Both the position numbers and the translations under genes were made by a program. A stretch of 64,000 nt of DNA, taken from the NCBI GenBank assembly GCA_945861875.1, contig CAMAWC010000003.1, positions 1 to 64,000 on the forward strand. Direction: 5' to 3'. Below the pieces are notes generated by a model, which was not told the origin of the DNA, made no database searches, and saw nothing but the letters and a program-made list of their open reading frames with translations. Source of the stretch: Bordetella parapertussis (GTDB lineage: Bacteria; Pseudomonadota; Gammaproteobacteria; Burkholderiales; SG8-39). This document shows positions 1 to 64,000 of this stretch, piece by piece. Position 1 is the first letter of the stretch. Each line of letters opens with the position of its first letter.

Positions 1-3
1 GGA

Positions 4-1020
4 TCAGTCGAGCTTCATTCCCACGTCCCTGACCACCTTGGCAAAGCGCTGGGTGTCCGAGGCGATCATCGCCTCGAACTCGGCCACGCTGGTGCTGCGC
101 GGCTCGTATCCCAGCGCGGTGAGGCGTTCGCGCACCTCTGGCGTGGCCACCGCCTTGACCACCTCGGCGTTCAGGCGCTGCACGATTTCGCGCGGCGTGC
201 CGGCCGGCGCCACCACGCCGTTCCAGGATTCGTAATCGAGCACGGCGACGCCGGTCTCGGTCACCGTAGGGGTGTCAGGCAGGGAGAGTGAGCGCTGCTT
301 GCCGGTGGTGGCGAGGGCACGCAGCTTGCCGGCGCGAATATTGGGCAGCGGCCCGACCGGACTGTCGAAAACGATGTTGATCTCGCCGCCGAGGATCGCC
401 ACCGTCATCGGCGCATTGCCCTTGTAGGGTACGTGCAGCATCTTGATGCCGGCCTGCGAGCAGAACAACTCGGCGCCCATGTGCAGCGGGCCGCCGCTGC
501 CCGATGAGCCGTAGGTCAGCTTGCCCGGGTTGGCCTTGGCATAGGTCACCAGTTCGCGCAGGGTGTTGGCGGGCACCGAGGGGTGCACGGCAATGACCAG
601 CGAGTAGGCGGCGATCAGGCTGATGGGCGCAAAGTCCCGGACCGGGTCCCAAGAAAGTTTTTGCAGGTTCGGTTGTATCGCCATGCCGTTGGTGGCGAGC
701 AGGATGGTGTAGCCGTCGGGTGCCGCCCGGGCGACATATTCGGTGCCGATGTTGCCGCCGGCGCCGGCTCGCGTCTCGACAATCACCGGCTGGCCCATGC
801 TTTCGCTCATTTTCTGCGCCACCAGTCGTGCCGTGGATTCGGCGCCACCGCCGGGTGGGAAGGGCACAACAAAACGGATCGGCTTGTTCGGATAGTTCGA
901 CTGGGCCAGGGCACCGCCCGAGGACACCGCAACGGCGGCGAGGACAAGCGCGAAAACGCACACTGTTGATCGTATCGCGGAAATAAATAAGCTTTGTTCT
1001 CCCGCTTGTTGCACTGTCAT
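4..1020 (-). CDS. TTT-family (Bug) periplasmic substrate-binding protein
   Basis: Periplasmic receptor that presents a small, probably carboxylate, ligand to a tripartite tricarboxylate transporter. The 338-residue product has a signal peptide ending near 'GGALAQ', then the family's 'PIRFVVPFPPGG' strand-loop, 'APDGYTILLA' and 'HVPYKGN'. The track start at 1089 is too early: the ATG at 1020 has a clear AAGGAG eight bases upstream and places the signal peptide correctly. The stop lies three bases from the window edge. No TctA/TctB genes are nearby, so its membrane partner must be encoded elsewhere. The ligand cannot be read from the sequence. Confidence 0.93.
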   Translation of the reverse strand: MTVQQAGEQSLFISAIRSTVCVFALVLAAVAVSSGGALAQSNYPNKPIRFVVPFPPGGGAESTARLVAQKMSESMGQPVIVETRAGAGGNIGTEYVARAAPDGYTILLATNGMAIQPNLQKLSWDPVRDFAPISLIAAYSLVIAVHPSVPANTLRELVTYAKANPGKLTYGSSGSGGPLHMGAELFCSQAGIKMLHVPYKGNAPMTVAILGGEINIVFDSPVGPLPNIRAGKLRALATTGKQRSLSLPDTPTVTETGVAVLDYESWNGVVAPAGTPREIVQRLNAEVVKAVATPEVRERLTALGYEPRSTSVAEFEAMIASDTQRFAKVVRDVGMKLD

Positions 1021-1249
1021 GGTGTCGCTCCTTGTGTAGGGCGTCAGGCGCGTTGGTCGCGCTCGTATCGAGTTTGTCTTCGATGCCATGATAACCGATG
1101 GATGCAGGGCGCTTCATTGGCAAAAACATGGTGCCGCGGAGGATGCACTTCAAATCGCTCCGCCCCGCACAGGCACTTCCCGGTCGCGTCCCCGCCTGCC
1201 CGGTTCGTCCTGCGGTCGTCACATCTCACCCTTCAAACGCGCTGTTGCA

Positions 1250-2137
1250 TCAGCCATCCCCGGCTTTCGCGGACGGGCGCGGCGGCGCGTTGAAAATGAA
1301 CATCGACAGTATCAGCAGTGCGGCGCCAAAGAGCTGCAGCGCATTCATGTATTGCTCGAGAATCAGCGCGGCGAAAATGATGACGCCGATAGCCTCAAAG
1401 TTGATGAAGAAGCCGGTGCGCACTGCTCCAAGCGCCGCGATTGCAGTCATTGTGCCGATGATGGCGACGAAGTAGGCGAGGGGCGCCCCGGCAAAGCCGA
1501 TCCACCCCGCAGTCGTCGCGGGGAAGGAGACGCTTCCGGTCACGGCGCATGCCAACAGGAATATCATTGTCGCGGCCATCAGCATGTGCAGTGTGTGCGC
1601 CTGCGTTTTTCGGCTGCCCAGCATGCGCGCCGAAAGGTGCATCAGGCCGCCCCAGGTCGCCGACGCCGATGCTGCGTAGGCGAGGCCCAGCGGATCAAGC
1701 GGTCCGCCCTTCACTTGCAGTGTCAGCGCGAGTCCGATCAGCGACAGCAGCAAGGCAAGCGCAACACGCAGGCTGGGTCTCCCACCGCCCGTCAGCCAGC
1801 TGACGATGCTGAGCAGCAGCGGGTAGGTGTAGAAAATGAGCAAGGCGTTGGAAACGGGCAGCAGGGCGATGGCCTGGTTGAGGAGGAAATTCGAAAAGGC
1901 CAGCAGTAATCCGAGCGCCAGCGACGTATTGCGCTCCGGGGCAGGCAGGCGCCATTGCGCGCCGCGCCAGACCAGGAAGCCCCATAGGGCGAAGAGCACA
2001 AACAGGGCGCGGGCGGTGATGACGGTAAGCACATTGCTGCCGCCGTCGTAGGCGAGCCGGCCACAGATTGAAACCAGGGCGTAGGCAAATGCAACGCCAA
2101 TGGCGTAGGCGGTGTTGACGGGGATTCGTGCTGGCAA
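1250..2137 (-). CDS. EamA/DMT-family transporter
   Basis: Inner-membrane drug/metabolite transporter-superfamily protein of 295 residues, a typical length for a ten-helix EamA carrier made of two five-helix repeats. Hydrophobic helices run the whole length, and the first repeat contains 'ALLPVSNALLIFYTYPLL'. The start is a TTG at 2137 preceded by GAGGA at good spacing; the nearby ATG is out of frame. It is divergent from the MFS gene across a 262-base gap. The exported or imported compound is unknown. Downstream is the Bug receptor gene, co-directional but 230 bases away. Confidence 0.9.
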   Translation of the reverse strand: MPARIPVNTAYAIGVAFAYALVSICGRLAYDGGSNVLTVITARALFVLFALWGFLVWRGAQWRLPAPERNTSLALGLLLAFSNFLLNQAIALLPVSNALLIFYTYPLLLSIVSWLTGGGRPSLRVALALLLSLIGLALTLQVKGGPLDPLGLAYAASASATWGGLMHLSARMLGSRKTQAHTLHMLMAATMIFLLACAVTGSVSFPATTAGWIGFAGAPLAYFVAIIGTMTAIAALGAVRTGFFINFEAIGVIIFAALILEQYMNALQLFGAALLILSMFIFNAPPRPSAKAGDG

Positions 2138-2311
2138 AAGTGATCCTCTGGCATGCCGTCGATCGGAGCGGGGACAGGAAAGACGGTCGGCGCGGCTGGT
2201 GTATTGGTGTTTTGGGCGACGCGGCCTGAGTTGTAATGTGTTGCAGCCCTGATGGCCCGCGGGTGAATCAACACTGCGCGCGGCCGGTTTCGCACTCCGA
2301 ACCGCTTCCAG

Positions 2312-2369
2312 ATTATAGTGGAGTTGTATAACCTTCCGGCGGAAATCGAGCGATTCGCACGGTTATAAT
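2312..2369. promoter_or_regulatory. Divergent promoter region with two TATAAT-like boxes
   Basis: The gap between the divergent EamA and MFS genes holds TATAAT on the plus strand at 2364-2369 and TATAAT on the minus strand at 2312-2317. Each points at the gene on its side. Neither has a convincing -35 hexamer at 16-18 bases, so they could be activator-dependent or chance matches. Confidence 0.3.
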
Positions 2370-2399
2370 TGGCATCACAAAAATGAAGAAAGTCCCTGC

Positions 2400-3587
2400 T
2401 TGAATACCGCCACAACGCTGCGCGCCGACGTGCGCACCATCGCACTGGTCGGCGTTGCGCACCTGATCAGTCATTTTTTCCAGCTCGTCATTCCGCCGAT
2501 GTTCCCGGTGCTTAAGGAGGAGTTCGGCCTGGGTTACACCGAGCTGGGCCTGGTGATGACGCTGTTTTTCACCGTGTCGGCGGGCTGCCAGACCTTTGCC
2601 GGCGTGCTCGCCGACCGCTTCGGCGCCGGGCGGGTGTTGCTCTCGGGTATCGCGCTGATCGCACTGGGCATCCTGCTGGCGGGCTTTGCGCCTTCGTATC
2701 CGCTGCTGATCGTCGCTGCGCTTGTCGCCGGCCTGGGCAACAGCGTGTTCCATCCGGCCGACTTCGCCATTCTGAATGCGCGTGTCGACCGGTCGCACCT
2801 GGGCCACGCCTTCAGCGTGCACAATATCGGCGGCCACCTCGGATGGGCGCTGGCACCGGTGTATGCGGTGGCGACGGCGGCTTTTGGCTGGCGTGCCTCG
2901 CTGATCGGCGCGGGACTGCTCGGCTTTGGCATTTTCGCGCTGCTGTTCTGGCAGCGTGATTTTTTGCGCACCGAGTCGCGTAAATCGCAGGTTACCGGTG
3001 CCGCCGGCAGCGGCAACCTGCGCATCCTGATGGCGCCCGCCGTCTTGCTGTATTTCCTGTTCTTTGTACTGATGTCGGTGTCCATGGTCGGCACGCAGAA
3101 CTACCTTATCCCGGTGCTGCAAACCCTGTACGACCAGCCGCTGGTGCTGGCCAGTTCGGCCCTGACGGCTTATTTGCTCGGCAGCGCCGCCGGAACCTTC
3201 ACCGGCGGGTTTGTGGCAACGCGCAACTTTCATGCGGAGCGGGTCACCGCCTTTGGCGTGCTGGGCCTCGCGCTGTTTTACTTTGTGCTGGCTGCCGGAT
3301 GGCTGCCCTCGGCGGCGATTGTCGCCCTGGCCGCCTGCGGCGGATTTTCACTCGGCATCATCCTGCCCTCTCGCGACCTGCTGGTGCGTGACGCCGCGCC
3401 CCCCGAAAGTCGCGGCAAGGTCTACGGTTTTGTTTATTCCGGTCTCGATGTCGGCGCCGCCATCGCGCCGGTTGTGCTTGGCTGGCAACTGGACCACGGG
3501 CAGCATCGCGGCATGCTGGTGGTGACGGGCGTACTGCTGCTGCTGGCCATTGCGACCATTTACCAGGCGAGGCGGGTGACGCGTTAG
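2400..3587 (+). CDS. MFS transporter
   Basis: Major facilitator of 395 residues with twelve predicted helices. It shows the loop 2-3 signature as 'GVLADRFGAGRVLL' near residues 65-78 and, in the second half, 'RDLLVRDAAPPESRGKVYG', the equivalent loop. The opening 'HLISHFFQLVIPPMFPVL' resembles the fosmidomycin-resistance-like MFS group, so efflux is possible. The start is TTG at 2400; no in-frame ATG occurs until the first helix, and the Shine-Dalgarno is weak. It converges on the GFA gene with 22 bases between the stops. Confidence 0.9.
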   Translation: MNTATTLRADVRTIALVGVAHLISHFFQLVIPPMFPVLKEEFGLGYTELGLVMTLFFTVSAGCQTFAGVLADRFGAGRVLLSGIALIALGILLAGFAPSYPLLIVAALVAGLGNSVFHPADFAILNARVDRSHLGHAFSVHNIGGHLGWALAPVYAVATAAFGWRASLIGAGLLGFGIFALLFWQRDFLRTESRKSQVTGAAGSGNLRILMAPAVLLYFLFFVLMSVSMVGTQNYLIPVLQTLYDQPLVLASSALTAYLLGSAAGTFTGGFVATRNFHAERVTAFGVLGLALFYFVLAAGWLPSAAIVALAACGGFSLGIILPSRDLLVRDAAPPESRGKVYGFVYSGLDVGAAIAPVVLGWQLDHGQHRGMLVVTGVLLLLAIATIYQARRVTR

Positions 3588-3609
3588 ACCTTGCGCGCGT
3601 CGGTCGGCG

Positions 3610-4104
3610 TTACTTCACCACCAGCCCGCGCTTTTGGTGCCAGTCCATGATGCCGCCGTCCGGGTAGCGCGCAAATGCCGCATTTTTTCGCGCGGCCTTG
3701 GGCACATCGGCCCAGGGTGCGGCGAAGTCCAGCATGATGTTGCAGTGTTGCGGCGGCAGCGGCAGTTTGCTGTCCATGGCCGAGGCAAAGGGGTAGACCC
3801 AGTCGGGCCAGCGCGGGTCGGCGACCCACAGCGCGCTGCCGCAATGGCTGCAAAAGTGGCGGCGTCCGGTACTGGTGGTTTTGCCTTGACCTTTGCCGCT
3901 GCCGATACGCGCCCGGTAGACTGACAGGGCCGCCTTGCCCTTGACCTTGAGTGTCGCCGCCTCACCCATGATATTGATGGCATAGCCGCCGCCGCCACCG
4001 GTCTTGCGGCAGATCGAGCAATAGCAGCGCATATACGGGTAGGGCGTGGTCGATTTGAGTGTAAAGGCAACCGCGCCGCAATGGCAGGATCCGCGCAACA
4101 ACAT
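3610..4104 (-). CDS. GFA-family (Mss4-like zinc fold) protein
   Basis: Small cytoplasmic protein of 164 residues with the three zinc-binding cysteine clusters of the glutathione-dependent formaldehyde-activating (GFA/CENP-V) family: 'GSCHCGAVAF' at the N terminus, 'CYCSICRKTGG' near residues 28-38 and 'FCSHCGS' near residue 84. Members are usually annotated as formaldehyde-glutathione adduct enzymes, but most have no proven activity, so the name describes the fold. It stands alone, convergent with the MFS gene and divergent from the next Bug receptor. Confidence 0.9.
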   Translation of the reverse strand: MLLRGSCHCGAVAFTLKSTTPYPYMRCYCSICRKTGGGGGYAINIMGEAATLKVKGKAALSVYRARIGSGKGQGKTTSTGRRHFCSHCGSALWVADPRWPDWVYPFASAMDSKLPLPPQHCNIMLDFAAPWADVPKAARKNAAFARYPDGGIMDWHQKRGLVVK

Positions 4105-4260
4105 GGTTTGTCTCCGCGAGTGGACTCAGGCGCAATCCTAGCCTATTGCGCTGCTGTCGTTGAGGGTCGTGTCGCAGTAAAATAGCGCCGCAGCGCACAT
4201 TTTCCCGGTCCGGCCAAGATTCGCTCCGCCCGGACCAGATTCTTCCTGGAGACACTTCCC

Positions 4261-5232
4261 ATGCATCGCCATACCGCCGCTTTGTTTTCGCTGGTCGCCG
4301 TCCTTGCCGCCTTGCCCGTGCAGGCCCAGACGCCGGCTTATCCCTCGCGACCAATCACCTTCCTGGTGCCCTTTACCCCCGGTACCGGGATGGACATGAT
4401 CGCCCGCACTGTCGGTCCCAAGCTGTCGGAGCGCCTCGGCCAGCCGGTGGTGGTGGAAAACAAGCCCGGCGCCAGCGGCAACATCGGCGCCGAACTGGTG
4501 GCGCGCGCCGCCCCCGACGGCTACACCGTGATGATAGGGGCCAACACCATGCTGATCGCCGCCAGCCTTTACAAGAATGTCCCATTCGATCCGCTCAAGG
4601 ACTTTGCGCCGGTTTCGCAGGCGGCTTATGGCACGCTGATGCTGGTGACCAACACCAAGTCGGGCATAGAAAGCGTGCAGGACCTCATCGCCAAGTCCAA
4701 GGCCAAGCCGGGCAGCTTTACCTATGCATCGCCGGGCGTGGGCACGCCGCACCACATGTCCATGGAATTGATGAAAGACCTTGTCGGCATCGACCTGCTG
4801 CATGTGCCCTACAAGGGAACGGCCGGCGCCATCACCGACACCCTGTCCGGCCAGATCAGCGTCATGTTCATGCCCATCCACGTCGCCATGCCGCACGTCA
4901 AGAGCGGACGGCTCAAGGCGCTGGCCGTGGGCAGTGCCAAGCGCAACGCCAGCGCGCCCGACGTGCCCACGCTCACCGAGTTGGGTATCAAGGGCGCCGA
5001 TGTCGACATGTGGTATCCGGTGATGCTGCCCAAGGGCACACCCGCACCCATCGTCGCCAAGCTCAATGCCGAGATCCGCGCCATTCTCGCCATGCCCGAC
5101 GTGAAGGCAAGCCTGAACGGGCAGGGCATGGATGCGACCTCCTCGACCCCCGAGGAATTGCAGGCCTTGATGCAGCGCGATTTTGCGCGCTGGGCCGCGG
5201 TGATAAAGAAAAACAATATTTCCGCCGAGTAA
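4261..5232 (+). CDS. TTT-family (Bug) periplasmic substrate-binding protein
   Basis: Secreted receptor of 323 residues starting 'MHRHTAALFSLVAVLAALPVQAQ', a clean Sec signal peptide. The binding fold follows with 'PITFLVPFTPGTGMDMIA', 'APDGYTVMIGAN' and 'HVPYKGTAG'. The ATG at 4261 is 14 bases after a GGAGAC sequence. It is followed by a palindromic intergenic repeat and then an FAD monooxygenase and an FAH-family hydrolase on the same strand. It may therefore feed that small aromatic-type pathway, which is a context inference only. Confidence 0.92.
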   Translation: MHRHTAALFSLVAVLAALPVQAQTPAYPSRPITFLVPFTPGTGMDMIARTVGPKLSERLGQPVVVENKPGASGNIGAELVARAAPDGYTVMIGANTMLIAASLYKNVPFDPLKDFAPVSQAAYGTLMLVTNTKSGIESVQDLIAKSKAKPGSFTYASPGVGTPHHMSMELMKDLVGIDLLHVPYKGTAGAITDTLSGQISVMFMPIHVAMPHVKSGRLKALAVGSAKRNASAPDVPTLTELGIKGADVDMWYPVMLPKGTPAPIVAKLNAEIRAILAMPDVKASLNGQGMDATSSTPEELQALMQRDFARWAAVIKKNNISAE

Positions 5233-5255
5233 GCCAGGTAAAAAATCCTGAATAA

Positions 5256-5343
5256 CGTCGTTCCCGCGTAAGCGGGAACCCATTTTGACTCACGTAATCG
5301 AAGCTTTAGATCAAGGTGGATTCCCGCTTACGCGGGAATGACG
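5256..5343. repeat. Dispersed palindromic repeat, family A (copy 1)
   Basis: Two short hairpins, 'TTCCCGCGTAAGCGGGAA' and 'TTCCCGCTTACGCGGGAA', face each other around a 40-base AT-richer spacer. The element lies between the Bug gene and the monooxygenase. It may act as a transcription attenuator or simply be a non-autonomous repeat. Confidence 0.85.
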
Positions 5344-5375
5344 ATCCTGGTCGAAGCGGCTAAAGAGGATTTTTG

Positions 5376-6590
5376 ATGTCTTTGCAATCCAAACTTCCGG
5401 TGGTTATCGCCGGTGCCGGGCCGACCGGGCTGATGGCCGCGCTGGCCCTCGCCAAACAGGGTGTCAGCGTCATCGTCTGCGAGACCGAACCGGGACTGAC
5501 GCACGACTTGCGCGCCGGGTCTTTTCATCCGCCGACGCAGGAAATGATGGCGCCCTACGGCATTACCGCGCGCATGGAAAAAAGCGGCCTCAAGGTGAGC
5601 AACTGGCAGATCCGCCAGCGCCGCGGCGGCCTGGTGGCCAATTTCGACCTCGGCATGCTCGCCGATATCACGCCTTATCCGCATCGCCTGCACCTCGAGC
5701 AGCACCGCCTGACACCCATCCAGTTCGATTTGCTCAAGGAGCAGCCCACCGCAACGGTACATTTCGGCCATGCCGTGACCGGTTTCGAGCAGCGCGGTGA
5801 AAGCGTCATGGTCTCAGTCCAGGCAAATGGAAAAAGCGAGACCATAGAAGCGGCCTGGCTGGTCGCCGCCGACGGCGGCAAGAGCGTGATTCGCAAGCAG
5901 ACCGGCGTCGAGTTCGAGGGCTTTACCTGGCCGGAGCAGTTTCTGGTGGTCAGCACCGAGTACGATTTTGCGCAGCGCGGCTTTGCCATGAACGCCTATA
6001 TATCCGACCCGGTGGAGTGGGCGGCGATTTTCAAGGTGCCCGACGACGGTCCGCCCGGCCTGTGGCGCATCGCCTTTCCCTGCGACACGGAAGTGCCGGA
6101 CGAAGAACACCTCAAGGCCGCCAGCGTCGAGCGACGCATGCAGGGCTTTCTCGATCGCGATGTGCCCTACGAAATACGCTACAAGAGCATCTATCGCGTG
6201 CACCAGCGCGTTGCCGACAACTGGCGCAAGGGGCGCGTGCTGCTTGCCGGTGACGCCGCCCACCTGAACAACCCGCTCGGCGGCTTTGGCCTCAACAGCG
6301 GCATCCACGACGCCATCAACCTGGCGGAAAAACTCGGTCGGGTCTGGCGCGGCGAAGCCGACGAAACGCTGATGGACCGCTATGTGCGCCAGCGCCGCAA
6401 CGCCACCATCGAGCAGGTGCAGGCGATGTCGATACGCAACAAGAAACTGCTCGAAGAGCGCGACCCTGCGGTGCAGCGCCAGCGCGTAGCCGAAATGGTG
6501 GAAATTTCGCAAGACCCGGTGCGCTGCCGCGAGCACCTGCTCAACACCTCCATGATCAGCGGACTGCGGCGCAGCGAACAGGTGCAGTAA
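5376..6590 (+). CDS. FAD-dependent aromatic-type monooxygenase
   Basis: Class A flavoprotein hydroxylase (PHBH/MhpA superfamily) expected to use NAD(P)H and O2 to hydroxylate a ring compound. The 404 residues contain the Rossmann motif 'GAGPTGL' at 13-19, a DG motif 'AADGGKSVIR' near 165-175 and the second FAD site 'VLLAGDAAHLNNPLGGFG' near 290. It is shorter than TfdB or MhpA and lacks their C-terminal thioredoxin-like domain. ATG 5376 is preferred over TTG 5373 because AAGAGGA lies seven bases before it. The next gene is an FAH-family enzyme, consistent with ring cleavage chemistry. Confidence 0.9.
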   Translation: MSLQSKLPVVIAGAGPTGLMAALALAKQGVSVIVCETEPGLTHDLRAGSFHPPTQEMMAPYGITARMEKSGLKVSNWQIRQRRGGLVANFDLGMLADITPYPHRLHLEQHRLTPIQFDLLKEQPTATVHFGHAVTGFEQRGESVMVSVQANGKSETIEAAWLVAADGGKSVIRKQTGVEFEGFTWPEQFLVVSTEYDFAQRGFAMNAYISDPVEWAAIFKVPDDGPPGLWRIAFPCDTEVPDEEHLKAASVERRMQGFLDRDVPYEIRYKSIYRVHQRVADNWRKGRVLLAGDAAHLNNPLGGFGLNSGIHDAINLAEKLGRVWRGEADETLMDRYVRQRRNATIEQVQAMSIRNKKLLEERDPAVQRQRVAEMVEISQDPVRCREHLLNTSMISGLRRSEQVQ

Positions 6591-6600
6591 TGAATGCCCT

Positions 6601-6675
6601 GTCATTGCGAGCGCAGCGAAGCAATCTCGTCGTAATGCTGCAAGATTGCTTCGTCGCTTCGCTCCTCGCAATGAC
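6601..6675. repeat. 'CATTGCGAG'-type palindromic element
   Basis: Inverted repeat with arms 'GTCATTGCGAGCGCAGCGA' and 'TCGCTTCGCTCCTCGCAATGAC', separated by a short loop containing 'GCAATCTCGTCG'. It lies between the monooxygenase and FAH-family genes. Its sequence differs from repeat families A and B in this window and occurs once here. Confidence 0.8.
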
Positions 6676-6715
6676 GGATACGTTTTTTAAGTAATCGAAC
6701 TCAAGGACTTGAACC

Positions 6716-7570
6716 ATGCGCATCTGCCGCTTTAACGACAACCGCCTCGGCGTGGTAATGGACGACGGCATACACGACGTCAGCGCCGTGCTCGCCTCCA
6801 TCCCGGCCGCGACCTATCCGTTCCCGAAGCACGACGCCTTGATCGCCAACCTGGCCACGCTGCGTCCATTGATGGAGGGGGCGGCCAAGGGTGCGCCGGC
6901 GATTAATCCGGATTCGGTAGAACTGCTCAGCCCGGTCGCCAATCCTGGCAAGATTATTGCCGCGCCGGTGAACTACAAAAAACACCTTGAGGAGGCGCTC
7001 GCCGACAAGGGCATACACCACGGCAAGCTGGTGGACGAAATCCATCGCGCCGGCCTGTTTCTCAAGGCCACCAGTTCAGTGGTCGGTGCGGGGGCGGGCG
7101 TTGACCTGGTGCACACCGACCGGCGCAATGATCACGAGGTCGAACTGGCCGTGGTCATCGGCAAGACGGCAAAGAACACCAAGCTGGCCGAGGCGTTGTC
7201 GCATGTGGCGGGCTATTGCATCGGGTTGGATATCACCATACGCGGGCCTGAAGACCGCAGTTTCCGCAAGTCGCCGGACAGCTATTGCGTGCTCGGTCCC
7301 TGGCTGGTGACTGGCGATGAGATCACCGATCCGTCGCACCTCGACCTGTCGATCAAGGTCAACGACCAGGTCCGCCAGCAGTCCAACACGTCCGACCTGA
7401 TACTCAACGTGCAGCAGCTGATCGTTTGGGCGTCGTCCTTTTACACGTTGCATCCGGGTGACGTCATCATCACCGGCACGCCGCAAGGTGTCGGTCCGAT
7501 CAAGGCCGGCGACGTGATGGATGCCCACATCCAGCGCATAGGCGCGATGCGCGTCGCGGTGCGCGGCTGA
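6716..7570 (+). CDS. Fumarylacetoacetate hydrolase (FAH) family protein
   Basis: FAH-fold enzyme of 284 residues, likely a hydrolase, isomerase or decarboxylase acting on a ring-cleavage dioxo acid. The family core begins at 'KIIAAPVNYKKHL' near residue 79. Metal-binding glutamates are E141 and E143 in 'NDHEVELAVVIGK', and the glycine-rich 'ITGTPQGVGPIKAGD' is near the C terminus. It follows the FAD monooxygenase and overlaps the hslR reading frame by four bases. FAH-fold activities cannot be separated by sequence, so the exact reaction is open. Confidence 0.9.
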   Translation: MRICRFNDNRLGVVMDDGIHDVSAVLASIPAATYPFPKHDALIANLATLRPLMEGAAKGAPAINPDSVELLSPVANPGKIIAAPVNYKKHLEEALADKGIHHGKLVDEIHRAGLFLKATSSVVGAGAGVDLVHTDRRNDHEVELAVVIGKTAKNTKLAEALSHVAGYCIGLDITIRGPEDRSFRKSPDSYCVLGPWLVTGDEITDPSHLDLSIKVNDQVRQQSNTSDLILNVQQLIVWASSFYTLHPGDVIITGTPQGVGPIKAGDVMDAHIQRIGAMRVAVRG

Positions 7571-7947
7571 TCGACAAACTTCGCATCGACAAGTGGCTGT
7601 GGGCGGCGCGCTTTTACAAGACGCGCAGCCTCGCCGTGCAGGCCATAGAAGGCGGCAAGGCGCGGGTCAACGGCGAGCGCGTCAAGCCGGCGCGCGAGGT
7701 GAAGGCCGGTGACACCGTCAGCGTGCGCGTGGGCGAGCTCGAGTGGACAGTCGCGGTCCTGGGTGTGTCCGAGCGGCGCGGGCCGGCCAGCGAAGCGGCG
7801 CTGTTATATGCCGAGGGCGAGGAGAGCCGCAAAAAACGCGAACTGATGATCGCCATGCGCCGCGCCGGGCCGCAACCGGACCCCGACGCCAAGGGCAGGC
7901 CGACCAAGCGAGATCGTCGTTTGATTCATCGGTTTACCGATACCTGA
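7567..7947 (+). CDS. hslR: RNA-binding S4-domain heat-shock protein 15 (Hsp15)
   Basis: Hsp15 binds free 50S subunits that carry nascent chains and helps recycle them. The S4 fold reads 'RIDKWLWAARFYKTRSLA' then 'GGKARVNGERVKP', and the tail 'RRGPASEAALLYAEGEE' is typical of Hsp15. The track starts at GTG 7636, which would delete the first half of the S4 domain. The frame is open back through 'DKLRIDKW', but contains no ATG, GTG or TTG there. CTG 7567 or ATC 7570, overlapping the upstream TGA, are the only plausible starts. I give 7567 and regard it as uncertain. Confidence 0.85.
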   Translation: MIDKLRIDKWLWAARFYKTRSLAVQAIEGGKARVNGERVKPAREVKAGDTVSVRVGELEWTVAVLGVSERRGPASEAALLYAEGEESRKKRELMIAMRRAGPQPDPDAKGRPTKRDRRLIHRFTDT

Positions 7948-7997
7948 CGCTTCGCATTTAAGCTGTTGTTCACCTATGAAACGGATCGAACGGTCTC

Positions 7998-8085
7998 ATA
8001 TATAAAACGGCCCAACGGTGTTGTTGACATGCCCGGTCATCTTTGAAACACTGGCCGTTCATATAAAAACCAACGTTTTATATAT
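7998..8085. promoter_or_regulatory. AT-rich inverted repeat upstream of molybdenum hydroxylase
   Basis: The arms 'ATATATAAAACG' (7998-8009) and 'CGTTTTATATAT' (8074-8085) are exact inverted copies 64 bases apart. A related half-site, 'TCATATAAAAACCAACG', lies at 8059-8075. A TTGACA box sits between the arms at 8024-8029, but the -10 position is poor. The arrangement suggests a looped operator-promoter for the gene at 8189. Confidence 0.4.
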
Positions 8086-8188
8086 AAGACAGCGCTTGTC
8101 GAGTGATGCGTAAAGCAGTTGCCGGTTCGCGAAACCGCCCCATGCAGTAACGCCGCAATCACTCTGTTTGCGAACTATGGAGCAAGGC

Positions 8189-10558
8189 ATGGCGGACAAC
8201 CCGACCGGTTCATCGCTGATAGGCAAGCCGATTCGTCGCGTCGAGGACGACCGGCTGTTGCGCGGCATGGGACAGTACCTTGCCGACCTCAGCCCGGCAG
8301 GGACCTTGCACGCGGTGTTCGTGCGCAGCCCGCATGCCCACGCAAAGATAAGCCGCATTGATACCGCCGCGGCGCGCGCGCTGCCTGGCGTGGTGGCGGT
8401 GTTCACTTCTGCCGATACTGCGGACAGGACGGAACCGATTTGCGTTTCCGGCGAAGTACATACGCCGGAGCGCCTGCAGCGCGAGTTAAAGCCGCTGGAC
8501 CGCCTGCAGCCCATTCCGCTGTTCCCGCCAGAACGCGTTACTTATGTCGGGCATCCGGTGGCGATGATCGTTGCCGAAAGCCGCATCACGGCCCTCGATG
8601 CGTTGGAACTGGTGGAGGTCGATTACGACAACCTGCCGGTGGTGACCGACCCGGTCGAGGCGCTCAAGCCCGATGCGCCGTTGATCGAACCGTCGTGGAA
8701 GTCCAATCTCGCCTTGTCGGTGGCCACCGGCAAGGGTGATCCGGATGCGGCGTTTGCCGCTGCAGCGGTGGTGGTGGAGGAGGAGTTTCGCACCCACCGC
8801 TATGTTGCCTCGCCGCTGGAAACGCGCGGCATCCTCACGGTGGTCGAGCCGTTCAGCGGCGCGCTGACGGTGTGGGCGAGCACGCAGACGCCGCATGTGC
8901 TGCAGACCATCCTGGCAAGCACGCTGCGCATGCCCACCGAGCGCATTCGCGTGGTCGCCTGCGACGTCGGCGGCGGCTTCGGACAAAAAGGCATACAGAC
9001 CGTGGAGGACGCGCTGGTGCCGTTCGCGGCGCGCGAACTCGGCCGTCCGGTGCGCTGGGTCGAGGAACGCGGCGAGAACCTCACCGCGGCGGCGCATGCG
9101 CGCGATCAAGTGCATCGCATTTCCATGGCCGCCGACAAGGACGGCAACATCCTCGCGCTGCGCGACGATGTGATTGTCAATTTCGGCGCCTATAACGTCA
9201 TCGGGCTGGTGGTGCCCTACAACACGCTGTCGCACCTGCTCGGCGCCTACCATGTGCCCAACGCGCACATCTCGGTACGGGCGGTGCTGACCAACACCTG
9301 CTTTACCACACCGTATCGCGGCGCCGGCCGGCCCGAAGCGGTGTTTGCGATGGAACGCATCATCGACCGCCTGGCCGCGAAGCTGGACATGGATCCGGCC
9401 GATGTGCGTGCGCGCAACCTGGTGCCGGCGGAGGCCATGCCTTACGACACCGGCTTGCTCTACCGCGACGGCAACCCGCAGGTCTATGACTCGGGTAATT
9501 TCCCCGAACTGCTGCGCCGCGCGCGCGCACTGGTCAAGCTCGACGATATCCGCGCCCGGCAAAAAACCGCGAACAAGTCCGGGCCGTTGATAGGCGTGGG
9601 TTTCGCCTTGTATGTCGAGGGTTCGGGCATGGGGCCGTTCGAGGGCGCGGTGGTGCGCGTGCTGCCCTCCGGAAGGGTACAGGTGGCCACCGGCGCCTGC
9701 AGCCAGGGGCAGGGCCATCGCACCGTGTACGCGCAAATCACCGCCGATGCGCTGGGCGTGCCGTTTGAATCGGTTGATGTCATCGGCGGCGATACCGCGA
9801 CCATCGCTTACGGCATCGGCACCATCGCCAGCCGCAGCACTGTTACTGCGGGCAACGCCATCCACCAAGCGTCACTAAAGGTGAAAGATCGCGCCTTGTC
9901 GATTGCCTCCGGCCTGATGGAGACGGCTGTACCCGACCTGGAGATCGTCGGCGGACAGGTTCGCACCAAAGGGATTCCCGAACGCGCCATGTCCATGGCG
10001 CAGGTTTCGCAGGCGGCGCTAAAGGCCGTGCTCAAACAGGGCGCACCCGGCGACGGGTTGTTGTCTGACACCGCCTACTTCGTGCCGCCGACAGTGACCT
10101 ACTCGAGCGCCGCGCATGCGGTGGTCGTCAGCATCGATCCGGATACCGGCGTGGTGAAACTCGAACGTTACGTTGTCGTGCACGACTGCGGTCGCGTGGT
10201 CAATCCGCTGCTCGCCGATGCGCAGGTGGTCGGCGGCATCATGCAGGGCATAGGCGGCATTTTGCGCGAGGAACTTGTTTACGACGAAGCCGGCCAGCCG
10301 CTGACGGGCAGCTTCATGGATTACGCCATGCCTATCGCCTCGGACATGCCGCCGATTGAGCTTGACCACATCGAGAGCCTTTCGACGCGCAACCCGCTTG
10401 GCGTAAAAGGGCTGGGCGAGGGCGGTGCCATCGGCCCGCCTGCGGCGATTGCCAACGCCGTCGAGGATGCGCTAAAGCCTTTTGGCATCGTCATTCGCCG
10501 CGGGCCGCTCAGCTCGGCGCGCATCCACCGCCTGCTGTCCGAGGCGCGGCAAACCTAA
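8189..10558 (+). CDS. Xanthine dehydrogenase/CoxL-family molybdopterin-binding large subunit
   Basis: Molybdenum hydroxylase catalytic subunit of 789 residues that would hydroxylate a heterocycle, aldehyde or similar substrate. Motifs in order are 'GGGFGQKG' near 260, 'PYRGAGRPE' near 374 (not the AYRCSFR loop of true CO dehydrogenase), 'SQGQGH' near 505 and 'GEGG', with the catalytic Glu, near 743. The start ATG 8189 is chosen over 8168 and 8177 because GGAG lies six bases before it. No FAD-binding or 2Fe-2S subunit gene is adjacent, so its electron-transfer partners are encoded elsewhere. A Bug receptor gene follows after 26 bases. Confidence 0.92.
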   Translation: MADNPTGSSLIGKPIRRVEDDRLLRGMGQYLADLSPAGTLHAVFVRSPHAHAKISRIDTAAARALPGVVAVFTSADTADRTEPICVSGEVHTPERLQRELKPLDRLQPIPLFPPERVTYVGHPVAMIVAESRITALDALELVEVDYDNLPVVTDPVEALKPDAPLIEPSWKSNLALSVATGKGDPDAAFAAAAVVVEEEFRTHRYVASPLETRGILTVVEPFSGALTVWASTQTPHVLQTILASTLRMPTERIRVVACDVGGGFGQKGIQTVEDALVPFAARELGRPVRWVEERGENLTAAAHARDQVHRISMAADKDGNILALRDDVIVNFGAYNVIGLVVPYNTLSHLLGAYHVPNAHISVRAVLTNTCFTTPYRGAGRPEAVFAMERIIDRLAAKLDMDPADVRARNLVPAEAMPYDTGLLYRDGNPQVYDSGNFPELLRRARALVKLDDIRARQKTANKSGPLIGVGFALYVEGSGMGPFEGAVVRVLPSGRVQVATGACSQGQGHRTVYAQITADALGVPFESVDVIGGDTATIAYGIGTIASRSTVTAGNAIHQASLKVKDRALSIASGLMETAVPDLEIVGGQVRTKGIPERAMSMAQVSQAALKAVLKQGAPGDGLLSDTAYFVPPTVTYSSAAHAVVVSIDPDTGVVKLERYVVVHDCGRVVNPLLADAQVVGGIMQGIGGILREELVYDEAGQPLTGSFMDYAMPIASDMPPIELDHIESLSTRNPLGVKGLGEGGAIGPPAAIANAVEDALKPFGIVIRRGPLSSARIHRLLSEARQT

Positions 10559-10584
10559 TCTTGCAGTCCAACCAGGGAGTCATC

Positions 10585-11565
10585 ATGAAAAAACTTGCTT
10601 GTTCCGTAGTCGCCGTATTCGGTCTGCTGGCCTTGAGCCTGGGACCCGCCGTCGCGCAGCAGTGGCCGTCCAAGCCGGTCAGGATCATCGTGTCCTATCC
10701 GGCCGGCGGCCCGGTCGACCTCCTCGCCCGCAATCTGGCCGTCGGCCTGCAGCAATTGTGGAACGGCACGCCTGTACTGGTCGAGAACAAGCCGGGCGCC
10801 AATGCCATTATCGGCACCGACTACGTCGCCAAGCAGCCGGCCGACGGGTATACGCTGCTGTTCGCCAATGATCCGTCGCTTTCGTCTAACCAGTACCTCT
10901 ACAACAAGCTGCCCTACGACCCGGTCAAGGACCTCGTTCCGGTGGTCAACGTGGCGAGTACGACGCTGATCCTGGTGACCAACGCGTCGGTGCCGGCCAA
11001 GAACCTGACCGAACTGATTGCGCTGGCCAAGCAAAAGCCCGGGGTGCTCTCCTACGGCAGCTTCGGTCCGGGCAGCGTAGTCCACCTGGACATGGAAGCC
11101 TTTGCATCGGCGGTCGGCATCAAGCTGCTGCACGTGCCTTTCAAGGGAACGGCGGATGTGATGCAGGCGCTTGCCGGCGGGCAGATCGACATGGCCTTCG
11201 CCGCCATCGGACCGGCGGTACCGCAGATCAAGGCCGGCAAGATGCGCGGCCTCGGCGTGGCAAGCCTGCAACGCCAGCCGCTGGTGCCCGATGTGCCGAC
11301 GTTCAGCGAAGCCGGCGTGCCGAATTTTGAGGCGCGCTCCTGGTTCGGTATTGCCGCTCCGGCCGGCACTCCGCGTCCCATCATCGATCGCATCGCCGCC
11401 GACGTGTTGCGCGTCGTCCAGACGCCCGATTATCGCAAGCGCGTGGTGCTGGATCTTGGTCTTGATCCCTTCGAAATGGGCCCGGACCAGTTTGCCGCCT
11501 TTCTCGTCAAGGATCGCGCCAAGTACGAGCAGCGCATCAAGAACGCCAACGTCAAGCTTGACTGA
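10585..11565 (+). CDS. TTT-family (Bug) periplasmic substrate-binding protein
   Basis: Receptor of 326 residues with signal peptide 'MKKLACSVVAVFGLLALSLGPAVAQ' and family motifs 'PVRIIVSYPAGGPVDLLA', 'PADGYTLLFAND' and 'HVPFKGTAD'. The ATG at 10585 follows GGGAG; the track's earlier start would put eight residues before the signal peptide. It is 26 bases downstream of the molybdenum hydroxylase gene and probably cotranscribed, so its ligand may be that enzyme's substrate. Confidence 0.92.
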   Translation: MKKLACSVVAVFGLLALSLGPAVAQQWPSKPVRIIVSYPAGGPVDLLARNLAVGLQQLWNGTPVLVENKPGANAIIGTDYVAKQPADGYTLLFANDPSLSSNQYLYNKLPYDPVKDLVPVVNVASTTLILVTNASVPAKNLTELIALAKQKPGVLSYGSFGPGSVVHLDMEAFASAVGIKLLHVPFKGTADVMQALAGGQIDMAFAAIGPAVPQIKAGKMRGLGVASLQRQPLVPDVPTFSEAGVPNFEARSWFGIAAPAGTPRPIIDRIAADVLRVVQTPDYRKRVVLDLGLDPFEMGPDQFAAFLVKDRAKYEQRIKNANVKLD

Positions 11566-11589
11566 ACTTTTCGCCGCGGCGGAGTTGCC

Positions 11590-11619
11590 AAAAAAATCGC
11601 CACCCGCAGGTGGCGATTT
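11590..11619 (-). terminator. Rho-independent terminator of the SMP-30 gene
   Basis: Stem 'AAATCGCCACC' pairs with 'GGTGGCGATTT' around a four-base loop. Read on the minus strand, it is followed by seven T residues. It lies 22 bases past the stop of the minus-strand SMP-30 gene and between convergent genes. Confidence 0.85.
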
Positions 11620-11641
11620 GCATTGTGACACGCACCGCGGC

Positions 11642-12706
11642 TCAGGTGGCGCCGTGCGCCTCCACATACAGTGCGTACAGCGAGTGGCTGCTGGTCATGT
11701 ACAAGCGGTTGTTTTTCGGGCCGCCAAAAGTGAGGTTGGCGCAGCGCTCGGGCAGGCGGATATGGCTTATGGCCTTGCCCTGCGGGTTGAACACCATCAC
11801 GCCATCGAGCTCTTCGGCTTTGGCCGTCGGTGAGCCGTTGCTGCCCCAGCCGCACCACAGGTTACCGTCGGTATCGACCCTGAAGCCATCAAGCGCCCCC
11901 GGGCCGTTGGCGTCTATGACCTTGGTCTTGCCCGACAGGCTGCCGTCGGCGGCGACGTCGTAGCCCCAGATGCTGCGGTTGGGCGTGCCGCGCCATTCGA
12001 CGACGTAAAGCTTTTTCTCGTCTGGTGAGAAGGCGAGGCCGTTGGGGTTGAGCAGGTCGGTGATCATGGCGCTGATTTTGCCGTCGCTGCCGATGCGGTA
12101 GACGTTGGTGGTGGCCTGCTCAGGCTTGGCGCGCGAACCTTCCCATTCGCCGTTGATGCCGAAGATCGGGTCGGTGAACCAGATCGAGTCGTCTGACTTG
12201 ACGACGATGTCGTTGGGCGCGTTAAGTTTTTTCCCCTCGAAGCTGTCGGCTAGTACGGTGATCTTGCCGTTGTGCTCGGTGCGTGTGACGCGGCGCGTCA
12301 CCGAATGCTCGCAGGTAACGAGGCGCCCCTGGCGGTCGCGTGTATTGCCGTTGGCGTAGTTGGCATTCTCGCGAAACACGCTGAAGGCGCCGTTGGTCTC
12401 GTCGTATTTCATGATGCGGTTGTTCGGGATGTCGCTCATCAGCAGGTAACGCCCGGCGGGGAAGTACACCGGGCCCTCGGCCCAGCGCATGCCGCTGGCA
12501 AGCTGCTCGACGCTGCTGCTGTAGATGCGGTACTTTGCAAAGCTCGGGTCGAGGATTTGCACCGAGGCGTCGGGGTAGCGCTGGTTGGGTTTGAAGCTGA
12601 ATGATTGCGCATTGGCGAGGCCGCTCGCGCCACCGAGCGCGGCGATGCTGCCGCCTGCGGCCAGCTTGATGAAATCACGCCTGCGTTTGATTGTGTCTTC
12701 CTGCAT
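11642..12706 (-). CDS. Tat-exported SMP-30/gluconolactonase-like protein
   Basis: Six-bladed beta-propeller hydrolase of the SMP-30/regucalcin family, 354 residues, probably a periplasmic lactonase. A twin-arginine signal 'KRRRDFIKLAAGG' occupies residues 7-19. The metal ligands of the family are recognisable as E in 'WAEGPVYF', N in 'NAPNDIV' and D in 'LDGFRVDTDGNLW'. The track start at 13051 adds a false extension; ATG 12706 has AAGGAG upstream and begins with the Tat peptide. It is followed by a strong terminator. The lactone substrate is unknown. Confidence 0.9.
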   Translation of the reverse strand: MQEDTIKRRRDFIKLAAGGSIAALGGASGLANAQSFSFKPNQRYPDASVQILDPSFAKYRIYSSSVEQLASGMRWAEGPVYFPAGRYLLMSDIPNNRIMKYDETNGAFSVFRENANYANGNTRDRQGRLVTCEHSVTRRVTRTEHNGKITVLADSFEGKKLNAPNDIVVKSDDSIWFTDPIFGINGEWEGSRAKPEQATTNVYRIGSDGKISAMITDLLNPNGLAFSPDEKKLYVVEWRGTPNRSIWGYDVAADGSLSGKTKVIDANGPGALDGFRVDTDGNLWCGWGSNGSPTAKAEELDGVMVFNPQGKAISHIRLPERCANLTFGGPKNNRLYMTSSHSLYALYVEAHGAT

Positions 12707-13248
12707 GTCTCTCTCCTTGGATGGATCGTCGTTTTGGTTTTTAGTTATGGGTAAGACCAGCTGACAGCCCGAATATTCTAATGGCCATTGCGCGCCCATG
12801 CGCTTGCGCCAGCGGTGTTTGCGAAAATTTATTTCGCTTTTGCCGCTGGAGATGAGACGTCGTACGACTGCACAAGTCATCTCCGGCGCACGGAACTCGC
12901 GTTTGCGTCGCGCCGGATTACGCAAAGTTTGCGTGAAAGTCAGTTGACGGAAACCGTATCGTCCTTGGGTTGTGGCGCCGGCGGCGCGCTCTGGGCGTGG
13001 GCATCGGGCAAGAGATGCTCGATCAGCGGTGAGGCAACGAGGCCTGCGCAACGGCCAGTGAGACGGCGAGGGTGACGGCGCTTGTGGAATGGCGCATGCG
13101 GGGTCTTCGCTGTTTAGTGGATGGCGTTGGGTACGCGTCGTCTACGGCATGCGCGTGCTAAGCCGGGGCAGAGTGATTTGTGCAATCGCCTGGAAACGAC
13201 CGACTGGTGCGGCTTTCCAGCGTATTGCCGCCTTTTTGCCGTGGCGAT
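12707..13248. other. 542-base intergenic region without a supported gene
   Basis: The ORFs listed here lack family motifs and read as shadows. I see an 8-bp inverted repeat, 'GGAGATGA'/'TCATCTCC', at 12848-12884 and a family B palindrome at 13189-13222. The promoter of the SMP-30 gene should lie near 12720-12780. Nothing else is supported. Confidence 0.6.
13189..13222. repeat. 'TGGAAA...TTTCCA' palindromic element, family B (copy 1)
   Basis: An imperfect hairpin beginning 'CCTGGAAACGACCGAC' and ending 'GTGCGGCTTTCCAGCG'. It matches three other elements at 16883, 36718 and 44511. Confidence 0.65.
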
Positions 13249-13653
13249 TCAGGCGCTCTTCGGGTACTCGCACACCTCGACCAGGTTGCCGTCCGGATCG
13301 CGCAAGTAAATCGAGCGCATGGCGCCCAGCGCGCCGCGGCGTGACACCGGGCCGGTGTCTATGGCGATGTTCTCCTTCTTGAGGTGGGCGATCACGCCAT
13401 CCAGCGGCACCGCGGCGATGAGGCAAAAGTCGCCGGCGCCCAGGGTGGGCACGCGCGCCTTGGTCGGCGTTTCGGTGGCGGCGTCCTGCAGGTTGAGTTT
13501 TTGTTTGCCGAACAAGAGCGCGTGGCGCGGCTGGCCTTCAGGGCCGCGAAAGAATTCGCGCTGCATGCCCAGGGCGCGTTCGTAAAAGCGCGTGGTGGCC
13601 TCGATGTCACTCACCGTCAGCACCAGGTGGTCTACGCGGTCGACAAGGCTCAT
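13249..13653 (-). CDS. VOC-family (glyoxalase/dioxygenase-fold) protein
   Basis: Single vicinal-oxygen-chelate domain of 134 residues. The metal-binding histidine is H9 in 'VDHLVLTVSD', and the distal glutamate is in 'DPDGNLVEVCEYP'. These positions match glyoxalase I/fosfomycin-resistance-like VOC proteins of virulence-associated type. The specific reaction is not evident. It is the last gene of a short minus-strand run with the solute-binding lipoprotein 18 bases upstream. Confidence 0.88.
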   Translation of the reverse strand: MSLVDRVDHLVLTVSDIEATTRFYERALGMQREFFRGPEGQPRHALLFGKQKLNLQDAATETPTKARVPTLGAGDFCLIAAVPLDGVIAHLKKENIAIDTGPVSRRGALGAMRSIYLRDPDGNLVEVCEYPKSA

Positions 13654-13671
13654 GTTGATCTTCTGCGACGA

Positions 13672-14478
13672 CTAAATCGGCGCGGCCGGGGCCACGGCGA
13701 CGCCTTCGATCTTGTGCCGCTCCAGCGCCTGGGCGACAAAGCCCGAGGCTTTCATCTCCTCGACAAAGCCGCGCATGTACTTGATGCCCTCGTCGCGGCC
13801 CTTGGAGGTGCCCATGGCCTGGTTGATATCCATGAAGCGGCCGGGGAGCATGCGCAGGTCGGGCACGCGTTTCATGTCCTTTTCCAGCTGCTGTTTCACG
13901 CCGGCGGCGACGTCGAGGTTTTGCGCGATAAAGAGGTCCACCACGCCGCCCGAGGTGGGGGTGCGCTCGAGTTTGGCCTGTTTCAGTTCGCGCGACAGGA
14001 ACAAGTCGTAGGCGCTCTTGGCGGCAACGGCGACGCGCACGCCCGGCTTGTCCACTTCGGCGTTGGCCTTGATCGGCGAATCCTTGCGCACGACGTAGGT
14101 ACCCTCGATCATGACGTAGGCGGCGGTGTAGTCGGTGTCGGCGCCGCGCAGCGGGTCAATGGCGAAAAAAGCAATGTCGGCCTGCTTGTTCTTGATCGCC
14201 TCGACCGATTTGTTTGCCGCATCAAAGGGTACCAGCACGACTTCCACGCCCAGGCGCTTGGCCAGTTCGCGCGACAAGTCCACCGACACGCCGCTGACTT
14301 CGCCGCTGGCGGCATCGCGCTTGGCCAGCACGGCGTTGCCGTAGTTGATGGCGGCGCGCAGCTTGCCGGTAGGCGCGAGTTGCGAAACGGCGGTGGCAGA
14401 GGGGGCGGGTGTGGTGGGCGTCATTGAGCAGGCAGTCAAAAAAGAGAGTGAAAAAAGGACGCTGGCAAGTCTGGGCAT
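13672..14478 (-). CDS. Family 3 extracellular solute-binding lipoprotein
   Basis: Amino-acid-type periplasmic binding protein (SBP_bac_3), 268 residues. The signal ends in a lipobox 'SFLTAC', so the protein should be lipid-anchored. The fold starts 'GKLRAAINYGNAVLAKRD' and continues with 'VDLSRELAKRLGVEVVLVPFDA' and 'ADIAFFAIDPLRGADTDY'. ATG 14478 has AAGGAT upstream; the track's earlier start would bury the signal. No permease or ATPase gene is adjacent. It may be an orphan receptor or a sensor-type binding protein. Confidence 0.88.
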   Translation of the reverse strand: MPRLASVLFSLSFLTACSMTPTTPAPSATAVSQLAPTGKLRAAINYGNAVLAKRDAASGEVSGVSVDLSRELAKRLGVEVVLVPFDAANKSVEAIKNKQADIAFFAIDPLRGADTDYTAAYVMIEGTYVVRKDSPIKANAEVDKPGVRVAVAAKSAYDLFLSRELKQAKLERTPTSGGVVDLFIAQNLDVAAGVKQQLEKDMKRVPDLRMLPGRFMDINQAMGTSKGRDEGIKYMRGFVEEMKASGFVAQALERHKIEGVAVAPAAPI

Positions 14479-14571
14479 GGCGGATCCTTCAAGGGTATTG
14501 CGCTGCCGGCCGTAGTCAGGGTGCGGGACAGGCACGACGGGAGAGCGAGTTTAGCAGAGCGGGGCGCCCGG

Positions 14572-14997
14572 TCAGGGCAGCGGCATGCTGTGCCACCACA
14601 GGCGGCACACCTGGCACAGTCCGGCAACGTTGAACTGTGCGCTGAGCACGCCGTCCAGTACCAGGCGCGGCAGCGGGTCGCCGGGTTTGCGCGCGATCAG
14701 GTTGGTGCCGGTGGAGGCGGCCCAGATCTTGAACAATTCCTCCGAGGCCACCTGGTAGGTGACATGCCAGTGCGCGATGCCCGAGTCCGAGGATGTCGAC
14801 AAGACCTCGTAAGTGAGGGTGATGTCTTCCTGCAACTTGATGCGCTGCCAGTAGGCATCCAGTGCGCCGTGGCCGCGTTGCGTCGCAAAAGGCGTGTTGT
14901 GGTATTCGCCGTCGGCGGCGAACAGGGCGCAAAAGCGCGCCGGGTCGCGGCCCTCCCATGCCGACTTGTAGCCTTGCATGAATGTTTCGATGTTCAA
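14572..14997 (-). CDS. SnoaL-like/NTF2-fold protein
   Basis: Small protein of 141 residues with the cone-shaped NTF2 fold. The N terminus 'IETFMQGYKSAWEGRDPARFCALFAADGEYHNTPF' is typical of SnoaL-like or polyketide-cyclase-like proteins, and a second conserved part is 'YEVLSTSSDSGIAHWHVTYQV'. The long track ORF begins well before the domain. TTG 14997 is preferred because GAGGGG precedes it at six bases. Function is unassigned; many relatives are small hydrolases or isomerases. Confidence 0.7.
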   Translation of the reverse strand: MNIETFMQGYKSAWEGRDPARFCALFAADGEYHNTPFATQRGHGALDAYWQRIKLQEDITLTYEVLSTSSDSGIAHWHVTYQVASEELFKIWAASTGTNLIARKPGDPLPRLVLDGVLSAQFNVAGLCQVCRLWWHSMPLP

Positions 14998-15244
14998 GGA
15001 AGCCCCCTCGCAGAAATGACTTTTCGCATACTCGCCGTTCAGTGCTTTGGCCGTCAACACCCGCGGCAATGCGCGTTCTCGATTGCGGCAAAGTGCCGCA
15101 TGGCGGCGATATGCGGGGAAAAACGGCCTGCGGCCTGATATTAGGCGTGTTTCCTCGTATTTAGACTGCCGGAATCGCTCTGGCAAAGCCTCTTTCCGGT
15201 AGAATGCCGGCCTTCGCAAGAATCACCAGTGCATTGGAAATCCC

Positions 15245-16873
<1,629 letters not shown>

Positions 16874-16882
16874 CAATGGCAG

Positions 16883-16920
16883 CCGGCTGGAAATCCGCGC
16901 CAGTGGCGGGTTTCCGGCCG
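16883..16920. repeat. 'TGGAAA...TTTCCA' palindromic element, family B (copy 2)
   Basis: An imperfect hairpin just after ybiT, with arms 'CCGGCTGGAAATCCGCGCC' and 'GGCGGGTTTCCGGCCG'. It could also serve as a processing or termination hairpin between the convergent ybiT and ompA-like genes. Confidence 0.65.
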
Positions 16921-16967
16921 ATTGTGTGGCGCCGGTGCGGCCGTCGGAGTCCGGTTGATGTAAGCGT

Positions 16968-17519
16968 CTACGGCCGGCCGGCTGCCGTGATGACGATCTC
17001 GACGCGCCGGTTCTGGGCGCGCCCTTGCGCGGTGTTGTTGCCGGCCACCGGGCGCGACTCCCCGAAGCCTTGCGCCGACATAGTGTTCATTGGCACGCCC
17101 TTGGCCGCGAGGTAGCGCAAAACAGCACCGGCGCGCGCGGAAGAAAGTTCGATGTTGGACGGAAAGCGCGACCTGAGACCGGGACCGATCGGTACGTTGT
17201 CGGTAAATCCCTCGATAATGATTTGCTGCCCCGGCAGTGAGGCCAGTGTCGGTGCAATTTTTGCAAGCGCCGCTTCACCCTTTGCGTGCAGCTCCCAGCC
17301 GCCTTCGGAAAAGAGAATTTCATCGACGATGGTGACTTTGAGCTGGTTCTGCAAATCCTGGATCTTTGCCGTATCGCTGCTCAGTTCCGCCGACAATTGC
17401 TGGTTGAGTTGTGCGTACGAGTCCGCCCTTTTCACTTCGGTGTTGTAGGTCTGCTGTGAAACGCAGGCTGCGGTGAGTAGCGTCACAGATAACGCCATGC
17501 TGAGTTTGATCGATTTCAT
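16968..17519 (-). CDS. OmpA-family peptidoglycan-binding lipoprotein
   Basis: Envelope lipoprotein of 183 residues. It begins 'MKSIKLSMALSVTLLTAACVS' with a lipobox at 'LTAAC', then a short coiled-coil-like stretch 'YAQLNQQLSAELSSDTAKIQDLQNQL' written over residues 35-60, and a C-terminal OmpA domain with 'IEGFTDNVPIG', 'LSSARAGAVLRYL' and 'NRRVEIVI'. The domain should bind diaminopimelate in peptidoglycan. ATG 17519 has GGAGA upstream. It stands alone and converges on ybiT. Confidence 0.9.
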   Translation of the reverse strand: MKSIKLSMALSVTLLTAACVSQQTYNTEVKRADSYAQLNQQLSAELSSDTAKIQDLQNQLKVTIVDEILFSEGGWELHAKGEAALAKIAPTLASLPGQQIIIEGFTDNVPIGPGLRSRFPSNIELSSARAGAVLRYLAAKGVPMNTMSAQGFGESRPVAGNNTAQGRAQNRRVEIVITAAGRP

Positions 17520-17769
17520 TTGATTCTCCAGTCTACGTATGCAATATGAGAATCCGTCTGCGCCATCCAAGGTGATTTCATTCTGCACCGGATAAAATTG
17601 GCGTTGGCCGGGCGCTTGAAAGGGCGGCGGCGGCCAGGGCGAGCGTGGCATACAGCGGACCGGCCATTCTACGAATGGATCCGGCGGTTTTAATTATTTT
17701 TTCGTTCCTTTTTGTCTTCAGCCGGCGTTCAATGCTGGTCGCCGGCCGCTTGGTTTTCGCTCGGGCGGG

Positions 17770-18486
17770 TCAAGGAGTCGCCACCACAACGTAGTGAACG
17801 CCGTTTGCGCCAAATGACGGCTTGAACCAGGTATTGCCGATTCGGTAGTAAGTGATGCCGTTTTTGGTGATCGCAAGCGCACCGGACGGCAGCACCGCGT
17901 AACTGACGCCCACCGGGTAGGGCCTGACGACGGGGTAGGGCGTGACGACGACCGTCGGTGTCGCGGCGGTCGCAGCAGCCACGCCGACAACTGCGCCGGC
18001 TGCGGCTGCGCAACCGACGCAAGTGGTGGCGTAGTAAGGCACGACGACCGGCGGGTGGTAGGCGGGGGGCACATAATACGCCGCGGGTGCGCCGTAATAC
18101 GGGCTGTGATAAGCGGTGGCACCGGATGGCGCCGTATAGCTGGTGTAGCCCGAACCCGTGGCATGGTAGGCGCTGCCGCCATCGGCGCCGGTCGCGGAGG
18201 TGCCCTGCCCGTAGGTGCGGGTGGCGGTGCCGCCGTTGGCGTTGGTTGCGGTCGTAGAACCCGATCCTTCGGCATGGTAGGCCGACCCGCCGTACTGGTT
18301 GGTCGCGGACGTGCCCTGGCCGGCGGTGTGGGTGGCACTGGATCCCCACGATGTGGTCGCGGTTGTGGACCCGGTGCTGTGCGTCGTGGTACCACCAGCG
18401 CGGTTTGCCGACGACCACGCCGCCGCAGGCCCCGAGGCGAGCGCGGTGCTCAGAATAATTACGATGCCAATCATGTTTTTTCTCAT
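17770..18486 (-). CDS. Secreted Gly/Ser/Thr-rich repeat protein
   Basis: Exported protein of 238 residues with signal peptide 'MIGIVIILSTALASGPAAAW'. The middle contains two copies of a roughly 37-residue unit starting 'GQGTSAT' and containing 'GGSAYHA.GSG.T', then a Tyr/Pro-rich segment and a hydrophobic Ala/Val stretch. The C terminus, 'GITYYRIGNTWFKPSFG', resembles a domain common in secreted hypothetical proteins. ATG 18486 has AAGAGG upstream; an alternative ATG at 18501 overlaps the DUF2092 stop as ATGA. The function is unknown, and a surface or matrix role is a guess. Confidence 0.75.
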   Translation of the reverse strand: MRKNMIGIVIILSTALASGPAAAWSSANRAGGTTTHSTGSTTATTSWGSSATHTAGQGTSATNQYGGSAYHAEGSGSTTATNANGGTATRTYGQGTSATGADGGSAYHATGSGYTSYTAPSGATAYHSPYYGAPAAYYVPPAYHPPVVVPYYATTCVGCAAAAGAVVGVAAATAATPTVVVTPYPVVRPYPVGVSYAVLPSGALAITKNGITYYRIGNTWFKPSFGANGVHYVVVATP

Positions 18487-18497
18487 GGTTTGCCTCT

Positions 18498-19409
18498 TCA
18501 TTGGGTCTTGGGTTTTGCGGACTTGCCCAGTCCGATCGGTTTGAAGCCGGGCGGCAGTTTAGGCACCTCCGGCCGCGCAAATGCGATGGGTGTCGCGGAT
18601 GCGATCTTTGCGGAACTGAACGCATCGGCGGGTACCGCCGGATCGAGCTGCCAGTTCGACAGGTCAAGCTGGTGGCGCAAGCGCAGCGGGTCGGCGCGGA
18701 AGACGGCGTTCATCTTGCGCGGCAGTTTGTCTTCGGCGCCGATCCAGACTTGCACGAACACATCGTTGGTTGCGAATGCGAGCATCTCTGTGGTCGTGCC
18801 GCCCACCACCTTGGACTGGCCGATGTAGAAGGCGAGCGTCACCCCGTCCGCAATCACTGCGTAAGGATCGGTGAGAATCAGGTCGGTGAAAGGATAGTAG
18901 ATGGCGGCAGAGTTGTACGCCGTCTTCAGCGTCGCCTCTATCGTCGGCGGCGCGTCGGCCACCGCCACAAAGTTCTCCGCCGGGGCAAAGGCCATCATTT
19001 TTTTGCCGTCGTAGTAAAACTCGGTCGCGGGACCGTCGCCGAGGGTGAGGACCCGCAGCTTGTCGGGGCGTTGGACGAGGACCTCGGAGCGGGTGGTGAA
19101 GGCGAGCGCCGGGCCGAGCAGGCTCGGATGCTCGTAGGTCACGACCGAGGTAAAGCTCATCGACTTGGCCGCGGCGAGGCGCTCACTCATGCCCTTGAGC
19201 AAGGCGAGGGCGCGCGGTTCGCGCACCATCTCGGGCGCCTTCGCCTGTGCTTTGGCCGCCGGCTTGGCGGCCTTGGCAGGTTTTGCAGCCGGGGTCGCCG
19301 GCTTGGCGTCGGCCGCCGGTGCCTGCGCCTGCGCGGCCGCGCCGGTGGCGGCAAAGATCCCGACGGCCAGCGCCACGGACGCAATGGAAAGTGCGGTCAA
19401 TTTTTTCAA
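18498..19409 (-). CDS. DUF2092 domain periplasmic protein
   Basis: Exported protein of 303 residues. After the signal peptide there is a low-complexity linker rich in Ala, Lys and Pro ('AKPATPAAKPAKAAKPAAKA'), then the DUF2092 domain with 'ERLAAAKSMSFTSVVTYE', 'RPDKLRV' and 'FYYDGKKMMAF'. The fold is thought to resemble LolA-type lipoprotein carriers. The start is TTG 19409, which has AGGAG seven bases upstream; the track's start at 19451 lacks one. The repeat-protein gene follows immediately, so the two are probably one operon. Confidence 0.82.
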   Translation of the reverse strand: MKKLTALSIASVALAVGIFAATGAAAQAQAPAADAKPATPAAKPAKAAKPAAKAQAKAPEMVREPRALALLKGMSERLAAAKSMSFTSVVTYEHPSLLGPALAFTTRSEVLVQRPDKLRVLTLGDGPATEFYYDGKKMMAFAPAENFVAVADAPPTIEATLKTAYNSAAIYYPFTDLILTDPYAVIADGVTLAFYIGQSKVVGGTTTEMLAFATNDVFVQVWIGAEDKLPRKMNAVFRADPLRLRHQLDLSNWQLDPAVPADAFSSAKIASATPIAFARPEVPKLPPGFKPIGLGKSAKPKTQ

Positions 19410-19457
19410 AATCTGGCTCCTGTTAACGAAGTGGCAAAACGTTTGCAGCAATGGCGG

Positions 19458-19985
19458 TCAGGGTACGCGCGTGACCGGCGGCAGCTTGTATGTTCCCCAT
19501 CCAGCAACTCCTTTTTCGGCGGGTAGATACGCGCGGTCAGGTTAAACGGCCCGCTAGGCGGGGTTGGTAGAAGCCAGTTCGACTCATTGTACGCGCCCGG
19601 AGAGGTCACCTGCACGTAAAGATCGAACGATTCGTCGGCATTCTGCGTGAAAGGCATGGACGACAGAACACAGTAGGGGTTGATTGAATTGCGGATGTAA
19701 AAGTTCTCGCGATACGGTGAGATCGACCAGACGGTGGAACCCGAGGGTGGCAGTTGCACCTTGGGGAAGCGGATGGCCTACCTGCAGGCGGCGTCGAGAG
19801 CCTGGCCCTTGCCGTCGGCAAATGCCCTGGGGTAGAGGGAATCGTCCGGGGTCAGCGCACCCAGTCCGGCATGGGCGATGAAGGCGCGGGTGTTGTAATC
19901 GGTACCGTGGCGGCCGAGGTTGGTCGGCATTTGCAGCCGATTGTGTCGGGCGGACGCGGCGCGGACGCCTCGGCGTGGTGCTAGA
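19458..19985 (-). pseudogene. Decayed DUF1254/DUF1214 gene, C-terminal remnant
   Basis: Translating the minus strand gives the C-terminal part of a DUF1254/DUF1214 protein: 'LGRHGTDYNTRAFIAHAG', 'LTPDDSLYPRAF', then 'IRFPKVQLPPSGSTVWSI', 'SSMPFTQNADESFDLYV', 'NWLLPTP' and, in another frame, 'TYKLPPVTRVP' followed by a stop. An in-frame TAG at 19778-19780 replaces the tyrosine of the usual 'RY.IRF', and a frameshift lies near 19494. The N-terminal half is missing; the remnant stops at the small gene beginning at 19981. It is adjacent to the DUF2092 operon, a common neighbour of this family. Confidence 0.8.
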
Positions 19986-20154
19986 CGGCGGGCTTGACCT
20001 CGGCGTTGGCGGGCGGTGGGGCATCGCCGGCCTGGGCGTCACCGGCGAGCGGATCTTCGGCGGCTCCTTGTTTTTTGCGCAGCTTTTCTTCCTTCTTGGC
20101 CTTCTTGGCCATTTCTCTCTGGCGTTTGGCGAAATCGTAGTTGGGCTTGGCCAA
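19981..20154 (-). CDS. Small charged hypothetical protein (too short for the track)
   Basis: A 57-residue protein starting at TTG 20154 after AAAGGAC. It reads 'AKPNYDFAKRQREMAKKAKK' and continues 'EEKLRKKQGAAEDPLAGDAQ' before a Pro/Ala-rich acidic tail. The Lys/Arg-rich N terminus should form a charged helix. I recall similar short proteins as conserved unknowns in betaproteobacteria, but no function is established. It is downstream of the nitrobindin-like gene on the same strand. Confidence 0.65.
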   Translation of the reverse strand: MAKPNYDFAKRQREMAKKAKKEEKLRKKQGAAEDPLAGDAQAGDAPPPANAEVKPAV

Positions 20155-20204
20155 TTTGTGTGTCCTTTTGTCGAGTGGCAGGGGTAACAGGCCTAGGGTA
20201 ACCG

Positions 20205-20240
20205 CTTTTGCCCCTTAGCGCACCCGACCGGGGCAAAAAG
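20205..20240. terminator. Possible hairpin terminator downstream of the nitrobindin-like gene
   Basis: 'CTTTTGCCCC' and 'GGGGCAAAAAG' form a ten-pair stem between the nitrobindin-like gene and the small protein gene. The T residues are inside the stem rather than after it, so it is not a textbook terminator. Confidence 0.4.
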
Positions 20241-20254
20241 GGCGCTGATTTGCG

Positions 20255-20884
20255 CTAGTTGCGCATCAGCGGGTTGGGCGTGGGCTCCTCGAGCTTGCGC
20301 AGGGTGTTTTTGTCGGTGTGGTGGAACAACGCGTCCTTGCCGGCGATCTTGAGCACGGTGTCCTGGTCGTAGCTCCAACTGCCGTCCTTGTGCACATCAA
20401 CCTGGATGCGAAACGACTCGGTGCGAAAAGCATGGTCGAGAAAAGGGTTGGACAGCGTGCCGTAGTGCGGCGAACCGAATTCGCAGGTCAGCTCAAAACT
20501 GCTGGCGTCGGCGGCGGCACGACCGGCGGCCATCGCCACCTGGCCGCGCGGGATGGCCAGGGTGTGGATGATGGTTTGCGTCGCCGGCTCCCACAGCCAG
20601 TAGCCGACCTGGTCGTGAAAGGTCTTGACCTCGTTCGGCTTGGTGATATGCAGGTGGTAGCGCAGGCCGTAAAACAGCTGCGGGCCGTTGGTCTGCGGGT
20701 CTATGGGTTGCAACTCGTAGCGCTCGACGTAGGCTTGTTTTTCCGGACCGAAGGATTCCGGATGCACGTCAAGGCCGCGTGTGCTCTGCCACACGCCGGC
20801 GAGGGCGCGCAGCGGGCCGAGATTTTTGAGCGTATCGGGATCGATCTCGGGTTCAGTGTAAATGTCGGCGGGAAAATCGGACAT
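20255..20884 (-). CDS. Heme-binding beta-barrel (nitrobindin-like, THAP4/DUF1794) protein
   Basis: Cytoplasmic ten-strand beta-barrel protein of 209 residues. The family opening 'LGPLRALAGVWQSTRGLDVHP' is at residues 23-43, followed by 'LRYHLHITKPNEVKTFHDQVGYWLWEP' and 'IIHTLAIPRGQVAMAAG'. Nitrobindins hold ferric heme and react with nitric oxide or peroxynitrite. The proximal histidine is probably the one in the C-terminal 'FHHTDKNTLRK'. ATG 20884 has GGAG six bases upstream; the longer track start lacks support. Confidence 0.88.
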   Translation of the reverse strand: MSDFPADIYTEPEIDPDTLKNLGPLRALAGVWQSTRGLDVHPESFGPEKQAYVERYELQPIDPQTNGPQLFYGLRYHLHITKPNEVKTFHDQVGYWLWEPATQTIIHTLAIPRGQVAMAAGRAAADASSFELTCEFGSPHYGTLSNPFLDHAFRTESFRIQVDVHKDGSWSYDQDTVLKIAGKDALFHHTDKNTLRKLEEPTPNPLMRN

Positions 20885-21016
20885 GCGGGGCTCCAGCTTA
20901 TTGACGGGTGGAAGGGGTCGCTCATTGTAAATCCGTAATTTGTGCGTCGGTGCGCGCAAAAGAGGTGGCCGGCAAGGCGTGCCAGATACCAATGGCACTT
21001 CCTTAAGCAAGCGGCT

Positions 21017-21114
21017 GTCATTCCGGGGCCGCAAAGCGGAACCCCGAATCCATGGGGTTCGTCGCTCAGGTACAAATCCAACCCCATCGATCCCCGCTTT
21101 CGCGGGGATGACGA
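21017..21114. repeat. Dispersed palindromic repeat, family A (copy 2)
   Basis: The left hairpin is the diverged 'TTCCGGGGCCGCAAAGCGGA'. The right arm is 'ATCCCCGCTTTCGCGGGGAT' before 'GACG'. It lies between the nitrobindin-like gene and the amidase operon. Confidence 0.8.
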
Positions 21115-21184
21115 TAAACCGGAGGGGCGAAAAATATCAAGCAAGTGCCAATTCCGCCAGGTGAGACCTTCCAGCTTATGGAGT

Positions 21185-22600
21185 TCAGGCTGCGAGGGGC
21201 GGCAGGCGCTTATGCCAGTCGGTGACACGCTGGTAGGCGTCACCGGCGCGCAGCAGCAGGGCTTCGGTAAAAGGCTTGCCGACGAGCTGGAAGCTCACCG
21301 GTAATGCATCGACAAAGCCACAGGGCACGGCCAGCGCCGGCAGGCCGAGGTAGTTGATGCCGCGCGTGCAGTGGGTTATGGCGCCGATCTTGGCCGCGAT
21401 GGCAGCCGGGTCGCCGGCGGTGGTTTCTGCTATCGAGGGCACAGGTATGGATAGCGTCGGCAGGTGCAGCAGGTCGGCGCCTTGCATTGCGCTGGCGACA
21501 TACTCGGCGGCGATTTTGGCGCGCAGCGACAAGGCCTCGGTGTAGCGCGTGGCCGGGTAGTAAAGTCCGGGCTCGATGCGGCTCCTGACCTGGTCGGCAT
21601 AATCGTCCGGGCGTGTCGCCAGCCAGTTGCGGTGGATGCTCGCCGCCTCGACCGTCATCACCACGATCATCAGCGCGTTGATGAGGGCCATGTCCGGCAC
21701 CCTGGTGGTGACGGTTTTGGCGCCCAGGTCGCGCAGTGCGGTGAGCGAGTCATCCAGCGCTTTTTTTACCCCGGGCGTGACGTGCTCATAGTAGTAATTG
21801 CCGGGCACGGCGATGGTCAGGTTTTTCAGGTGGCCGTTGAGCTGGGAGGCATAGTCGGGCACCGGCATGTGCGAGGCGGTGGGATCGGCGATGTCCGCCC
21901 CGGCGATGACCTGCATGATACGGGCGCAGTCGCGCGCCGTTTGCGCCAGTGACCCGATGCAGTCGAGTGACCAGGACAGCGGCATGGCATTGGCGCGGCT
22001 GACGCGCGACCAGGTCGGCTTGAGCCCGGTGAGTCCGCACATCGCCGCCGGGTGGCGGATTGAGCCGCCGGTATCCGAACCCAGTGAAGCGCTGATGAGC
22101 CGCGCGGCGACGGCGGCGCCCGATCCGCTGGAGGACCCGCCGGTGACGTGGGCGGTGTTCCACGGGTTGCGCGCGTGGCCGTAGGGCTCGTTGTAGCCGG
22201 TGGGCGAGAGCGCGAACTCGGCCATGTGCAGGGTGCCCAGGTCGAGCGCACCGGCGGCATCAAGGCGATTGAGTACCGTCGCGGTGGCCTGCGGCACGAA
22301 GCCCTGGCGAATTTTTGAACCGCCGGCGCAGGGGCGGCCCCTTCGGTAGAACAAATCCTTGTGCGCCAGCGGCACGCCGTGCAGCAGGCCGAGCGGCTTG
22401 CCGGCTTTACGCGCGGCGTCGGCCTTGTCGGCGGCGGTGAGGGCTTGTTCTTCCTCGATCAGGACCACGGCATTGAGTTTTGGTCCGATGGCCTTCAGGC
22501 GCGCGAGGCTGGCTTCGGTGGCGGCGCGCGAACTGATCTCGCCCCTGGCGATGGCCTCGGCCAGTTCGCTCAGCGACAACAGGTATGGCGCGGCGCTCAT
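21185..22600 (-). CDS. Amidase-signature hydrolase, AtzE-like
   Basis: Amidase of 471 residues with the Lys-cisSer-Ser triad: K81 in 'PLAHKDLFY', the cis-serine in 'TGGSSSGSGA' and nucleophile S180 in 'GSDTGGSIRHP'. It begins with an ATGA overlap after a DUF4089/AtzG-like small gene. In cyanuric acid catabolism, AtzE works with AtzG as 1-carboxybiuret hydrolase. Here the neighbours are PuuE-like deacetylases and a RidA fusion, so the substrate is probably a related linear amide or ureide. It is the last gene of its operon. Confidence 0.9.
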   Translation of the reverse strand: MSAAPYLLSLSELAEAIARGEISSRAATEASLARLKAIGPKLNAVVLIEEEQALTAADKADAARKAGKPLGLLHGVPLAHKDLFYRRGRPCAGGSKIRQGFVPQATATVLNRLDAAGALDLGTLHMAEFALSPTGYNEPYGHARNPWNTAHVTGGSSSGSGAAVAARLISASLGSDTGGSIRHPAAMCGLTGLKPTWSRVSRANAMPLSWSLDCIGSLAQTARDCARIMQVIAGADIADPTASHMPVPDYASQLNGHLKNLTIAVPGNYYYEHVTPGVKKALDDSLTALRDLGAKTVTTRVPDMALINALMIVVMTVEAASIHRNWLATRPDDYADQVRSRIEPGLYYPATRYTEALSLRAKIAAEYVASAMQGADLLHLPTLSIPVPSIAETTAGDPAAIAAKIGAITHCTRGINYLGLPALAVPCGFVDALPVSFQLVGKPFTEALLLRAGDAYQRVTDWHKRLPPLAA

Positions 22601-22800
22601 GGCTTGTGGCCTTCGAGCCAGGCGACAAAATCAGCGGGGCTGTCGTCCATGCGCAGTCGTTCGCGCGCGGCCTTGGCGATGATGGCGTTGTTGGCTTCGA
22701 CCAGCGGCCGTGTGCGTGCGACGCGCTCTGGTGGCAGTTCCAGTTGTTGCAGCGCCGAGGCGATATCGCCGGGGGTGGCATCTTGTATGAGTTTGCTCAT
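22597..22800 (-). CDS. AtzG-like (DUF4089) small amidase subunit
   Basis: A 67-residue protein beginning 'MSKLIQDATPGDIASALQ' with the helical pattern 'LPPERVARTRPLVEANNAII' and the C-terminal 'DDSPADFVAWLEG'. AtzG, the small partner of the AtzE amidase, has this size, this sequence character and this position. The stop overlaps the amidase start by ATGA, so translation is coupled and a 1:1 complex is likely. ATG 22800 begins two bases before the upstream deacetylase stop triplet. The track shows it only inside a longer, wrongly started ORF. Confidence 0.82.
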   Translation of the reverse strand: MSKLIQDATPGDIASALQQLELPPERVARTRPLVEANNAIIAKAARERLRMDDSPADFVAWLEGHKP

Positions 22801-22802
22801 GG

Positions 22803-23714
22803 TCAGCTTCCTGGAATGACGCCCGGCGGCAGCGCCAGGCAGTGGTTGGCAATGTCGCCTGGTCTGGTCCACCACACGCGGCCGGCGAGCGGATGCTTCA
22901 CGCAGTGTTGCAACGCGCGGCGCAAGGCCCGGATGCGAAAGGGCTGGCCGAACACATAGGGATGGACGGACACGTTCATGACCAGCGGATGGCGCGCGCT
23001 TTGTTCGACGATTTCATCGAATTGCGCAACGACCATGTCGTAGAACACTTCGGCGCTCCATTTGCGATGGATGATGGCCTGTGCGTCGTCGGTTTCTATC
23101 GGGTAGGGCACCACCAGGATCGGACCGGCGCGCGTGCGCATCCACACCGGCTGGTCGTCCATGGGCCAGTCCATCAGGTAGGTATAACCCAGTTCCTTGA
23201 GCAGGTCGGGCGTATGCGCGGTTTCGTAGGCGCCGGCGCCCATCCATCCCCTGGGCGGACTGCCTTCGTGCCGGGTAATGGTCTCGGTGACTTCGCGCAG
23301 CAGGTGTTCTTCGTCGGGCTGCCACAGGCCGCGCAGGTTCTCGGCATTGGTCCGGCCATGCGCTATGAGTTCGTCGCCGCGCCTGCGTATGGCATCGGTG
23401 ATCTGCGGAGCGTAGTCGTAAATAAGGCTGTTGGTAGCGTGTCCGGCGGGCAGTTCCAGCTCGTCAAGGAGGTCAAACAACCGCCAGATGCCGATGCGGT
23501 TGCCGTAGTCGCGCCAGGAATAATTGCGATGCGTCTGCGGCTCGCCGGTCTTGGCCGGGTCATGGCCCATGCCGGCACCGAAGGCAAACCATTCGATGTT
23601 GGTGGTGACGGTGAACGCAAGGCGTTTGCCGTCCGGCCAGGAATAGTCTTGGCGCTCGGTCAGCGGAAGGAAATCGTAGCGATCGTGCCGGGGTAGGAGG
23701 GGTTTGTCGCTCAT
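22803..23714 (-). CDS. Polysaccharide deacetylase-fold (PuuE-like) hydrolase
   Basis: NodB/allantoinase-type TIM-barrel enzyme of 303 residues. The usual TFDD motif is replaced by 'TTNIEWFAF', as in cytosolic amidase relatives. Conserved segments are 'HRNYSWRDYGNRIGIWRLFDLL', quoted here in two parts as 'HRNYSWRDYG' and 'IGIWRLF', then 'LIAHGRTNAENL', 'GWMGAGAYETAHTPDLL' and 'VHPYVFGQPFR'. There is no signal peptide, so cleavage of a cyclic or acyl amide in the cytoplasm is more likely than sugar deacetylation. The start overlaps the RidA-fusion stop. A close paralog of identical length is at 25982. Confidence 0.87.
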   Translation of the reverse strand: MSDKPLLPRHDRYDFLPLTERQDYSWPDGKRLAFTVTTNIEWFAFGAGMGHDPAKTGEPQTHRNYSWRDYGNRIGIWRLFDLLDELELPAGHATNSLIYDYAPQITDAIRRRGDELIAHGRTNAENLRGLWQPDEEHLLREVTETITRHEGSPPRGWMGAGAYETAHTPDLLKELGYTYLMDWPMDDQPVWMRTRAGPILVVPYPIETDDAQAIIHRKWSAEVFYDMVVAQFDEIVEQSARHPLVMNVSVHPYVFGQPFRIRALRRALQHCVKHPLAGRVWWTRPGDIANHCLALPPGVIPGS

Positions 23715-24994
23715 TTGCCCGGAGCGCAACCCCAAAGATCCAGCAGCACGCTCGCCCCCGGCACAAACATCGTGTCGGCAACCCCGATTGCGCTAAAGGG
23801 CAGGCCGGCTTCGCGCAGGTCCGCGTCCCAGGCCATGTAAGCGCCGTGAAAGCCGGCGAGGTCGGTATGAAAGTGCAGCGCGCGCACGATTTGCGACAAA
23901 TCGCTGCCGGCGGCGGCAAAGATGGTATTGGCCTTGGTGAGGATGTCTGTCATCTGGGCGCGACTGCTGTGGTGGAAATACGGCGCGCCGGGCTGCACCT
24001 GCGCGGATGGCGCGAGGCCATTCTTGTCTATGGCCATCAGTCCGGCGACGAACAACAGGCCGTCGAAGGTGCACGCGGGCAGCATGCCTTCAGCGATGAG
24101 TGCCACATCGCAGGTCACATCCTTCACGCGCGCGCTTGCCGATGCGTGCGCCGCGATGAGATTCACTTCGATGGTCGCATCGATGGTGCCGAAGGCCGGA
24201 TGTGCGACCGGGACGATGGTGGTGGGCGGGATGCGCTTGCCAAAGCACTGCGCCCAGCTTAGCAAAAAGGCCGGCAGGTCTTCCGGGTGGCTCAGGTAGA
24301 CCTGCGCCTTGAGCACCAAGTCCGGATGGCTGCCCGCGGCCTCGAGCGCGGGCAACAGGCGTTTCCTGAACAGGTATTCGGTCTCGAGTTTGATGCGTGT
24401 GCCGTTCCACTGCTGGCCGGCGGGCGGCTGCGCTTCGGCGGCGATGTTGCCCGCGACGTCGCGCGCCAGTTGCCCGGCGACGAACACCATGTCACCGACG
24501 CGTATGCAGGGCGCATAGCCCGAGCTCTGCGGCGCATTGAGGTCGGCCTTGATGCGTTCGACGGTGTAGCCGCTGGCTGCGGTGGCGGCCATGACTTGCA
24601 CATCCATGGCGGCGTCGCAATTGAGCAGGCCGCCGACAATAATGGATGTGCTGGGCGCGACCTGGCCGGCGAGTGCCTGCTTGCGCACGACATGGTAAGG
24701 GTCAACCGAACGCGGGTCGGGGTAATACTGGTCCAGGCGCGCGACGCGTGACATTGCGCTGCCGGCCGTGTTGAGGTGCGCGGCCATGGCCTCGAATATG
24801 TGTTCCGCCTCGCGCTGCGCCTTGGGGGGCGCGTCAAGCGGACGGCCGGACTTGAGCACGGCCGGATCCATCAGGCCGTTGGCGAGAGTGGCGCGCAGGC
24901 CGCTGCCGAACACCCAGTTGCCGGCGCGCACAAAAGGCGCATGGACGATGTCGCCGTTGCCGTAACGGGTTTTTCCGAAGCGCTCTATGCTCAT
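23711..24994 (-). CDS. Triple RidA/YjgF-domain fusion protein
   Basis: A 427-residue protein that is about three times the length of RidA. Three YjgF-like units are visible: 'VRAGNWVFGSGLRA' to 'ARLDQYYPDP' (about 20-105), 'IRVGDMVFVAGQLARD' to 'KAQVYLSHPEDL' (about 165-255), and 'CTFDGLLFVAGLMAID' to 'RALHFHTDLAGF' (about 310-400). RidA proteins hydrolyse reactive enamines and imines or, like RutC, act in pyrimidine breakdown. ATG 24994 follows AAGGAA. It is cotranscribed with deacetylases and the AtzEG pair, which suggests a catabolic role. Confidence 0.85.
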   Translation of the reverse strand: MSIERFGKTRYGNGDIVHAPFVRAGNWVFGSGLRATLANGLMDPAVLKSGRPLDAPPKAQREAEHIFEAMAAHLNTAGSAMSRVARLDQYYPDPRSVDPYHVVRKQALAGQVAPSTSIIVGGLLNCDAAMDVQVMAATAASGYTVERIKADLNAPQSSGYAPCIRVGDMVFVAGQLARDVAGNIAAEAQPPAGQQWNGTRIKLETEYLFRKRLLPALEAAGSHPDLVLKAQVYLSHPEDLPAFLLSWAQCFGKRIPPTTIVPVAHPAFGTIDATIEVNLIAAHASASARVKDVTCDVALIAEGMLPACTFDGLLFVAGLMAIDKNGLAPSAQVQPGAPYFHHSSRAQMTDILTKANTIFAAAGSDLSQIVRALHFHTDLAGFHGAYMAWDADLREAGLPFSAIGVADTMFVPGASVLLDLWGCAPGK

Positions 24995-25008
24995 GCCTGT
25001 TTCCTTGC

Positions 25009-25968
25009 TTAATCTATCTTGGCACCGGTTTCCTTGATCAGGCGCGCCCACAAATCGCGGTCGCCGCGGAAAAAGGCGCCGAACTCCGCGGGCGTGGAGC
25101 CGATTTGCTCGATGGCGGCGTTGCTCATGTAGGACCTGACCGCGGGGGCCTTTAGCGCCGCGTTCAATTCGCGGTTGAGTTTGTCGATGATGGGGGCTGG
25201 TGTGCCCTTTGGCGCCAGGATGCCCATCCAGATGTAGGCTTCGTAGCCCTTGAAACCGGATTCAGCGAGGGTGGGCACCTCGGGCAGCAGCGGCGAGCGC
25301 GTCGCGCCGCTGACCGCCAGTGCGCGCAGTTTGCCTTCCTTGATATGGCTGATCATCGCCGCGAGGCCGGGCATCGCCGTCTGGATTTGCCCGCCCAGCA
25401 GGTCGGTGGTGACGCCGCCGCTGCCCTTGTAAGGCACGTGCGTCATCTTCAGGTCACCGATGGAATTCATCAGCGCCATGAACAGGTGTTGCGCGCTGCC
25501 GTTGCCCGAGGACCCGTAATTGACCTTGCCCGGATTGGCTTTGACGTAGGCGACGAACTCGCGGATGGTCTTGGCCGGCACCGACGGATGCACCAGCAGC
25601 ACCGCCTGCTCGCGTCCGAGCAGCGAAATCGGCAGGAAGTCGTCGACCGGATTGTGCGTCAGGTTGTTGTACAGCGAGACGCTGATGGCGTTGGGATTGG
25701 ATGCGAGCAGCAGTGTGTAGCCGTCGGCTGGGGCCTTGACCACTTCGGCACTGCCTATCATCGCGCCCTGTCCGGGCTTGTTCTCGACCACCATCTGGTG
25801 GCCGACCTGTTTGGAGAACTCCTGGGCGATGACGCGCATCGGTCCGTCGGAGGAGCCGCCTGCGCCGTAGGGAACAACGAGGCGTATGGGCCGGTTCGGA
25901 TAGTCCTGGGCCTGTACGGTGGCGCTGAACAAGGCGAGGGTGAGCAATGTGAAGCCGAGGCGTTTCAT
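25009..25968 (-). CDS. TTT-family (Bug) periplasmic substrate-binding protein
   Basis: Receptor of 319 residues with signal 'MKRLGFTLLTLALFSATVQAQ' and 'PIRLVVPYGAGGSSDGPM', 'PADGYTLLLASNPN' and 'HVPYKGSGG'. The ATG at 25968 has AGGAG nine bases upstream. It lies inside a tight operon, 14 bases after a deacetylase gene and 14 bases before the RidA fusion. That makes it the best candidate receptor for whatever amide this operon degrades. Confidence 0.93.
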   Translation of the reverse strand: MKRLGFTLLTLALFSATVQAQDYPNRPIRLVVPYGAGGSSDGPMRVIAQEFSKQVGHQMVVENKPGQGAMIGSAEVVKAPADGYTLLLASNPNAISVSLYNNLTHNPVDDFLPISLLGREQAVLLVHPSVPAKTIREFVAYVKANPGKVNYGSSGNGSAQHLFMALMNSIGDLKMTHVPYKGSGGVTTDLLGGQIQTAMPGLAAMISHIKEGKLRALAVSGATRSPLLPEVPTLAESGFKGYEAYIWMGILAPKGTPAPIIDKLNRELNAALKAPAVRSYMSNAAIEQIGSTPAEFGAFFRGDRDLWARLIKETGAKID

Positions 25969-25981
25969 GGTGGTTCTCCTG

Positions 25982-26893
25982 TCAGCTTCCGGGAATGATG
26001 CCCGGGGGCAAGGTAAGGCAGTGATCGGCGATCTCGTGCGGTTTGCACCACCAGACGCGGCCGGCCTTGGCGTGCTCGACGCAATGCTGGAAGGCGCGGC
26101 GGATCATGCGCAGGCGAAAGGGCTGGCCGAACACATACGGATGGATGGACACGTTCAGCACCAGCGGATGGCGTTCCGATTGCTCGATCATTTCATCGAA
26201 TTGCTCGGTAATCATGTCGCAAAAGCTCTCGGCGTCACCCTTGCGGTGGATAACGTGCTGCGAATCATTGAGCTCGATCGGGTAGGGCACCGACAGGATG
26301 GGGCCGGCGCGCGTGCGCAACCACACCGGCTGGTCGTCCATGGGCCAGTCCATGAGGTAGGTGTAGCCCAGTTCCTTCAACAGGTCGGGGGTGTTGCCGG
26401 TCTCGTAGGCGCCAGAGCCCATCCAGCCCTTGGGCGCCCTGCCTTCATGTTTGGTGATGGTATCGGTGACTTCGCCCAGGATGCGCTCCTCGTCCGGCTG
26501 CCACAGTCCCTTGAGGTTCTCGGCGTTGCTGCGGCCATGGGCGACGATTTCGTCACCGCGCTTGCGAATGAAGTCGGTGATTTGCGGCGCGTACTGGTAG
26601 ATGAGGCTGTTGGTGTTGTGGCCGGCGGGCAGTTTCAGCTCGTCAAGGAGCTCAAACAGCCGCCAGATGCCGATGCGGTTGCCGTAATCACGCCAGGAAT
26701 AGTTGCGATGCGTCTGCGGCTCACCGGTCTTGGCCGGGTCGTGCCCAAGGCCCGCGCCAAAGGCGAACCATTCGATATTGGTGGTGATGGTGAAGGCGAG
26801 GCGTTTTCCGCCCGGCCAGGAGTAGTCCTTGCGCTCCGGTAACGGGATGTAGTCGTAGCGCGTGTGCTGGGGGAGGAGGGGTTTGGTGCTCAT
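25982..26893 (-). CDS. Polysaccharide deacetylase-fold (PuuE-like) hydrolase, paralog
   Basis: Close paralog of the enzyme at 22803, also 303 residues, sharing 'HRNYSWRDYGNRIG', 'LMDWPMDDQPVW', 'RTRAGPIL' and 'HPYVFGQPFR'. It differs in the specificity region 'YPIELNDSQHVIHRKGDAESF'. The two may act on successive or alternative substrates, or form a mixed oligomer. The likely start is ATG 26893, giving 'MSTKPLLPQHTRYDY'; its ribosome site is weak. It is the first gene of the operon running to 21185. Confidence 0.87.
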   Translation of the reverse strand: MSTKPLLPQHTRYDYIPLPERKDYSWPGGKRLAFTITTNIEWFAFGAGLGHDPAKTGEPQTHRNYSWRDYGNRIGIWRLFELLDELKLPAGHNTNSLIYQYAPQITDFIRKRGDEIVAHGRSNAENLKGLWQPDEERILGEVTDTITKHEGRAPKGWMGSGAYETGNTPDLLKELGYTYLMDWPMDDQPVWLRTRAGPILSVPYPIELNDSQHVIHRKGDAESFCDMITEQFDEMIEQSERHPLVLNVSIHPYVFGQPFRLRMIRRAFQHCVEHAKAGRVWWCKPHEIADHCLTLPPGIIPGS

Positions 26894-26945
26894 GGAATAG
26901 GTCTTCACTAAACGATAGTCGAATCTGGGCAAACCAAGAAACTAC

Positions 26946-27022
26946 CGTCATTCCCGCGAAAGCGGGAATCCATTTTTCTCTGCCAAAAGACCCCATGGAT
27001 CCCCGCTTTCGCGGGGATGACG
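26946..27022. repeat. Dispersed palindromic repeat, family A (copy 3)
   Basis: Hairpin 'TTCCCGCGAAAGCGGGAA', then 'TCCAT', a short spacer and 'ATCCCCGCTTTCGCGGGGAT'. It separates two co-directional genes, the Bug receptor at 27050 and the deacetylase operon. Confidence 0.88.
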
Positions 27023-27049
27023 AATTTCTCAGGGATGTACGTGTTGAGT

Positions 27050-28036
27050 TTATTCCACCTTTGCGCCAGACGCCTTGACCACCGGCGCGAGCATGGAGAT
27101 TTCCTTGCTCAGCATGGCTGCAAACGCCTCGGGTGTGGTGGCGATTGGGTCGGCGCCGAGGTTGTCGAAGACCCGCTTGATTTCCTCGCTGGCGATGACC
27201 TTGGCGAATTCGGCGTTAAGTTTGCGCACGATCGCCGGGTCCATGCCTTTGGGGCCGAGGATGCCGTTATAGAGCACCACCTCAAAATTAGCGACGCCCG
27301 CCTCGCCCATGGTCGGCACATCGGGTGCGGCGGCGACGCGCTTGGGCGTGGTTACGGCGAGGGCGCGCAGCTTGCCGGCCTTGGCGTTGGACACCGCCGG
27401 CGGCATGGTGGAGAACACGAAGGCCACTTCATTGCCGAGGATGGCCTGGGTCGCCGGGTTGCTTCCTTTGTAAGGCACGTGCACAACGTCAATGCCCTGG
27501 CCGGCTTTGAACATCTCGCCCGCCAGGTGCAGGATGGTACCGTTGCCGGATGAACCATAGGAGAACTTGCCCGGTTGCGATTTCATCAGCGCGGCGAGCT
27601 CCTTGACGGTTTTGGCCGATGAGGACGGATGCACCACCAGCATCAGCGGCGTCGAGGCGAACAGCGCAATGGGGGTGAAATCCTTGATCGAGTCGTAGGG
27701 CAGCTTGGGGTAGAGGCTGGCATTGATGGCGTGGGTGGTGATGTCCTGCAGCCAGATGGTGTAGCCGTCGGGGGCGGCCTTGGAAACAATATCCCCGGCG
27801 ATGGTGGTGCCGGCGCCGGGCTTGTTCTCGACAAACACGCTTTGCCCGATCGTAGTGGACATCTTGGCGGCAATCGCACGCGCCAGCACGTCGGAAATGC
27901 CGCCGGCGGCAAAGCCGACAACCATTTTGATCGGCTGTTTCGGGTAGTCGGCCTGGGCCCGGGCGTGGCCGATGCAGGTGGCAAGTATTGCGCCTGACAG
28001 CAGGACCGAGGAAAGGACGCGTCGTTTGCGATTCAT
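27050..28036 (-). CDS. TTT-family (Bug) periplasmic substrate-binding protein
   Basis: Receptor of 328 residues with signal 'MNRKRRVLSSVLLSGAILAT' ending near 'GHARAQ', then 'PIKMVVGFAAGGISDVLA', 'APDGYTIWLQD' and 'HVPYKGSNP'. ATG 28036 follows GGAGCC; the track's start is 19 codons too early. It is 78 bases downstream of livF and could be the last gene of the Liv operon. If so, two unrelated transport systems would serve one pathway. Confidence 0.92.
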   Translation of the reverse strand: MNRKRRVLSSVLLSGAILATCIGHARAQADYPKQPIKMVVGFAAGGISDVLARAIAAKMSTTIGQSVFVENKPGAGTTIAGDIVSKAAPDGYTIWLQDITTHAINASLYPKLPYDSIKDFTPIALFASTPLMLVVHPSSSAKTVKELAALMKSQPGKFSYGSSGNGTILHLAGEMFKAGQGIDVVHVPYKGSNPATQAILGNEVAFVFSTMPPAVSNAKAGKLRALAVTTPKRVAAAPDVPTMGEAGVANFEVVLYNGILGPKGMDPAIVRKLNAEFAKVIASEEIKRVFDNLGADPIATTPEAFAAMLSKEISMLAPVVKASGAKVE

Positions 28037-28113
28037 GGCGGGCTCCGAAAATGTAAGAAGTGGTAAAGAAGTACACCGGCGCGCCGTGCGCACCGCATCG
28101 AACCGGGTCGGTG

Positions 28114-28821
28114 CTATTTCACACCCAGAAAGCGCTGCATGGTGGCGCGGTCGTTGCGCAGTACGTCGGCGCCGCCGTGCCAGACAATGCCGCCTGTCTC
28201 AAGTATGTAGACCTCGTCGGCGACCGCCAGGGCGCTGTAGAGGTTTTGTTCCACCAGCAGGATGGCAAGGCCGGTCTGCTTGAGTTGCGTGATGATGCCC
28301 TCGAGGTGCTGCACCATCACCGGGGCGAGGCCTTCCGAGGGCTCGTCCATCAGCAGCAGCGTCGGGTTGAGCATCAGCGCGCGTCCGACGGCAAGCATCT
28401 GGCGCTCGCCGCCCGAGAGCTGGTTGCCGCGATGGTGGCGCCGTTCGCCAAGGCGAGGGAACATGGCAAAAATGCGCTCCACCGTCCATTCGTGGCTGTC
28501 GGCGCCGCGCGATTCGACCATGGTCAGGTGCTCGGTGACGCTGAGCGAGGCGAACAGCCGGCGGCCCTGCGGCACCAGGCCGATGCGCTCGCGCGCGATG
28601 GCATGCGGCGTGAGACCGCGCAACTCCTTGCCAAGGTACTTGACGCTGCCCTGGGTGACCTGCGGCGAGGTGAAATTCATGATCGAGCGGATCAGCGTGG
28701 TCTTGCCCATGCCGTTGCGGCCGAGCAGGGCGACGACGCGGCTGGCCGGCACGTCGAGCGACACGCCGTGCAGGATGTGCGCGTCGCCGTACTTGCTGTG
28801 CAGGTCGCGTATTTCAAGCAT
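28114..28821 (-). CDS. livF: Branched-chain amino acid-type ABC transporter ATPase LivF
   Basis: ATPase of 235 residues that energises a Liv-type importer. Walker A is 'GRNGMGKTT' near 36, the signature 'LSGGERQMLAVGRAL' near 135, Walker B 'TLLLMDEPSEGL' near 155 and the H-loop region 'ILLVEQNLYSAL'. The 'VPQGRRLFASLSVTEHL' segment is characteristic of LivF. ATG 28821 overlaps the end of livG by eight bases, so translation is coupled. Confidence 0.93.
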   Translation of the reverse strand: MLEIRDLHSKYGDAHILHGVSLDVPASRVVALLGRNGMGKTTLIRSIMNFTSPQVTQGSVKYLGKELRGLTPHAIARERIGLVPQGRRLFASLSVTEHLTMVESRGADSHEWTVERIFAMFPRLGERRHHRGNQLSGGERQMLAVGRALMLNPTLLLMDEPSEGLAPVMVQHLEGIITQLKQTGLAILLVEQNLYSALAVADEVYILETGGIVWHGGADVLRNDRATMQRFLGVK

Positions 28822-29569
28822 GGTGGGGCTTTCCGAGATAGACCTCTTGCACCTTCTCGTTGCCGCGGATGGCGTCCGGCGTGTCCTCGACCAGAACCTG
28901 GCCGTGCTGCAGGCAGGTGACGTAATCCACGAGGCCGAGGGCAAGGTCCATGTCGTGCTCTATCAGCACCAGTGTCAACTCTCGCGGCAGGGCGCGGATA
29001 ATCTCGGCCATGCGCACGCGTTCGGCCGCCGAAAGGCCGGCGGCCGGTTCGTCCAGCAGCAGCAGGCTGGGCTTGCCGGCGAGGGCAAGGGCGAGCTCAA
29101 GCTGGCGTTGCTCGCCGTAAGAGAGGTCGCGTATCGGCACGCCGCGGCGCGCGCTCATGCCGCTCTCGGACAGGGCCTCCTCGACCGCGGTGTGCTCGGC
29201 CGTGTTGAGCTTGCCCGAGCCAAACAGCGAAAACTTCCGCGGCGAGAGGCCGCGCACGGCAAGGCGCAGGTTGTCCTCGACTGACAGTGACGCAAACAGG
29301 TTGGTGATCTGGTAGGTGCGGCCTATGCCCAGGTGCGCCTTGGCGTGCGGTTTGAGCCGGGTGACGTCGTTGCCGCGAAAGCTCACGCTGCCGCCCGAGG
29401 GACGGATGTCGCCGGCGATGGCGTTGAACAGTGTCGTCTTGCCGGCACCGTTGGGGCCAATGATGGCGCGGCGTTCCCCCGCCTTGACCGACAGCGACAC
29501 GCCGTCGACGGCGCGCAGCGCACCGAAGGTGACGCTGACGTTGTCGAGTTTGAGCAGGGGATCGGTCAT
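28814..29569 (-). CDS. livG: Branched-chain amino acid-type ABC transporter ATPase LivG
   Basis: Second ATPase of the Liv-type importer, 251 residues. Motifs are 'GPNGAGKTTLFNAIAG' near 38, 'GIGRTYQITNLFASLSVEDNL' (quoted here as 'GIGRTYQITNLF'), signature 'LSYGEQRQLELALAL' (SYGEQ replaces SGGEQ, as in many LivG proteins) and Walker B 'LLLLDEPAAGL'. The ribosome site is weak. A family A repeat of about 100 bases separates it from the binding-protein gene upstream. Confidence 0.92.
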   Translation of the reverse strand: MTDPLLKLDNVSVTFGALRAVDGVSLSVKAGERRAIIGPNGAGKTTLFNAIAGDIRPSGGSVSFRGNDVTRLKPHAKAHLGIGRTYQITNLFASLSVEDNLRLAVRGLSPRKFSLFGSGKLNTAEHTAVEEALSESGMSARRGVPIRDLSYGEQRQLELALALAGKPSLLLLDEPAAGLSAAERVRMAEIIRALPRELTLVLIEHDMDLALGLVDYVTCLQHGQVLVEDTPDAIRGNEKVQEVYLGKPHHA

Positions 29570-29599
29570 CTTGATTGGTTGATGGGCGGTGCGTAAATG

Positions 29600-29697
29600 C
29601 CGTCATACCCGCGCAAGCGGGAATCCATGGGGTTTGCATGCCGAACCCATGGATTCCGGGTTGCGCCCAAGGTGACGGGCGCCCCCGGAATGACGGC
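29600..29697. repeat. Dispersed palindromic repeat, family A (copy 4)
   Basis: Hairpin 'TACCCGCGCAAGCGGGAA' followed by a diverged second half, 'ATTCCGGGTTGCGCCC...CCCCCGGAATGACGG'. It is inserted between the liv binding-protein gene and livG, inside one transcription unit. Confidence 0.78.
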
Positions 29698-29705
29698 GTT
29701 GTGGA

Positions 29706-30974
29706 TCAGGTTTTCTTGATGCCCTGGAAGGTGCGCGAATACGGCGGTTGCGCCATATAGGTTTCCGGGTTGTATTTCCAGAACTGGCTGACGTTGGGAT
29801 ACGAGGCGATGGGCACGTTCCAGAGTTTGCCGTCCGGGCGCTTGACGGTCTTCCTGATGTACATGTCGTAGACCGGGTTGCCGTAAGGATCGAGTTCGAC
29901 GCTCCTCCCGAGGGGCGAGCCGGTGAGCTTGACCTGGCGCACTTCGTTGAGGAAGTTGACCTTGTCCTCGACCTTGCCGTTGACGCGCTTGATCGCCTCG
30001 GCGAGCCACATCGCGCCCGAGTAATGCGAAAAGCCGTAGATTGACGGCAGCTTGTTGTAGGCCTTGTTGTAGTCGGCGAGGAATTTATTGTTGGCGGCCT
30101 CGTCGCGGCCCTCGCAAAAGTGTGCGCCGGAAATCAGGCCCTCGGCTTCGGGGCCCATGGTGCGGATGACCGACTGGTCGGTGGCGTTCTGGCAATAGAG
30201 AACGGGAATCTTGTCTTTCAGGCCGAAGTTGTTCCATTGCTGGATAAAGCGCGAGGCGTCGGCGCCGGTCTCCATCGAAAACACCACATCGGGCTTGAGG
30301 TTCTGGATTTGCGCCAGGTAGGGACTGAAGTCGGCGGTGTTAAGCGGGTTCCAGAACTGCTGCATGATCGTTCCGCCGCCCTCGGTGAAGGTCTGGCAAA
30401 AGCCGCCGCACTGTTCGTGGCCGAAGGCGTAGTCCTGCGAAATGGTCACGGCTTTTTTGTAACCCTGCTTGAGGCCGTAATCAGCGATCGGCCGCGGCGT
30501 CTGGCTGGAACTGTAGCCGGCGATGCGCACGACGTTGTTAAGGCGCTTGCGCTGCGTCAGGTCGTCGGCGGCGATCACCGGGATGAAGTAGGGCACGCCG
30601 TTGCCCTTGACGTATTCGGCCACGGCAAGGCCGGTGTTGGCGAGGATGTTGCCCACCAGCCAGTGCACGTTGCGCTGCTCGACGAGGCGGCGCGCCTTTT
30701 GCAGCGAGGTATCCGGGTTGGCGCCGTCGTCCTCGACGATGACTTCGATTTCGCGCCCGGCGACTTTCTTGCCGACCTGGTCCCAGTAAAGGTTGAAACC
30801 CTCGACCACTTCACGGCCGCCGGCGGCGACCACGCCGGTGAGCGGGGCCATCAGGCCGATGCGGATCGGACCGGTCTGCGCCGAGGCGGTGTGCACCCAC
30901 GGGCCGACCGAGGTCGCGGCGGTGGTGGCGGCGGCGGCGCCGGTGGCTTTGAGGAATTTGCGGCGGTTCATCAT
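29706..30974 (-). CDS. Liv-type ABC transporter substrate-binding protein (Tat-exported)
   Basis: Type I periplasmic binding protein (Leu/Ile/Val or amide-binding family), 422 residues. The N terminus 'NRRKFLKATGAAAAT' is a twin-arginine signal. The mature protein begins 'PIRIGLMAPLTGVVAAGGRE' and includes 'VEDDGANPDTSLQKARRLVE', 'DYAFGHEQCGGF' and 'GAHFCEGRDE'. Relatives bind amides, urea or aromatic acids as well as amino acids. GGAGG lies upstream of the ATGATG start pair. It is placed between livM and livG. Confidence 0.92.
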   Translation of the reverse strand: MMNRRKFLKATGAAAATTAATSVGPWVHTASAQTGPIRIGLMAPLTGVVAAGGREVVEGFNLYWDQVGKKVAGREIEVIVEDDGANPDTSLQKARRLVEQRNVHWLVGNILANTGLAVAEYVKGNGVPYFIPVIAADDLTQRKRLNNVVRIAGYSSSQTPRPIADYGLKQGYKKAVTISQDYAFGHEQCGGFCQTFTEGGGTIMQQFWNPLNTADFSPYLAQIQNLKPDVVFSMETGADASRFIQQWNNFGLKDKIPVLYCQNATDQSVIRTMGPEAEGLISGAHFCEGRDEAANNKFLADYNKAYNKLPSIYGFSHYSGAMWLAEAIKRVNGKVEDKVNFLNEVRQVKLTGSPLGRSVELDPYGNPVYDMYIRKTVKRPDGKLWNVPIASYPNVSQFWKYNPETYMAQPPYSRTFQGIKKT

Positions 30975-31003
30975 GGTGACCTCCAGTTAACAAAAAAGGA
31001 AAT

Positions 31004-31936
31004 TCAGGAACTACGTTTGGAACGGCGCCGCGCGAGTATTTGTCGCGCCTTGCCGACAAGGCCTTCGGGGGCAAAAATCATGGTGAAAATGAACATGAAG
31101 CCGAGCACCATGGACCAGCGCTCGGTGTAAAGGCTGACCACGTTTTCCAGGCTGATGATAACAATGGAACCTATCAGCGAGCCGAACAGCGTGCCGACCC
31201 CTCCGACAATGGCCATCAGCAGGCCGGACACCGACTGCTTGAGTTCCACCGTGGATGGGCTGACAAAGCTGTTGTAAAAGGCGTAGAGGATGCCGGCGAT
31301 TCCGGCGAAAAAACCGGATACGACAAAGCCGATGAACACGTGCAGCGGCACGTTGTAGCCCAGCGCCCGCATGCGCGATTCGCTCTCGCGAATGCCCTTG
31401 AGGGTGAGGCCGAAGGGTGAATTGACGAAACGCCACATCGCCAGGGCCATCAGCGAGGTGATGGCGAGGGTGAGGTAATACAGGTTGACGTGGTTGGCCA
31501 GCCATTCGGGCTTGATGTTGCCGCGAATGCCGTTCTCGCCGCCGGTGACCGACGTCCAGCGCAGCGACACGCCCCAGACGATCATGCCCAGGGCAAGGGT
31601 GAGCAGCAGGAAATACACGCCGGAGGTGCGGATGGCGAGGGCGCCGAACACCACGGCGGTGGCGGTGGCGGCAAGAATGCCCAGCACGATGCCGGCGGCG
31701 AGGGAGCCGTTGGCGGCGGTGACGTAATAGAGCACCACGTAGGTGGCGACGCCGAAAATCGCGCCGTGGCCCAGCGGCGTGCGCCCGGTATAGCCGGCGA
31801 GGATGTCGATGGACATGGCGAGCGCGGCGTAGATCAGGATTTGCGTCGCGATGCTGGTGTGGTAGCCGGTGATGGCCAGCGGCAGCAGCGCCAGGGCGGC
31901 CAGCACGATGGCGGTCCAGGCGTAGCGCTTGTTCAT
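31004..31936 (-). CDS. livM: Branched-chain amino acid-type ABC transporter permease LivM
   Basis: Inner-membrane permease of 310 residues with about nine to ten helices. The signature 'SILAGYTGRTPLGHGAIFG', seen as 'ILAGYTGRTPLGHGAIFG', lies near residue 45, and the EAA-type loop 'SESRMRALGYNVPLHVF' is near 195. The C terminus is strongly basic ('ARRRSKRSS'). The track extends to 32098; ATG 31936, ten bases after the livH stop, fits the permease N terminus. Confidence 0.92.
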   Translation of the reverse strand: MNKRYAWTAIVLAALALLPLAITGYHTSIATQILIYAALAMSIDILAGYTGRTPLGHGAIFGVATYVVLYYVTAANGSLAAGIVLGILAATATAVVFGALAIRTSGVYFLLLTLALGMIVWGVSLRWTSVTGGENGIRGNIKPEWLANHVNLYYLTLAITSLMALAMWRFVNSPFGLTLKGIRESESRMRALGYNVPLHVFIGFVVSGFFAGIAGILYAFYNSFVSPSTVELKQSVSGLLMAIVGGVGTLFGSLIGSIVIISLENVVSLYTERWSMVLGFMFIFTMIFAPEGLVGKARQILARRRSKRSS

Positions 31937-31946
31937 ACCCGGCTGC

Positions 31947-32804
31947 TCATGTGGCCCGTCCGAACAGGCCGAGCGGGCGGAAGGCGAGCAGCACGGCCAT
32001 CGGCCCGAAAATGACAAAGTAGGCGAGTTCCGGGAACCAGACCTGGCCGAAGGTGTTGAGCATGGCGACAAAGATCGCGCCCACTGCGGCGCCGGCAAGG
32101 CTGCCGCGGCCGCCGATGATCACCACCGCAAGGCTGAACACCAGGATTTCGGCGTCGGCGGTGGGGTAGAGCGACAGGAAGGCGCCGCCCAGCGAACCGC
32201 CGAGGCCGGCGAGGGCGGTGCCCAGCATCAGCGTGTAGATGAACACGCGGCGGATGTTGACGCCCATGGCTTCGACCATTTCGGCATCGTCGACGCCGGC
32301 GCGAATCAGCGCGCCCAGGCGCGTCTTGTTGAGCAGCAGCCACAGGCCGATGAAAATCGCCACGCCCACGCCCAGCACGAACAGGCGGAACGCCGGGTAG
32401 GTGATGCCGGCGAACTGCACCGCCCCCTGCAGCCACTGCGGCACCGGCACGGTGAAGGTGTCGCCGCCCCAGATCACCAGCATCAGGTCGTTGAGCACCA
32501 GCGCGACCCCGACCGTGAGCAACACCTGGCGCAGTTCGTTGTTTTTGACAAAGCGCAGCAGCAGCGTGTCAATGAGAAAACCGGCAAAGGCCACCGCCAG
32601 TGCGGCGCAGCCTATGCCAATGGCAAAACTGCCGGATTTCATCGCCACGGTAAAGGCGATGTAGCCGCCCAGCAGGTAGAGCGCCCCGTGCGCCAGGTTG
32701 ACGATGCGCATCAGCCCGAAAATCAGCGTAAAGCCGCTGCCGACCACGAACAGCAGCGCCGCGAAAGTCAGGCTGTTGAGCAGGTTGAAGGCGAGCATCG
32801 ACAC
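31947..32804 (-). CDS. livH: Branched-chain amino acid-type ABC transporter permease LivH
   Basis: Second permease of the Liv importer, 285 residues, eight or so helices. The start region 'LLNSLTFAALLFVVGSGFTL' and 'GLMRIVNLAHGALYLLGGYI' are typical of LivH, and the cytoplasmic loop 'GVDDAEMVEAMGVNIRRVF' is the ATPase contact. GTG 32804 or ATG 32798 could start it. It is 13 bases downstream of a deacetylase gene, tying the importer to enzymes. Confidence 0.92.
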   Translation of the reverse strand: MSMLAFNLLNSLTFAALLFVVGSGFTLIFGLMRIVNLAHGALYLLGGYIAFTVAMKSGSFAIGIGCAALAVAFAGFLIDTLLLRFVKNNELRQVLLTVGVALVLNDLMLVIWGGDTFTVPVPQWLQGAVQFAGITYPAFRLFVLGVGVAIFIGLWLLLNKTRLGALIRAGVDDAEMVEAMGVNIRRVFIYTLMLGTALAGLGGSLGGAFLSLYPTADAEILVFSLAVVIIGGRGSLAGAAVGAIFVAMLNTFGQVWFPELAYFVIFGPMAVLLAFRPLGLFGRAT

Positions 32805-32817
32805 GGGGCAGTCGTCC

Positions 32818-33702
32818 TTACTTGGCTTGCGTGCGGGCCTTCTGGTACCAGTCGAGGATTTCCTCGCCGTTCCAGTGGATCACGCCGGGGAAGCGGCTCA
32901 TGTAATCGTACACGGCTTCAAGGTACTTGATGCGGAAGGGCTGGCCGCTGACATAGGGGTGGATGGCGATGGCCATGATGCGCGGCCGCTCGGCCCCTTC
33001 CATGTACAGGCGGTCGAAGGTGTCGGTGCATTTTGTCTGCCAGTAGGCCGCCTCGTGGTGCTGCACCAGCATCGCCGGGATGTCGTTGGTCTCGACCGAA
33101 TAGGGCAGGGTGATGAGCGGGCCGTTGGTGGTCTTGATCTCCGTCGGCTCCTCGTCATAGACCCAGTCGCCGATGTATTTCACACCGGCGGCGGTGAGGT
33201 AATCGGGTGTGTCCAGCGTTTGCGTCAGGCCGGGTCCGAGCCAGCCGACCGGGCGTTTGCCGGTGAATTTTTCGATGGTGTCCATGGAGCGGCCGATCAT
33301 GCCCGGCTGGTCTTCTTCCTTGTGTATCGGCCCCTGCTCCCAGCTGTGGCCCATGAATTCCCAGCCCGAGTCCTTGCAAGCCTGCGCGACGCGCGGGTAA
33401 TCGACACAGACGCGGGCGTTGATCGACAGGGTCGGCCGCAGGCCGAGCTTTTCGTACAAGGCATGAAAACGCCAGAAACCGACGCGCATGCCGTACTCGT
33501 GCCAGGACCAGTTGGGCACGTCCGGCAGCAGCATCGCGCCGGTGGGCGGCGGGATGACCTGGCGCGCCATGGCCTTGGCGATGTCCCACACTTCAAGGTT
33601 GACGATGGTCCAGACGATGATGCGGCCGTCGCCCGGCAGCTTGAGCTTGGGGCGGTCGACAATGGCGCTGAAGGGAACGCGTTCGCGCGGAAGCATGGCC
33701 AT
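32818..33702 (-). CDS. Polysaccharide deacetylase-fold (PuuE-like) hydrolase, third paralog
   Basis: Cytosolic deacetylase-fold enzyme of 294 residues, more distant from the pair at 22803 and 25982. Conserved parts are 'NWSWHEYGMRVGFWRFHAL', 'GWEFMGHSWEQGPIH', 'VGWLGPGLTQTLDTPDYL' and 'AIHPYVSGQPFR'. The catalytic 'GHSWEQG' resembles the GHGW motif of PuuE allantoinase-like proteins. It is preceded by a cysteine hydrolase gene and followed at once by livH, so it probably acts on the imported ligand or its product. AGGAG precedes ATG 33702. Confidence 0.87.
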   Translation of the reverse strand: MAMLPRERVPFSAIVDRPKLKLPGDGRIIVWTIVNLEVWDIAKAMARQVIPPPTGAMLLPDVPNWSWHEYGMRVGFWRFHALYEKLGLRPTLSINARVCVDYPRVAQACKDSGWEFMGHSWEQGPIHKEEDQPGMIGRSMDTIEKFTGKRPVGWLGPGLTQTLDTPDYLTAAGVKYIGDWVYDEEPTEIKTTNGPLITLPYSVETNDIPAMLVQHHEAAYWQTKCTDTFDRLYMEGAERPRIMAIAIHPYVSGQPFRIKYLEAVYDYMSRFPGVIHWNGEEILDWYQKARTQAK

Positions 33703-33724
33703 GATGGGGTCTCCTGTTGCGTTG

Positions 33725-34363
33725 TTAGGGGGTAAGAGGTGCTGCCATGATTTCGTCGGTACTCATGACAAAGCCAAAAGCGGTGCGCATGCACAGCAGT
33801 GCGGCGGCATGCAGTTCGGGCGCGTCCATGGTGTCGACACAATCTTCGGCAATTATGACCGCATAATCCTTCGAGCAGGCGGCCAGGACGGTGGAGAGCA
33901 CGCAGCTGTTGGTGTTGACACCGCTGACGATCAGGGTGTTCACGCCGTGCGAGCGCAGCACGAAATCGAGGTCGGTGCCGACAAAGCAGTCGTAACGCTT
34001 CTTGGTGTCGACCACCCAGTCGCGTTTGGCGTCGTGCAGCTCGGGGATGATGGTGCAGCCGGGCATGCCGGCGATGTTGTGCTTGAGCACGTTCTTGCGC
34101 GGGTTGTCCGGGTTCTCGGCGCGGGTGCGCCAGAACGGATTGACGCGGATCTCCTCGGCGTCACGGTAAGTCGTTACGAGGTGCACGATGGGAATCGCCT
34201 TGGTGCGGCACCAGTCAAACAGCCTTTTGTTGGCGGCGATGACGCGCCTCGCCTGCGCCTCGGTCGGCACCGGCATGGTCGCAACCGTGAGGTCGAGATG
34301 GCCGCGGTGCAGGTCGATGGCGACCACCGCGGCTTTGATTTTGTCTACGCCGAGATTCAGCAT
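33725..34363 (-). CDS. Isochorismatase-fold cysteine hydrolase (amidase type)
   Basis: Cysteine hydrolase of 212 residues related to nicotinamidase, biuret hydrolase, N-carbamoylsarcosine amidase and RutB. The triad is D17 in 'AIDLHRGHLD', K121 in 'KKRYDCFVGTDLD' and C154 in 'VSGVNTNSCVLST'. These enzymes hydrolyse amide or carbamoyl bonds through a thioester. It is first in the run with the deacetylase and liv genes. The choice between amide, carbamoyl and ureido substrates cannot be made from sequence. Confidence 0.9.
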   Translation of the reverse strand: MLNLGVDKIKAAVVAIDLHRGHLDLTVATMPVPTEAQARRVIAANKRLFDWCRTKAIPIVHLVTTYRDAEEIRVNPFWRTRAENPDNPRKNVLKHNIAGMPGCTIIPELHDAKRDWVVDTKKRYDCFVGTDLDFVLRSHGVNTLIVSGVNTNSCVLSTVLAACSKDYAVIIAEDCVDTMDAPELHAAALLCMRTAFGFVMSTDEIMAAPLTP

Positions 34364-34395
34364 CGGGGCCCCCGTGGCAGGTTCGGTAAATTAAC

Positions 34396-34487
34396 CGTCA
34401 TACCGGGGCGCGCAGCGAACCCGGTATCCATGGGGTGCGCGGCATCGCGACGAACCCCATGGATTCCCGCTTGCGCGGGAATGACGG
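34396..34487. repeat. Dispersed palindromic repeat, family A (copy 5)
   Basis: The left hairpin 'TACCGGGGCGCGCAGCGAACCCGGTA' is diverged. The right arm 'ATTCCCGCTTGCGCGGGAAT' is regular. It lies between the alpha/beta hydrolase gene and the cysteine hydrolase gene. Confidence 0.8.
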
Positions 34488-34542
34488 TGTGTTTTTGAGA
34501 GCAGTCATTCATCTTTGGCAAAACAAATCTTCGCCGGCAAGC

Positions 34543-35781
34543 TCAGGCGGCGCTGAACTGCAATTGTCGCTGGTCGATGCCGAACTTGTCGGCGAGCCAG
34601 TCGTTCATCAATTCCTGGCCCAGCGTCGGGTTGTCATGCTGGCAGTGTTCGGCGCCGGTTTCCTCGGCCGAGGTGAGGCGCAGCGTGACGTCCTTGCCGC
34701 GTGCCTTGGCGTAATCATAGACCTTGGTGGCCTGCGACACGGTCAGCACGTCGTGGCCGCCGTGCAGCACCAGCAGCGGGCACTTGATATGGTCGAGGTG
34801 GCCTTCAAGCGTAAAAGCCTTTGCCTTGACCATGGACTCTTTCATCGACTTGCAGCCAAACACCCAGCGAATGTGCTCCGCCAGGCCGTGACTGTCGTCG
34901 GCATTGCCCCACAAGTCGGTGATGGCCCAGACCGCGCCATGGGCGATGACCGCGGCAAGGCGCGGTTCGTAGCAGCCGGCGCGCGCGGCGTAATAACCGC
35001 CAAGGCTGGACCCGCAGCAGGCGATGCGCTTGGCATCGACGTCATCGCGCTGTTCCAGCCAGTCTATGCATTTGCCCACCGGCACTTCGGTGTCGGCGCG
35101 GTTGGGGATCTTGTGCCGGCGCAGCGTGCCGCCCTGGCCGGGCAGGTCGACCATCAGCACCGAGATACCGCGTTGCAGCGCGCCGTGCGCCTGCATGAAC
35201 CACATCTCGTCCTTGATTGAGTCAAGGCCGCCAAAGCAGATCAGCACCGGGTGCTTGTTGCTGCGATTGTTCTCTCCATGCGGGGTGCGCACAAAATAGC
35301 CGCAAATCGTGACGCCGTTTTCGTAGGGGATCTCGACCTCCTCGCCCTTGGGCGTGAGGTGGCTGATGAATTTTTTCGAGCAGGCTTCCATTTTTTCGAA
35401 GGTCGGCAGGCGGCGCGGATCTTCGGGCGTGAGATGGAACTCGGCCTGGCGGTAGTAGTCGGCGGCGCGCAGGAAGCAGTTCATGGCACTGCGCACGTGG
35501 CCGAGTGTTTCCTCGGCAAGGCCGCGCTGCCAATTGTTGTCGGCGACGACCATCCATTCGGTGTGCCAGGACTCCTTGTCACCGGGGATCATGCGGCTGG
35601 CGGCGAGGAAACACTCGCTTACCGCACCGCCGCCTTCCTGGGTTTCGCCGAGGGCGCGGCGGAACTGGTAGGTCAGCCAGGGGTGTTCGGGCCAGTGGTG
35701 CCAGCCGTAGGGTTCGTAGTGGGGCTGCCGGTTGGCGGTGATTTTTTCAATCAGGTTGTCTTCGGTGGCGTTGGAGGCCAT
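34543..35781 (-). CDS. Alpha/beta hydrolase with helical N-terminal domain
   Basis: Serine hydrolase of 412 residues. An alpha-helical N-terminal part of about 150 residues ('SAMNCFLRAADYYRQAEFH') precedes an alpha/beta hydrolase core with nucleophile elbow 'GSSLGG' near 255, the acid in 'LHGGHDVLT' and a histidine in 'ETGAEHCQHDN'. This layout matches the FrsA/2,6-dihydropseudooxynicotine hydrolase group, some of which cleave C-C bonds in N-heterocycle breakdown. A palindrome lies 56 bases upstream of the start. Substrate assignment is inference. Confidence 0.87.
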   Translation of the reverse strand: MASNATEDNLIEKITANRQPHYEPYGWHHWPEHPWLTYQFRRALGETQEGGGAVSECFLAASRMIPGDKESWHTEWMVVADNNWQRGLAEETLGHVRSAMNCFLRAADYYRQAEFHLTPEDPRRLPTFEKMEACSKKFISHLTPKGEEVEIPYENGVTICGYFVRTPHGENNRSNKHPVLICFGGLDSIKDEMWFMQAHGALQRGISVLMVDLPGQGGTLRRHKIPNRADTEVPVGKCIDWLEQRDDVDAKRIACCGSSLGGYYAARAGCYEPRLAAVIAHGAVWAITDLWGNADDSHGLAEHIRWVFGCKSMKESMVKAKAFTLEGHLDHIKCPLLVLHGGHDVLTVSQATKVYDYAKARGKDVTLRLTSAEETGAEHCQHDNPTLGQELMNDWLADKFGIDQRQLQFSAA

Positions 35782-35836
35782 GATTTCACTCGGCTTTCTG
35801 TATTGATTCCAGCGTAAGTCAATGCGGCGGAGTTTT

Positions 35837-35853
35837 GTTCAAGTCACTTGAAC
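35837..35853. promoter_or_regulatory. Perfect 17-bp palindrome, putative operator
   Basis: 'GTTCAAGTCACTTGAAC' has eight-base arms around one central base. It lies 56 bases upstream of the alpha/beta hydrolase gene and downstream of the XRE-cupin regulator gene on the same strand, so it is a natural binding site for that regulator. Confidence 0.6.
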
Positions 35854-35962
35854 GTGCGACTCTATGAACTCGTAGCAAGCCTGTCAAGAAAGGTTTTTAT
35901 TGGTGCATTACCGCACCAGCGAAGGGCGGCACATTGCGAGTTTTTATAGGGCACGCAAGCGC

Positions 35963-36607
35963 TCAGAACGTCGGTGGTGTGCTGATCCAGATGATGCGCG
36001 CGTGTTTTTTCGCCGGGTTGCGGTAGCTATGGGGGATTTCCGAGCGAAAGCTGAATGAATCGCCGGCGGCGAGCAGATAGGTGCGGTCGCCCACCGTGAG
36101 TTCCAGTTCGCCGTCGATGACAAAGCCCACTTCCTCGCCCTCGTGCGAGAGCATGCCTTCGCTGCCGCCGCCCGGCGCGAGAATGTGCAGGTTGCCCTCG
36201 AGCAGGTGGCTGCCTTCGGCCGGAATCAGCCGCTCCAGCTGCGAGCCGGCCTTGTCTATGGAAAACGCCGGGCGTTTGCCGCGGCGGGCGACGATGCCGC
36301 GGTCGGCGTGCTCGTCGGCAAACAGCGCCGCCATGTTGACGTTGAGCGCCGCGACAATCTTGTGCAGTACCGTAACAGAAGGCAGGGCGACGCCGTTCTC
36401 GATCTTCGAAATAAGGCTCTCGGAACAGCCGACGCGCCCCGACAGGTCGCGCAGCTTGAGCCCCTTGATCATGCGCAGGGCCTTGATGTTGGCGCCGAGG
36501 CGGCTGTTCTGCTCGGTGGCGCGGCTGTTTGCCGCGGCGCTGCGCGCGGTTTTGCGCGCTGCCGGGCGTTTTGCCGGTTTGCGGGTGGTGCGGGGCGGAC
36601 TGGTCAT
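35963..36607 (-). CDS. XRE-family regulator with C-terminal cupin sensor
   Basis: DNA-binding regulator of 214 residues. A basic tail of about 35 residues ('RKPAKRPAARKTARS') precedes a Cro/C1 helix-turn-helix, 'LRDLSGRVGCSESLISKIEN', at about 52-71, and a cupin fills the C terminus ('MLSHEGEEVGFVIDGELEL', 'GDSFSFRSEIPHSYRNP'). Regulators of this architecture (PuuR, SutR type) usually sense a small catabolic ligand. It is upstream of, and in line with, the hydrolase, deacetylase and liv genes, so it probably controls them. Confidence 0.92.
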   Translation of the reverse strand: MTSPPRTTRKPAKRPAARKTARSAAANSRATEQNSRLGANIKALRMIKGLKLRDLSGRVGCSESLISKIENGVALPSVTVLHKIVAALNVNMAALFADEHADRGIVARRGKRPAFSIDKAGSQLERLIPAEGSHLLEGNLHILAPGGGSEGMLSHEGEEVGFVIDGELELTVGDRTYLLAAGDSFSFRSEIPHSYRNPAKKHARIIWISTPPTF

Positions 36608-36717
36608 GACGCGAGTCTAGCCGCAGTAGGACCGGATGTCTCGCCTGTGGCCGTCGGGAACGGGCGAGTGGACGAACCGCCGCCGCAATGGACATCCGGC
36701 GTGGCCGCCGGGCAGGA

Positions 36718-36753
36718 AGCTGGAAACTGGCGCCAGATGCGGGTTTCCAGACG
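36718..36753. repeat. 'TGGAAA...TTTCCA' palindromic element, family B (copy 3)
   Basis: 'AGCTGGAAACTGGCGCCAG' then 'ATGCGGGTTTCCAGACG'. It lies in the 200-base gap between the divergent XRE regulator and esterase genes. The internal 'CTGGCGCCAG' is itself a perfect palindrome. Confidence 0.68.
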
Positions 36754-36809
36754 ATGGGCTCGTCCCTGCATTCAGGCGTTAAAATACAGGCAAATCCCAA
36801 GGAGGTCAG

Positions 36810-37829
36810 ATGAAAACAATTTTCGCCGCAGCCGGCGCTGTTCTGGTGTTGTCGGCCTGTTCGCAGGCGCCGATACAGTTGTCGCAAATGGGTTCCTTCC
36901 ATGTTGGTGGTCGCGAAGTCGTCATCAGCGGCAAGCCGGTCAAGGAAGTGTTGTTCACCCCCGGTGGCGTGCCGGCCAAGGTCGATCCGAACGGCGTCTA
37001 CCAGGTCGAGCAGATGTATGTGCAGTATTTCATCCCGAAAGACCCGCGCGGCCTGCCACTGCTGATGTGGCATGGCGGCGGCCTGTCCGGCGTGAGTTAC
37101 GAGACGACGCCTGACGGCCGCGAGGGCTGGGTGAACTACTTTGTCAAAAAAGGCTGGCCGGTCTATAACTCCGACGCCGTTGAGCGCGGCCGCTCCGGCT
37201 GGGCAATGTATCCGGACATTTTCACCACCGACCCGGTGTTCCTGACCAAGGAAAACCCGTTCGAGCGTTTTCGCATCGGCCAGGGTGCCGGCTCCTATAA
37301 CAAGGATGTTTCCAAAATGAAGCCCATGCCGGGCAGCCAGTTCCCGGTCGAAGGCTATGACAACTTCACCAAGCAGAATGTGCCGCGCTGGACCTCAACC
37401 GACGTGCCGACCATCGCCGCTTATACCGCGCTGGTTGACAAGGTCTGCCCGTGTATCGTGCTGGTGCATTCGCAGGCCGGCCTGTTCGGCATTCGCGTCG
37501 CCGAGGCGCGGCCGGACAAGGTCAAGGCGCTGGTGCTGGTCGAGCCGGCAGGCACCGGTCCGGTCAGCGACGCGCCGAAAATGAAAAACGTGCCGGTGCT
37601 CGCCATTTATGGCGATTACATCGAGCAGGATTCGCGCTGGCCGACCATACGCGGCAACGGCATCAAGTTCTACGAAGCCTTGCGCGCCGCCGGCGGCAGC
37701 GCCGACGTGGTAGACCTGCCCAAGGCGGGTATCACCGGCAATTCGCACATGATCATGATGGACAAGAACAGTGACGTGGTGGCCGGGGTGATACAGGACT
37801 GGCTGGTGAAGCGGGGTTTGTACAAGTAA
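36810..37829 (+). CDS. Alpha/beta hydrolase lipoprotein (esterase-like)
   Basis: Exported serine hydrolase of 339 residues. The signal ends in a lipobox, 'VLSAC', so the protein should be membrane-anchored. The oxyanion region 'LLMWHGGGLSG' is near residue 88 and the nucleophile elbow is 'VHSQAGLFG' near residue 223. A later acid and the histidine in 'GNSHMIMMDKNSD' complete a plausible triad. Relatives are annotated as esterases; the substrate is unknown. AAGGAG precedes the ATG. A large palindrome follows the gene. Confidence 0.85.
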   Translation: MKTIFAAAGAVLVLSACSQAPIQLSQMGSFHVGGREVVISGKPVKEVLFTPGGVPAKVDPNGVYQVEQMYVQYFIPKDPRGLPLLMWHGGGLSGVSYETTPDGREGWVNYFVKKGWPVYNSDAVERGRSGWAMYPDIFTTDPVFLTKENPFERFRIGQGAGSYNKDVSKMKPMPGSQFPVEGYDNFTKQNVPRWTSTDVPTIAAYTALVDKVCPCIVLVHSQAGLFGIRVAEARPDKVKALVLVEPAGTGPVSDAPKMKNVPVLAIYGDYIEQDSRWPTIRGNGIKFYEALRAAGGSADVVDLPKAGITGNSHMIMMDKNSDVVAGVIQDWLVKRGLYK

Positions 37830-37844
37830 TGGTTTTCTCGTAGA

Positions 37845-37931
37845 CCCCTCACCCCAACCCTCTCCCCATGCGGGGGCGAGGGGGCTAAAAACTCCCTCTC
37901 CCGCTTGGGCGGGAGAGGGTTGGGGTGAGGG
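37845..37931. repeat. 'CCCTCACCCCAACCCTCTCCC' inverted repeat
   Basis: 'CCCTCACCCCAACCCTCTCC' (one base short of the arm) pairs exactly with 'GGAGAGGGTTGGGGTGAGGG'. The inner part contains a second hairpin around 'CTCCCGCTTGGGCGGGAG'. It is a dispersed element of a kind common in proteobacterial intergenic DNA, and occurs once here. Confidence 0.88.
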
Positions 37932-37973
37932 AAGGGCGGTTCGCTTTGAGGCGGCATTCAACAGGAGTCAGTG

Positions 37974-39059
37974 GTGCAAAGAAAAATTCCCTGCGTGATC
38001 ATGCGCGGCGGCACCTCGCGCGGGCCGTATTTTGTCGCCTCAGACCTGCCCGCCGACGTGGCCGGGCGCGATGCGGTGCTGCTCAATGTCATGGGTTCGC
38101 CGCATCCGCTGCAGGTGGACGGCATAGGCGGCACCAACACGCTCACCAGCAAGGTGGCGATCGTCAGCCCGTCGCGGCAAAAAGGCGCCGACGTCGATTA
38201 CCTGTTTGCCCAGGTGTCGGTGAACGAGGCCAAGGTCGACACCAACCCCAACTGCGGCAACATGCTCTCGGGCGTCGGCCCGTTTGCCATCGAGGCGGGG
38301 ATGGTCAAGGCAGGCCGCGGGGAAACCCTGGTGCGTATTTTCAACGTCAACACGCAAAGTTTCATCGAGGCCATCATCCAGACGCCCGGCGGCCGCGTCG
38401 AGTACGAGGGCGACGCGCGTATCGACGGCGTGCCCGGCACCGGTGCGCCGATCAAGCTTAATTTTCTTGACGCCAAGGGTGCGGTCACCGGCAAGATGTT
38501 TCCTACCGGCAAGCCCATCGACATGATCCAGGGCATTGAAGTGACCTGCCTCGACATGGCCATGCCGATGATGCTGGTCGCGGCGGGTTCAATGAGCAAG
38601 AGCGGCGCCGAGACCCCGGCAGAACTGGATGCCGACAAGGACTTTCTTGCGAAGCTCGAATCCATGCGCCTCGAAGCGGGCCGGCTGATGGGCATGGGCG
38701 ATGTCACCGGCAAGGTGGTGCCCAAGGTGGGCCTTTTGTCGGCACCCGGTCAGGGCGGCAGCATACGCTCGCGCTATTTCACGCCGCTTGTCTGCCACAA
38801 GGCACATGCGGTGACCGGCGCAGTCTGCGTTGCCAGCGCCTGCGCGCTGCCCGGTACGGTGGCGCGCAAGCTGGTTGTGCCGGCGGATTTCAAGTCCGGC
38901 GTGGTGCGCATCGAGCACCCGTCGGGCGCAATAGAGGTCGACTTGCAGGTGAGCGGGCAGGGCGATGCAATGGACATTTCCCGTGCGTCGCTGTTGCGCA
39001 CGGCAAGACGCATATTCGAGGGCAATGTGCTGGTGCCCGAGCGGCTTTACAGCAAGTAA
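37974..39059 (+). CDS. PrpF-family isomerase (4-oxalomesaconate tautomerase-like)
   Basis: Diaminopimelate-epimerase-fold isomerase of 361 residues. It begins 'IPCVIMRGGTSRGPYFVASD' and contains 'DGIGGTNTLTSKVAIV', 'NPNCGNMLSGVGPFAIEAG' with the likely catalytic cysteine, and 'GVVRIEHPSGAIEV'. In gallate and protocatechuate 4,5-cleavage pathways such enzymes convert 4-oxalomesaconate tautomers; others act on aconitate. GTG 37974 is chosen because AGGAG is six bases upstream; GTG 37971 is possible. A Bug receptor and a PcaD-like hydrolase follow. Confidence 0.88.
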   Translation: MQRKIPCVIMRGGTSRGPYFVASDLPADVAGRDAVLLNVMGSPHPLQVDGIGGTNTLTSKVAIVSPSRQKGADVDYLFAQVSVNEAKVDTNPNCGNMLSGVGPFAIEAGMVKAGRGETLVRIFNVNTQSFIEAIIQTPGGRVEYEGDARIDGVPGTGAPIKLNFLDAKGAVTGKMFPTGKPIDMIQGIEVTCLDMAMPMMLVAAGSMSKSGAETPAELDADKDFLAKLESMRLEAGRLMGMGDVTGKVVPKVGLLSAPGQGGSIRSRYFTPLVCHKAHAVTGAVCVASACALPGTVARKLVVPADFKSGVVRIEHPSGAIEVDLQVSGQGDAMDISRASLLRTARRIFEGNVLVPERLYSK

Positions 39060-39076
39060 TCCCATCCGGAGAACAC

Positions 39077-40048
39077 ATGAATCGTAAATTTCCAAAACTC
39101 GTCCTGGGTTTCGCGCTTGCCGCGGCGTCCGCAGCAGCGTTCGCGCAGGTGCAGCCCTACCCGGCCAAATCCATTCGCGCCATCGTGGCCTTCGCCCCCG
39201 GCGGTATCGCCGACGGCATCGGGCGACTGGTCGGGCAAAAACTCACCGAACGCATGGGCCAGTCGGTGGTGATTGAAAACCGCGACGGTGCGGCCGGCAC
39301 CCTGGCAGCCAAGGCCGTCGCCGCTGCGGCGCCCGACGGTTACACCCTGCTGGTGCATACCGCGGCGGTGGCCATCAGCCCAAGCCTTAATGTCAGCAAG
39401 GAGGGCTTTGACCCACTGACCGAACTGGTACCGGTGGCGATGATCGCTTCGACACCAACCATTTTTGCCGTCAGTGCTTCGGTGCCGGCCAATAACCTGG
39501 CTGAATACATCAAACTGAAAGGCGGCAAGTTCAATTACTCGACCGCGGGCGTGGGCACGCCGCCGCACCTGACGGCCGAGTTCCTGTTCAAGACGATGAA
39601 GGGCGTCGATGCGGTGCATGTGCCGTTTCGCGGCGGCGCACCGGCTATCACCGCGGTGCTGGGCGGACAGGTGGACATGGTCTCGACTTCCATGCCGCCG
39701 GCGGTGCCGCATATCAAGCAGGGCAAGATGAAGGCGCTGGTGGTGACCAGCGCGAAGCGCTCGTCCATCCTGCCGGATGTGCCGACGGCGGCTGAATCGG
39801 GCTTTGCCGATTTCGAAGACGTGTCATGGGTGGCGTTTTTTGCGCCGGCCAGGACGCCGCCGGCTGTGGTGCAGAAACTCAACGCCGAAATCAACGAGGT
39901 GTTGAAGCTGCCCGACGTCAAGGAGCGCCTCGCCGCGCTCGGTTTTGACCCGACGCCAAGCAGCGCGCCCGAGTTCGCCGAGTACATGAAAAAAGAAGTC
40001 GCCAAGTGGGCGAAAATCGTCAAGACCATCGGCTTTGTCGCCAACTGA
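39077..40048 (+). CDS. TTT-family (Bug) periplasmic substrate-binding protein
   Basis: Receptor of 323 residues with signal 'MNRKFPKLVLGFALAAASAA' ending near 'AFAQ', and 'SIRAIVAFAPGGIADGIG', 'APDGYTLLVHT' and 'HVPFRGGAP'. GGAGA precedes ATG 39077, 17 bases after the PrpF-type gene, and the next gene starts four bases after its stop. A three-gene operon for uptake and processing of a dicarboxylic or tricarboxylic intermediate is likely. Confidence 0.93.
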   Translation: MNRKFPKLVLGFALAAASAAAFAQVQPYPAKSIRAIVAFAPGGIADGIGRLVGQKLTERMGQSVVIENRDGAAGTLAAKAVAAAAPDGYTLLVHTAAVAISPSLNVSKEGFDPLTELVPVAMIASTPTIFAVSASVPANNLAEYIKLKGGKFNYSTAGVGTPPHLTAEFLFKTMKGVDAVHVPFRGGAPAITAVLGGQVDMVSTSMPPAVPHIKQGKMKALVVTSAKRSSILPDVPTAAESGFADFEDVSWVAFFAPARTPPAVVQKLNAEINEVLKLPDVKERLAALGFDPTPSSAPEFAEYMKKEVAKWAKIVKTIGFVAN

Positions 40049-40052
40049 CGCC

Positions 40053-40841
40053 ATGCTGGTCCGCGCCAACGAGATCGACATCAACTACACGGTACAGGGC
40101 AGCGGGCCCTGGCTGGTGTTCAGCCATTCGCTCGCCTGCGACCTGCACATGTGGGACGAGCAGGCGGATTTGTTTTCGAAACGCTTTCGCGTGCTGCGCT
40201 ATGACACGCGCGGCCACGGCCTGTCTTCGGCTCCGGGCGCCGACTACACCCTCGACCAGCTCGCCGGCGACGCCAAGGGCTTGTTTGCCGCGCTGGGCAT
40301 CGCCAACTGCCATTGGGTCGGCCTGTCCATGGGCGGCATGATAGGGCAGACCTTTGCGCTGAAGTATCCGGGTGTGTTCAGCAGCATTACCCTGGCTGAC
40401 ACCACCAGCCGCCGGCATGAGGGCGCGCGCGAAATGTGGGAGGCGCGCATCAAGGTCGCAAGCGAAAAAGGCATGGCGGCGCTGGTCGAGCCGACACTGC
40501 AGCGCTGGTTCACCGAGCCTTTTCGCAAGGCCAATCCGGCGGTGATGGCGCGCGTGGGCGCGATGATACGCGCGGTGCCCGCAGCAGGTTATGCCGGATG
40601 CGCGCGCGCCATATCGGAGATGAACCTGACGCAGCGCCTGAAGGAAATCACCTGTCCGGCGCTGGTCATGGCCGGCGCCGAGGACGCCGGCACACCGGTG
40701 GAGATGACCCACGAGATCCACGCCAACCTGCCGGGCTCGGAATTGGTGATCATCCCTGATGCCTCGCACCTTTCGAATGTCGAACAGCCGGCGGCCTTCA
40801 ATGCCGCGCTGGCGGCGTTTCTCGGCCGGCATGGTGGCTAG
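40053..40841 (+). CDS. Alpha/beta hydrolase, 3-oxoadipate enol-lactonase (PcaD)-like
   Basis: Alpha/beta hydrolase of 262 residues. The oxyanion region is 'LVFSHSLACDLHMWDEQ', the nucleophile elbow 'VGLSMGGMIGQ' near residue 92, the acid lies in 'VMAGAEDAGTPVE' and the histidine in 'IPDASHLSNVEQP'. This spacing and 'RYDTRGHGLSSAP' match enol-lactonases of the beta-ketoadipate pathway, though related carboxylesterases look alike. ATG 40053 is used; TTG 40035 would overlap the Bug gene. The neighbours, including a PrpF-type isomerase, fit aromatic acid catabolism. Confidence 0.87.
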   Translation: MLVRANEIDINYTVQGSGPWLVFSHSLACDLHMWDEQADLFSKRFRVLRYDTRGHGLSSAPGADYTLDQLAGDAKGLFAALGIANCHWVGLSMGGMIGQTFALKYPGVFSSITLADTTSRRHEGAREMWEARIKVASEKGMAALVEPTLQRWFTEPFRKANPAVMARVGAMIRAVPAAGYAGCARAISEMNLTQRLKEITCPALVMAGAEDAGTPVEMTHEIHANLPGSELVIIPDASHLSNVEQPAAFNAALAAFLGRHGG

Positions 40842-40865
40842 CGAAACGCTGAATACATCCCACAC

Positions 40866-40952
40866 CGTCATTCCCGCGAAAGCGGGAATCCATTTTATGC
40901 AGTTAAATTGACGGCCTAAATCAAGGTGGATTCCCGCTTTCGCGGGAATGAC
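40866..40952. repeat. Dispersed palindromic repeat, family A (copy 6)
   Basis: Nearly ideal copy: 'TTCCCGCGAAAGCGGGAA', a spacer sharing 'GATCAAGGTGGATTCCCGCTT'-like sequence with copy 1, then 'TTCCCGCTTTCGCGGGAA'. It lies upstream of the second molybdenum hydroxylase gene. Confidence 0.9.
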
Positions 40953-41027
40953 AAAATTATTAAGCCACGCCGTTAGCACCACTCCAAACACACTTACAAT
41001 CACTTCTCCACATCAGGGATTCACGCA

Positions 41028-43343
41028 ATGACTGAACACGCATTCCACGGCCGCCGCGAAGACCAGCGCATGCTGACGGGCAAGGGCCGTTATACCTCTG
41101 ACTTCAATTTTCCCGGCCAGCTCTACGCCGCATTTGTGCGCGCCGACCGCGCCAGCGCAAAACTGTTGTCGGTGGACGCCGCTGCGGCGCGCGAGGCGCC
41201 GGGCGTCGCCGCCGTCTATACCGGCGCCGACCTGGCGGCGCATCCTTTTGGCACGCTCAAGTCCATGGTGAGTTACAAGGGCGTCGGCGGCGAGGCGATC
41301 AAGGTGCCGGCGCGTCCGGTGCTGGCGCGCGATTGCGTGCGTTTTGTCGGCGAGGAGATTGCATTGGTCGTGGCCACTTCTGTGTCGGCCGCGCAGGACG
41401 CGGCAGAGCTGGTGATGGTCGATTACGAGGATTTGCCGGCGGTGGCGCATCCGCATGACGCGGTGGTCCCGACGGCGCCGCTGGTGCACGCCGAAATCCC
41501 GGGCAATGTCTGTTTCGAGTTTGATTATGGCGATGCCGTGGCCACCGCGGCGGCGATTGCCGGTGCCAAGCATGTGACGCGCATTACCCTATCGAGCCAG
41601 CGCGTCGCCCCCAATCCGATGGAGCCGCGCGGTTTTGTCGTGTCCCATGACGCCGCCAGCGGTTGCTATGACTTGTACACCTCCAACCAGGGTGTGTACA
41701 TGATGCGCGGCGGGTTGGCGCATATCACCGGAATCGACGAGGCCTTGCTGCGCGTGCATCCGCTGGATGTCGGCGGCGGCTTTGGCGCGCGCAGCGCGCC
41801 TTACCAGGAATATCCGGCGCTGATTTACGCCGCCAAGGCGCTGGGCAAACCGATCAAGTGGACCGGTTCACGCTCGGAGAGCTTTGCCACCGACAACCAC
41901 GGCCGCGCCCTTGAGCTCGAGGGTGAACTGGCGCTTGATGCCGACGGACGTTTTCTTGGCATTCGCACCGGCTGGATTTGCGACCAGGGCGCCTACCTCA
42001 TTCCGTCCGGGCCGCTTACCAACACCATGAACGGCATGCTCACGGTGACCGGCTGCTATCGCATCCCGGTCGCCTACGGCCGCCATCGTTGCGTTGTCAC
42101 CAACACCTCGCCGACCGGTCCTTATCGCGGCGCCGCCCGACCGGACATGGCCTACCTGATGGAGCGCCTGGTCGACCAGGCGGCCGCCGAAACCGGCATC
42201 GACCGGATCGAACTGCGCCGCATCAACGCCATCCCCAAGGAAGCCTTTCCCTATACCGGGCCGACCAAGTCGACTTACGACAGCGCCGATTTTCCCGGCA
42301 TGATCGAGCGGGCGATAAAGGAATCGGACTGGCATGGGTTTGCCGCGCGACGCGAACAATCAAAGGCCAGGGGCAAGCTGCGCGGCCTCGGTTGTGCGCT
42401 GTTCCTCGAGCCCTCCGGAGGTGGCTCGATGCCGCAGGATCGCGTTTCGCTGCGCTGGGTCGGCGGCAGGCTTAACCTGTATGCGGTGACGCAGTCGCAG
42501 GGGCAGGGCCACGAGACGGTGTTCCCGGAAATCGTCGCCGATGTGCTGGGCATCCCGGCCGCCGATATCGACCTGCTGGCCGGGGATATCGAGGGCATCG
42601 TCGGCCTGACCGGTTCGGGCGTGATCGGTTCGCGCTCGACCATGGCGCAGGGCAGCGCCTTCAAGCGCGCCGCCATTGCAGTGGTCGACAAGGGGCTGGA
42701 ACTGGCCGCGGACAAGCTCGAGGCCGCACCTGCGGACATCGAATTCAAGGACGGTACCTACACCATCAAGGGCACCGACCGGCGCATTGCGCTGATCGAC
42801 CTCGTGCGCGAGCACGATGGCAAGGACGGGGGCGACACACCCAATCCGCTTGACGCCCTGGGCGAACAGGCCATGTCGCGCGCTTTTCCCAGCGGCATGC
42901 ACGTGGCCGAAATCGAGATTGATCCGGACACCGGCGTCACCGAGGTAAAGAGTTATGTCGCCGTGGACGATTGCGGTGTCGTCATCAACCACACCCTGGT
43001 GCAGGCGCAGGTGCACGGTGGCGTGGCGCAGGGTGCCGGCCAGGTGTTCGGCGAGCACGCCCATTACGATCGTGCCACCGGGCAGTTGCTCAACGCCAGT
43101 TTCATGGACTACACCATGCCGCGCGCCGACCTGATTCCGGGAATCGCCGACCATTACCACCTGACGCCCAGTCCGAGCAACTTCCTTGGCGCCAAGGGCG
43201 TGGGCGAGGCCGGCACCACCGGCTCCATCCCGACGCTGATGAACGCCATTGTCGACGCGCTGCGACCCCTGGGTGTTCACACCTTCGACATGCCGGCCAG
43301 TTCCGATCGGGTGTGGCAGGTGATGCGCGATGCGCGGCGGTGA
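41028..43343 (+). CDS. Xanthine dehydrogenase/CoxL-family molybdopterin-binding large subunit
   Basis: Second molybdenum hydroxylase catalytic subunit in the window, 771 residues. It has 'GGGFGARS' near 249, 'GPYRGAARPD' near 364, 'SQGQGHETVFPEI' near 490 and 'GVGEAGTTGS' with the catalytic Glu near 725. The N-terminal 'FHGRREDQRMLTGKGRYTSDF' is the usual entry to the large-subunit fold. It lacks adjacent FAD and 2Fe-2S subunit genes, like the gene at 8189. A Bug receptor gene follows after one repeat, the same pairing as at 8-11 kb. Confidence 0.92.
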   Translation: MTEHAFHGRREDQRMLTGKGRYTSDFNFPGQLYAAFVRADRASAKLLSVDAAAAREAPGVAAVYTGADLAAHPFGTLKSMVSYKGVGGEAIKVPARPVLARDCVRFVGEEIALVVATSVSAAQDAAELVMVDYEDLPAVAHPHDAVVPTAPLVHAEIPGNVCFEFDYGDAVATAAAIAGAKHVTRITLSSQRVAPNPMEPRGFVVSHDAASGCYDLYTSNQGVYMMRGGLAHITGIDEALLRVHPLDVGGGFGARSAPYQEYPALIYAAKALGKPIKWTGSRSESFATDNHGRALELEGELALDADGRFLGIRTGWICDQGAYLIPSGPLTNTMNGMLTVTGCYRIPVAYGRHRCVVTNTSPTGPYRGAARPDMAYLMERLVDQAAAETGIDRIELRRINAIPKEAFPYTGPTKSTYDSADFPGMIERAIKESDWHGFAARREQSKARGKLRGLGCALFLEPSGGGSMPQDRVSLRWVGGRLNLYAVTQSQGQGHETVFPEIVADVLGIPAADIDLLAGDIEGIVGLTGSGVIGSRSTMAQGSAFKRAAIAVVDKGLELAADKLEAAPADIEFKDGTYTIKGTDRRIALIDLVREHDGKDGGDTPNPLDALGEQAMSRAFPSGMHVAEIEIDPDTGVTEVKSYVAVDDCGVVINHTLVQAQVHGGVAQGAGQVFGEHAHYDRATGQLLNASFMDYTMPRADLIPGIADHYHLTPSPSNFLGAKGVGEAGTTGSIPTLMNAIVDALRPLGVHTFDMPASSDRVWQVMRDARR

Positions 43344-43371
43344 TCGGGGCAATATTGAACGAGCATAACGC

Positions 43372-43450
43372 TGTCATTCCCGCGAATGCGGGAATCCATG
43401 GGGTTTGAGCCCGAGACAACCCCATGGGTCCCCGCGTTCGCGGGGACGAC
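43372..43450. repeat. Dispersed palindromic repeat, family A (copy 7)
   Basis: 'TTCCCGCGAATGCGGGAA' then 'TCCATGGGG', spacer, and 'GTCCCCGCGTTCGCGGGGAC'. The second hairpin has paired substitutions that preserve the stem. Confidence 0.85.
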
Positions 43451-43508
43451 GAAGCTCCGGCCGGGTGCTTCAGCAGTACTTAATAAAGTTGAAAAAGGAG
43501 TGATACGC

Positions 43509-44489
43509 ATGAACCAGACCCTGCACCGCAGCCTCATCGCCGCCGGCATCGCACTGACTGCGTTTGCCGGCGGGGCATTCGCGCAAGCCTTCCCGGCCGA
43601 GGGCAAGCCGATACGCATCATCGTCCCTACCGCGCCCTCGGGTGGCAACGACGTGATGGCGCGCATTGTCGCGCTCAAGCTCGGCGAGCGCATGAAGCGC
43701 ACCGTCATTGTCGAAAACAAGGCCGGCGCCAACGGCGCCATCGCCTCCGAATATGTCGCCAAGGCGGCGCCCGACGGCTACACCATCCTGTTTGGGTACA
43801 TCGCCACACACGGCATCAACCCGGCGCTTTCCAAGCTGCCCTACGATGCGGTAAGGGATTTTGCGCCGATCAGCATGCTTGCCGAAGCCCAGGGTGTGCT
43901 GGTGGTCAATCCCAAGGTGCAGGCGAAAACGGTGAAGGAACTCATTACCCTTGCCAAGGCCAAGCCCGGCGCCATCGCCTACGCCTCGGCCGGCAACGGC
44001 ACCGCGCCGCATATCTCGGCCGAAATGTTCAAACAAATGGCCGGCGTCGACATGCTGCACGTACCCTACAAGGGATCGGCGCCGGCGGTCACCGATACCA
44101 TCGCCGGACAGACGCAGGTGATGTTTCCCAGCCTGGTTGCCGCCAGCCAGCACATCAAGGCCGGGCAGTTGCGCGGCCTCGCGGTGACCGGAAAAAAGCG
44201 CTCGCCACTGTTCCCCGAACTGCCGACGGTGATCGAGTCCGGGCTGCCCGGTTTTGAAGTGACGCAGTGGTACGCGCTCTTCGCACCGGCGAAGACGCCC
44301 AAGGCCGTCATCGACAGGCTCAATACCGAGGTGGTGGCCGTGATGAACGACCCGGACACGGTGAAGCGCTTTGCCGAGCAGGGCGCCGACGCCGAAACCA
44401 GCTCCCCCGAGGCGCTGGGCAGGTATGTCGAGGCCGAAATCGCCAAGTGGAAAAAAGTCATCACGGCGGCGAAAATCACCGCAGACTGA
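43509..44489 (+). CDS. TTT-family (Bug) periplasmic substrate-binding protein
   Basis: Receptor of 326 residues. The signal is 'MNQTLHRSLIAAGIALTAFA' ending near 'GAFAQ', followed by 'PIRIIVPTAPSGGNDVMA', 'APDGYTILFGY' and 'HVPYKGSAP'. ATG 43509 follows AAGGAG; the track start at 43386 reads through a repeat. It is the first of five consecutive receptor genes and follows the molybdenum hydroxylase gene. Confidence 0.92.
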   Translation: MNQTLHRSLIAAGIALTAFAGGAFAQAFPAEGKPIRIIVPTAPSGGNDVMARIVALKLGERMKRTVIVENKAGANGAIASEYVAKAAPDGYTILFGYIATHGINPALSKLPYDAVRDFAPISMLAEAQGVLVVNPKVQAKTVKELITLAKAKPGAIAYASAGNGTAPHISAEMFKQMAGVDMLHVPYKGSAPAVTDTIAGQTQVMFPSLVAASQHIKAGQLRGLAVTGKKRSPLFPELPTVIESGLPGFEVTQWYALFAPAKTPKAVIDRLNTEVVAVMNDPDTVKRFAEQGADAETSSPEALGRYVEAEIAKWKKVITAAKITAD

Positions 44490-44510
44490 AGGCAATACAA
44501 GAAAGGCAAT

Positions 44511-44545
44511 GCGCTGGAAAACCGCGCCAGATAAGGCTTTCAAGC
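44511..44545. repeat. 'TGGAAA...TTTCAA' palindromic element, family B (copy 4)
   Basis: 'GCGCTGGAAAACCGCGCC' then 'AGATAAGGCTTTCAAGC'. It sits directly before a family A repeat between two receptor genes. Confidence 0.62.
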
Positions 44546-44550
44546 CATCC

Positions 44551-44665
44551 GTCATCCCCGCGAAAGCGGGGATCCATGGGGTTCGTCTCAGGCATCAAAA
44601 CAAAAACCCATGGATTCCCGCTCCCCGATTAAAGCGTTCGAGGACAAGCTTCGCGGGAATGACGG
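44551..44665. repeat. Dispersed palindromic repeat, family A (copy 8, interrupted)
   Basis: The left hairpin 'ATCCCCGCGAAAGCGGGGAT' is intact. The right hairpin is split: 'GATTCCCGCT' is followed by about 28 extra bases ('CCCCGATTAAAGCGTTCGAG' and onward) before 'TCGCGGGAATGACGG'. Confidence 0.82.
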
Positions 44666-44712
44666 CTAAATACAATTGGCGGGAATCAGGTAATTTTTCA
44701 ACCGGAACGAAT

Positions 44713-45675
44713 ATGAACCCGATTAAATGGCTGTTCGCAGCGGCGCTTTTCGCGCTCCCCATACTCGCCCATGCGCAGGCCTATCCGTCCAAGCCGGTGC
44801 GCATCCTGGTCGGGTTCTCTCCCGGCGGCGTGCCCGACATCGCCGCGCGCATCCTGGCGCAAAAACTCACCGAGGCCTGGAAGCAGCCGGTGCTGGTGGA
44901 AAACCGCCTTGGTGCCGGCAGCAATATCGCGGCGCAGGCGGTGGCGGGCGCGGCCCCCGACGGCTACACGCTGTTGTCGGTGTCCTCGGCCCACGCCATT
45001 GCGCCGGCGATTTATCCCAAGCTGGGATTTGACGTGCTCAAGGATTTTTCCGGTATCACGCTCACCGCGACCGGCCCCGCGCTGCTGGTGGTCTCGCCCA
45101 AGCTGGGCGTAAAGAATGTCGCCGAGCTGATTGCGCTGGCCAAGTCAAAACCGGGGCAACTCAATTATTCCTCGGCCGGTGTGGGTAGCGGCTCACACTT
45201 TGCCGTCGAGTTGCTCAAGGCGCAGACCGGTATCGACGTGGTGCACGTGCCCTTCAAGGGCATACCCGAGGCGCTGACCGAAACGGTTACCGGCCGCGTG
45301 GATTTTTTTGTTTCTCCCTTTGCCAGCGCCATCAACCTGGTGAAAGACGGCAGGGCCAAGGCCATCGCCGTGACCAGTGCAAAACGCATGGCCGAACTGC
45401 CCGACATGCCCACGGTCGCCGAATCGGGCGCGCCGGGCTACCTCTGGGTGTTCTGGTACGGACTGCTCGCGCCGGCCAAGACGCCGGCGGCGCTAATAAA
45501 CCAGCTCAATGCCGATGTCACACGCATCCTCAAGGAGTCCGAAGTAAAGGCACGCCTCGCGCCGCTGGGCACCGAGCCGGCGACCAGCACGCCCGAGGCC
45601 TTCGACAAAATGATCGCCGAAGAAGTGGCGAGCTTTACGCGCGTGGCCAGGGCGGCGAATATCAAGGTGGATTGA
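44713..45675 (+). CDS. TTT-family (Bug) periplasmic substrate-binding protein
   Basis: Receptor of 320 residues, signal 'MNPIKWLFAAALFALPILAH' ending at 'AQ', then 'PVRILVGFSPGGVPDIAA', 'APDGYTLLSVSS' and 'HVPFKGIPE'. The track start at 44371 runs through two repeats and is wrong; ATG 44713 has GGAA upstream. The next receptor gene begins 66 bases later. Confidence 0.92.
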   Translation: MNPIKWLFAAALFALPILAHAQAYPSKPVRILVGFSPGGVPDIAARILAQKLTEAWKQPVLVENRLGAGSNIAAQAVAGAAPDGYTLLSVSSAHAIAPAIYPKLGFDVLKDFSGITLTATGPALLVVSPKLGVKNVAELIALAKSKPGQLNYSSAGVGSGSHFAVELLKAQTGIDVVHVPFKGIPEALTETVTGRVDFFVSPFASAINLVKDGRAKAIAVTSAKRMAELPDMPTVAESGAPGYLWVFWYGLLAPAKTPAALINQLNADVTRILKESEVKARLAPLGTEPATSTPEAFDKMIAEEVASFTRVARAANIKVD

Positions 45676-45741
45676 CGGCTGCGCCGGTCTTTTTTGGTAA
45701 TGGCGGGAAATGCTGTAGATTGGCGGCGAGGAGGAGTCAAC

Positions 45742-46722
45742 ATGAAAACATTAAAAATCGCCGCCGCAGCGCTGGCCCTGACCCTGGCCTGCGCATCCCA
45801 GGCGCTGGCCCAGGCCCAGGCCTACCCGAACAAACCCATCCGCCTGGTGGTGCCGTGGCCACCGGGGCAGGCCACCGATCTTGCCGCGCGCATCGTCGGC
45901 ATCAAGATCAGCGAGTCGCTGGGACAGCCGGTGGTGGTGGACAATCGCGCCGGCGCCGGCGGCACACTTGGCACCGACATTGCCTCCAAGGCGGCGCCCG
46001 ACGGCTACACGCTGCTTGCCGGATCGAGCGGGCCGGTGTCGATCAGCCCGCTGCTGCAAACGGTGCCCTACGACCCGGCGAAGGCTTTCGCGCCGGTCAG
46101 CCTGATCGCCACGGTGCCCTACATCCTGGTCACCCATCCGTCTTTTCCGGCCAATAACGCACGCGAGCTGATAGGGCTCTTGAAGGCCAATCCGGGCAAG
46201 TACACCTTTTCTTCATCAGGCACCGGTGCGACCGGGCATCTGGTGGGCGAACTGTTCAACGCCACGGCCGGGGTGCAGGTCTTGCACATACCATACAAGG
46301 GCGCGACGCCTTCGCTCACGGACATCATGAACGGCAACGTCGGCTACAGCTTTGAAACCCTCGCCGCGGTGGTCGGACCGATCAAGTCCGGACGCTTGAA
46401 GGCGCTGGCCACTTCGGGGGCGCGGCGCAGTGCGGCGCTGCCCGATGTGCCGACCGTTGCCGAGTCGGCCGGCATGCCCGATTTCGCCATGGCGGCATGG
46501 ATAGGCTACCTGATGCCGGCCGGCACGCCGCCAGAGGTGCTTGCGCGCCTGAGCGCCGAGGTGCAAAAAGCCATGCAGGCGCCGGACCTGAAGGAGCGCT
46601 ATCTTGCCCTGGGCATGGACCCGGTGGCCAACACACCCGAGGAACTGGGCGCGCTGATGGTGCGCGAGCGCGAACGCTACAGCACGATTATCAAGCGGGC
46701 CAACATCAAGCTGGAGCAATAA
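45742..46722 (+). CDS. TTT-family (Bug) periplasmic substrate-binding protein
   Basis: Receptor of 326 residues with signal 'MKTLKIAAAALALTLACASQ' ending near 'ALAQAQ', and 'PIRLVVPWPPGQATDLAA' (GGxxD replaced by GQATD), 'APDGYTLLAGSS' and 'HIPYKGATP'. GGAGGAG precedes ATG 45742. It is the third of a plus-strand receptor series and converges on the next one. Confidence 0.93.
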   Translation: MKTLKIAAAALALTLACASQALAQAQAYPNKPIRLVVPWPPGQATDLAARIVGIKISESLGQPVVVDNRAGAGGTLGTDIASKAAPDGYTLLAGSSGPVSISPLLQTVPYDPAKAFAPVSLIATVPYILVTHPSFPANNARELIGLLKANPGKYTFSSSGTGATGHLVGELFNATAGVQVLHIPYKGATPSLTDIMNGNVGYSFETLAAVVGPIKSGRLKALATSGARRSAALPDVPTVAESAGMPDFAMAAWIGYLMPAGTPPEVLARLSAEVQKAMQAPDLKERYLALGMDPVANTPEELGALMVRERERYSTIIKRANIKLEQ

Positions 46723-46782
46723 GCGCGACTGCGCGCAATTCAAGCCAGGCGGATCGGGCCTGGCCCGCCGGGGTCAGTGGCG

Positions 46783-47781
46783 TCAGTCGAGCTTGATGCC
46801 CAGTTCTTGAATGATGGGACGGAACTGCGCGACCTGTTTGCGCAGCATGGCGTCCTGCTCAGCCGGCGTTGAGCCGACCGCCTCGGCGGAGATTTCGTTG
46901 AGGCGTTTCATTACTTCCGGGTGACGCACGGCCGCCGCGGTTTCGCGCTGCAAGCGGTCGATGATGTCGCGCGGGGTTTTGGCCGGGGCGAACAGGCCGT
47001 TCCAGCCGTCGGCCTCGATTTTGGGCATGCCCATTTCGCGCACGGTCGGCACATCGGGAAGCGCCGGGATGCGCGTCGCCGATACGGTTGCCAGTGCCTT
47101 CAGCGTGCCCTTTTTAATGTCACCGATGGACGAGGACAACTGGTCGCCGCCGACTTGTATGCGCCCGGCGAGCAATTCTTGCTTCAGCGGGGCGGCGCCC
47201 TTGTACGGGATGTGGGTCATCTCGATTTTTTCCTCGCGTTTGATCACTTCGCCGACCACATGCATGAACGAGCCGGGTCCGGTGGAACCGTAGTTGTATT
47301 TCAGCGTGCTGTCTTTTTGCAACAGGGTTGCCAGTTCGCGCAGGTTGTTGGCCGGCACGCTGGGGTGCACCATGATTACCAGCGGCACGTTGGCGGCTAT
47401 GGATATGCCGGCGAAGTCGGTGTCGATGTTGTAGGGCGCGCGATTGGCCAGGGCGAGGGCGACCGATGCGAGCGGGAAGGTGATGTTGTGCATCAGTATG
47501 GTGTAGCCGTCGGGGGCGGCCTTGGCGACCGCATCGGCGCCGATCGAGCCGCCGGCGCCGGCGCGGTTTTCCACCAGCACCGGCTGGCCCATGGTCTCGG
47601 TCATGCGCTGCGCCACCAGGCGCGCGATGATGTCGGTGGTGCCGCCCGCCGGGAAGGGCACGATGATCTTGATCGGCCGGCTCGGGTAGGCCTGTGCCAG
47701 CGCGCCGGTCGGTATCGCAGCGCTCAGGGTGAGCGCGAGGGCGCAGAGTGCGGCCCGCAGGACTGCTTTTGTTGAAACCAT
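46783..47781 (-). CDS. TTT-family (Bug) periplasmic substrate-binding protein
   Basis: Receptor of 332 residues with signal 'MVSTKAVLRAALCALALTLS' ending near 'GALAQ', and 'PIKIIVPFPAGGTTDIIA', 'APDGYTILMHNI' and 'HIPYKGAAP'. GGGAGG precedes ATG 47781. It is transcribed against the previous receptor and in line with the next one. Confidence 0.93.
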   Translation of the reverse strand: MVSTKAVLRAALCALALTLSAAIPTGALAQAYPSRPIKIIVPFPAGGTTDIIARLVAQRMTETMGQPVLVENRAGAGGSIGADAVAKAAPDGYTILMHNITFPLASVALALANRAPYNIDTDFAGISIAANVPLVIMVHPSVPANNLRELATLLQKDSTLKYNYGSTGPGSFMHVVGEVIKREEKIEMTHIPYKGAAPLKQELLAGRIQVGGDQLSSSIGDIKKGTLKALATVSATRIPALPDVPTVREMGMPKIEADGWNGLFAPAKTPRDIIDRLQRETAAAVRHPEVMKRLNEISAEAVGSTPAEQDAMLRKQVAQFRPIIQELGIKLD

Positions 47782-47907
47782 GGTTTCCTCCCGGTATTTT
47801 TTTGTATGTATTCCGGAGTTAGATACTACGCCTGTCCGGAGCCTCGCACAGTGGGGCGTTCGCCGTGCAACTGCGCGCCCGGCGCAAGGTCGAAGTGGTC
47901 GAGGGAC

Positions 47908-48879
47908 CTAGTTGGCGACGATACCGGCCGCGCGTATCAGTTTGCCGTAGCGCGCCACGTCACTGCGTATCAGATTGCCGAATTCGACCGGGCCGTCGCC
48001 CGACAATTCAAAGCCCAGCGTCGAGAGCTTGGCACGCACCGACGGATTGGCGATGGCCCTGGCAAACTCGGTATGCAGTTTGCGGATCACCTCGGGCGGC
48101 GTGCCCGCCGGTGCGACCACGCCGTTCCAGGCGGCGTAGCCGTAGCCGGGAACACCGGCTTCGGCGATCGTCGGCACATCGGGCATCGCGGCCGAGCGCC
48201 TGGGCGTGCTGATGCCAAGCGCGCGCAGCTTGCCGTCCTTGACCAGCGATATGACATTGGACATGCCCGAGAACATCACCGGCACATGGCCGGCCAGCAC
48301 GTCGGCCAGGGCCGGGCCCATGGACTTGTAGGGCACGTGCGTCATGCGCACACCGCTCGCCTCCATGAAAAACTCCATCGCCAGGTGTTGCGCGGCGCCG
48401 GCGCCGGTGGAGGAAAAATTGATGCTGTCGGGCTTGCCCTTGGCCATTGCAATCAGCTCGGCGAGATTCTTTGCCGGGAAGGCCGGATTGACCACCAGCA
48501 CCAGCGGAACGGTGGAGAACAGCGTTACCGGCAGGAAATCTTTCAGCGGGTCGTAGGGCAGCTTGGCGTACATCGCCGGGTTGGCCGCCATGATGCCGTC
48601 GTTGGGCATGAACAGGGTGTAGCCGTCGGGCGCCGAGCGCGCCACCGCTTCGGCGGCGATGATGCCGTTGGCGCCGGTGCGGTTGTCTATGATCACCGCC
48701 TGGCCGACCTGCTCGGCCACCTGTGCGCCGACCACCCTGGCGATGGTATCGACCGCGCTGCCGGTGCCAAAGGGCACGATGATGCGAACCGGCTTGTCGG
48801 GAAAAGTCTGGCCGGCGGCGAGGTTGGCGAAGCACAGTAGTGTGGCGGTCAATAGCGTGGCAAGACGGCGCAAAATCAT
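47908..48879 (-). CDS. TTT-family (Bug) periplasmic substrate-binding protein
   Basis: Receptor of 323 residues. Signal 'MILRRLATLLTATLLCFANL' ends near 'AAGQ', then 'PVRIIVPFGTGSAVDTIA', 'APDGYTLFMPND' and 'HVPYKSMGP', where the usual glycine after the lysine is serine. ATG 48879 with GGAAA upstream is preferred to the track start at 48978. It is divergent from an MmgE/PrpD gene, with which it may share regulation. Confidence 0.92.
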   Translation of the reverse strand: MILRRLATLLTATLLCFANLAAGQTFPDKPVRIIVPFGTGSAVDTIARVVGAQVAEQVGQAVIIDNRTGANGIIAAEAVARSAPDGYTLFMPNDGIMAANPAMYAKLPYDPLKDFLPVTLFSTVPLVLVVNPAFPAKNLAELIAMAKGKPDSINFSSTGAGAAQHLAMEFFMEASGVRMTHVPYKSMGPALADVLAGHVPVMFSGMSNVISLVKDGKLRALGISTPRRSAAMPDVPTIAEAGVPGYGYAAWNGVVAPAGTPPEVIRKLHTEFARAIANPSVRAKLSTLGFELSGDGPVEFGNLIRSDVARYGKLIRAAGIVAN

Positions 48880-48989
48880 GATGATTTCCGGTGAGTTGGG
48901 GGGGCGGGTCATTGTAGACTGTGCCGGAGGCAATTCACAATTCAAGGTTTGCATTTTGCAATGGCAGCCGGATCGCAATGGAGCGAGGC

Positions 48990-50366
48990 ATGAGCAGCGA
49001 CAATATGAGCAGCGACACGACGACCTATCTGGACCAGCTGGCTGAATTTGCCAACCGCACGCAACTGGCCGACGTCTCGCCTGCAGCGCTCGCTTATCTG
49101 CGCGCCATCCTCGCGGACACGCTTGCCGCCTGCGCCGTTGGCAACCGCGAACCGGAAATGCGGGCCTTGCTGGCCAGGCAGTTACCGCAGGTGGCGCCCG
49201 GATTCGCCAGCGTGTTCGGCTCGGGGAAGCGTCTGAACCCCATGGACGCGGCGGCGCTCAACGCCGCCGCCGGCTGCTGGCTGGAGCTCGATGAGGGCAA
49301 TCTGGCCACCAACGGCCATCCGGGCATACAGGTGATTCCCGCCGTGCTGGCGGCGGCGCAGCAGATGGGCAGCTCGGGTGAGCAATTGCTGCTCGCCTGC
49401 GCCCTTGGTTACGAAATCTGCGGCCGCATCGGGGCGGCCTGCGACATGCGCATGGAAATCCACCCGCACGGCACCTATGGCGTGGTCGGTGCCGCCGTCG
49501 CCGTGGCCCGCCTGCAGGGGCTGGAGCCGGCACGCATGCGCGAACTGATCAGCCTCGCCGGCTCGTCGCCCATCGCCGGCAACCGCCGCAGCATGAAAGA
49601 CGGCGCCACGCTGCGCAACTGGTACGCCGCGCACAGCGCGCTGATGGGGCAGATGGCGGTGCGCCTGGTGGATGCGGGCTTTACCGGGCCGAGCGACGGC
49701 GTGGCGGCGACCTGCGACGAGGTGTTGTTCGACAATTTCCGCCCCGACGAGGTGGTGCGCGACCTGGGCAGGCGCTGGTTTCTCGCCGAGGGCTATATCA
49801 AGCTCTATCCCTGCGGCCGGCCCATCCACGCCGCCATAGACGCGTTGCGCATGGCGCTGGCCAGGGCGAAGTCACCGGTTCGTCCGGAGGACATCGAGCA
49901 GATCAGCGTACGCGGCTTCAAGTTCATCATTTTTCTCAATCGCAAGGATATCCGCAACGCTTTCGCAACGCGTTTTTCGACGCCTTTTGCCTTGGCTGCG
50001 GTGACGGTGAAGGGCAGCCACGGCCTGGAGTGCTTTACCGACGCTACGGCCGCCGATCCGGTCATCAACGCGCTGATGCAGCGCGTGGAAATGAGTGAAG
50101 TGCCCGCATACAGCGCGCAGTTTCCGGGCAAGCAGTTATGCGACGTGGCCATCCTGCTAAAGGACGGCACCCGGCTCGAAGGCCGTTGCGAGACCATACG
50201 CGGCGAAGCGGCCAACCCGGCCGAACCGGCGGAGTATCGCGACAAGTTTTTTGCCATCGCCAGACCGGTCTGGGGCGAGGCCTTGTCAGAGCGCGTTTAT
50301 GCTGATGCGCTGAACATGGAAAAACTTGGCAATGTGCGCCAGCTGGCCGGGGGCGCGGATTTGTAA
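48990..50366 (+). CDS. MmgE/PrpD-family protein (dehydratase or isomerase)
   Basis: MmgE/PrpD-fold protein of 458 residues. The all-helical N-terminal domain includes 'ILADTLAACAVGNREPEMRA' and 'ELDEGNLATNGHPGIQVIPA', quoted as 'LDEGNLATNGHPG'; the second domain follows 'EGYIKLYPCGRPIHAAIDA'. Characterised relatives are 2-methylcitrate dehydratase, cis-aconitate decarboxylase and iminodisuccinate epimerase. ATG 48990 has GGAG six bases upstream. The substrate is not predictable; the position next to carboxylate receptors suggests a di- or tricarboxylic acid. Confidence 0.9.
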   Translation: MSSDNMSSDTTTYLDQLAEFANRTQLADVSPAALAYLRAILADTLAACAVGNREPEMRALLARQLPQVAPGFASVFGSGKRLNPMDAAALNAAAGCWLELDEGNLATNGHPGIQVIPAVLAAAQQMGSSGEQLLLACALGYEICGRIGAACDMRMEIHPHGTYGVVGAAVAVARLQGLEPARMRELISLAGSSPIAGNRRSMKDGATLRNWYAAHSALMGQMAVRLVDAGFTGPSDGVAATCDEVLFDNFRPDEVVRDLGRRWFLAEGYIKLYPCGRPIHAAIDALRMALARAKSPVRPEDIEQISVRGFKFIIFLNRKDIRNAFATRFSTPFALAAVTVKGSHGLECFTDATAADPVINALMQRVEMSEVPAYSAQFPGKQLCDVAILLKDGTRLEGRCETIRGEAANPAEPAEYRDKFFAIARPVWGEALSERVYADALNMEKLGNVRQLAGGADL

Positions 50367-50426
50367 CCGTGCTGCGCCTGGACTTGGGTTGGCAGCTGAG
50401 ATATCGCGGCTACGTTCAGCTTGAAG

Positions 50427-51719
50427 TCATGTCCAGGCGTGTCCAATGCGCTGCTCGACCCATAGCGCGACGGCGAGCAAGTGATCATCGCGGTGGAATC
50501 CACCGATGAATTTTGTGCCCACGGGCAGGCCCTTCGGCCCTTTGTGCGTCGGCAGTGATATTGCCGGTGCGTGCAGGAAAGTCCACATGCTCTGCCAGCG
50601 CTGATCTCCGGTTGCGGAAAGTCCCTCGGGTGCCTCGCCGGCGGCGCTTGGAACCAGCAGCGCGTCGCAGTCACCGAGTACGGAGGGAAATGCCGCGCGG
50701 CACGCCGCCGCAGTGGCGAGGTCATCAAGATAGTCTTCGTAGCGGTGGTCGCGGCCGATCTCGAGGTATTGCTGGAGTTTCTCGCTCAACATTTCGCGGT
50801 GATTGTTCCATTCCCACGCCAATGCCCGGAAGAATTCATATGACAGCACCCTCCAGTGCGCCGCAGCCATGCTCGCAAAAAGCGGCGGTAATTCAATGCT
50901 TGTGACGCGCGCGCCCGCTGTGGCGAGTTTCGCCCCCATGTCATGGACCGCCTCGATCGATTCCGGGCTGGTTTCATTCCAGAGGTGCGTTCGGGCGATG
51001 GCAATGCGCGGCGGCCTTAGGAGGACGGTGGTGCCAACAGCCGGCCGGCCGTTGAGTACGGCATTGACCAGTGCAATGTCATTGACTGAGCGCGCCATGC
51101 ACCCGATGGTGTCAAGCGATTCGGACTCGGACATCACCCCGGCGCGATTGACCAGCCCGTAGCTGGGTTTCCAGCCGACTACGCCGCAAAATGCCGCGGG
51201 ACGGATCACCGAACCGGCGGTCTGGGTGCCGATGCCGGCCGGTACCATCAGGTCGGCCACCGCCGCGGCGGTACCGCTCGATGATCCCCCCGGCGTGTGC
51301 GCAGTATGGTGAGGGTTACGCGTCAGGTTCGGCTGCATGGCGGCAAATTCGGTCGTGACGGTTTTCCCGAGGATTACCGCACCGGCTGCCCGCAGCAGTC
51401 CTACCGAGGCGGCGTCGGCCCGCGGCTGGTTGCCGTCGTAGATGGGAGAGCCCATGCCGGTGGGCATATCGGCGGTGTTGAAGATGTCTTTAACTGCGAT
51501 GGGTACCCCATGCAGCAGACCGCTTCGCTCGGCAGAGTCGTCCCGCTCACGCGCCTGGAGGAGTGCCTTTTCCGCCGACAGGTACGCCCAAGCGTGCACC
51601 ACGGGTTCACGCGTCGCGATGCGTTCGAGGCAATCCTGTACCAGGTCCACGGAGGAAATACCGCCAGAAGCTATGCGCCGTGCGGCGTCAGTGGCCGAGA
51701 GGTGGTTTAAGTTCGTCAT
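50427..51719 (-). CDS. Amidase-signature family hydrolase
   Basis: Amidase of 430 residues with K77 in 'VPIAVKDIFNT', the cis-serine in 'TPGGSSSGTAAA' and the nucleophile in 'GTQTAGSVIRPAAF', where QTAGS replaces the common DTGGS. No AtzG-like small gene accompanies it, unlike the amidase at 21185. It converges on the MmgE/PrpD gene and is divergent from the glutamine synthetase cluster. The substrate is unknown. Confidence 0.9.
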   Translation of the reverse strand: MTNLNHLSATDAARRIASGGISSVDLVQDCLERIATREPVVHAWAYLSAEKALLQARERDDSAERSGLLHGVPIAVKDIFNTADMPTGMGSPIYDGNQPRADAASVGLLRAAGAVILGKTVTTEFAAMQPNLTRNPHHTAHTPGGSSSGTAAAVADLMVPAGIGTQTAGSVIRPAAFCGVVGWKPSYGLVNRAGVMSESESLDTIGCMARSVNDIALVNAVLNGRPAVGTTVLLRPPRIAIARTHLWNETSPESIEAVHDMGAKLATAGARVTSIELPPLFASMAAAHWRVLSYEFFRALAWEWNNHREMLSEKLQQYLEIGRDHRYEDYLDDLATAAACRAAFPSVLGDCDALLVPSAAGEAPEGLSATGDQRWQSMWTFLHAPAISLPTHKGPKGLPVGTKFIGGFHRDDHLLAVALWVEQRIGHAWT

Positions 51720-52172
51720 AGTTTGAATATATCAAATCCTGTTCCCAAAGTTCTGGTGATGAAAAATCGGAGATTGGCGCGAAGCTTGCTCATGCAGGAC
51801 TATGGTGCGGCGCGTCGCAAGCTTGAATCTGCTCGAAGTGTAGACGCAATTGGGGACCAGGCGGGAGGCGGCATACAGGTGTCCAGCGGTTGCACCGTGA
51901 CCGCTTTGGCGCTGTCAACCCAGGCAATTGGTGCACTGCCAGCAGGCAGGGCGACCAGGTTTTGCACCATTGATGGGCGGGAGCGGTGTTGCTTGGCGAC
52001 GGGTACTCCTGAGCTTTTCTTATAGGTATTAGCGGTCTAGCTGCTCGTTGCCGGTTGAGGAAAAAAATTCGAGTTATAACTTGTTATGCCGTGTTAAAGA
52101 TGTTTAAATTAATCGGTTAGTTAAATTTGAATAAGTGCACGCAGCAGATTACCTAATCCGAGGGGAATACCA
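51720..52172. other. 453-base AT-richer intergenic region before the amine-type cluster
   Basis: The only ORF (51723-52025) has no recognisable domain and poor composition. The last 120 bases are clearly richer in A and T and contain 'ATAACTTGTTAT' (52076-52087), five-base arms around TT. The promoter for the large plus-strand cluster should be here, but I could not place a -35/-10 pair. GAGGGG before GTG 52173 is a good ribosome site. Confidence 0.5.
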
Positions 52173-53558
52173 GTGAACGACCCGAGACTGATCGCCGAAA
52201 CGAAACGCCAGTTGACCGCCAAGGGAGTGGAGTACTGCCTTGCGGCTTACGTTGATGGTCATGGCGTGCCGAAAACCAAGACCGTGCCTATGGCCTATTT
52301 TGAAAAAATGGCAAAAGGCTCCGAACTCTTCACCGTCGGTGCCCTCGAGGGCCTCGGCTTGATCGGTCCGCAAAAAGACGAATGTGCGGCGGTCCCCGAT
52401 CTGTCCAATCCAGTCATTCTTCCTTGGGACAAGCGATTCGCCTGGTTTGCCAGCGACCTTTACTACCATGGTGAGCCGTACGTAAATTGCCCCAGGGTCG
52501 CGCTGAAGCGTGTTTTGGCGAAGACCGCTGCAGCCAAGCAGGTGTTCAACCTTGGTGTCGAGCCCGAGTTTTACGTGTTCCGCAAGTCTGCCGGCGGCTT
52601 TGAGCCCATGGCGACGAGCCGTTTTTTGGGGCCGACTCCCGCATACGATGCCGACCAGACGATGCAGTCGTTCGCTTTCCTCGACCCGATCGTGAGGTAC
52701 ATGAACGAACTGGGCTGGGGCGTCTATTCGTTCGACCAGGAGGGGGGGCGCGGCCAGTATGAGCTGGATTTTGCCTATGCCGATGCGCTCAAGACCTGTG
52801 ACAGGCTGATATTTTTGCGTTTTATGGCAAAGCAGGTGGCCCGCTCCATTGGATGCGTTGCGAGCTTCATGCCCAAGCCGTTCAGCGATGATTTTCGTTC
52901 CGGCGCCCACTACAACATGTCTTTGGCCGACGCAAAGTCAAAGGTCAACCTGTTTGAGCCGAAACGTTCCGCGCCGGGCAAGCTGGCGAAGCGCTACGGT
53001 ATCGAGATTGCCGACATCGCCCTCCACTTTTCAGCGGGACTGTTGGCGCATGCGCCGGCATTGACGGCGCTTTCCTGTCCGACCTTCAATTCCTACAAGG
53101 GGCTGGTTTCTCAGGGAGACATGGCAGACATGTCCTGGGCGCCGGTAATGCGGTGCTATGGCCGCAACAACCGTTCCGCGATGCTCCGATTGCCGATGAA
53201 CCGCTATTGCATCGAGAACCGTTCCCCGGATATCAGCACGAACTATTACCTGACGGCGGCGTTTTCCCTCGCGGCCGGCATGGAGGGCATGAAAAAACAG
53301 TCCGATCCGGGCGCGCCCTGGAACGAGAACCTGTACGAACTCGAAGGCGGGCGCACGACCCGCTCACAGCCCATGCCCGAGCGTCTGCCACGTACGCTCA
53401 TCGAAGCCCTTGATGCGTTCGGGACGGACCCCTTGATCGTCGACACCTTTGGGGCGGAGTTCCGGGATATTTATTTGAAACAAAAGACAAAGGAATGGGA
53501 GCAGGCCTTCTACAAAATTTCCGATGAAGAGCGGCACAGCGCGATGGAATACATTTGA
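52173..53558 (+). CDS. glnT: Type III glutamine synthetase-like (GlnT/GmaS family) amide ligase
   Basis: ATP-dependent glutamate-amine ligase fold of 461 residues. Active-site segments are 'GVEPEFYVF', 'DQEGGRGQYELDFAYAD' (metal site; family form E..GQ.E), 'FRSGAHYNMSLAD' (ammonium/metal site), 'FNSYKGLV' and the nucleotide loop 'NRSAMLRLP'. NCBI-style names call this type III glutamate-ammonia ligase; relatives include N-methylglutamate-pathway GmaS and amine glutamylases. As the first gene of a catabolic cluster, it may attach glutamate to an amine or assimilate released ammonia. Confidence 0.87.
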   Translation: MNDPRLIAETKRQLTAKGVEYCLAAYVDGHGVPKTKTVPMAYFEKMAKGSELFTVGALEGLGLIGPQKDECAAVPDLSNPVILPWDKRFAWFASDLYYHGEPYVNCPRVALKRVLAKTAAAKQVFNLGVEPEFYVFRKSAGGFEPMATSRFLGPTPAYDADQTMQSFAFLDPIVRYMNELGWGVYSFDQEGGRGQYELDFAYADALKTCDRLIFLRFMAKQVARSIGCVASFMPKPFSDDFRSGAHYNMSLADAKSKVNLFEPKRSAPGKLAKRYGIEIADIALHFSAGLLAHAPALTALSCPTFNSYKGLVSQGDMADMSWAPVMRCYGRNNRSAMLRLPMNRYCIENRSPDISTNYYLTAAFSLAAGMEGMKKQSDPGAPWNENLYELEGGRTTRSQPMPERLPRTLIEALDAFGTDPLIVDTFGAEFRDIYLKQKTKEWEQAFYKISDEERHSAMEYI

Positions 53559-53571
53559 GGCGCAGAGGGGC

Positions 53572-54210
53572 ATGAACTCGCCCAATGCCAGTATCCAGCT
53601 CTACACGGCCGCTACCGGAAACGGCCGTCGGGCGACCATCATGCTCGAGGAGTGCGGGCTGCCGTATGTTGCCCACGTCATTCCCATCGGCAAGGCCGCG
53701 GTCAAGCCGTTCGAATTTTTGCGCATCAATCCGCACGGAACAGTGCCGCTGATTGTCGATCCGGGGGGCGAACATGGACGGGACGTGGTGTTGCGCCAGT
53801 CAAGCGCCATCCTGCTGTATCTGGCGGAAAAGTCTGGAAAGCTGCTGCCGCGGGATCCGGCCGCGCGGGCCGTGATGTTCGAATGGATGATGTTCGCCGT
53901 GACCGACGTTGTCGGGTCAAACACGGCGATGTACCAGACAATGACCGAGTTTCCCGACAACGCGCCCGGCGTGGTCGAGTTTTTCCGGCGCCAATTGGTG
54001 GAATTCCTGCGTGTTTGCGACGCGAGACTGGCTCAATCAGAGTATCTGGCCGGAGCGGAAATGAGCATCGCCGACATCGCGCTTTTTCCGGTGTTCGTGA
54101 GCAGGGCAGCCTTGGTAGAGGAGTCGGACGGGCTGGACAATTTCAAGCGATGGGCGGCGGCAATCGGCGCCAGGGCGGGTGTACGGCGCGCACTTGCCGT
54201 GGGAACCTGA
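53572..54210 (+). CDS. Glutathione S-transferase family protein
   Basis: GST of 212 residues with an N-terminal thioredoxin-like domain ('IQLYTAATGNGRRATIMLEE', 'NPHGTVPLIVD', 'RQSSAILLYLAEKSGKLLP') and a helical C-terminal domain ('AEMSIADIALFPVF'). This matches the Nu/YfcG-like group, which often has disulfide or peroxide activity and is common in catabolic clusters. ATG 53572 follows GAGGGG, 13 bases after the glnT stop. Its role could be detoxification of a reactive intermediate. Confidence 0.88.
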   Translation: MNSPNASIQLYTAATGNGRRATIMLEECGLPYVAHVIPIGKAAVKPFEFLRINPHGTVPLIVDPGGEHGRDVVLRQSSAILLYLAEKSGKLLPRDPAARAVMFEWMMFAVTDVVGSNTAMYQTMTEFPDNAPGVVEFFRRQLVEFLRVCDARLAQSEYLAGAEMSIADIALFPVFVSRAALVEESDGLDNFKRWAAAIGARAGVRRALAVGT

Positions 54211-54284
54211 AGGCCGTGCCTTTCATCAAAAGTGCGCGCAAGCGACGACGGTATTGGGTTTTTTAAACTTCCGGGTATTGCATG

Positions 54285-54300
54285 GTTCGCATATACGAAC
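54285..54300. promoter_or_regulatory. Near-perfect 16-bp palindrome, putative operator
   Basis: 'GTTCGCATATACGAAC' has one mismatched pair. It sits in the 184-base gap upstream of the ABC receptor gene. The GTTCG...CGAAC form resembles operators of IclR-type regulators; the TetR regulator of this cluster is another candidate. Confidence 0.5.
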
Positions 54301-54394
54301 GACGTGGAACAAGCAAACCGGGCGGGAAGCATGACTTTATGGCAGGCCTTTGTGGCAGACGGGTTCGACTCGACAACACCTCTGGGAGAATGAC

Positions 54395-55522
54395 ATGAAT
54401 GACATGAATAAAAAAGGCAAGACAAGTTTTGCCACTCGGCGCAGGATTCTTGCGGGCGCCGCCGCCGGGACGGCATTGGCGGTCACCGGAATGTCAATGC
54501 CCGCCATCGGGCAGGGGCTGACCAAGGTCAAGCTGACGCTTCCCTGGTTGCCGCAGGGGTCTCAATTGTGGCCGTTTGTGGCGAAGGAACGCGGGTTTTG
54601 GCGCAAGCGGGGTCTTGATGTGGAAATCGTCCGCGGTTTCGGCTCCAACGCCGCCATCCAAACGCTGGTGCAGCGCCAGACCGATGTCGGCATCATTGCG
54701 GTCCCCTCGATCATGCTGTCCGCCGCACAAGGCGTACCCTTGCGCTCGTTCGGCATCGTCGGCTACGACCTCGGCATGGGCATCCTTACCCTTGAGGAAG
54801 GGCCGATTAAAACCCTCAAGGACCTCGAGGGTCGCAAACTCGGTACGACGCCCCCGTCGGCAGAGGCGCCGTATGTGGATGCTTTTCTGCAGGGCTCGAA
54901 TGTTGACCTGAGCAAGGTATCGCGCGTTGCGTTACAGGGCAATGTGCTCGATTCATCCCTGCTCAATAAGCAGGTGGACGCCATTTCCGCGGTCGCAACG
55001 TCCAACCTGCCGAGTCTGCTGTCCCAGGGCATCAAGCTGCGCTTTTTTCCGATGAACAGCGCCGGTATCAACACATACTCGCTCGGTTTGACGGTGGCGC
55101 CGGAGTATGCAAGCGCCAACCGGGCCGTCGTTGAAGGGTGGGTTGACGGAATGAATGAGGGCATCAAGTATTTCATGCTCAATTTCGAGGAATCGGTGGA
55201 CCTGTTTGTGAATGCGGTACCGGAGGTGAAAATGTCCGCCACCGGAAAGGTGCACACGCGCTACGGGGCAGGCCTTGCCCTTGCCACCATGATGGCGCCG
55301 GAGTTGCGCGATCATGGGCTGGGCTGGGCAGACATGGCGTCCTTGAACAAGCAAACCGATTTGGTGATGAAGTTCGGAGCGCCGCCAACGGCCAAGCGCC
55401 CGGACGTCGGCGCCATCTTCACCAACGAGTTCGCGGGCAGGATGAAGCTCACTGCGCAAGAAGACGCCAGTGTGCGCAAGACCGCCGCGGAGTTTGCCCG
55501 TCACCTGAACTTCAAGGTCTGA
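54395..55522 (+). CDS. NitT/TauT-type ABC transporter substrate-binding protein (Tat-exported)
   Basis: Periplasmic receptor of 375 residues in the SsuA/NMT1-like family. The signal 'FATRRRILAGAAAGTALA' is twin-arginine. The mature domain starts 'KVKLTLPWLPQGSQLWPFVA' and continues 'RGLDVEIVRGFGSNAAIQTL' and 'TDVGIIAVPSIMLSAAQG'. Relatives bind sulfonates, nitrate, thiamine precursors, phthalate or cyanate. GGGAG precedes ATG 54395. The ATPase gene follows 12 bases later. Confidence 0.92.
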   Translation: MNDMNKKGKTSFATRRRILAGAAAGTALAVTGMSMPAIGQGLTKVKLTLPWLPQGSQLWPFVAKERGFWRKRGLDVEIVRGFGSNAAIQTLVQRQTDVGIIAVPSIMLSAAQGVPLRSFGIVGYDLGMGILTLEEGPIKTLKDLEGRKLGTTPPSAEAPYVDAFLQGSNVDLSKVSRVALQGNVLDSSLLNKQVDAISAVATSNLPSLLSQGIKLRFFPMNSAGINTYSLGLTVAPEYASANRAVVEGWVDGMNEGIKYFMLNFEESVDLFVNAVPEVKMSATGKVHTRYGAGLALATMMAPELRDHGLGWADMASLNKQTDLVMKFGAPPTAKRPDVGAIFTNEFAGRMKLTAQEDASVRKTAAEFARHLNFKV

Positions 55523-55534
55523 GGGGAAATCCGG

Positions 55535-56383
55535 ATGGCCGTCGCACCCGCCCAGCCTCCAAGGCCGCCCAGCGAGGAAGCCTTCATACGCGTCGCCGGG
55601 GTGGGCAAGACCTACGCCGGCAAAGGTGGGCGGGGGCTCAAAGCACTGCACGATGTCAGCTTTGACGTGGGACGACGGCAGTTCATTTCCATTCTCGGTG
55701 CATCCGGCTGCGGGAAAAGCACGTTGTTGATGATGATTGCGGGGCTGGAGCAGATCAGTGCGGGCCAGATCATCATTGCCGGGCAGGTCGCCGGCCGTCC
55801 GCGCCGCGATGTCGGCGTTATCTTCCAGGACGCGACTTTGCTGCCATGGAAGACGGCCATCGAGAACGTGCTTCTCCCTATAGAAATATTCGGGCTTAAG
55901 AAGGAGCAGTACCGCGAGCGTGCGGAGGCCTTGCTTGGGCTGGTGGGGCTGGGCCACGCGATGGACAAGCGCCCACGCGAGTTATCCGGAGGCATGCGGC
56001 AAAGGGTGTCGATCTGCCGGGCGCTCATCCATGAGCCGTCGGTGCTGTTGATGGATGAACCGTTCTCGGCGCTTGATGCGATCACGCGTGATGACTTGAA
56101 CGTCGAACTGCTGCGCATCTGGGACCGTTACCACCAAACGGCTTTGTTCGTCACGCACTCGATAAGAGAGGCGGCATTCCTGTCCGATCGCGTCATTGTT
56201 CTGGGTGACCGTCCAGGGCGTGTTCTGGCGGACATGACCATGCCGTTTCCGCGGCCACGTGATCTTTCCATCGGCGAAACGATCGAGTTCAACCGCATTT
56301 GCGCCGAACTCCGGCACCACGTCGCCACGGGGCACGCCGAAGCGTCGGCAGCGGTATCTACCACGACCGGAGCGGCGACTTGA
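55535..56383 (+). CDS. NitT/TauT-type ABC transporter ATPase
   Basis: ATPase of 282 residues with Walker A 'GASGCGKST' near 60, Q-loop 'VIFQDATLLPW', signature 'LSGGMRQRVSICRAL', Walker B 'VLLMDEPFSALD' and H-loop 'FVTHSIREAAFLSDRV'. The SsuB/TauB-like arrangement matches the preceding receptor. Its TGA overlaps the permease start as TTGA. Confidence 0.93.
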   Translation: MAVAPAQPPRPPSEEAFIRVAGVGKTYAGKGGRGLKALHDVSFDVGRRQFISILGASGCGKSTLLMMIAGLEQISAGQIIIAGQVAGRPRRDVGVIFQDATLLPWKTAIENVLLPIEIFGLKKEQYRERAEALLGLVGLGHAMDKRPRELSGGMRQRVSICRALIHEPSVLLMDEPFSALDAITRDDLNVELLRIWDRYHQTALFVTHSIREAAFLSDRVIVLGDRPGRVLADMTMPFPRPRDLSIGETIEFNRICAELRHHVATGHAEASAAVSTTTGAAT

Positions 56384-57204
56384 AGCCCGAATCATCGACT
56401 GTCGAAGTATTCGAAGCCGCTGGCGGACCGACGGCGTCCGAAGGCTCGGCCCTGGCGTACGTACTTCGCAAGATCGCACAACCGGTTGCCGCGGCGGCGG
56501 TATTCCTTCTGGCTTGGGAGATACTGGTCAGGGCCTACCAGATCAAACCGGCATTCCTGCCCCCGCCCAGCGCTATTCTGCTTGCCATGGCGGCGCAGTG
56601 GGAAATCCTCCTGAAAAACGCCGTTCCCACGGCACTGGAGTCACTTGGCGGATTTGTCCTGTCGGTGGTGGTCGGGGTAATGCTCGGGGCGTTGTTGACG
56701 TTTTCGAGGGCGTCGCGCGACTATCTTTACCCAAACGTCGTATTGTTCCAGCTTGTGCCCAAGGTCGCAGTGGCACCGCTGTTCATGCTTTGGCTCGGGA
56801 TCGACTGGCAGTCACGGGTGGCCATCGCGTTTTTCATCGCGTTTTTCCCCATTGTCATTTCCACGGTATCGGGCCTGAATGCGGTCGATCCGACCCTGCT
56901 TCGCCTTTTCCGCAGCCTGACTGCGAACGAATGGCAGGTGTTTATGAAGGTGCGCGTTCCGATGTCACTGCCGTTTGTCTTCAACGGCATGAAGATCAGC
57001 ATGACGCTGGCTATCATCGGCGTCATTGTCGGCGAGTTTGTCACTTCACAACGCGGCCTCGGTTACATCATTCTTTTTGCCGGATCACGCCTTGAAACGG
57101 CGTTGGTCCTGGCAGCCATACTCGTGCTTTGCATCGTGGGCCTCCTCCTGTACGGCATTGTGGCGCTGGCCGAGCACCTGATCATGAAGAAATACGGCGC
57201 TTGA
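56380..57204 (+). CDS. NitT/TauT-type ABC transporter permease
   Basis: Inner-membrane permease of 274 residues with about six helices and the EAA loop 'LFRSLTANEWQVFMKVRVPMSLP' (quoted as 'WQVFMKVRVPMSLPFVF'). A hydrophilic N-terminal stretch of roughly 25 residues precedes the first helix. The start is TTG 56380, which shares four bases with the ATPase stop; the track's ATG at 56299 lies inside the ATPase gene. It completes a receptor-ATPase-permease importer for the cluster's substrate. Confidence 0.9.
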   Translation: MKPESSTVEVFEAAGGPTASEGSALAYVLRKIAQPVAAAAVFLLAWEILVRAYQIKPAFLPPPSAILLAMAAQWEILLKNAVPTALESLGGFVLSVVVGVMLGALLTFSRASRDYLYPNVVLFQLVPKVAVAPLFMLWLGIDWQSRVAIAFFIAFFPIVISTVSGLNAVDPTLLRLFRSLTANEWQVFMKVRVPMSLPFVFNGMKISMTLAIIGVIVGEFVTSQRGLGYIILFAGSRLETALVLAAILVLCIVGLLLYGIVALAEHLIMKKYGA

Positions 57205-57206
57205 GC

Positions 57207-58004
57207 ATGGTGCAAACCGGCTTTTCAAACCGGGTCGCCCTGATCACCGGCGGCGCCACGGGGATTGGGCTGGAACTGGCGAGGCAGCTGCGTTTGCGCA
57301 ACAACGAGGTGGTGATTTGCGGGCGCCGGCAGGAGTTGGTCGAGAGTGCGCTGAGGTCGATACCAGGGTTGCGTGGCATCGCATGTGACCTGGGCGCGGA
57401 CGAGGGCATCGACCGCCTGCTCGATTTTGTCCGCAGCGAGAAACTGACTATCGACCTGCTGGTCAATAACGCGGGCATACAGGTGCAGACGGACCTGATG
57501 GTCGCCGATGATCGCATCACCGGGGCGCTGGAGTATGAGTTGCAGGTCAACCTGCTTGCACCGATGAAGCTGACAAAGCGCCTGCTGCCGTCGCTGCTGT
57601 CGCGGCCGGACGCGGTGATCCTCAATATGCTTTCCCTGCTCGCAATCATGCCCAAGGCAAATGCCCCCGGATATTGCGCCGCCAAGGCCGGGCTTTTTGC
57701 TTTTTCGAAGTCGCTTCGTGTTTTGCTCGCGCAACGCGACATCCGGGTTTTTGTGGCTTTCCCGCCGCTGGTCGACACGCCGATGATGCGGGGGCGGGGC
57801 AGCAACAAGATGCCGGTGGAGACATTTGTCCGGGAGATGCTTGAACAAATGTCGCGTGGGCGTCTGGATATTTGCGTCGGATCGGCGCGCACCCTTTATC
57901 GGCTGGAACGCCTCTCACCGGCGCTTGCCGGATGGTGGACCCGACGCATCTCGGCCGGCAGCACCCTTCCGGCCGAACAACCCAAGACACCCCCTATCCA
58001 ATAA
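57207..58004 (+). CDS. SDR-family oxidoreductase
   Basis: Short-chain dehydrogenase of 265 residues. The nucleotide motif is 'TGGATGIG' at 15-22, the structural motif 'NNAG' near 88, the catalytic serine in 'LNMLSLLAIMP' and the Tyr-Lys pair in 'GYCAAKAGLFAFSKS'. The first part resembles DltE-like SDRs. The C terminus ends in a Pro-rich tail ('PAEQPKTPPIQ'). ATG 57207 comes two bases after the permease stop. It probably oxidises an alcohol or reduces a carbonyl in the pathway. Confidence 0.9.
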   Translation: MVQTGFSNRVALITGGATGIGLELARQLRLRNNEVVICGRRQELVESALRSIPGLRGIACDLGADEGIDRLLDFVRSEKLTIDLLVNNAGIQVQTDLMVADDRITGALEYELQVNLLAPMKLTKRLLPSLLSRPDAVILNMLSLLAIMPKANAPGYCAAKAGLFAFSKSLRVLLAQRDIRVFVAFPPLVDTPMMRGRGSNKMPVETFVREMLEQMSRGRLDICVGSARTLYRLERLSPALAGWWTRRISAGSTLPAEQPKTPPIQ

Positions 58005-58028
58005 ACGGTATTGGCCGGAGATCCCGTT

Positions 58029-59171
58029 ATGCAAGGCAATATGTTTGACCCGAAACTCTACGATGCAGTCAGGCGCCCCCTGGGAGAGGCCAGCCACCTG
58101 CCGGCCTGGTGCTACACCTCGGAGGCGTTCTATCGCGCCGAAGTCGAGCGCATTTTTATGCGGACGTGGAATTTCATTGGCCGCGCCGATCAGCTTAAAA
58201 AGCCGGGGGACTATTTCACCGTCGAGATGACCGGGATTCCGCTCATCGTCTTGCGCGGCGCGGATGGGAAATTGAGTGCATTCGTCAATTCCTGCCGCCA
58301 TCGCGGCGCGCGCCTGCTCACCGGAGAGGGTTCGGGCCGCCGTACCATCGCCTGTCCGTATCATGCCTGGGTGTATGGAATGGACGGAAGCCTGCTTGCG
58401 GCGCAGGGCATGGATGGCATAGTGGATTTTCAACTTGGCGACCATGGTTTGCAATCCGTGCGCCTTGAAACCTGGGATGGTTTCGTTTTTGTCAATTTCG
58501 ATGCGGGGGCGGGCAGCCTTGACGAGTACCTCGGGGACCTGCCGCAGAGGATGGCCTCATACGATCTGGGCAGCATGGTGACGGTGCGGCGCAAGGAGTA
58601 CCAGATAGACTGCAACTGGAAGCTGCTTACCGAGAACTCGATGGAGGAATATCACACTTCGACGGTTCATCGTGGATCAATCGGGGCGCAGACGCTTACC
58701 TACGAAAAGGGGCGCGGGCAGTGGGAGGCCGGCCATTTGTTTTCGGAAAAATCCGTCGCGACCCTTCCCGGTGAAAAGGGCGGATTTCCGCATATCAAGT
58801 CCCTTACCGGGAACGCGGCGCAGGGAACCTACTTCGTTCTACTCAATCCCTGCACGACGCTGGCCCTGGCACAGGATTCCCTGATGTGGCTGGAGCTATA
58901 CCCCCTCGGGGCGGCACGAACAAAGCTGGTTGTCGGCTCCGCCTTCCCGCGTTCGACTGTCGAGCGCGCCGACTTTGAAGAGGTCGTCCAGATCTACTAC
59001 CGCAGGTGGGACAAGTCGATTCCCGAGGATAACTGGATTTCCGAGGAGCAGCAGCGCGGTCTGGAGTCGCCGCTGAGCAAGACCGGCAGGGTATCCCGGT
59101 TCGAGCCGGTCGTTCACAGTATGGCCAACTGGATCCTTGACCGGGTGCTGGAGGTTCCAGGCAAAAAATGA
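58029..59171 (+). CDS. Rieske non-heme iron oxygenase, alpha subunit (first)
   Basis: Oxygenase of 380 residues. The Rieske cluster ligands are C89, H91, C109 and H112 ('CRHRGARLL', 'CPYHAW'). The mononuclear iron site has H209 and H214 in 'ENSMEEYHTSTVH', with a later Asp in 'PEDNW'. The residue bridging the two metal sites, normally Asp, is Glu (E206), as in carnitine monooxygenase CntA and betaine oxygenases. No beta subunit, ferredoxin or reductase gene is present, so electrons must come from proteins encoded elsewhere. ATG 58029 has GGAG upstream. Confidence 0.92.
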   Translation: MQGNMFDPKLYDAVRRPLGEASHLPAWCYTSEAFYRAEVERIFMRTWNFIGRADQLKKPGDYFTVEMTGIPLIVLRGADGKLSAFVNSCRHRGARLLTGEGSGRRTIACPYHAWVYGMDGSLLAAQGMDGIVDFQLGDHGLQSVRLETWDGFVFVNFDAGAGSLDEYLGDLPQRMASYDLGSMVTVRRKEYQIDCNWKLLTENSMEEYHTSTVHRGSIGAQTLTYEKGRGQWEAGHLFSEKSVATLPGEKGGFPHIKSLTGNAAQGTYFVLLNPCTTLALAQDSLMWLELYPLGAARTKLVVGSAFPRSTVERADFEEVVQIYYRRWDKSIPEDNWISEEQQRGLESPLSKTGRVSRFEPVVHSMANWILDRVLEVPGKK

Positions 59172-59287
59172 GTTCCCGTACACGTACCAATCACAGCAAA
59201 TACAAACCCAAACTGCCGGACCGCGCCACGGTTGCAGGTCAGACGGGTCTGCATCGCTGCATTGAAACAGCTGCCAAGGGGAAGTGA
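59168..59287 (+). CDS. Possible 39-residue coupled small ORF
   Basis: The frame opens with an ATGA overlap at the Rieske stop and closes with TGA one base before the next ATG, so it fills the gap exactly. The product would be basic ('MSSRTRTNHSKYKPKLPDRA') with one cysteine in 'LHRCIETAAKGK'. Its ribosome site is weak and its third-position GC is lower than that of its neighbours. It is either a coupling leader peptide or chance. I know of no family. Confidence 0.35.
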   Translation: MSSRTRTNHSKYKPKLPDRATVAGQTGLHRCIETAAKGK

Positions 59288-59288
59288 T

Positions 59289-60284
59289 ATGACGGACAAG
59301 AAGCTTGTAACCTATGTAAAGAATGTTCGCTCCCTCGGAGCGGTATTCGATCTCGACAAAGAGGTTTTCGCAAAGGTGGCCGCGCGCTTCCCGGAAGTCG
59401 CGAAGAGGCTTGATTTACGGATCGGCTACGACGACGACGAAGTGGCGAAATGGCTGCCGGAGGCCGAAATCCTGTTTGCCTGGGAGTTCGATCGCAGCAA
59501 TCTTGCCGTGGCGGCGCCCAAGCTGCAGTGGATACAGTTGATGGGCGCCGGCCTGGACCATCTGCTGCCGCTCGACTGGCTGCCTCCGAAAGTTCGCCTT
59601 GCCACCGCCGCCGGGGCTCATCATGACAAGGCGGGTGAGTTCCTGTCCACCGCCGTATTAATGCTGAACAACTGGATTCCGGCATTTGCCACGGAACAAC
59701 GATCGGCAAAGTGGGCAACGCGGTACTCCGGCCCGGTGACCGGGAAAACCGTCCTTCTGGTCGGCGTCGGCGGAACCGGGGGCGCTTGCGCCGAACGCTG
59801 CAAGGCGCTGGGCATGCAGGTATTGGGCGTGCGGCCGAGCCGCAGGCCGCACCCGGCGGTCGATGAGATGTTTGGCAGCGACGAGTTGAAATCTGTCCTG
59901 CCGCGCGCCGATTTCGTCGTCGTCACGGTGCCGCTGACCGAGCGCAACCGCGGCACCATCGGCCGCGAGGAATTCGCCTGCATGAAGCAGGGCGCGGGAC
60001 TGGTGAATATCGGTCGCCACGGCGTCGTGAATGAGGCGGCAATGATGGAGGCCCTGGAGAGCGGCAAACTCTCGGGTGCGGTACACGATCTGGAGGATCC
60101 GGCCGCCGTCCCTTGCGACAAGCGACTCTGGACAACGCCCAATTTGCTCATTATCCCGCATTGCCTGACCAATGATCCGGCAACATTTCGCGAACATGTG
60201 CTTGAAGTATTTTTCAAGAATGTCGATGAATACCTGGCCGGCCGAGAGCTTAAAACGCTGGTCGATCGGAAGCTGGGGTACTGA
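59289..60284 (+). CDS. D-isomer-specific 2-hydroxyacid dehydrogenase family protein
   Basis: NAD(P)-dependent dehydrogenase of 331 residues. The nucleotide-binding motif is 'VGVGGTGGACAERCKALG' near 155. The catalytic trio is R in 'VNIGRHGVVNEAAM', E in 'GAVHDLEDPAAVPC' and H in 'IIPHCLTND'. The 'DLEDP' context differs from the usual DV(F/W)..EP, so the substrate may not be a standard 2-keto acid. GGGGAAG precedes ATG 59289. It follows the first Rieske gene and the small ORF. Confidence 0.9.
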   Translation: MTDKKLVTYVKNVRSLGAVFDLDKEVFAKVAARFPEVAKRLDLRIGYDDDEVAKWLPEAEILFAWEFDRSNLAVAAPKLQWIQLMGAGLDHLLPLDWLPPKVRLATAAGAHHDKAGEFLSTAVLMLNNWIPAFATEQRSAKWATRYSGPVTGKTVLLVGVGGTGGACAERCKALGMQVLGVRPSRRPHPAVDEMFGSDELKSVLPRADFVVVTVPLTERNRGTIGREEFACMKQGAGLVNIGRHGVVNEAAMMEALESGKLSGAVHDLEDPAAVPCDKRLWTTPNLLIIPHCLTNDPATFREHVLEVFFKNVDEYLAGRELKTLVDRKLGY

Positions 60285-60404
60285 ACCCCAACTGGGCATC
60301 TAAAAGGATCCGGTGTCAGGTAAAGAGCGCCGGGGCTGATTAATTGATAGCGCAACGCGGTCGCCATACCGCGGCAATGACTTCACATAAAAAAGGATTT
60401 TTCC

Positions 60405-61478
60405 ATGAGCAACCCACGTTACAAGTACAACGCCCTGATGGATTTGGTGGCGGCCCTTGGCACAAAAGTCGGCTTGCCGGCCGATCGTGCCAGAACGCAG
60501 GCGGAGATCCTGCTCGAAGGGGACCTGATGGGACACACGACGCACGGCCTGGCGCTGTTGCCGGGCATGCTCTCCGGGCTGGAGTCCGGAGCGATCCGCG
60601 CTTCCGGCGACCAGATTCAGGTATCGGATCACGGATCGACCATCGTATGGGATGCCGACCGCCTGCCGGGTACCTGGATGTTGACAGAGGCCATCTCCGA
60701 GGCCTGCCGCAGGATAGACAAACATCCGGTGATGACGGTTGTGCTCAAGCGCATGTCCCATATCGCGGCTCTTGGCGCCTATCTTCGCCAAGCGACCGAC
60801 AAGGGGCTGGTGATCTCGATCATGAATTCCGACCCTTCCATGCGCACCGTCGCGCCGGCCGGCGGGATGGAAGCGCAGTTGGCGGCAAACCCCATTGCGT
60901 TTGGCTATCCGACCGATACGGACCCGGTACTCATCGACGTCAGCACTTCCCCCGTTGCCAATGGCTGGGTTCGGCGCTGGGGCGCCGAAAAGAAAAAACT
61001 GCCGGGTAAATGGCTGCTCGACGCATCAGGAAATCCGACAGACGAGCCGGGTGCCTTGTTTGGTACGCCGAGTGGCGCGATGCTTCCGCTTGGCGGCCTG
61101 GAACTTGGGCACAAGGGCTTTGCCTGGGGGTTGATCGTCGAGGTGCTGACGGCGGGGCTATCGGGCCTCGGTCGAGCCGACAATGTCGCGCCTAACACCG
61201 GTACACCGGTTTTCCTGCAGATCATCGACCCGGATGCGTTTGCGGGAAAGACCGCATTGAAACGCGAGGCGGGTTGGCTGGCCAATGCCTGCCGCAATTC
61301 CAAACCGATTCGTCCCGGATCCACGGTGAGAATGCCGGGGGATTCGGCCCTGGCATCGCGCCGGCGCCAGCTTGCCGCCGGCGTGGAACTCTATCCGGCC
61401 ATTCCGCCCGAGTTGTCAAAATGGGCCGACAAGCTGGGTGTCAAAATGCCCGCGGCGATGGCTGAAGGCGCAGCCTGA
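60405..61478 (+). CDS. Ldh-family (malate/L-lactate dehydrogenase-type) oxidoreductase
   Basis: NAD(P)-dependent dehydrogenase of 357 residues from the family unrelated to classical MDH/LDH; members act on malate, sulfolactate, ureidoglycolate and delta-1-piperideine-2-carboxylate. Motifs are 'GHTTHGLALLPGML' near 44, 'MSHIAALGAYLRQA' with the catalytic His near 116, and 'NPIAFGYPTD'. AAAAAGG precedes ATG 60405. Because some members reduce cyclic imines or oxidise ureidoglycolate, its presence fits an N-containing substrate. Confidence 0.9.
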   Translation: MSNPRYKYNALMDLVAALGTKVGLPADRARTQAEILLEGDLMGHTTHGLALLPGMLSGLESGAIRASGDQIQVSDHGSTIVWDADRLPGTWMLTEAISEACRRIDKHPVMTVVLKRMSHIAALGAYLRQATDKGLVISIMNSDPSMRTVAPAGGMEAQLAANPIAFGYPTDTDPVLIDVSTSPVANGWVRRWGAEKKKLPGKWLLDASGNPTDEPGALFGTPSGAMLPLGGLELGHKGFAWGLIVEVLTAGLSGLGRADNVAPNTGTPVFLQIIDPDAFAGKTALKREAGWLANACRNSKPIRPGSTVRMPGDSALASRRRQLAAGVELYPAIPPELSKWADKLGVKMPAAMAEGAA

Positions 61479-61489
61479 ATTTCCGCGCC

Positions 61490-62143
61490 GTGACGGCAGC
61501 AGCGCAGGAGCTTCGCCCAAACTGGCCCGACGGCCTTCCGCCCGAAAGGGCGAAGGACCTGATGGCGGCGGCGCTGGAGCTTTTTGCGCGGCATGACTAT
61601 TCATCCGTGACGATCAAGGATATTGCGCGCAGCCTGGGGGTGAATACCGCGCTTATCTACTATTACTTTGACAGCAAGGAAGACCTGTTCCGGGTCACCC
61701 TCGAGTATTTCATCCAGAAAGCCCTGGAAACCTTTCGCGGCCTTGAGCGTGCCAACGAGGATCCGGTGAAAATGCTTTCGGCATGGTTTTCCACCCAGGC
61801 GCGCCTCGCCGGCGAGATCCGCCAGTTGGTCAAGATCATGCTCGATTACAGTATCTCCGGAGGCCAGTCAAAAGTGGCGGACGCGGCGATTCATGTGTTC
61901 TACCAGCACGAGTTGAAGATACTCTCCAGTCGCATCCAGCTTGGTGTCAAAAAAGGAATCTTCCGTGCCGTCAATGTAAAAAGGGCGGCGCAACTCGCGT
62001 CGACCCATCTGGATGGAATCATGGTCGGTTCGCTGATGCATCCTGATTTTGACGTTGCCTCGGCGATTCGTGATTTTGAAGAGGTTTTTTGGAACTATCT
62101 TGGCTACAGTCCTGCCCGGAAAGTTTTGCTAAAACGCAGATGA
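61490..62143 (+). CDS. TetR/AcrR-family transcriptional regulator
   Basis: Regulator of 217 residues. The helix-turn-helix spans 'LMAAALELFARHDYSSVTIK' and 'DIARSLGVNTALIYYYFDSK' at about 25-65; the ligand-binding C-terminal domain has a long helical region. It is inserted within the catabolic cluster, 12 bases after the Ldh-family gene and 13 bases before the second Rieske gene, and reads in the same direction. It probably represses the cluster and releases DNA when it binds substrate. GTG 61490 is the start. Confidence 0.92.
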   Translation: MTAAAQELRPNWPDGLPPERAKDLMAAALELFARHDYSSVTIKDIARSLGVNTALIYYYFDSKEDLFRVTLEYFIQKALETFRGLERANEDPVKMLSAWFSTQARLAGEIRQLVKIMLDYSISGGQSKVADAAIHVFYQHELKILSSRIQLGVKKGIFRAVNVKRAAQLASTHLDGIMVGSLMHPDFDVASAIRDFEEVFWNYLGYSPARKVLLKRR

Positions 62144-62155
62144 AAGGATAGCCGA

Positions 62156-63304
62156 ATGACCGAGCTTTTCGAGTCCAAAACCTATCGCGCGCTTCGCAAA
62201 CCGCTGCTTGATGCCGAGACCCTGCCGCCGGAGTGCTACACCTCGGCGGAGTTTCATCGCCGCGAGGTTGCCGAGATATTCCTGAAGAGCTGGAACCTCG
62301 TCGGTCGAACCGACTATGTGAAGAAAGCCGGTGACTATTTCACGCACACGGTGACGGGCGTGTCCTTCATCGTAATTCGCGGCGACGACGGCCGCATCCG
62401 GGCCCTGGTCAACTCCTGCACGCATCGCGGGACAAAGTTGCTCGAAGGTGAGGGCAATTGCCGCACGATCCGCTGCCCCTATCACAGCTGGATGTTTGAC
62501 CGGGACGGGGCGCTCAAAAGCGCGCCCTATATGCAGGACGTTCCGGGATTCTCCATGGGGGAAAATGGGCTCGTTGAAATCAGGCTGGAGGAGTGGTCGG
62601 GTTTCCTGTTCGTGAATTTTGACCCCGGGTGCGGCAAGCTGCGGGACTATCTTGGCGACCTGGATGCGTGGACGGAGTCCTACGAGTTTGGGCGCATGGT
62701 CACGGTCAAGCGCAAGGAGTTCGTGATCCGCGGAAACTGGAAAGGTTACGTGGAGAATTCCCTTGAGCACCTGCACCTGCCCACGGTGCATCAAAAGACC
62801 ATCGGCGGCGTGCAGGCGATATGGGAGCCGGTTGATGGAACGCCGGGAAACTATGTGATCCTGCGCTCGAAAACCGCCAATTCGCGTGCGACCCTTGGGA
62901 AGGATGTGGCATTTGACAGGATCGCCAGCCTGCGCGGACCGGCTGCTGAAGGGGCGCAGTACATATTGATTTATCCCTGCACCGTCATCGGGGCTGATCT
63001 GGATTGCATGTGGTTCAAGCAACTGCTGCCGGAAGGGCCCGATACGGTCCGGGTTGTCGCGGCGTTTTGCTTCACCCAGGAGGCGGTGGCAAGGCCGGAT
63101 TTCGAACAGGTGGTGCAGAGTTATCACAAACGGTTCGATCTGGTGATGGGTGAGGACAACGATATCTCGGGCAAGCATCTGGCCGGGGTGGAAAATCCCC
63201 TGGCCCGCCCGGGACGCTTTTCCAGTCTGGAGCCGCTGGTCCACCGCATCGATAACTGGATTGTCGACCGGGTGATCGGCCGCGGCGAAGGCGAAGCTAA
63301 GTAG
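62156..63304 (+). CDS. Rieske non-heme iron oxygenase, alpha subunit (second)
   Basis: Paralog of the oxygenase at 58029, 382 residues. Rieske ligands are C88, H90, C107 and H110 ('CTHRGTKLL', 'CPYHSW'). Iron ligands H207 and H212 lie in 'ENSLEHLHLPTVH', and the bridging residue is again Glu (E204). A later Asp is in 'GEDNDIS'. The two proteins share the entry 'CYTS', then 'GDYFT' and the whole layout, but differ in the pocket region, so they may act on different steps or pair as unlike subunits. AAAGGA precedes ATG 62156. Confidence 0.92.
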   Translation: MTELFESKTYRALRKPLLDAETLPPECYTSAEFHRREVAEIFLKSWNLVGRTDYVKKAGDYFTHTVTGVSFIVIRGDDGRIRALVNSCTHRGTKLLEGEGNCRTIRCPYHSWMFDRDGALKSAPYMQDVPGFSMGENGLVEIRLEEWSGFLFVNFDPGCGKLRDYLGDLDAWTESYEFGRMVTVKRKEFVIRGNWKGYVENSLEHLHLPTVHQKTIGGVQAIWEPVDGTPGNYVILRSKTANSRATLGKDVAFDRIASLRGPAAEGAQYILIYPCTVIGADLDCMWFKQLLPEGPDTVRVVAAFCFTQEAVARPDFEQVVQSYHKRFDLVMGEDNDISGKHLAGVENPLARPGRFSSLEPLVHRIDNWIVDRVIGRGEGEAK

Positions 63305-63365
63305 GCGAAGTAGCCGGGGTGCGCATCCGCGTGCCCGATGGCAATTGGCAGGAGGAAGCTAGGAT

Positions 63366-64000
63366 ATGGACAAGGGGCAAGGCACAAGTGGCAGTACCGC
63401 GCCGGGTGGCGCAGAGCAGCGCCGGCTTGAGGCGAACGCAGAGGCTTTCCGGCGGCTGTGCACCTCTGATCCGGTACTCCTGGATGTCAGGCCGGCCATT
63501 GAGGTTGTACCGGGATTTACCCGCGAAACAATTCTCACCTCCGGACCACTGCTGGCATGGGATGAATACACGGGGGGGCAGCGTTCGGCAATCATCGGCG
63601 GGGCATTGTTCGAGGGGCTGGCAAGCGATGCCCTGGATGCCGAGAAAAAGCTGGCGGCGGGGAGCATCCGGCTGCGTGGCTGCCAGGAACTGAAGTGCGT
63701 AGGCTCTCTTGCCGGGATCTACACCGCATCGATGCCGGTCTTTGTCGTCAGCAACAAGGCTTTCGGCAATCTCGCCTACTGCAACATCTACGAGGGCACC
63801 AATCCGCGCAGGCTCAACTACGGCGTATATGACGATGGGGTGCGAGACCGGCTGCGTTACATCAGCGACATCATTGCTCCCGTTCTTGGCAGGGCGGTTC
63901 GTTCCGAGGGTGGCATACCGCTCAAATCCATCATGAGCCGCGCCCTGCACATGGGGGATGACCTGCACAGCAGGAATACCGCGGCTTCGCTGCTGTTTTC
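63366..64000 (+). CDS. DUF1116 (YlbE/AllG-like) protein, cut by the window end
   Basis: The frame is open from ATG 63366 to the last base; only 211 codons are visible of a family normally over 400 residues. It reads 'ANAEAFRRLCTSDPVLLDVR' and 'VVPGFTRETILTSGPLLAW', then 'GALFEGLA', 'GSLAGIYTASMPVFVV' and 'ALHMGDDLHSRNTAAS', all DUF1116 landmarks. YlbE (AllG) works with FdrA (AllF) and YlbF (AllH) in the oxamate carbamoyltransferase step of allantoin use in E. coli. FdrA-type and carbamate-kinase genes should be looked for just past the edge. AGGAGG lies upstream. Confidence 0.82.
   Translation, partial: MDKGQGTSGSTAPGGAEQRRLEANAEAFRRLCTSDPVLLDVRPAIEVVPGFTRETILTSGPLLAWDEYTGGQRSAIIGGALFEGLASDALDAEKKLAAGSIRLRGCQELKCVGSLAGIYTASMPVFVVSNKAFGNLAYCNIYEGTNPRRLNYGVYDDGVRDRLRYISDIIAPVLGRAVRSEGGIPLKSIMSRALHMGDDLHSRNTAASLLF

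Follow-up and report, generated by a model that had tools for sequence, protein, structure and literature searches.

Two Rieske oxygenase genes lie near one end of the window, the 64,000-nucleotide stretch of Bordetella parapertussis DNA analysed here, and both encode a glutamate where naphthalene-type enzymes use an aspartate to connect the Rieske centre to the mononuclear iron, raising the question of whether this bridging residue discloses the substrate. Oxygenases A (P0001, 380 residues, positions 58029–59171) and B (P0002, 382 residues, 62156–63304), both on the forward strand, were delineated from their open reading frames, Pfam matches and alignment to CntA, and are 46% identical. Matches to PF00355 (Rieske) and PF00848 (Ring_hydroxyl_A), all above the Pfam cut-off, define both products as alpha-chain Rieske non-haem iron oxygenases. 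The CxH...CxxH motif is present with invariant ligands (C89, H91, C109, H112 in A; C88, H90, C107, H110 in B), and the iron ligands H209, H214, D334 of A and H207, H212, D334 of B align with the 2-His-1-carboxylate site H208, H213, D323 of CntA. AF2 monomer predictions (mean pLDDT 96.2 for A and 94.1 for B) yielded folds nearest to CntA, then Stc2, then the terephthalate and biphenyl dioxygenases, and sequence profiles likewise placed CntA and Stc2 at the head of the PDB matches, in keeping with the resemblance to CntA that the first-pass annotation had anticipated. The top NCBIfam match of both, GbcA, covers only the N-terminal half and, at 165 and 115 bits, falls short of the cut-off of 670.

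The position of the glutamate is well defined. Aligned with CntA of A. baumannii, which shows its published numbering in this region (Y203, E205, C206, H208, C209, H213, D323), residue E206 of A (GAG, codon 58644–58646) and residue E204 of B (codon 62765–62767) occupy the E205 column, a column held by Asp in NdoB, BenA, HcaE and AndAc. It could be argued that the alignment is misleading and that another residue forms the bridge, since A contains two consecutive glutamates, E206 and E207; this is hardly credible, as the pattern N-x-x-E-x-x-H-x4-H runs unbroken and without gaps against CntA, and B, C and most relatives carry a glutamate at the bridging position only. The bridging glutamates proposed for A and B are thus borne out. 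Two further paralogs with the same bridge follow on the same contig (C3), oxygenase C (C3:65290–66495, forward strand) 1.3 kb and oxygenase D (C3:71718–72890, reverse strand) 7.7 kb beyond the window end, so that the pair originally described understates the case, four such genes standing side by side. The whole genome contains 26 Rieske-domain matches; the bridge is Glu in all four clustered paralogs and Asp in all 17 other alignable oxygenases, which argues that the glutamate is not a product of chance. Because A–D fall into one clade with their relatives, it is best viewed as a single inherited state and not as four separate events.

Whether this state carries information on the substrate was addressed with relatives gathered from an 84,980-species collection and from plasmids, alongside reference rows for CntA, YeaW, GbcA-like, Stc-like and two choline-linked proteins, NdoB, BenA, AndAc and HcaE, some of the reference proteins being named from gene neighbourhood alone. 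In the 112-row tree Glu prevails over a wide alpha-only branch reaching far outside group V, the quaternary ammonium oxygenases, although selection of rows by similarity to A–D over-represents Glu relative to the family as a whole. Exchange between Asp and Glu must have occurred at least seven times in this tree, and four times in a careful 61-row tree. Moreover, an Asp bridge recurs within the clade of A–D itself (L043, L044, L045, L048 and L050), and at L043 three overlapping or abutting oxygenase genes on one contig bear Glu, Asp and Asp, respectively. These repeated swaps, together with the Asp forms in the clade, indicate that the bridging residue does not name the substrate class. By sequence comparison, the glutamate is an inherited and exchangeable form of the bridge, and no substrate marker. 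Its use as a diagnostic of an amine substrate is ruled out, and with it falls the earlier contention that the glutamate itself pointed to an amine or quaternary ammonium compound.

A more informative residue emerged from a scan for residues that the clade conserves and all other rows lack. Arg326 of A (codon 59004–59006) and of B (codon 63131–63133) occupies the column of Tyr315, a substrate contact in CntA. Having been selected by that scan, the column is Arg in 27/27 clade rows, in 0/27 rows containing the Cys pair found in some group V members, and in 0/58 remaining rows (0/85 outside the clade altogether); seven clade rows added later contributed six Arg and one Lys, giving Arg in 33 of 34. 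In all rows compared the arginine precedes the iron-ligand Asp by eight residues. Placed by alignment to CntA, R326 would line the substrate pocket. It is more likely that the choice of substrate is set by this pocket rather than by the glutamate, with Arg326 binding a carboxylate or other anion. A–D belong to a previously uncharacterised subfamily of alpha-only Rieske non-haem iron oxygenases.

The genes surrounding the oxygenases offer further indications. Upstream of A lie an amidase-signature hydrolase (PF01425, 50427–51719, reverse strand) and, all on the forward strand, a glutamine-synthetase-like (GS-like) ligase related to type III (PF00120, 52173–53558; TIGR03105 at 420.9 bits, below its cut-off of 469.6), a glutathione-S-transferase-like protein (PF13409, 53572–54210), an NMT1-type (nitrate/taurine-like) ABC transporter (54350–57204) and, just before the oxygenase, an SDR dehydrogenase (PF00106, 57204–58004). 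The transporter comprises a binding protein (PF09084, 54350–55522), an ATPase (55535–56383) and a permease (56299–57204), the latter two named from sequence, with the ATPase clustering among other ABC ATPases. Directly downstream of A is a D-isomer 2-hydroxyacid dehydrogenase (PF02826, 59289–60284), and between A and B follows an Ldh_2 dehydrogenase of the malate/lactate/ureidoglycolate type (PF02615, 60405–61478; NCBIfam matches below cut-off), with a TetR-type regulator (PF00440, 61490–62143) directly upstream of B, again all on the forward strand. An AllG-like open reading frame (PF06545, formerly DUF1116) runs from 63366 to the window end at 64000 and on to C3:64658, also on the forward strand, an assignment based on its homolog at L036:1748–3004, a member of the same family that matches PF06545. 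Genes for two DUF1989 proteins and for an amino-acid-type ABC transporter lie near the oxygenases beyond the window end. The gene set at L036 resembles that of the window, combining two oxygenases with Ldh_2, TetR, AllG-like, GS-like and D-2-hydroxyacid dehydrogenase genes.

To separate recurrent from incidental neighbours, 24 clade loci were compared with 64 other oxygenase loci, genes being picked by codon usage. The most recurrent partner was the D-2-hydroxyacid dehydrogenase (10/24 clade loci against 2/64 others, p 2e-5), followed by DUF1989 (5/24 against 0/64, p 0.001), p values that are too small since the loci are related. Enrichment was weak for AllG and Ldh_2 (p 0.07 each), and the GS-like gene was not enriched (p 0.39), leaving these three without statistical support as conserved partners. 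No reductase adjoins oxygenases A–D on the contig, and a dedicated CntB-like reductase was not found in the genome, which yielded only a weak match of 73 residues; a Fer2 match at C3:74733–74891, considered as a donor, adjoins molybdenum-hydroxylase-like genes. At L153, from another family of the same order, the oxygenase heads a unit that continues with a dehydrogenase and then a Fer2/NAD reductase, and DUF1989, dehydrogenase and ferredoxin genes make up a divergent second unit, an arrangement that suggests what electron donors are missing beside A–D. A search for riboswitch control (xanthine, guanidine) gave no Rfam match in the window or in L010. Kinship to the purine oxygenase HpxD, explored in view of the AllG/Ldh_2 theme, was not established: in a Klebsiella record the best match to oxygenase A is a CntA-like gene (35%) and others are weaker, HpxD itself not being identified.

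Taken with the arginine, these neighbours suggest a small, probably nitrogen-containing acid as substrate. The DUF1989, GS-like and amidase genes favour the presence of nitrogen, and the 2-hydroxyacid dehydrogenases speak for a product that is an oxo or hydroxy acid; together they suggest oxidative C–N cleavage. DUF1989 is related to a TMAO demethylase domain by NCBIfam match, and a citation in PMC11271267 places a carboxyguanidine deiminase within it. The reading we favour, and consider rather probable, is that A–D combine an inter-subunit Glu bridge with an R326 anion pocket to monooxygenate or N-dealkylate a small organic acid containing nitrogen, with the products passing to downstream dehydrogenases and nitrogen-handling proteins. 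Electrons from a reductase encoded elsewhere would enter the Rieske cluster and cross to the neighbouring subunit of a presumed trimer via E206 (A) or E204 (B), hydrogen-bonded to the iron-ligand histidine (H209 or H207, respectively). Dioxygen would be activated at the iron held by two histidines and Asp334, and R326 would hold the small acid into which oxygen is inserted, in a monooxygenation or an oxidative N-dealkylation. The neighbouring 2-hydroxyacid dehydrogenases may then take up the oxo acid so freed, and the DUF1989, GS-like or amidase proteins the nitrogen-bearing portion. Of the original preference for an amine over a plain aromatic ring, nitrogen remains plausible on account of the gene neighbourhood, but not on account of the glutamate.

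Three other substrate assignments compete with this reading. That A and B belong to group V and oxidise a carnitine-, betaine- or choline-type compound is improbable, despite a bridging Glu common to both and the CntA, Stc2 and GbcA matches described above. Group V is defined by a quaternary amine pocket featuring Tyr/Phe203 in Va and Asn in Vb (PMC7948474), and some members possess a Cys206/Cys209 pair (PMC10952381). At position 203 A, B and C have Ser and D has Ala, so that the cation-pi residue or asparagine is lost, and the Cys206-x-x-Cys209 pair is absent, being replaced by E/T, H/L, W/H and E/L in A, B, C and D, respectively. The reference at L121, adjoining a choline dehydrogenase gene, likewise lacks the Cys pair and carries Ser at 203, a point in favour of this assignment. 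However, every carnitine contact of CntA (Tyr225, Phe258, Asn270, Tyr295, Tyr315, Phe319) is altered in A–D, Tyr315 giving way to a cationic arginine, and AU tests rejected grouping of the A–D clade with the CntA-type (Va) references (p 0.00425) and with the Stc/GbcA-type (Vb) references (p 0.0147). Branches dividing the wider groups received moderate support only (87/88 to 87/93 in the 61-row tree), leaving the deep order unsettled; group V membership is rejected on the AU tests together with the pocket residues. The failure to find more than a fragmentary CntB-like match also argues against it, as does the absence of a recognisable BCCT or betaine transporter among the neighbouring open reading frames. 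What A–D share with CntA/YeaW (PDB 6Y8J, 6Y9D) is an alpha-only architecture of comparable length, the Glu bridge, the iron ligands and their spacing, and the best fold match (TM about 0.75–0.85 at 23–26% identity), yet they form a separate clade lacking Tyr203, the Cys pair and the aromatic substrate cage. Similarly, Stc2 and GbcA (PDB 3VCA, 4QUP) share the bridging Glu and constitute the second-best fold group, but differ in clade, in Asn203 and in the Cys pair.

Even less probable is that A and B hydroxylate the ring of an aromatic acid or amine, the GS-like ligase glutamylating the amine as in aniline and 1-naphthylamine degradation. GS-like genes do act with Rieske oxygenases in those two pathways (PMC11335346, PMC4539516), and the column of R309, the aryl-carboxylate-binding arginine of TPADO located 47 residues before the iron ligand (PMC9060491), holds Lys in B and C. 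All six aryl-carboxylate-type rows carry Arg there, however, against Leu/Ile in A and D, and neither a beta subunit nor a ring-cleavage gene was recognised beside A–D. A 52-row clade containing A–D leaves out the aromatic-ring and aromatic-acid references NdoB, HcaE, BenA and AndAc at 100/100 support, so that the clustering within aromatic-acid oxygenases that could have overturned the first-pass annotation did not materialise. TPADO, the salicylate hydroxylase NagGH and AndAc resemble A–D in the Rieske/catalytic two-domain fold and in a cationic residue that may bind carboxylate, but their aligned members have an Asp bridge and their arginine stands at −47 from the iron ligand as opposed to −8. 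NdoB, too, has a two-domain alpha chain and the metal ligands, yet its Asp bridge is preceded by one extra residue and it belongs to a distant clade. A non-nitrogenous small acid, such as a 2-hydroxy or ether acid that is hydroxylated, is unlikely but deserves more serious consideration: R326 hints at an anionic substrate of any kind, the strongest neighbour is the D-2-hydroxyacid dehydrogenase, with Ldh_2 lying between A and B, and such dehydrogenases might process the acid or supply NADH, for which the NADH-recycling TsaC/TsaD provide a precedent in a Rieske pathway (PMC10579966). Against this, the DUF1989, GS-like, AllG-like and amidase proteins and the amino-acid-type ABC transporter of the cluster argue for nitrogen.

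Across the class, about 369 genomes yielded close homologs (E 1e-70) in three, not counting the genome of the window itself, and none equally close was found in 24 genomes belonging to its family; such rare and patchy homologs make for a scattered cluster, which may have moved horizontally. Arg326 is a better marker than Glu for this scattered oxygenase subfamily without known function. We suggest, tentatively and with doubts outweighing confidence, that the Arg-pocket, Glu-bridged, alpha-only enzymes constitute, with the D-2-hydroxyacid dehydrogenase and DUF1989, a new C–N-cleaving catabolic route for small anionic nitrogen compounds, and that adjacent paralogs can exchange Glu for Asp at the bridge and still function. 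The findings counsel caution against inferring substrate class from the bridging residue. In CntA the E205D mutation abolishes activity (PMC7948474, PMC7986066), in contrast to the natural mixture of Glu and Asp among close relatives in the A–D clade, some of them adjacent on one contig, and this clade could help to identify which other changes a working electron bridge requires, something that single-enzyme mutagenesis left unanswered.

At the column aligned with CntA Tyr315, a predicted pocket position, Arg326 (codons at window 59004-59006 in Rieske oxygenase A and 63131-63133 in B) is invariant in the alignment of the clade containing A, B and their paralogs C and D, save for one Lys among rows added later, and is missing from 85 other aligned oxygenases. 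Among relatives, three abutting oxygenase genes (L043:8649-12242) encode Glu, Asp and Asp, respectively, as the residue bridging the Rieske and iron sites, and all three products carry the Arg326 equivalent. In L153, consecutive genes (L153:6116-9229) encode an oxygenase, likewise a relative, with Lys in place of Arg326, a D-2-hydroxyacid dehydrogenase and a Fer2/NAD reductase, the last representing a candidate type of electron donor.

Oxygenases C and D, both with a Glu bridge, lie just outside the window at 65290-66495 (L010:1290-2495) and 71718-72890 (L010:7718-8890) of contig CAMAWC010000003.1, the latter followed by a D-2-hydroxyacid dehydrogenase gene of its own. Two DUF1989 proteins are encoded nearby (L010:567-1268 and L010:3577-4182), the former scoring above the NCBIfam UAAP1 cut-off (214.8 vs 205.95) and below that of UAAP2. 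Within the window, five Bug/TTT-type solute-binding protein genes form a row (43386-48978; three on the plus strand, two on the minus).

The column of R309, the aryl-carboxylate-binding Arg of terephthalate dioxygenase, holds Lys in B (window 62156-63304) and C and not in A or D, a sequence difference pointing to probably different substrates among the paralogs.
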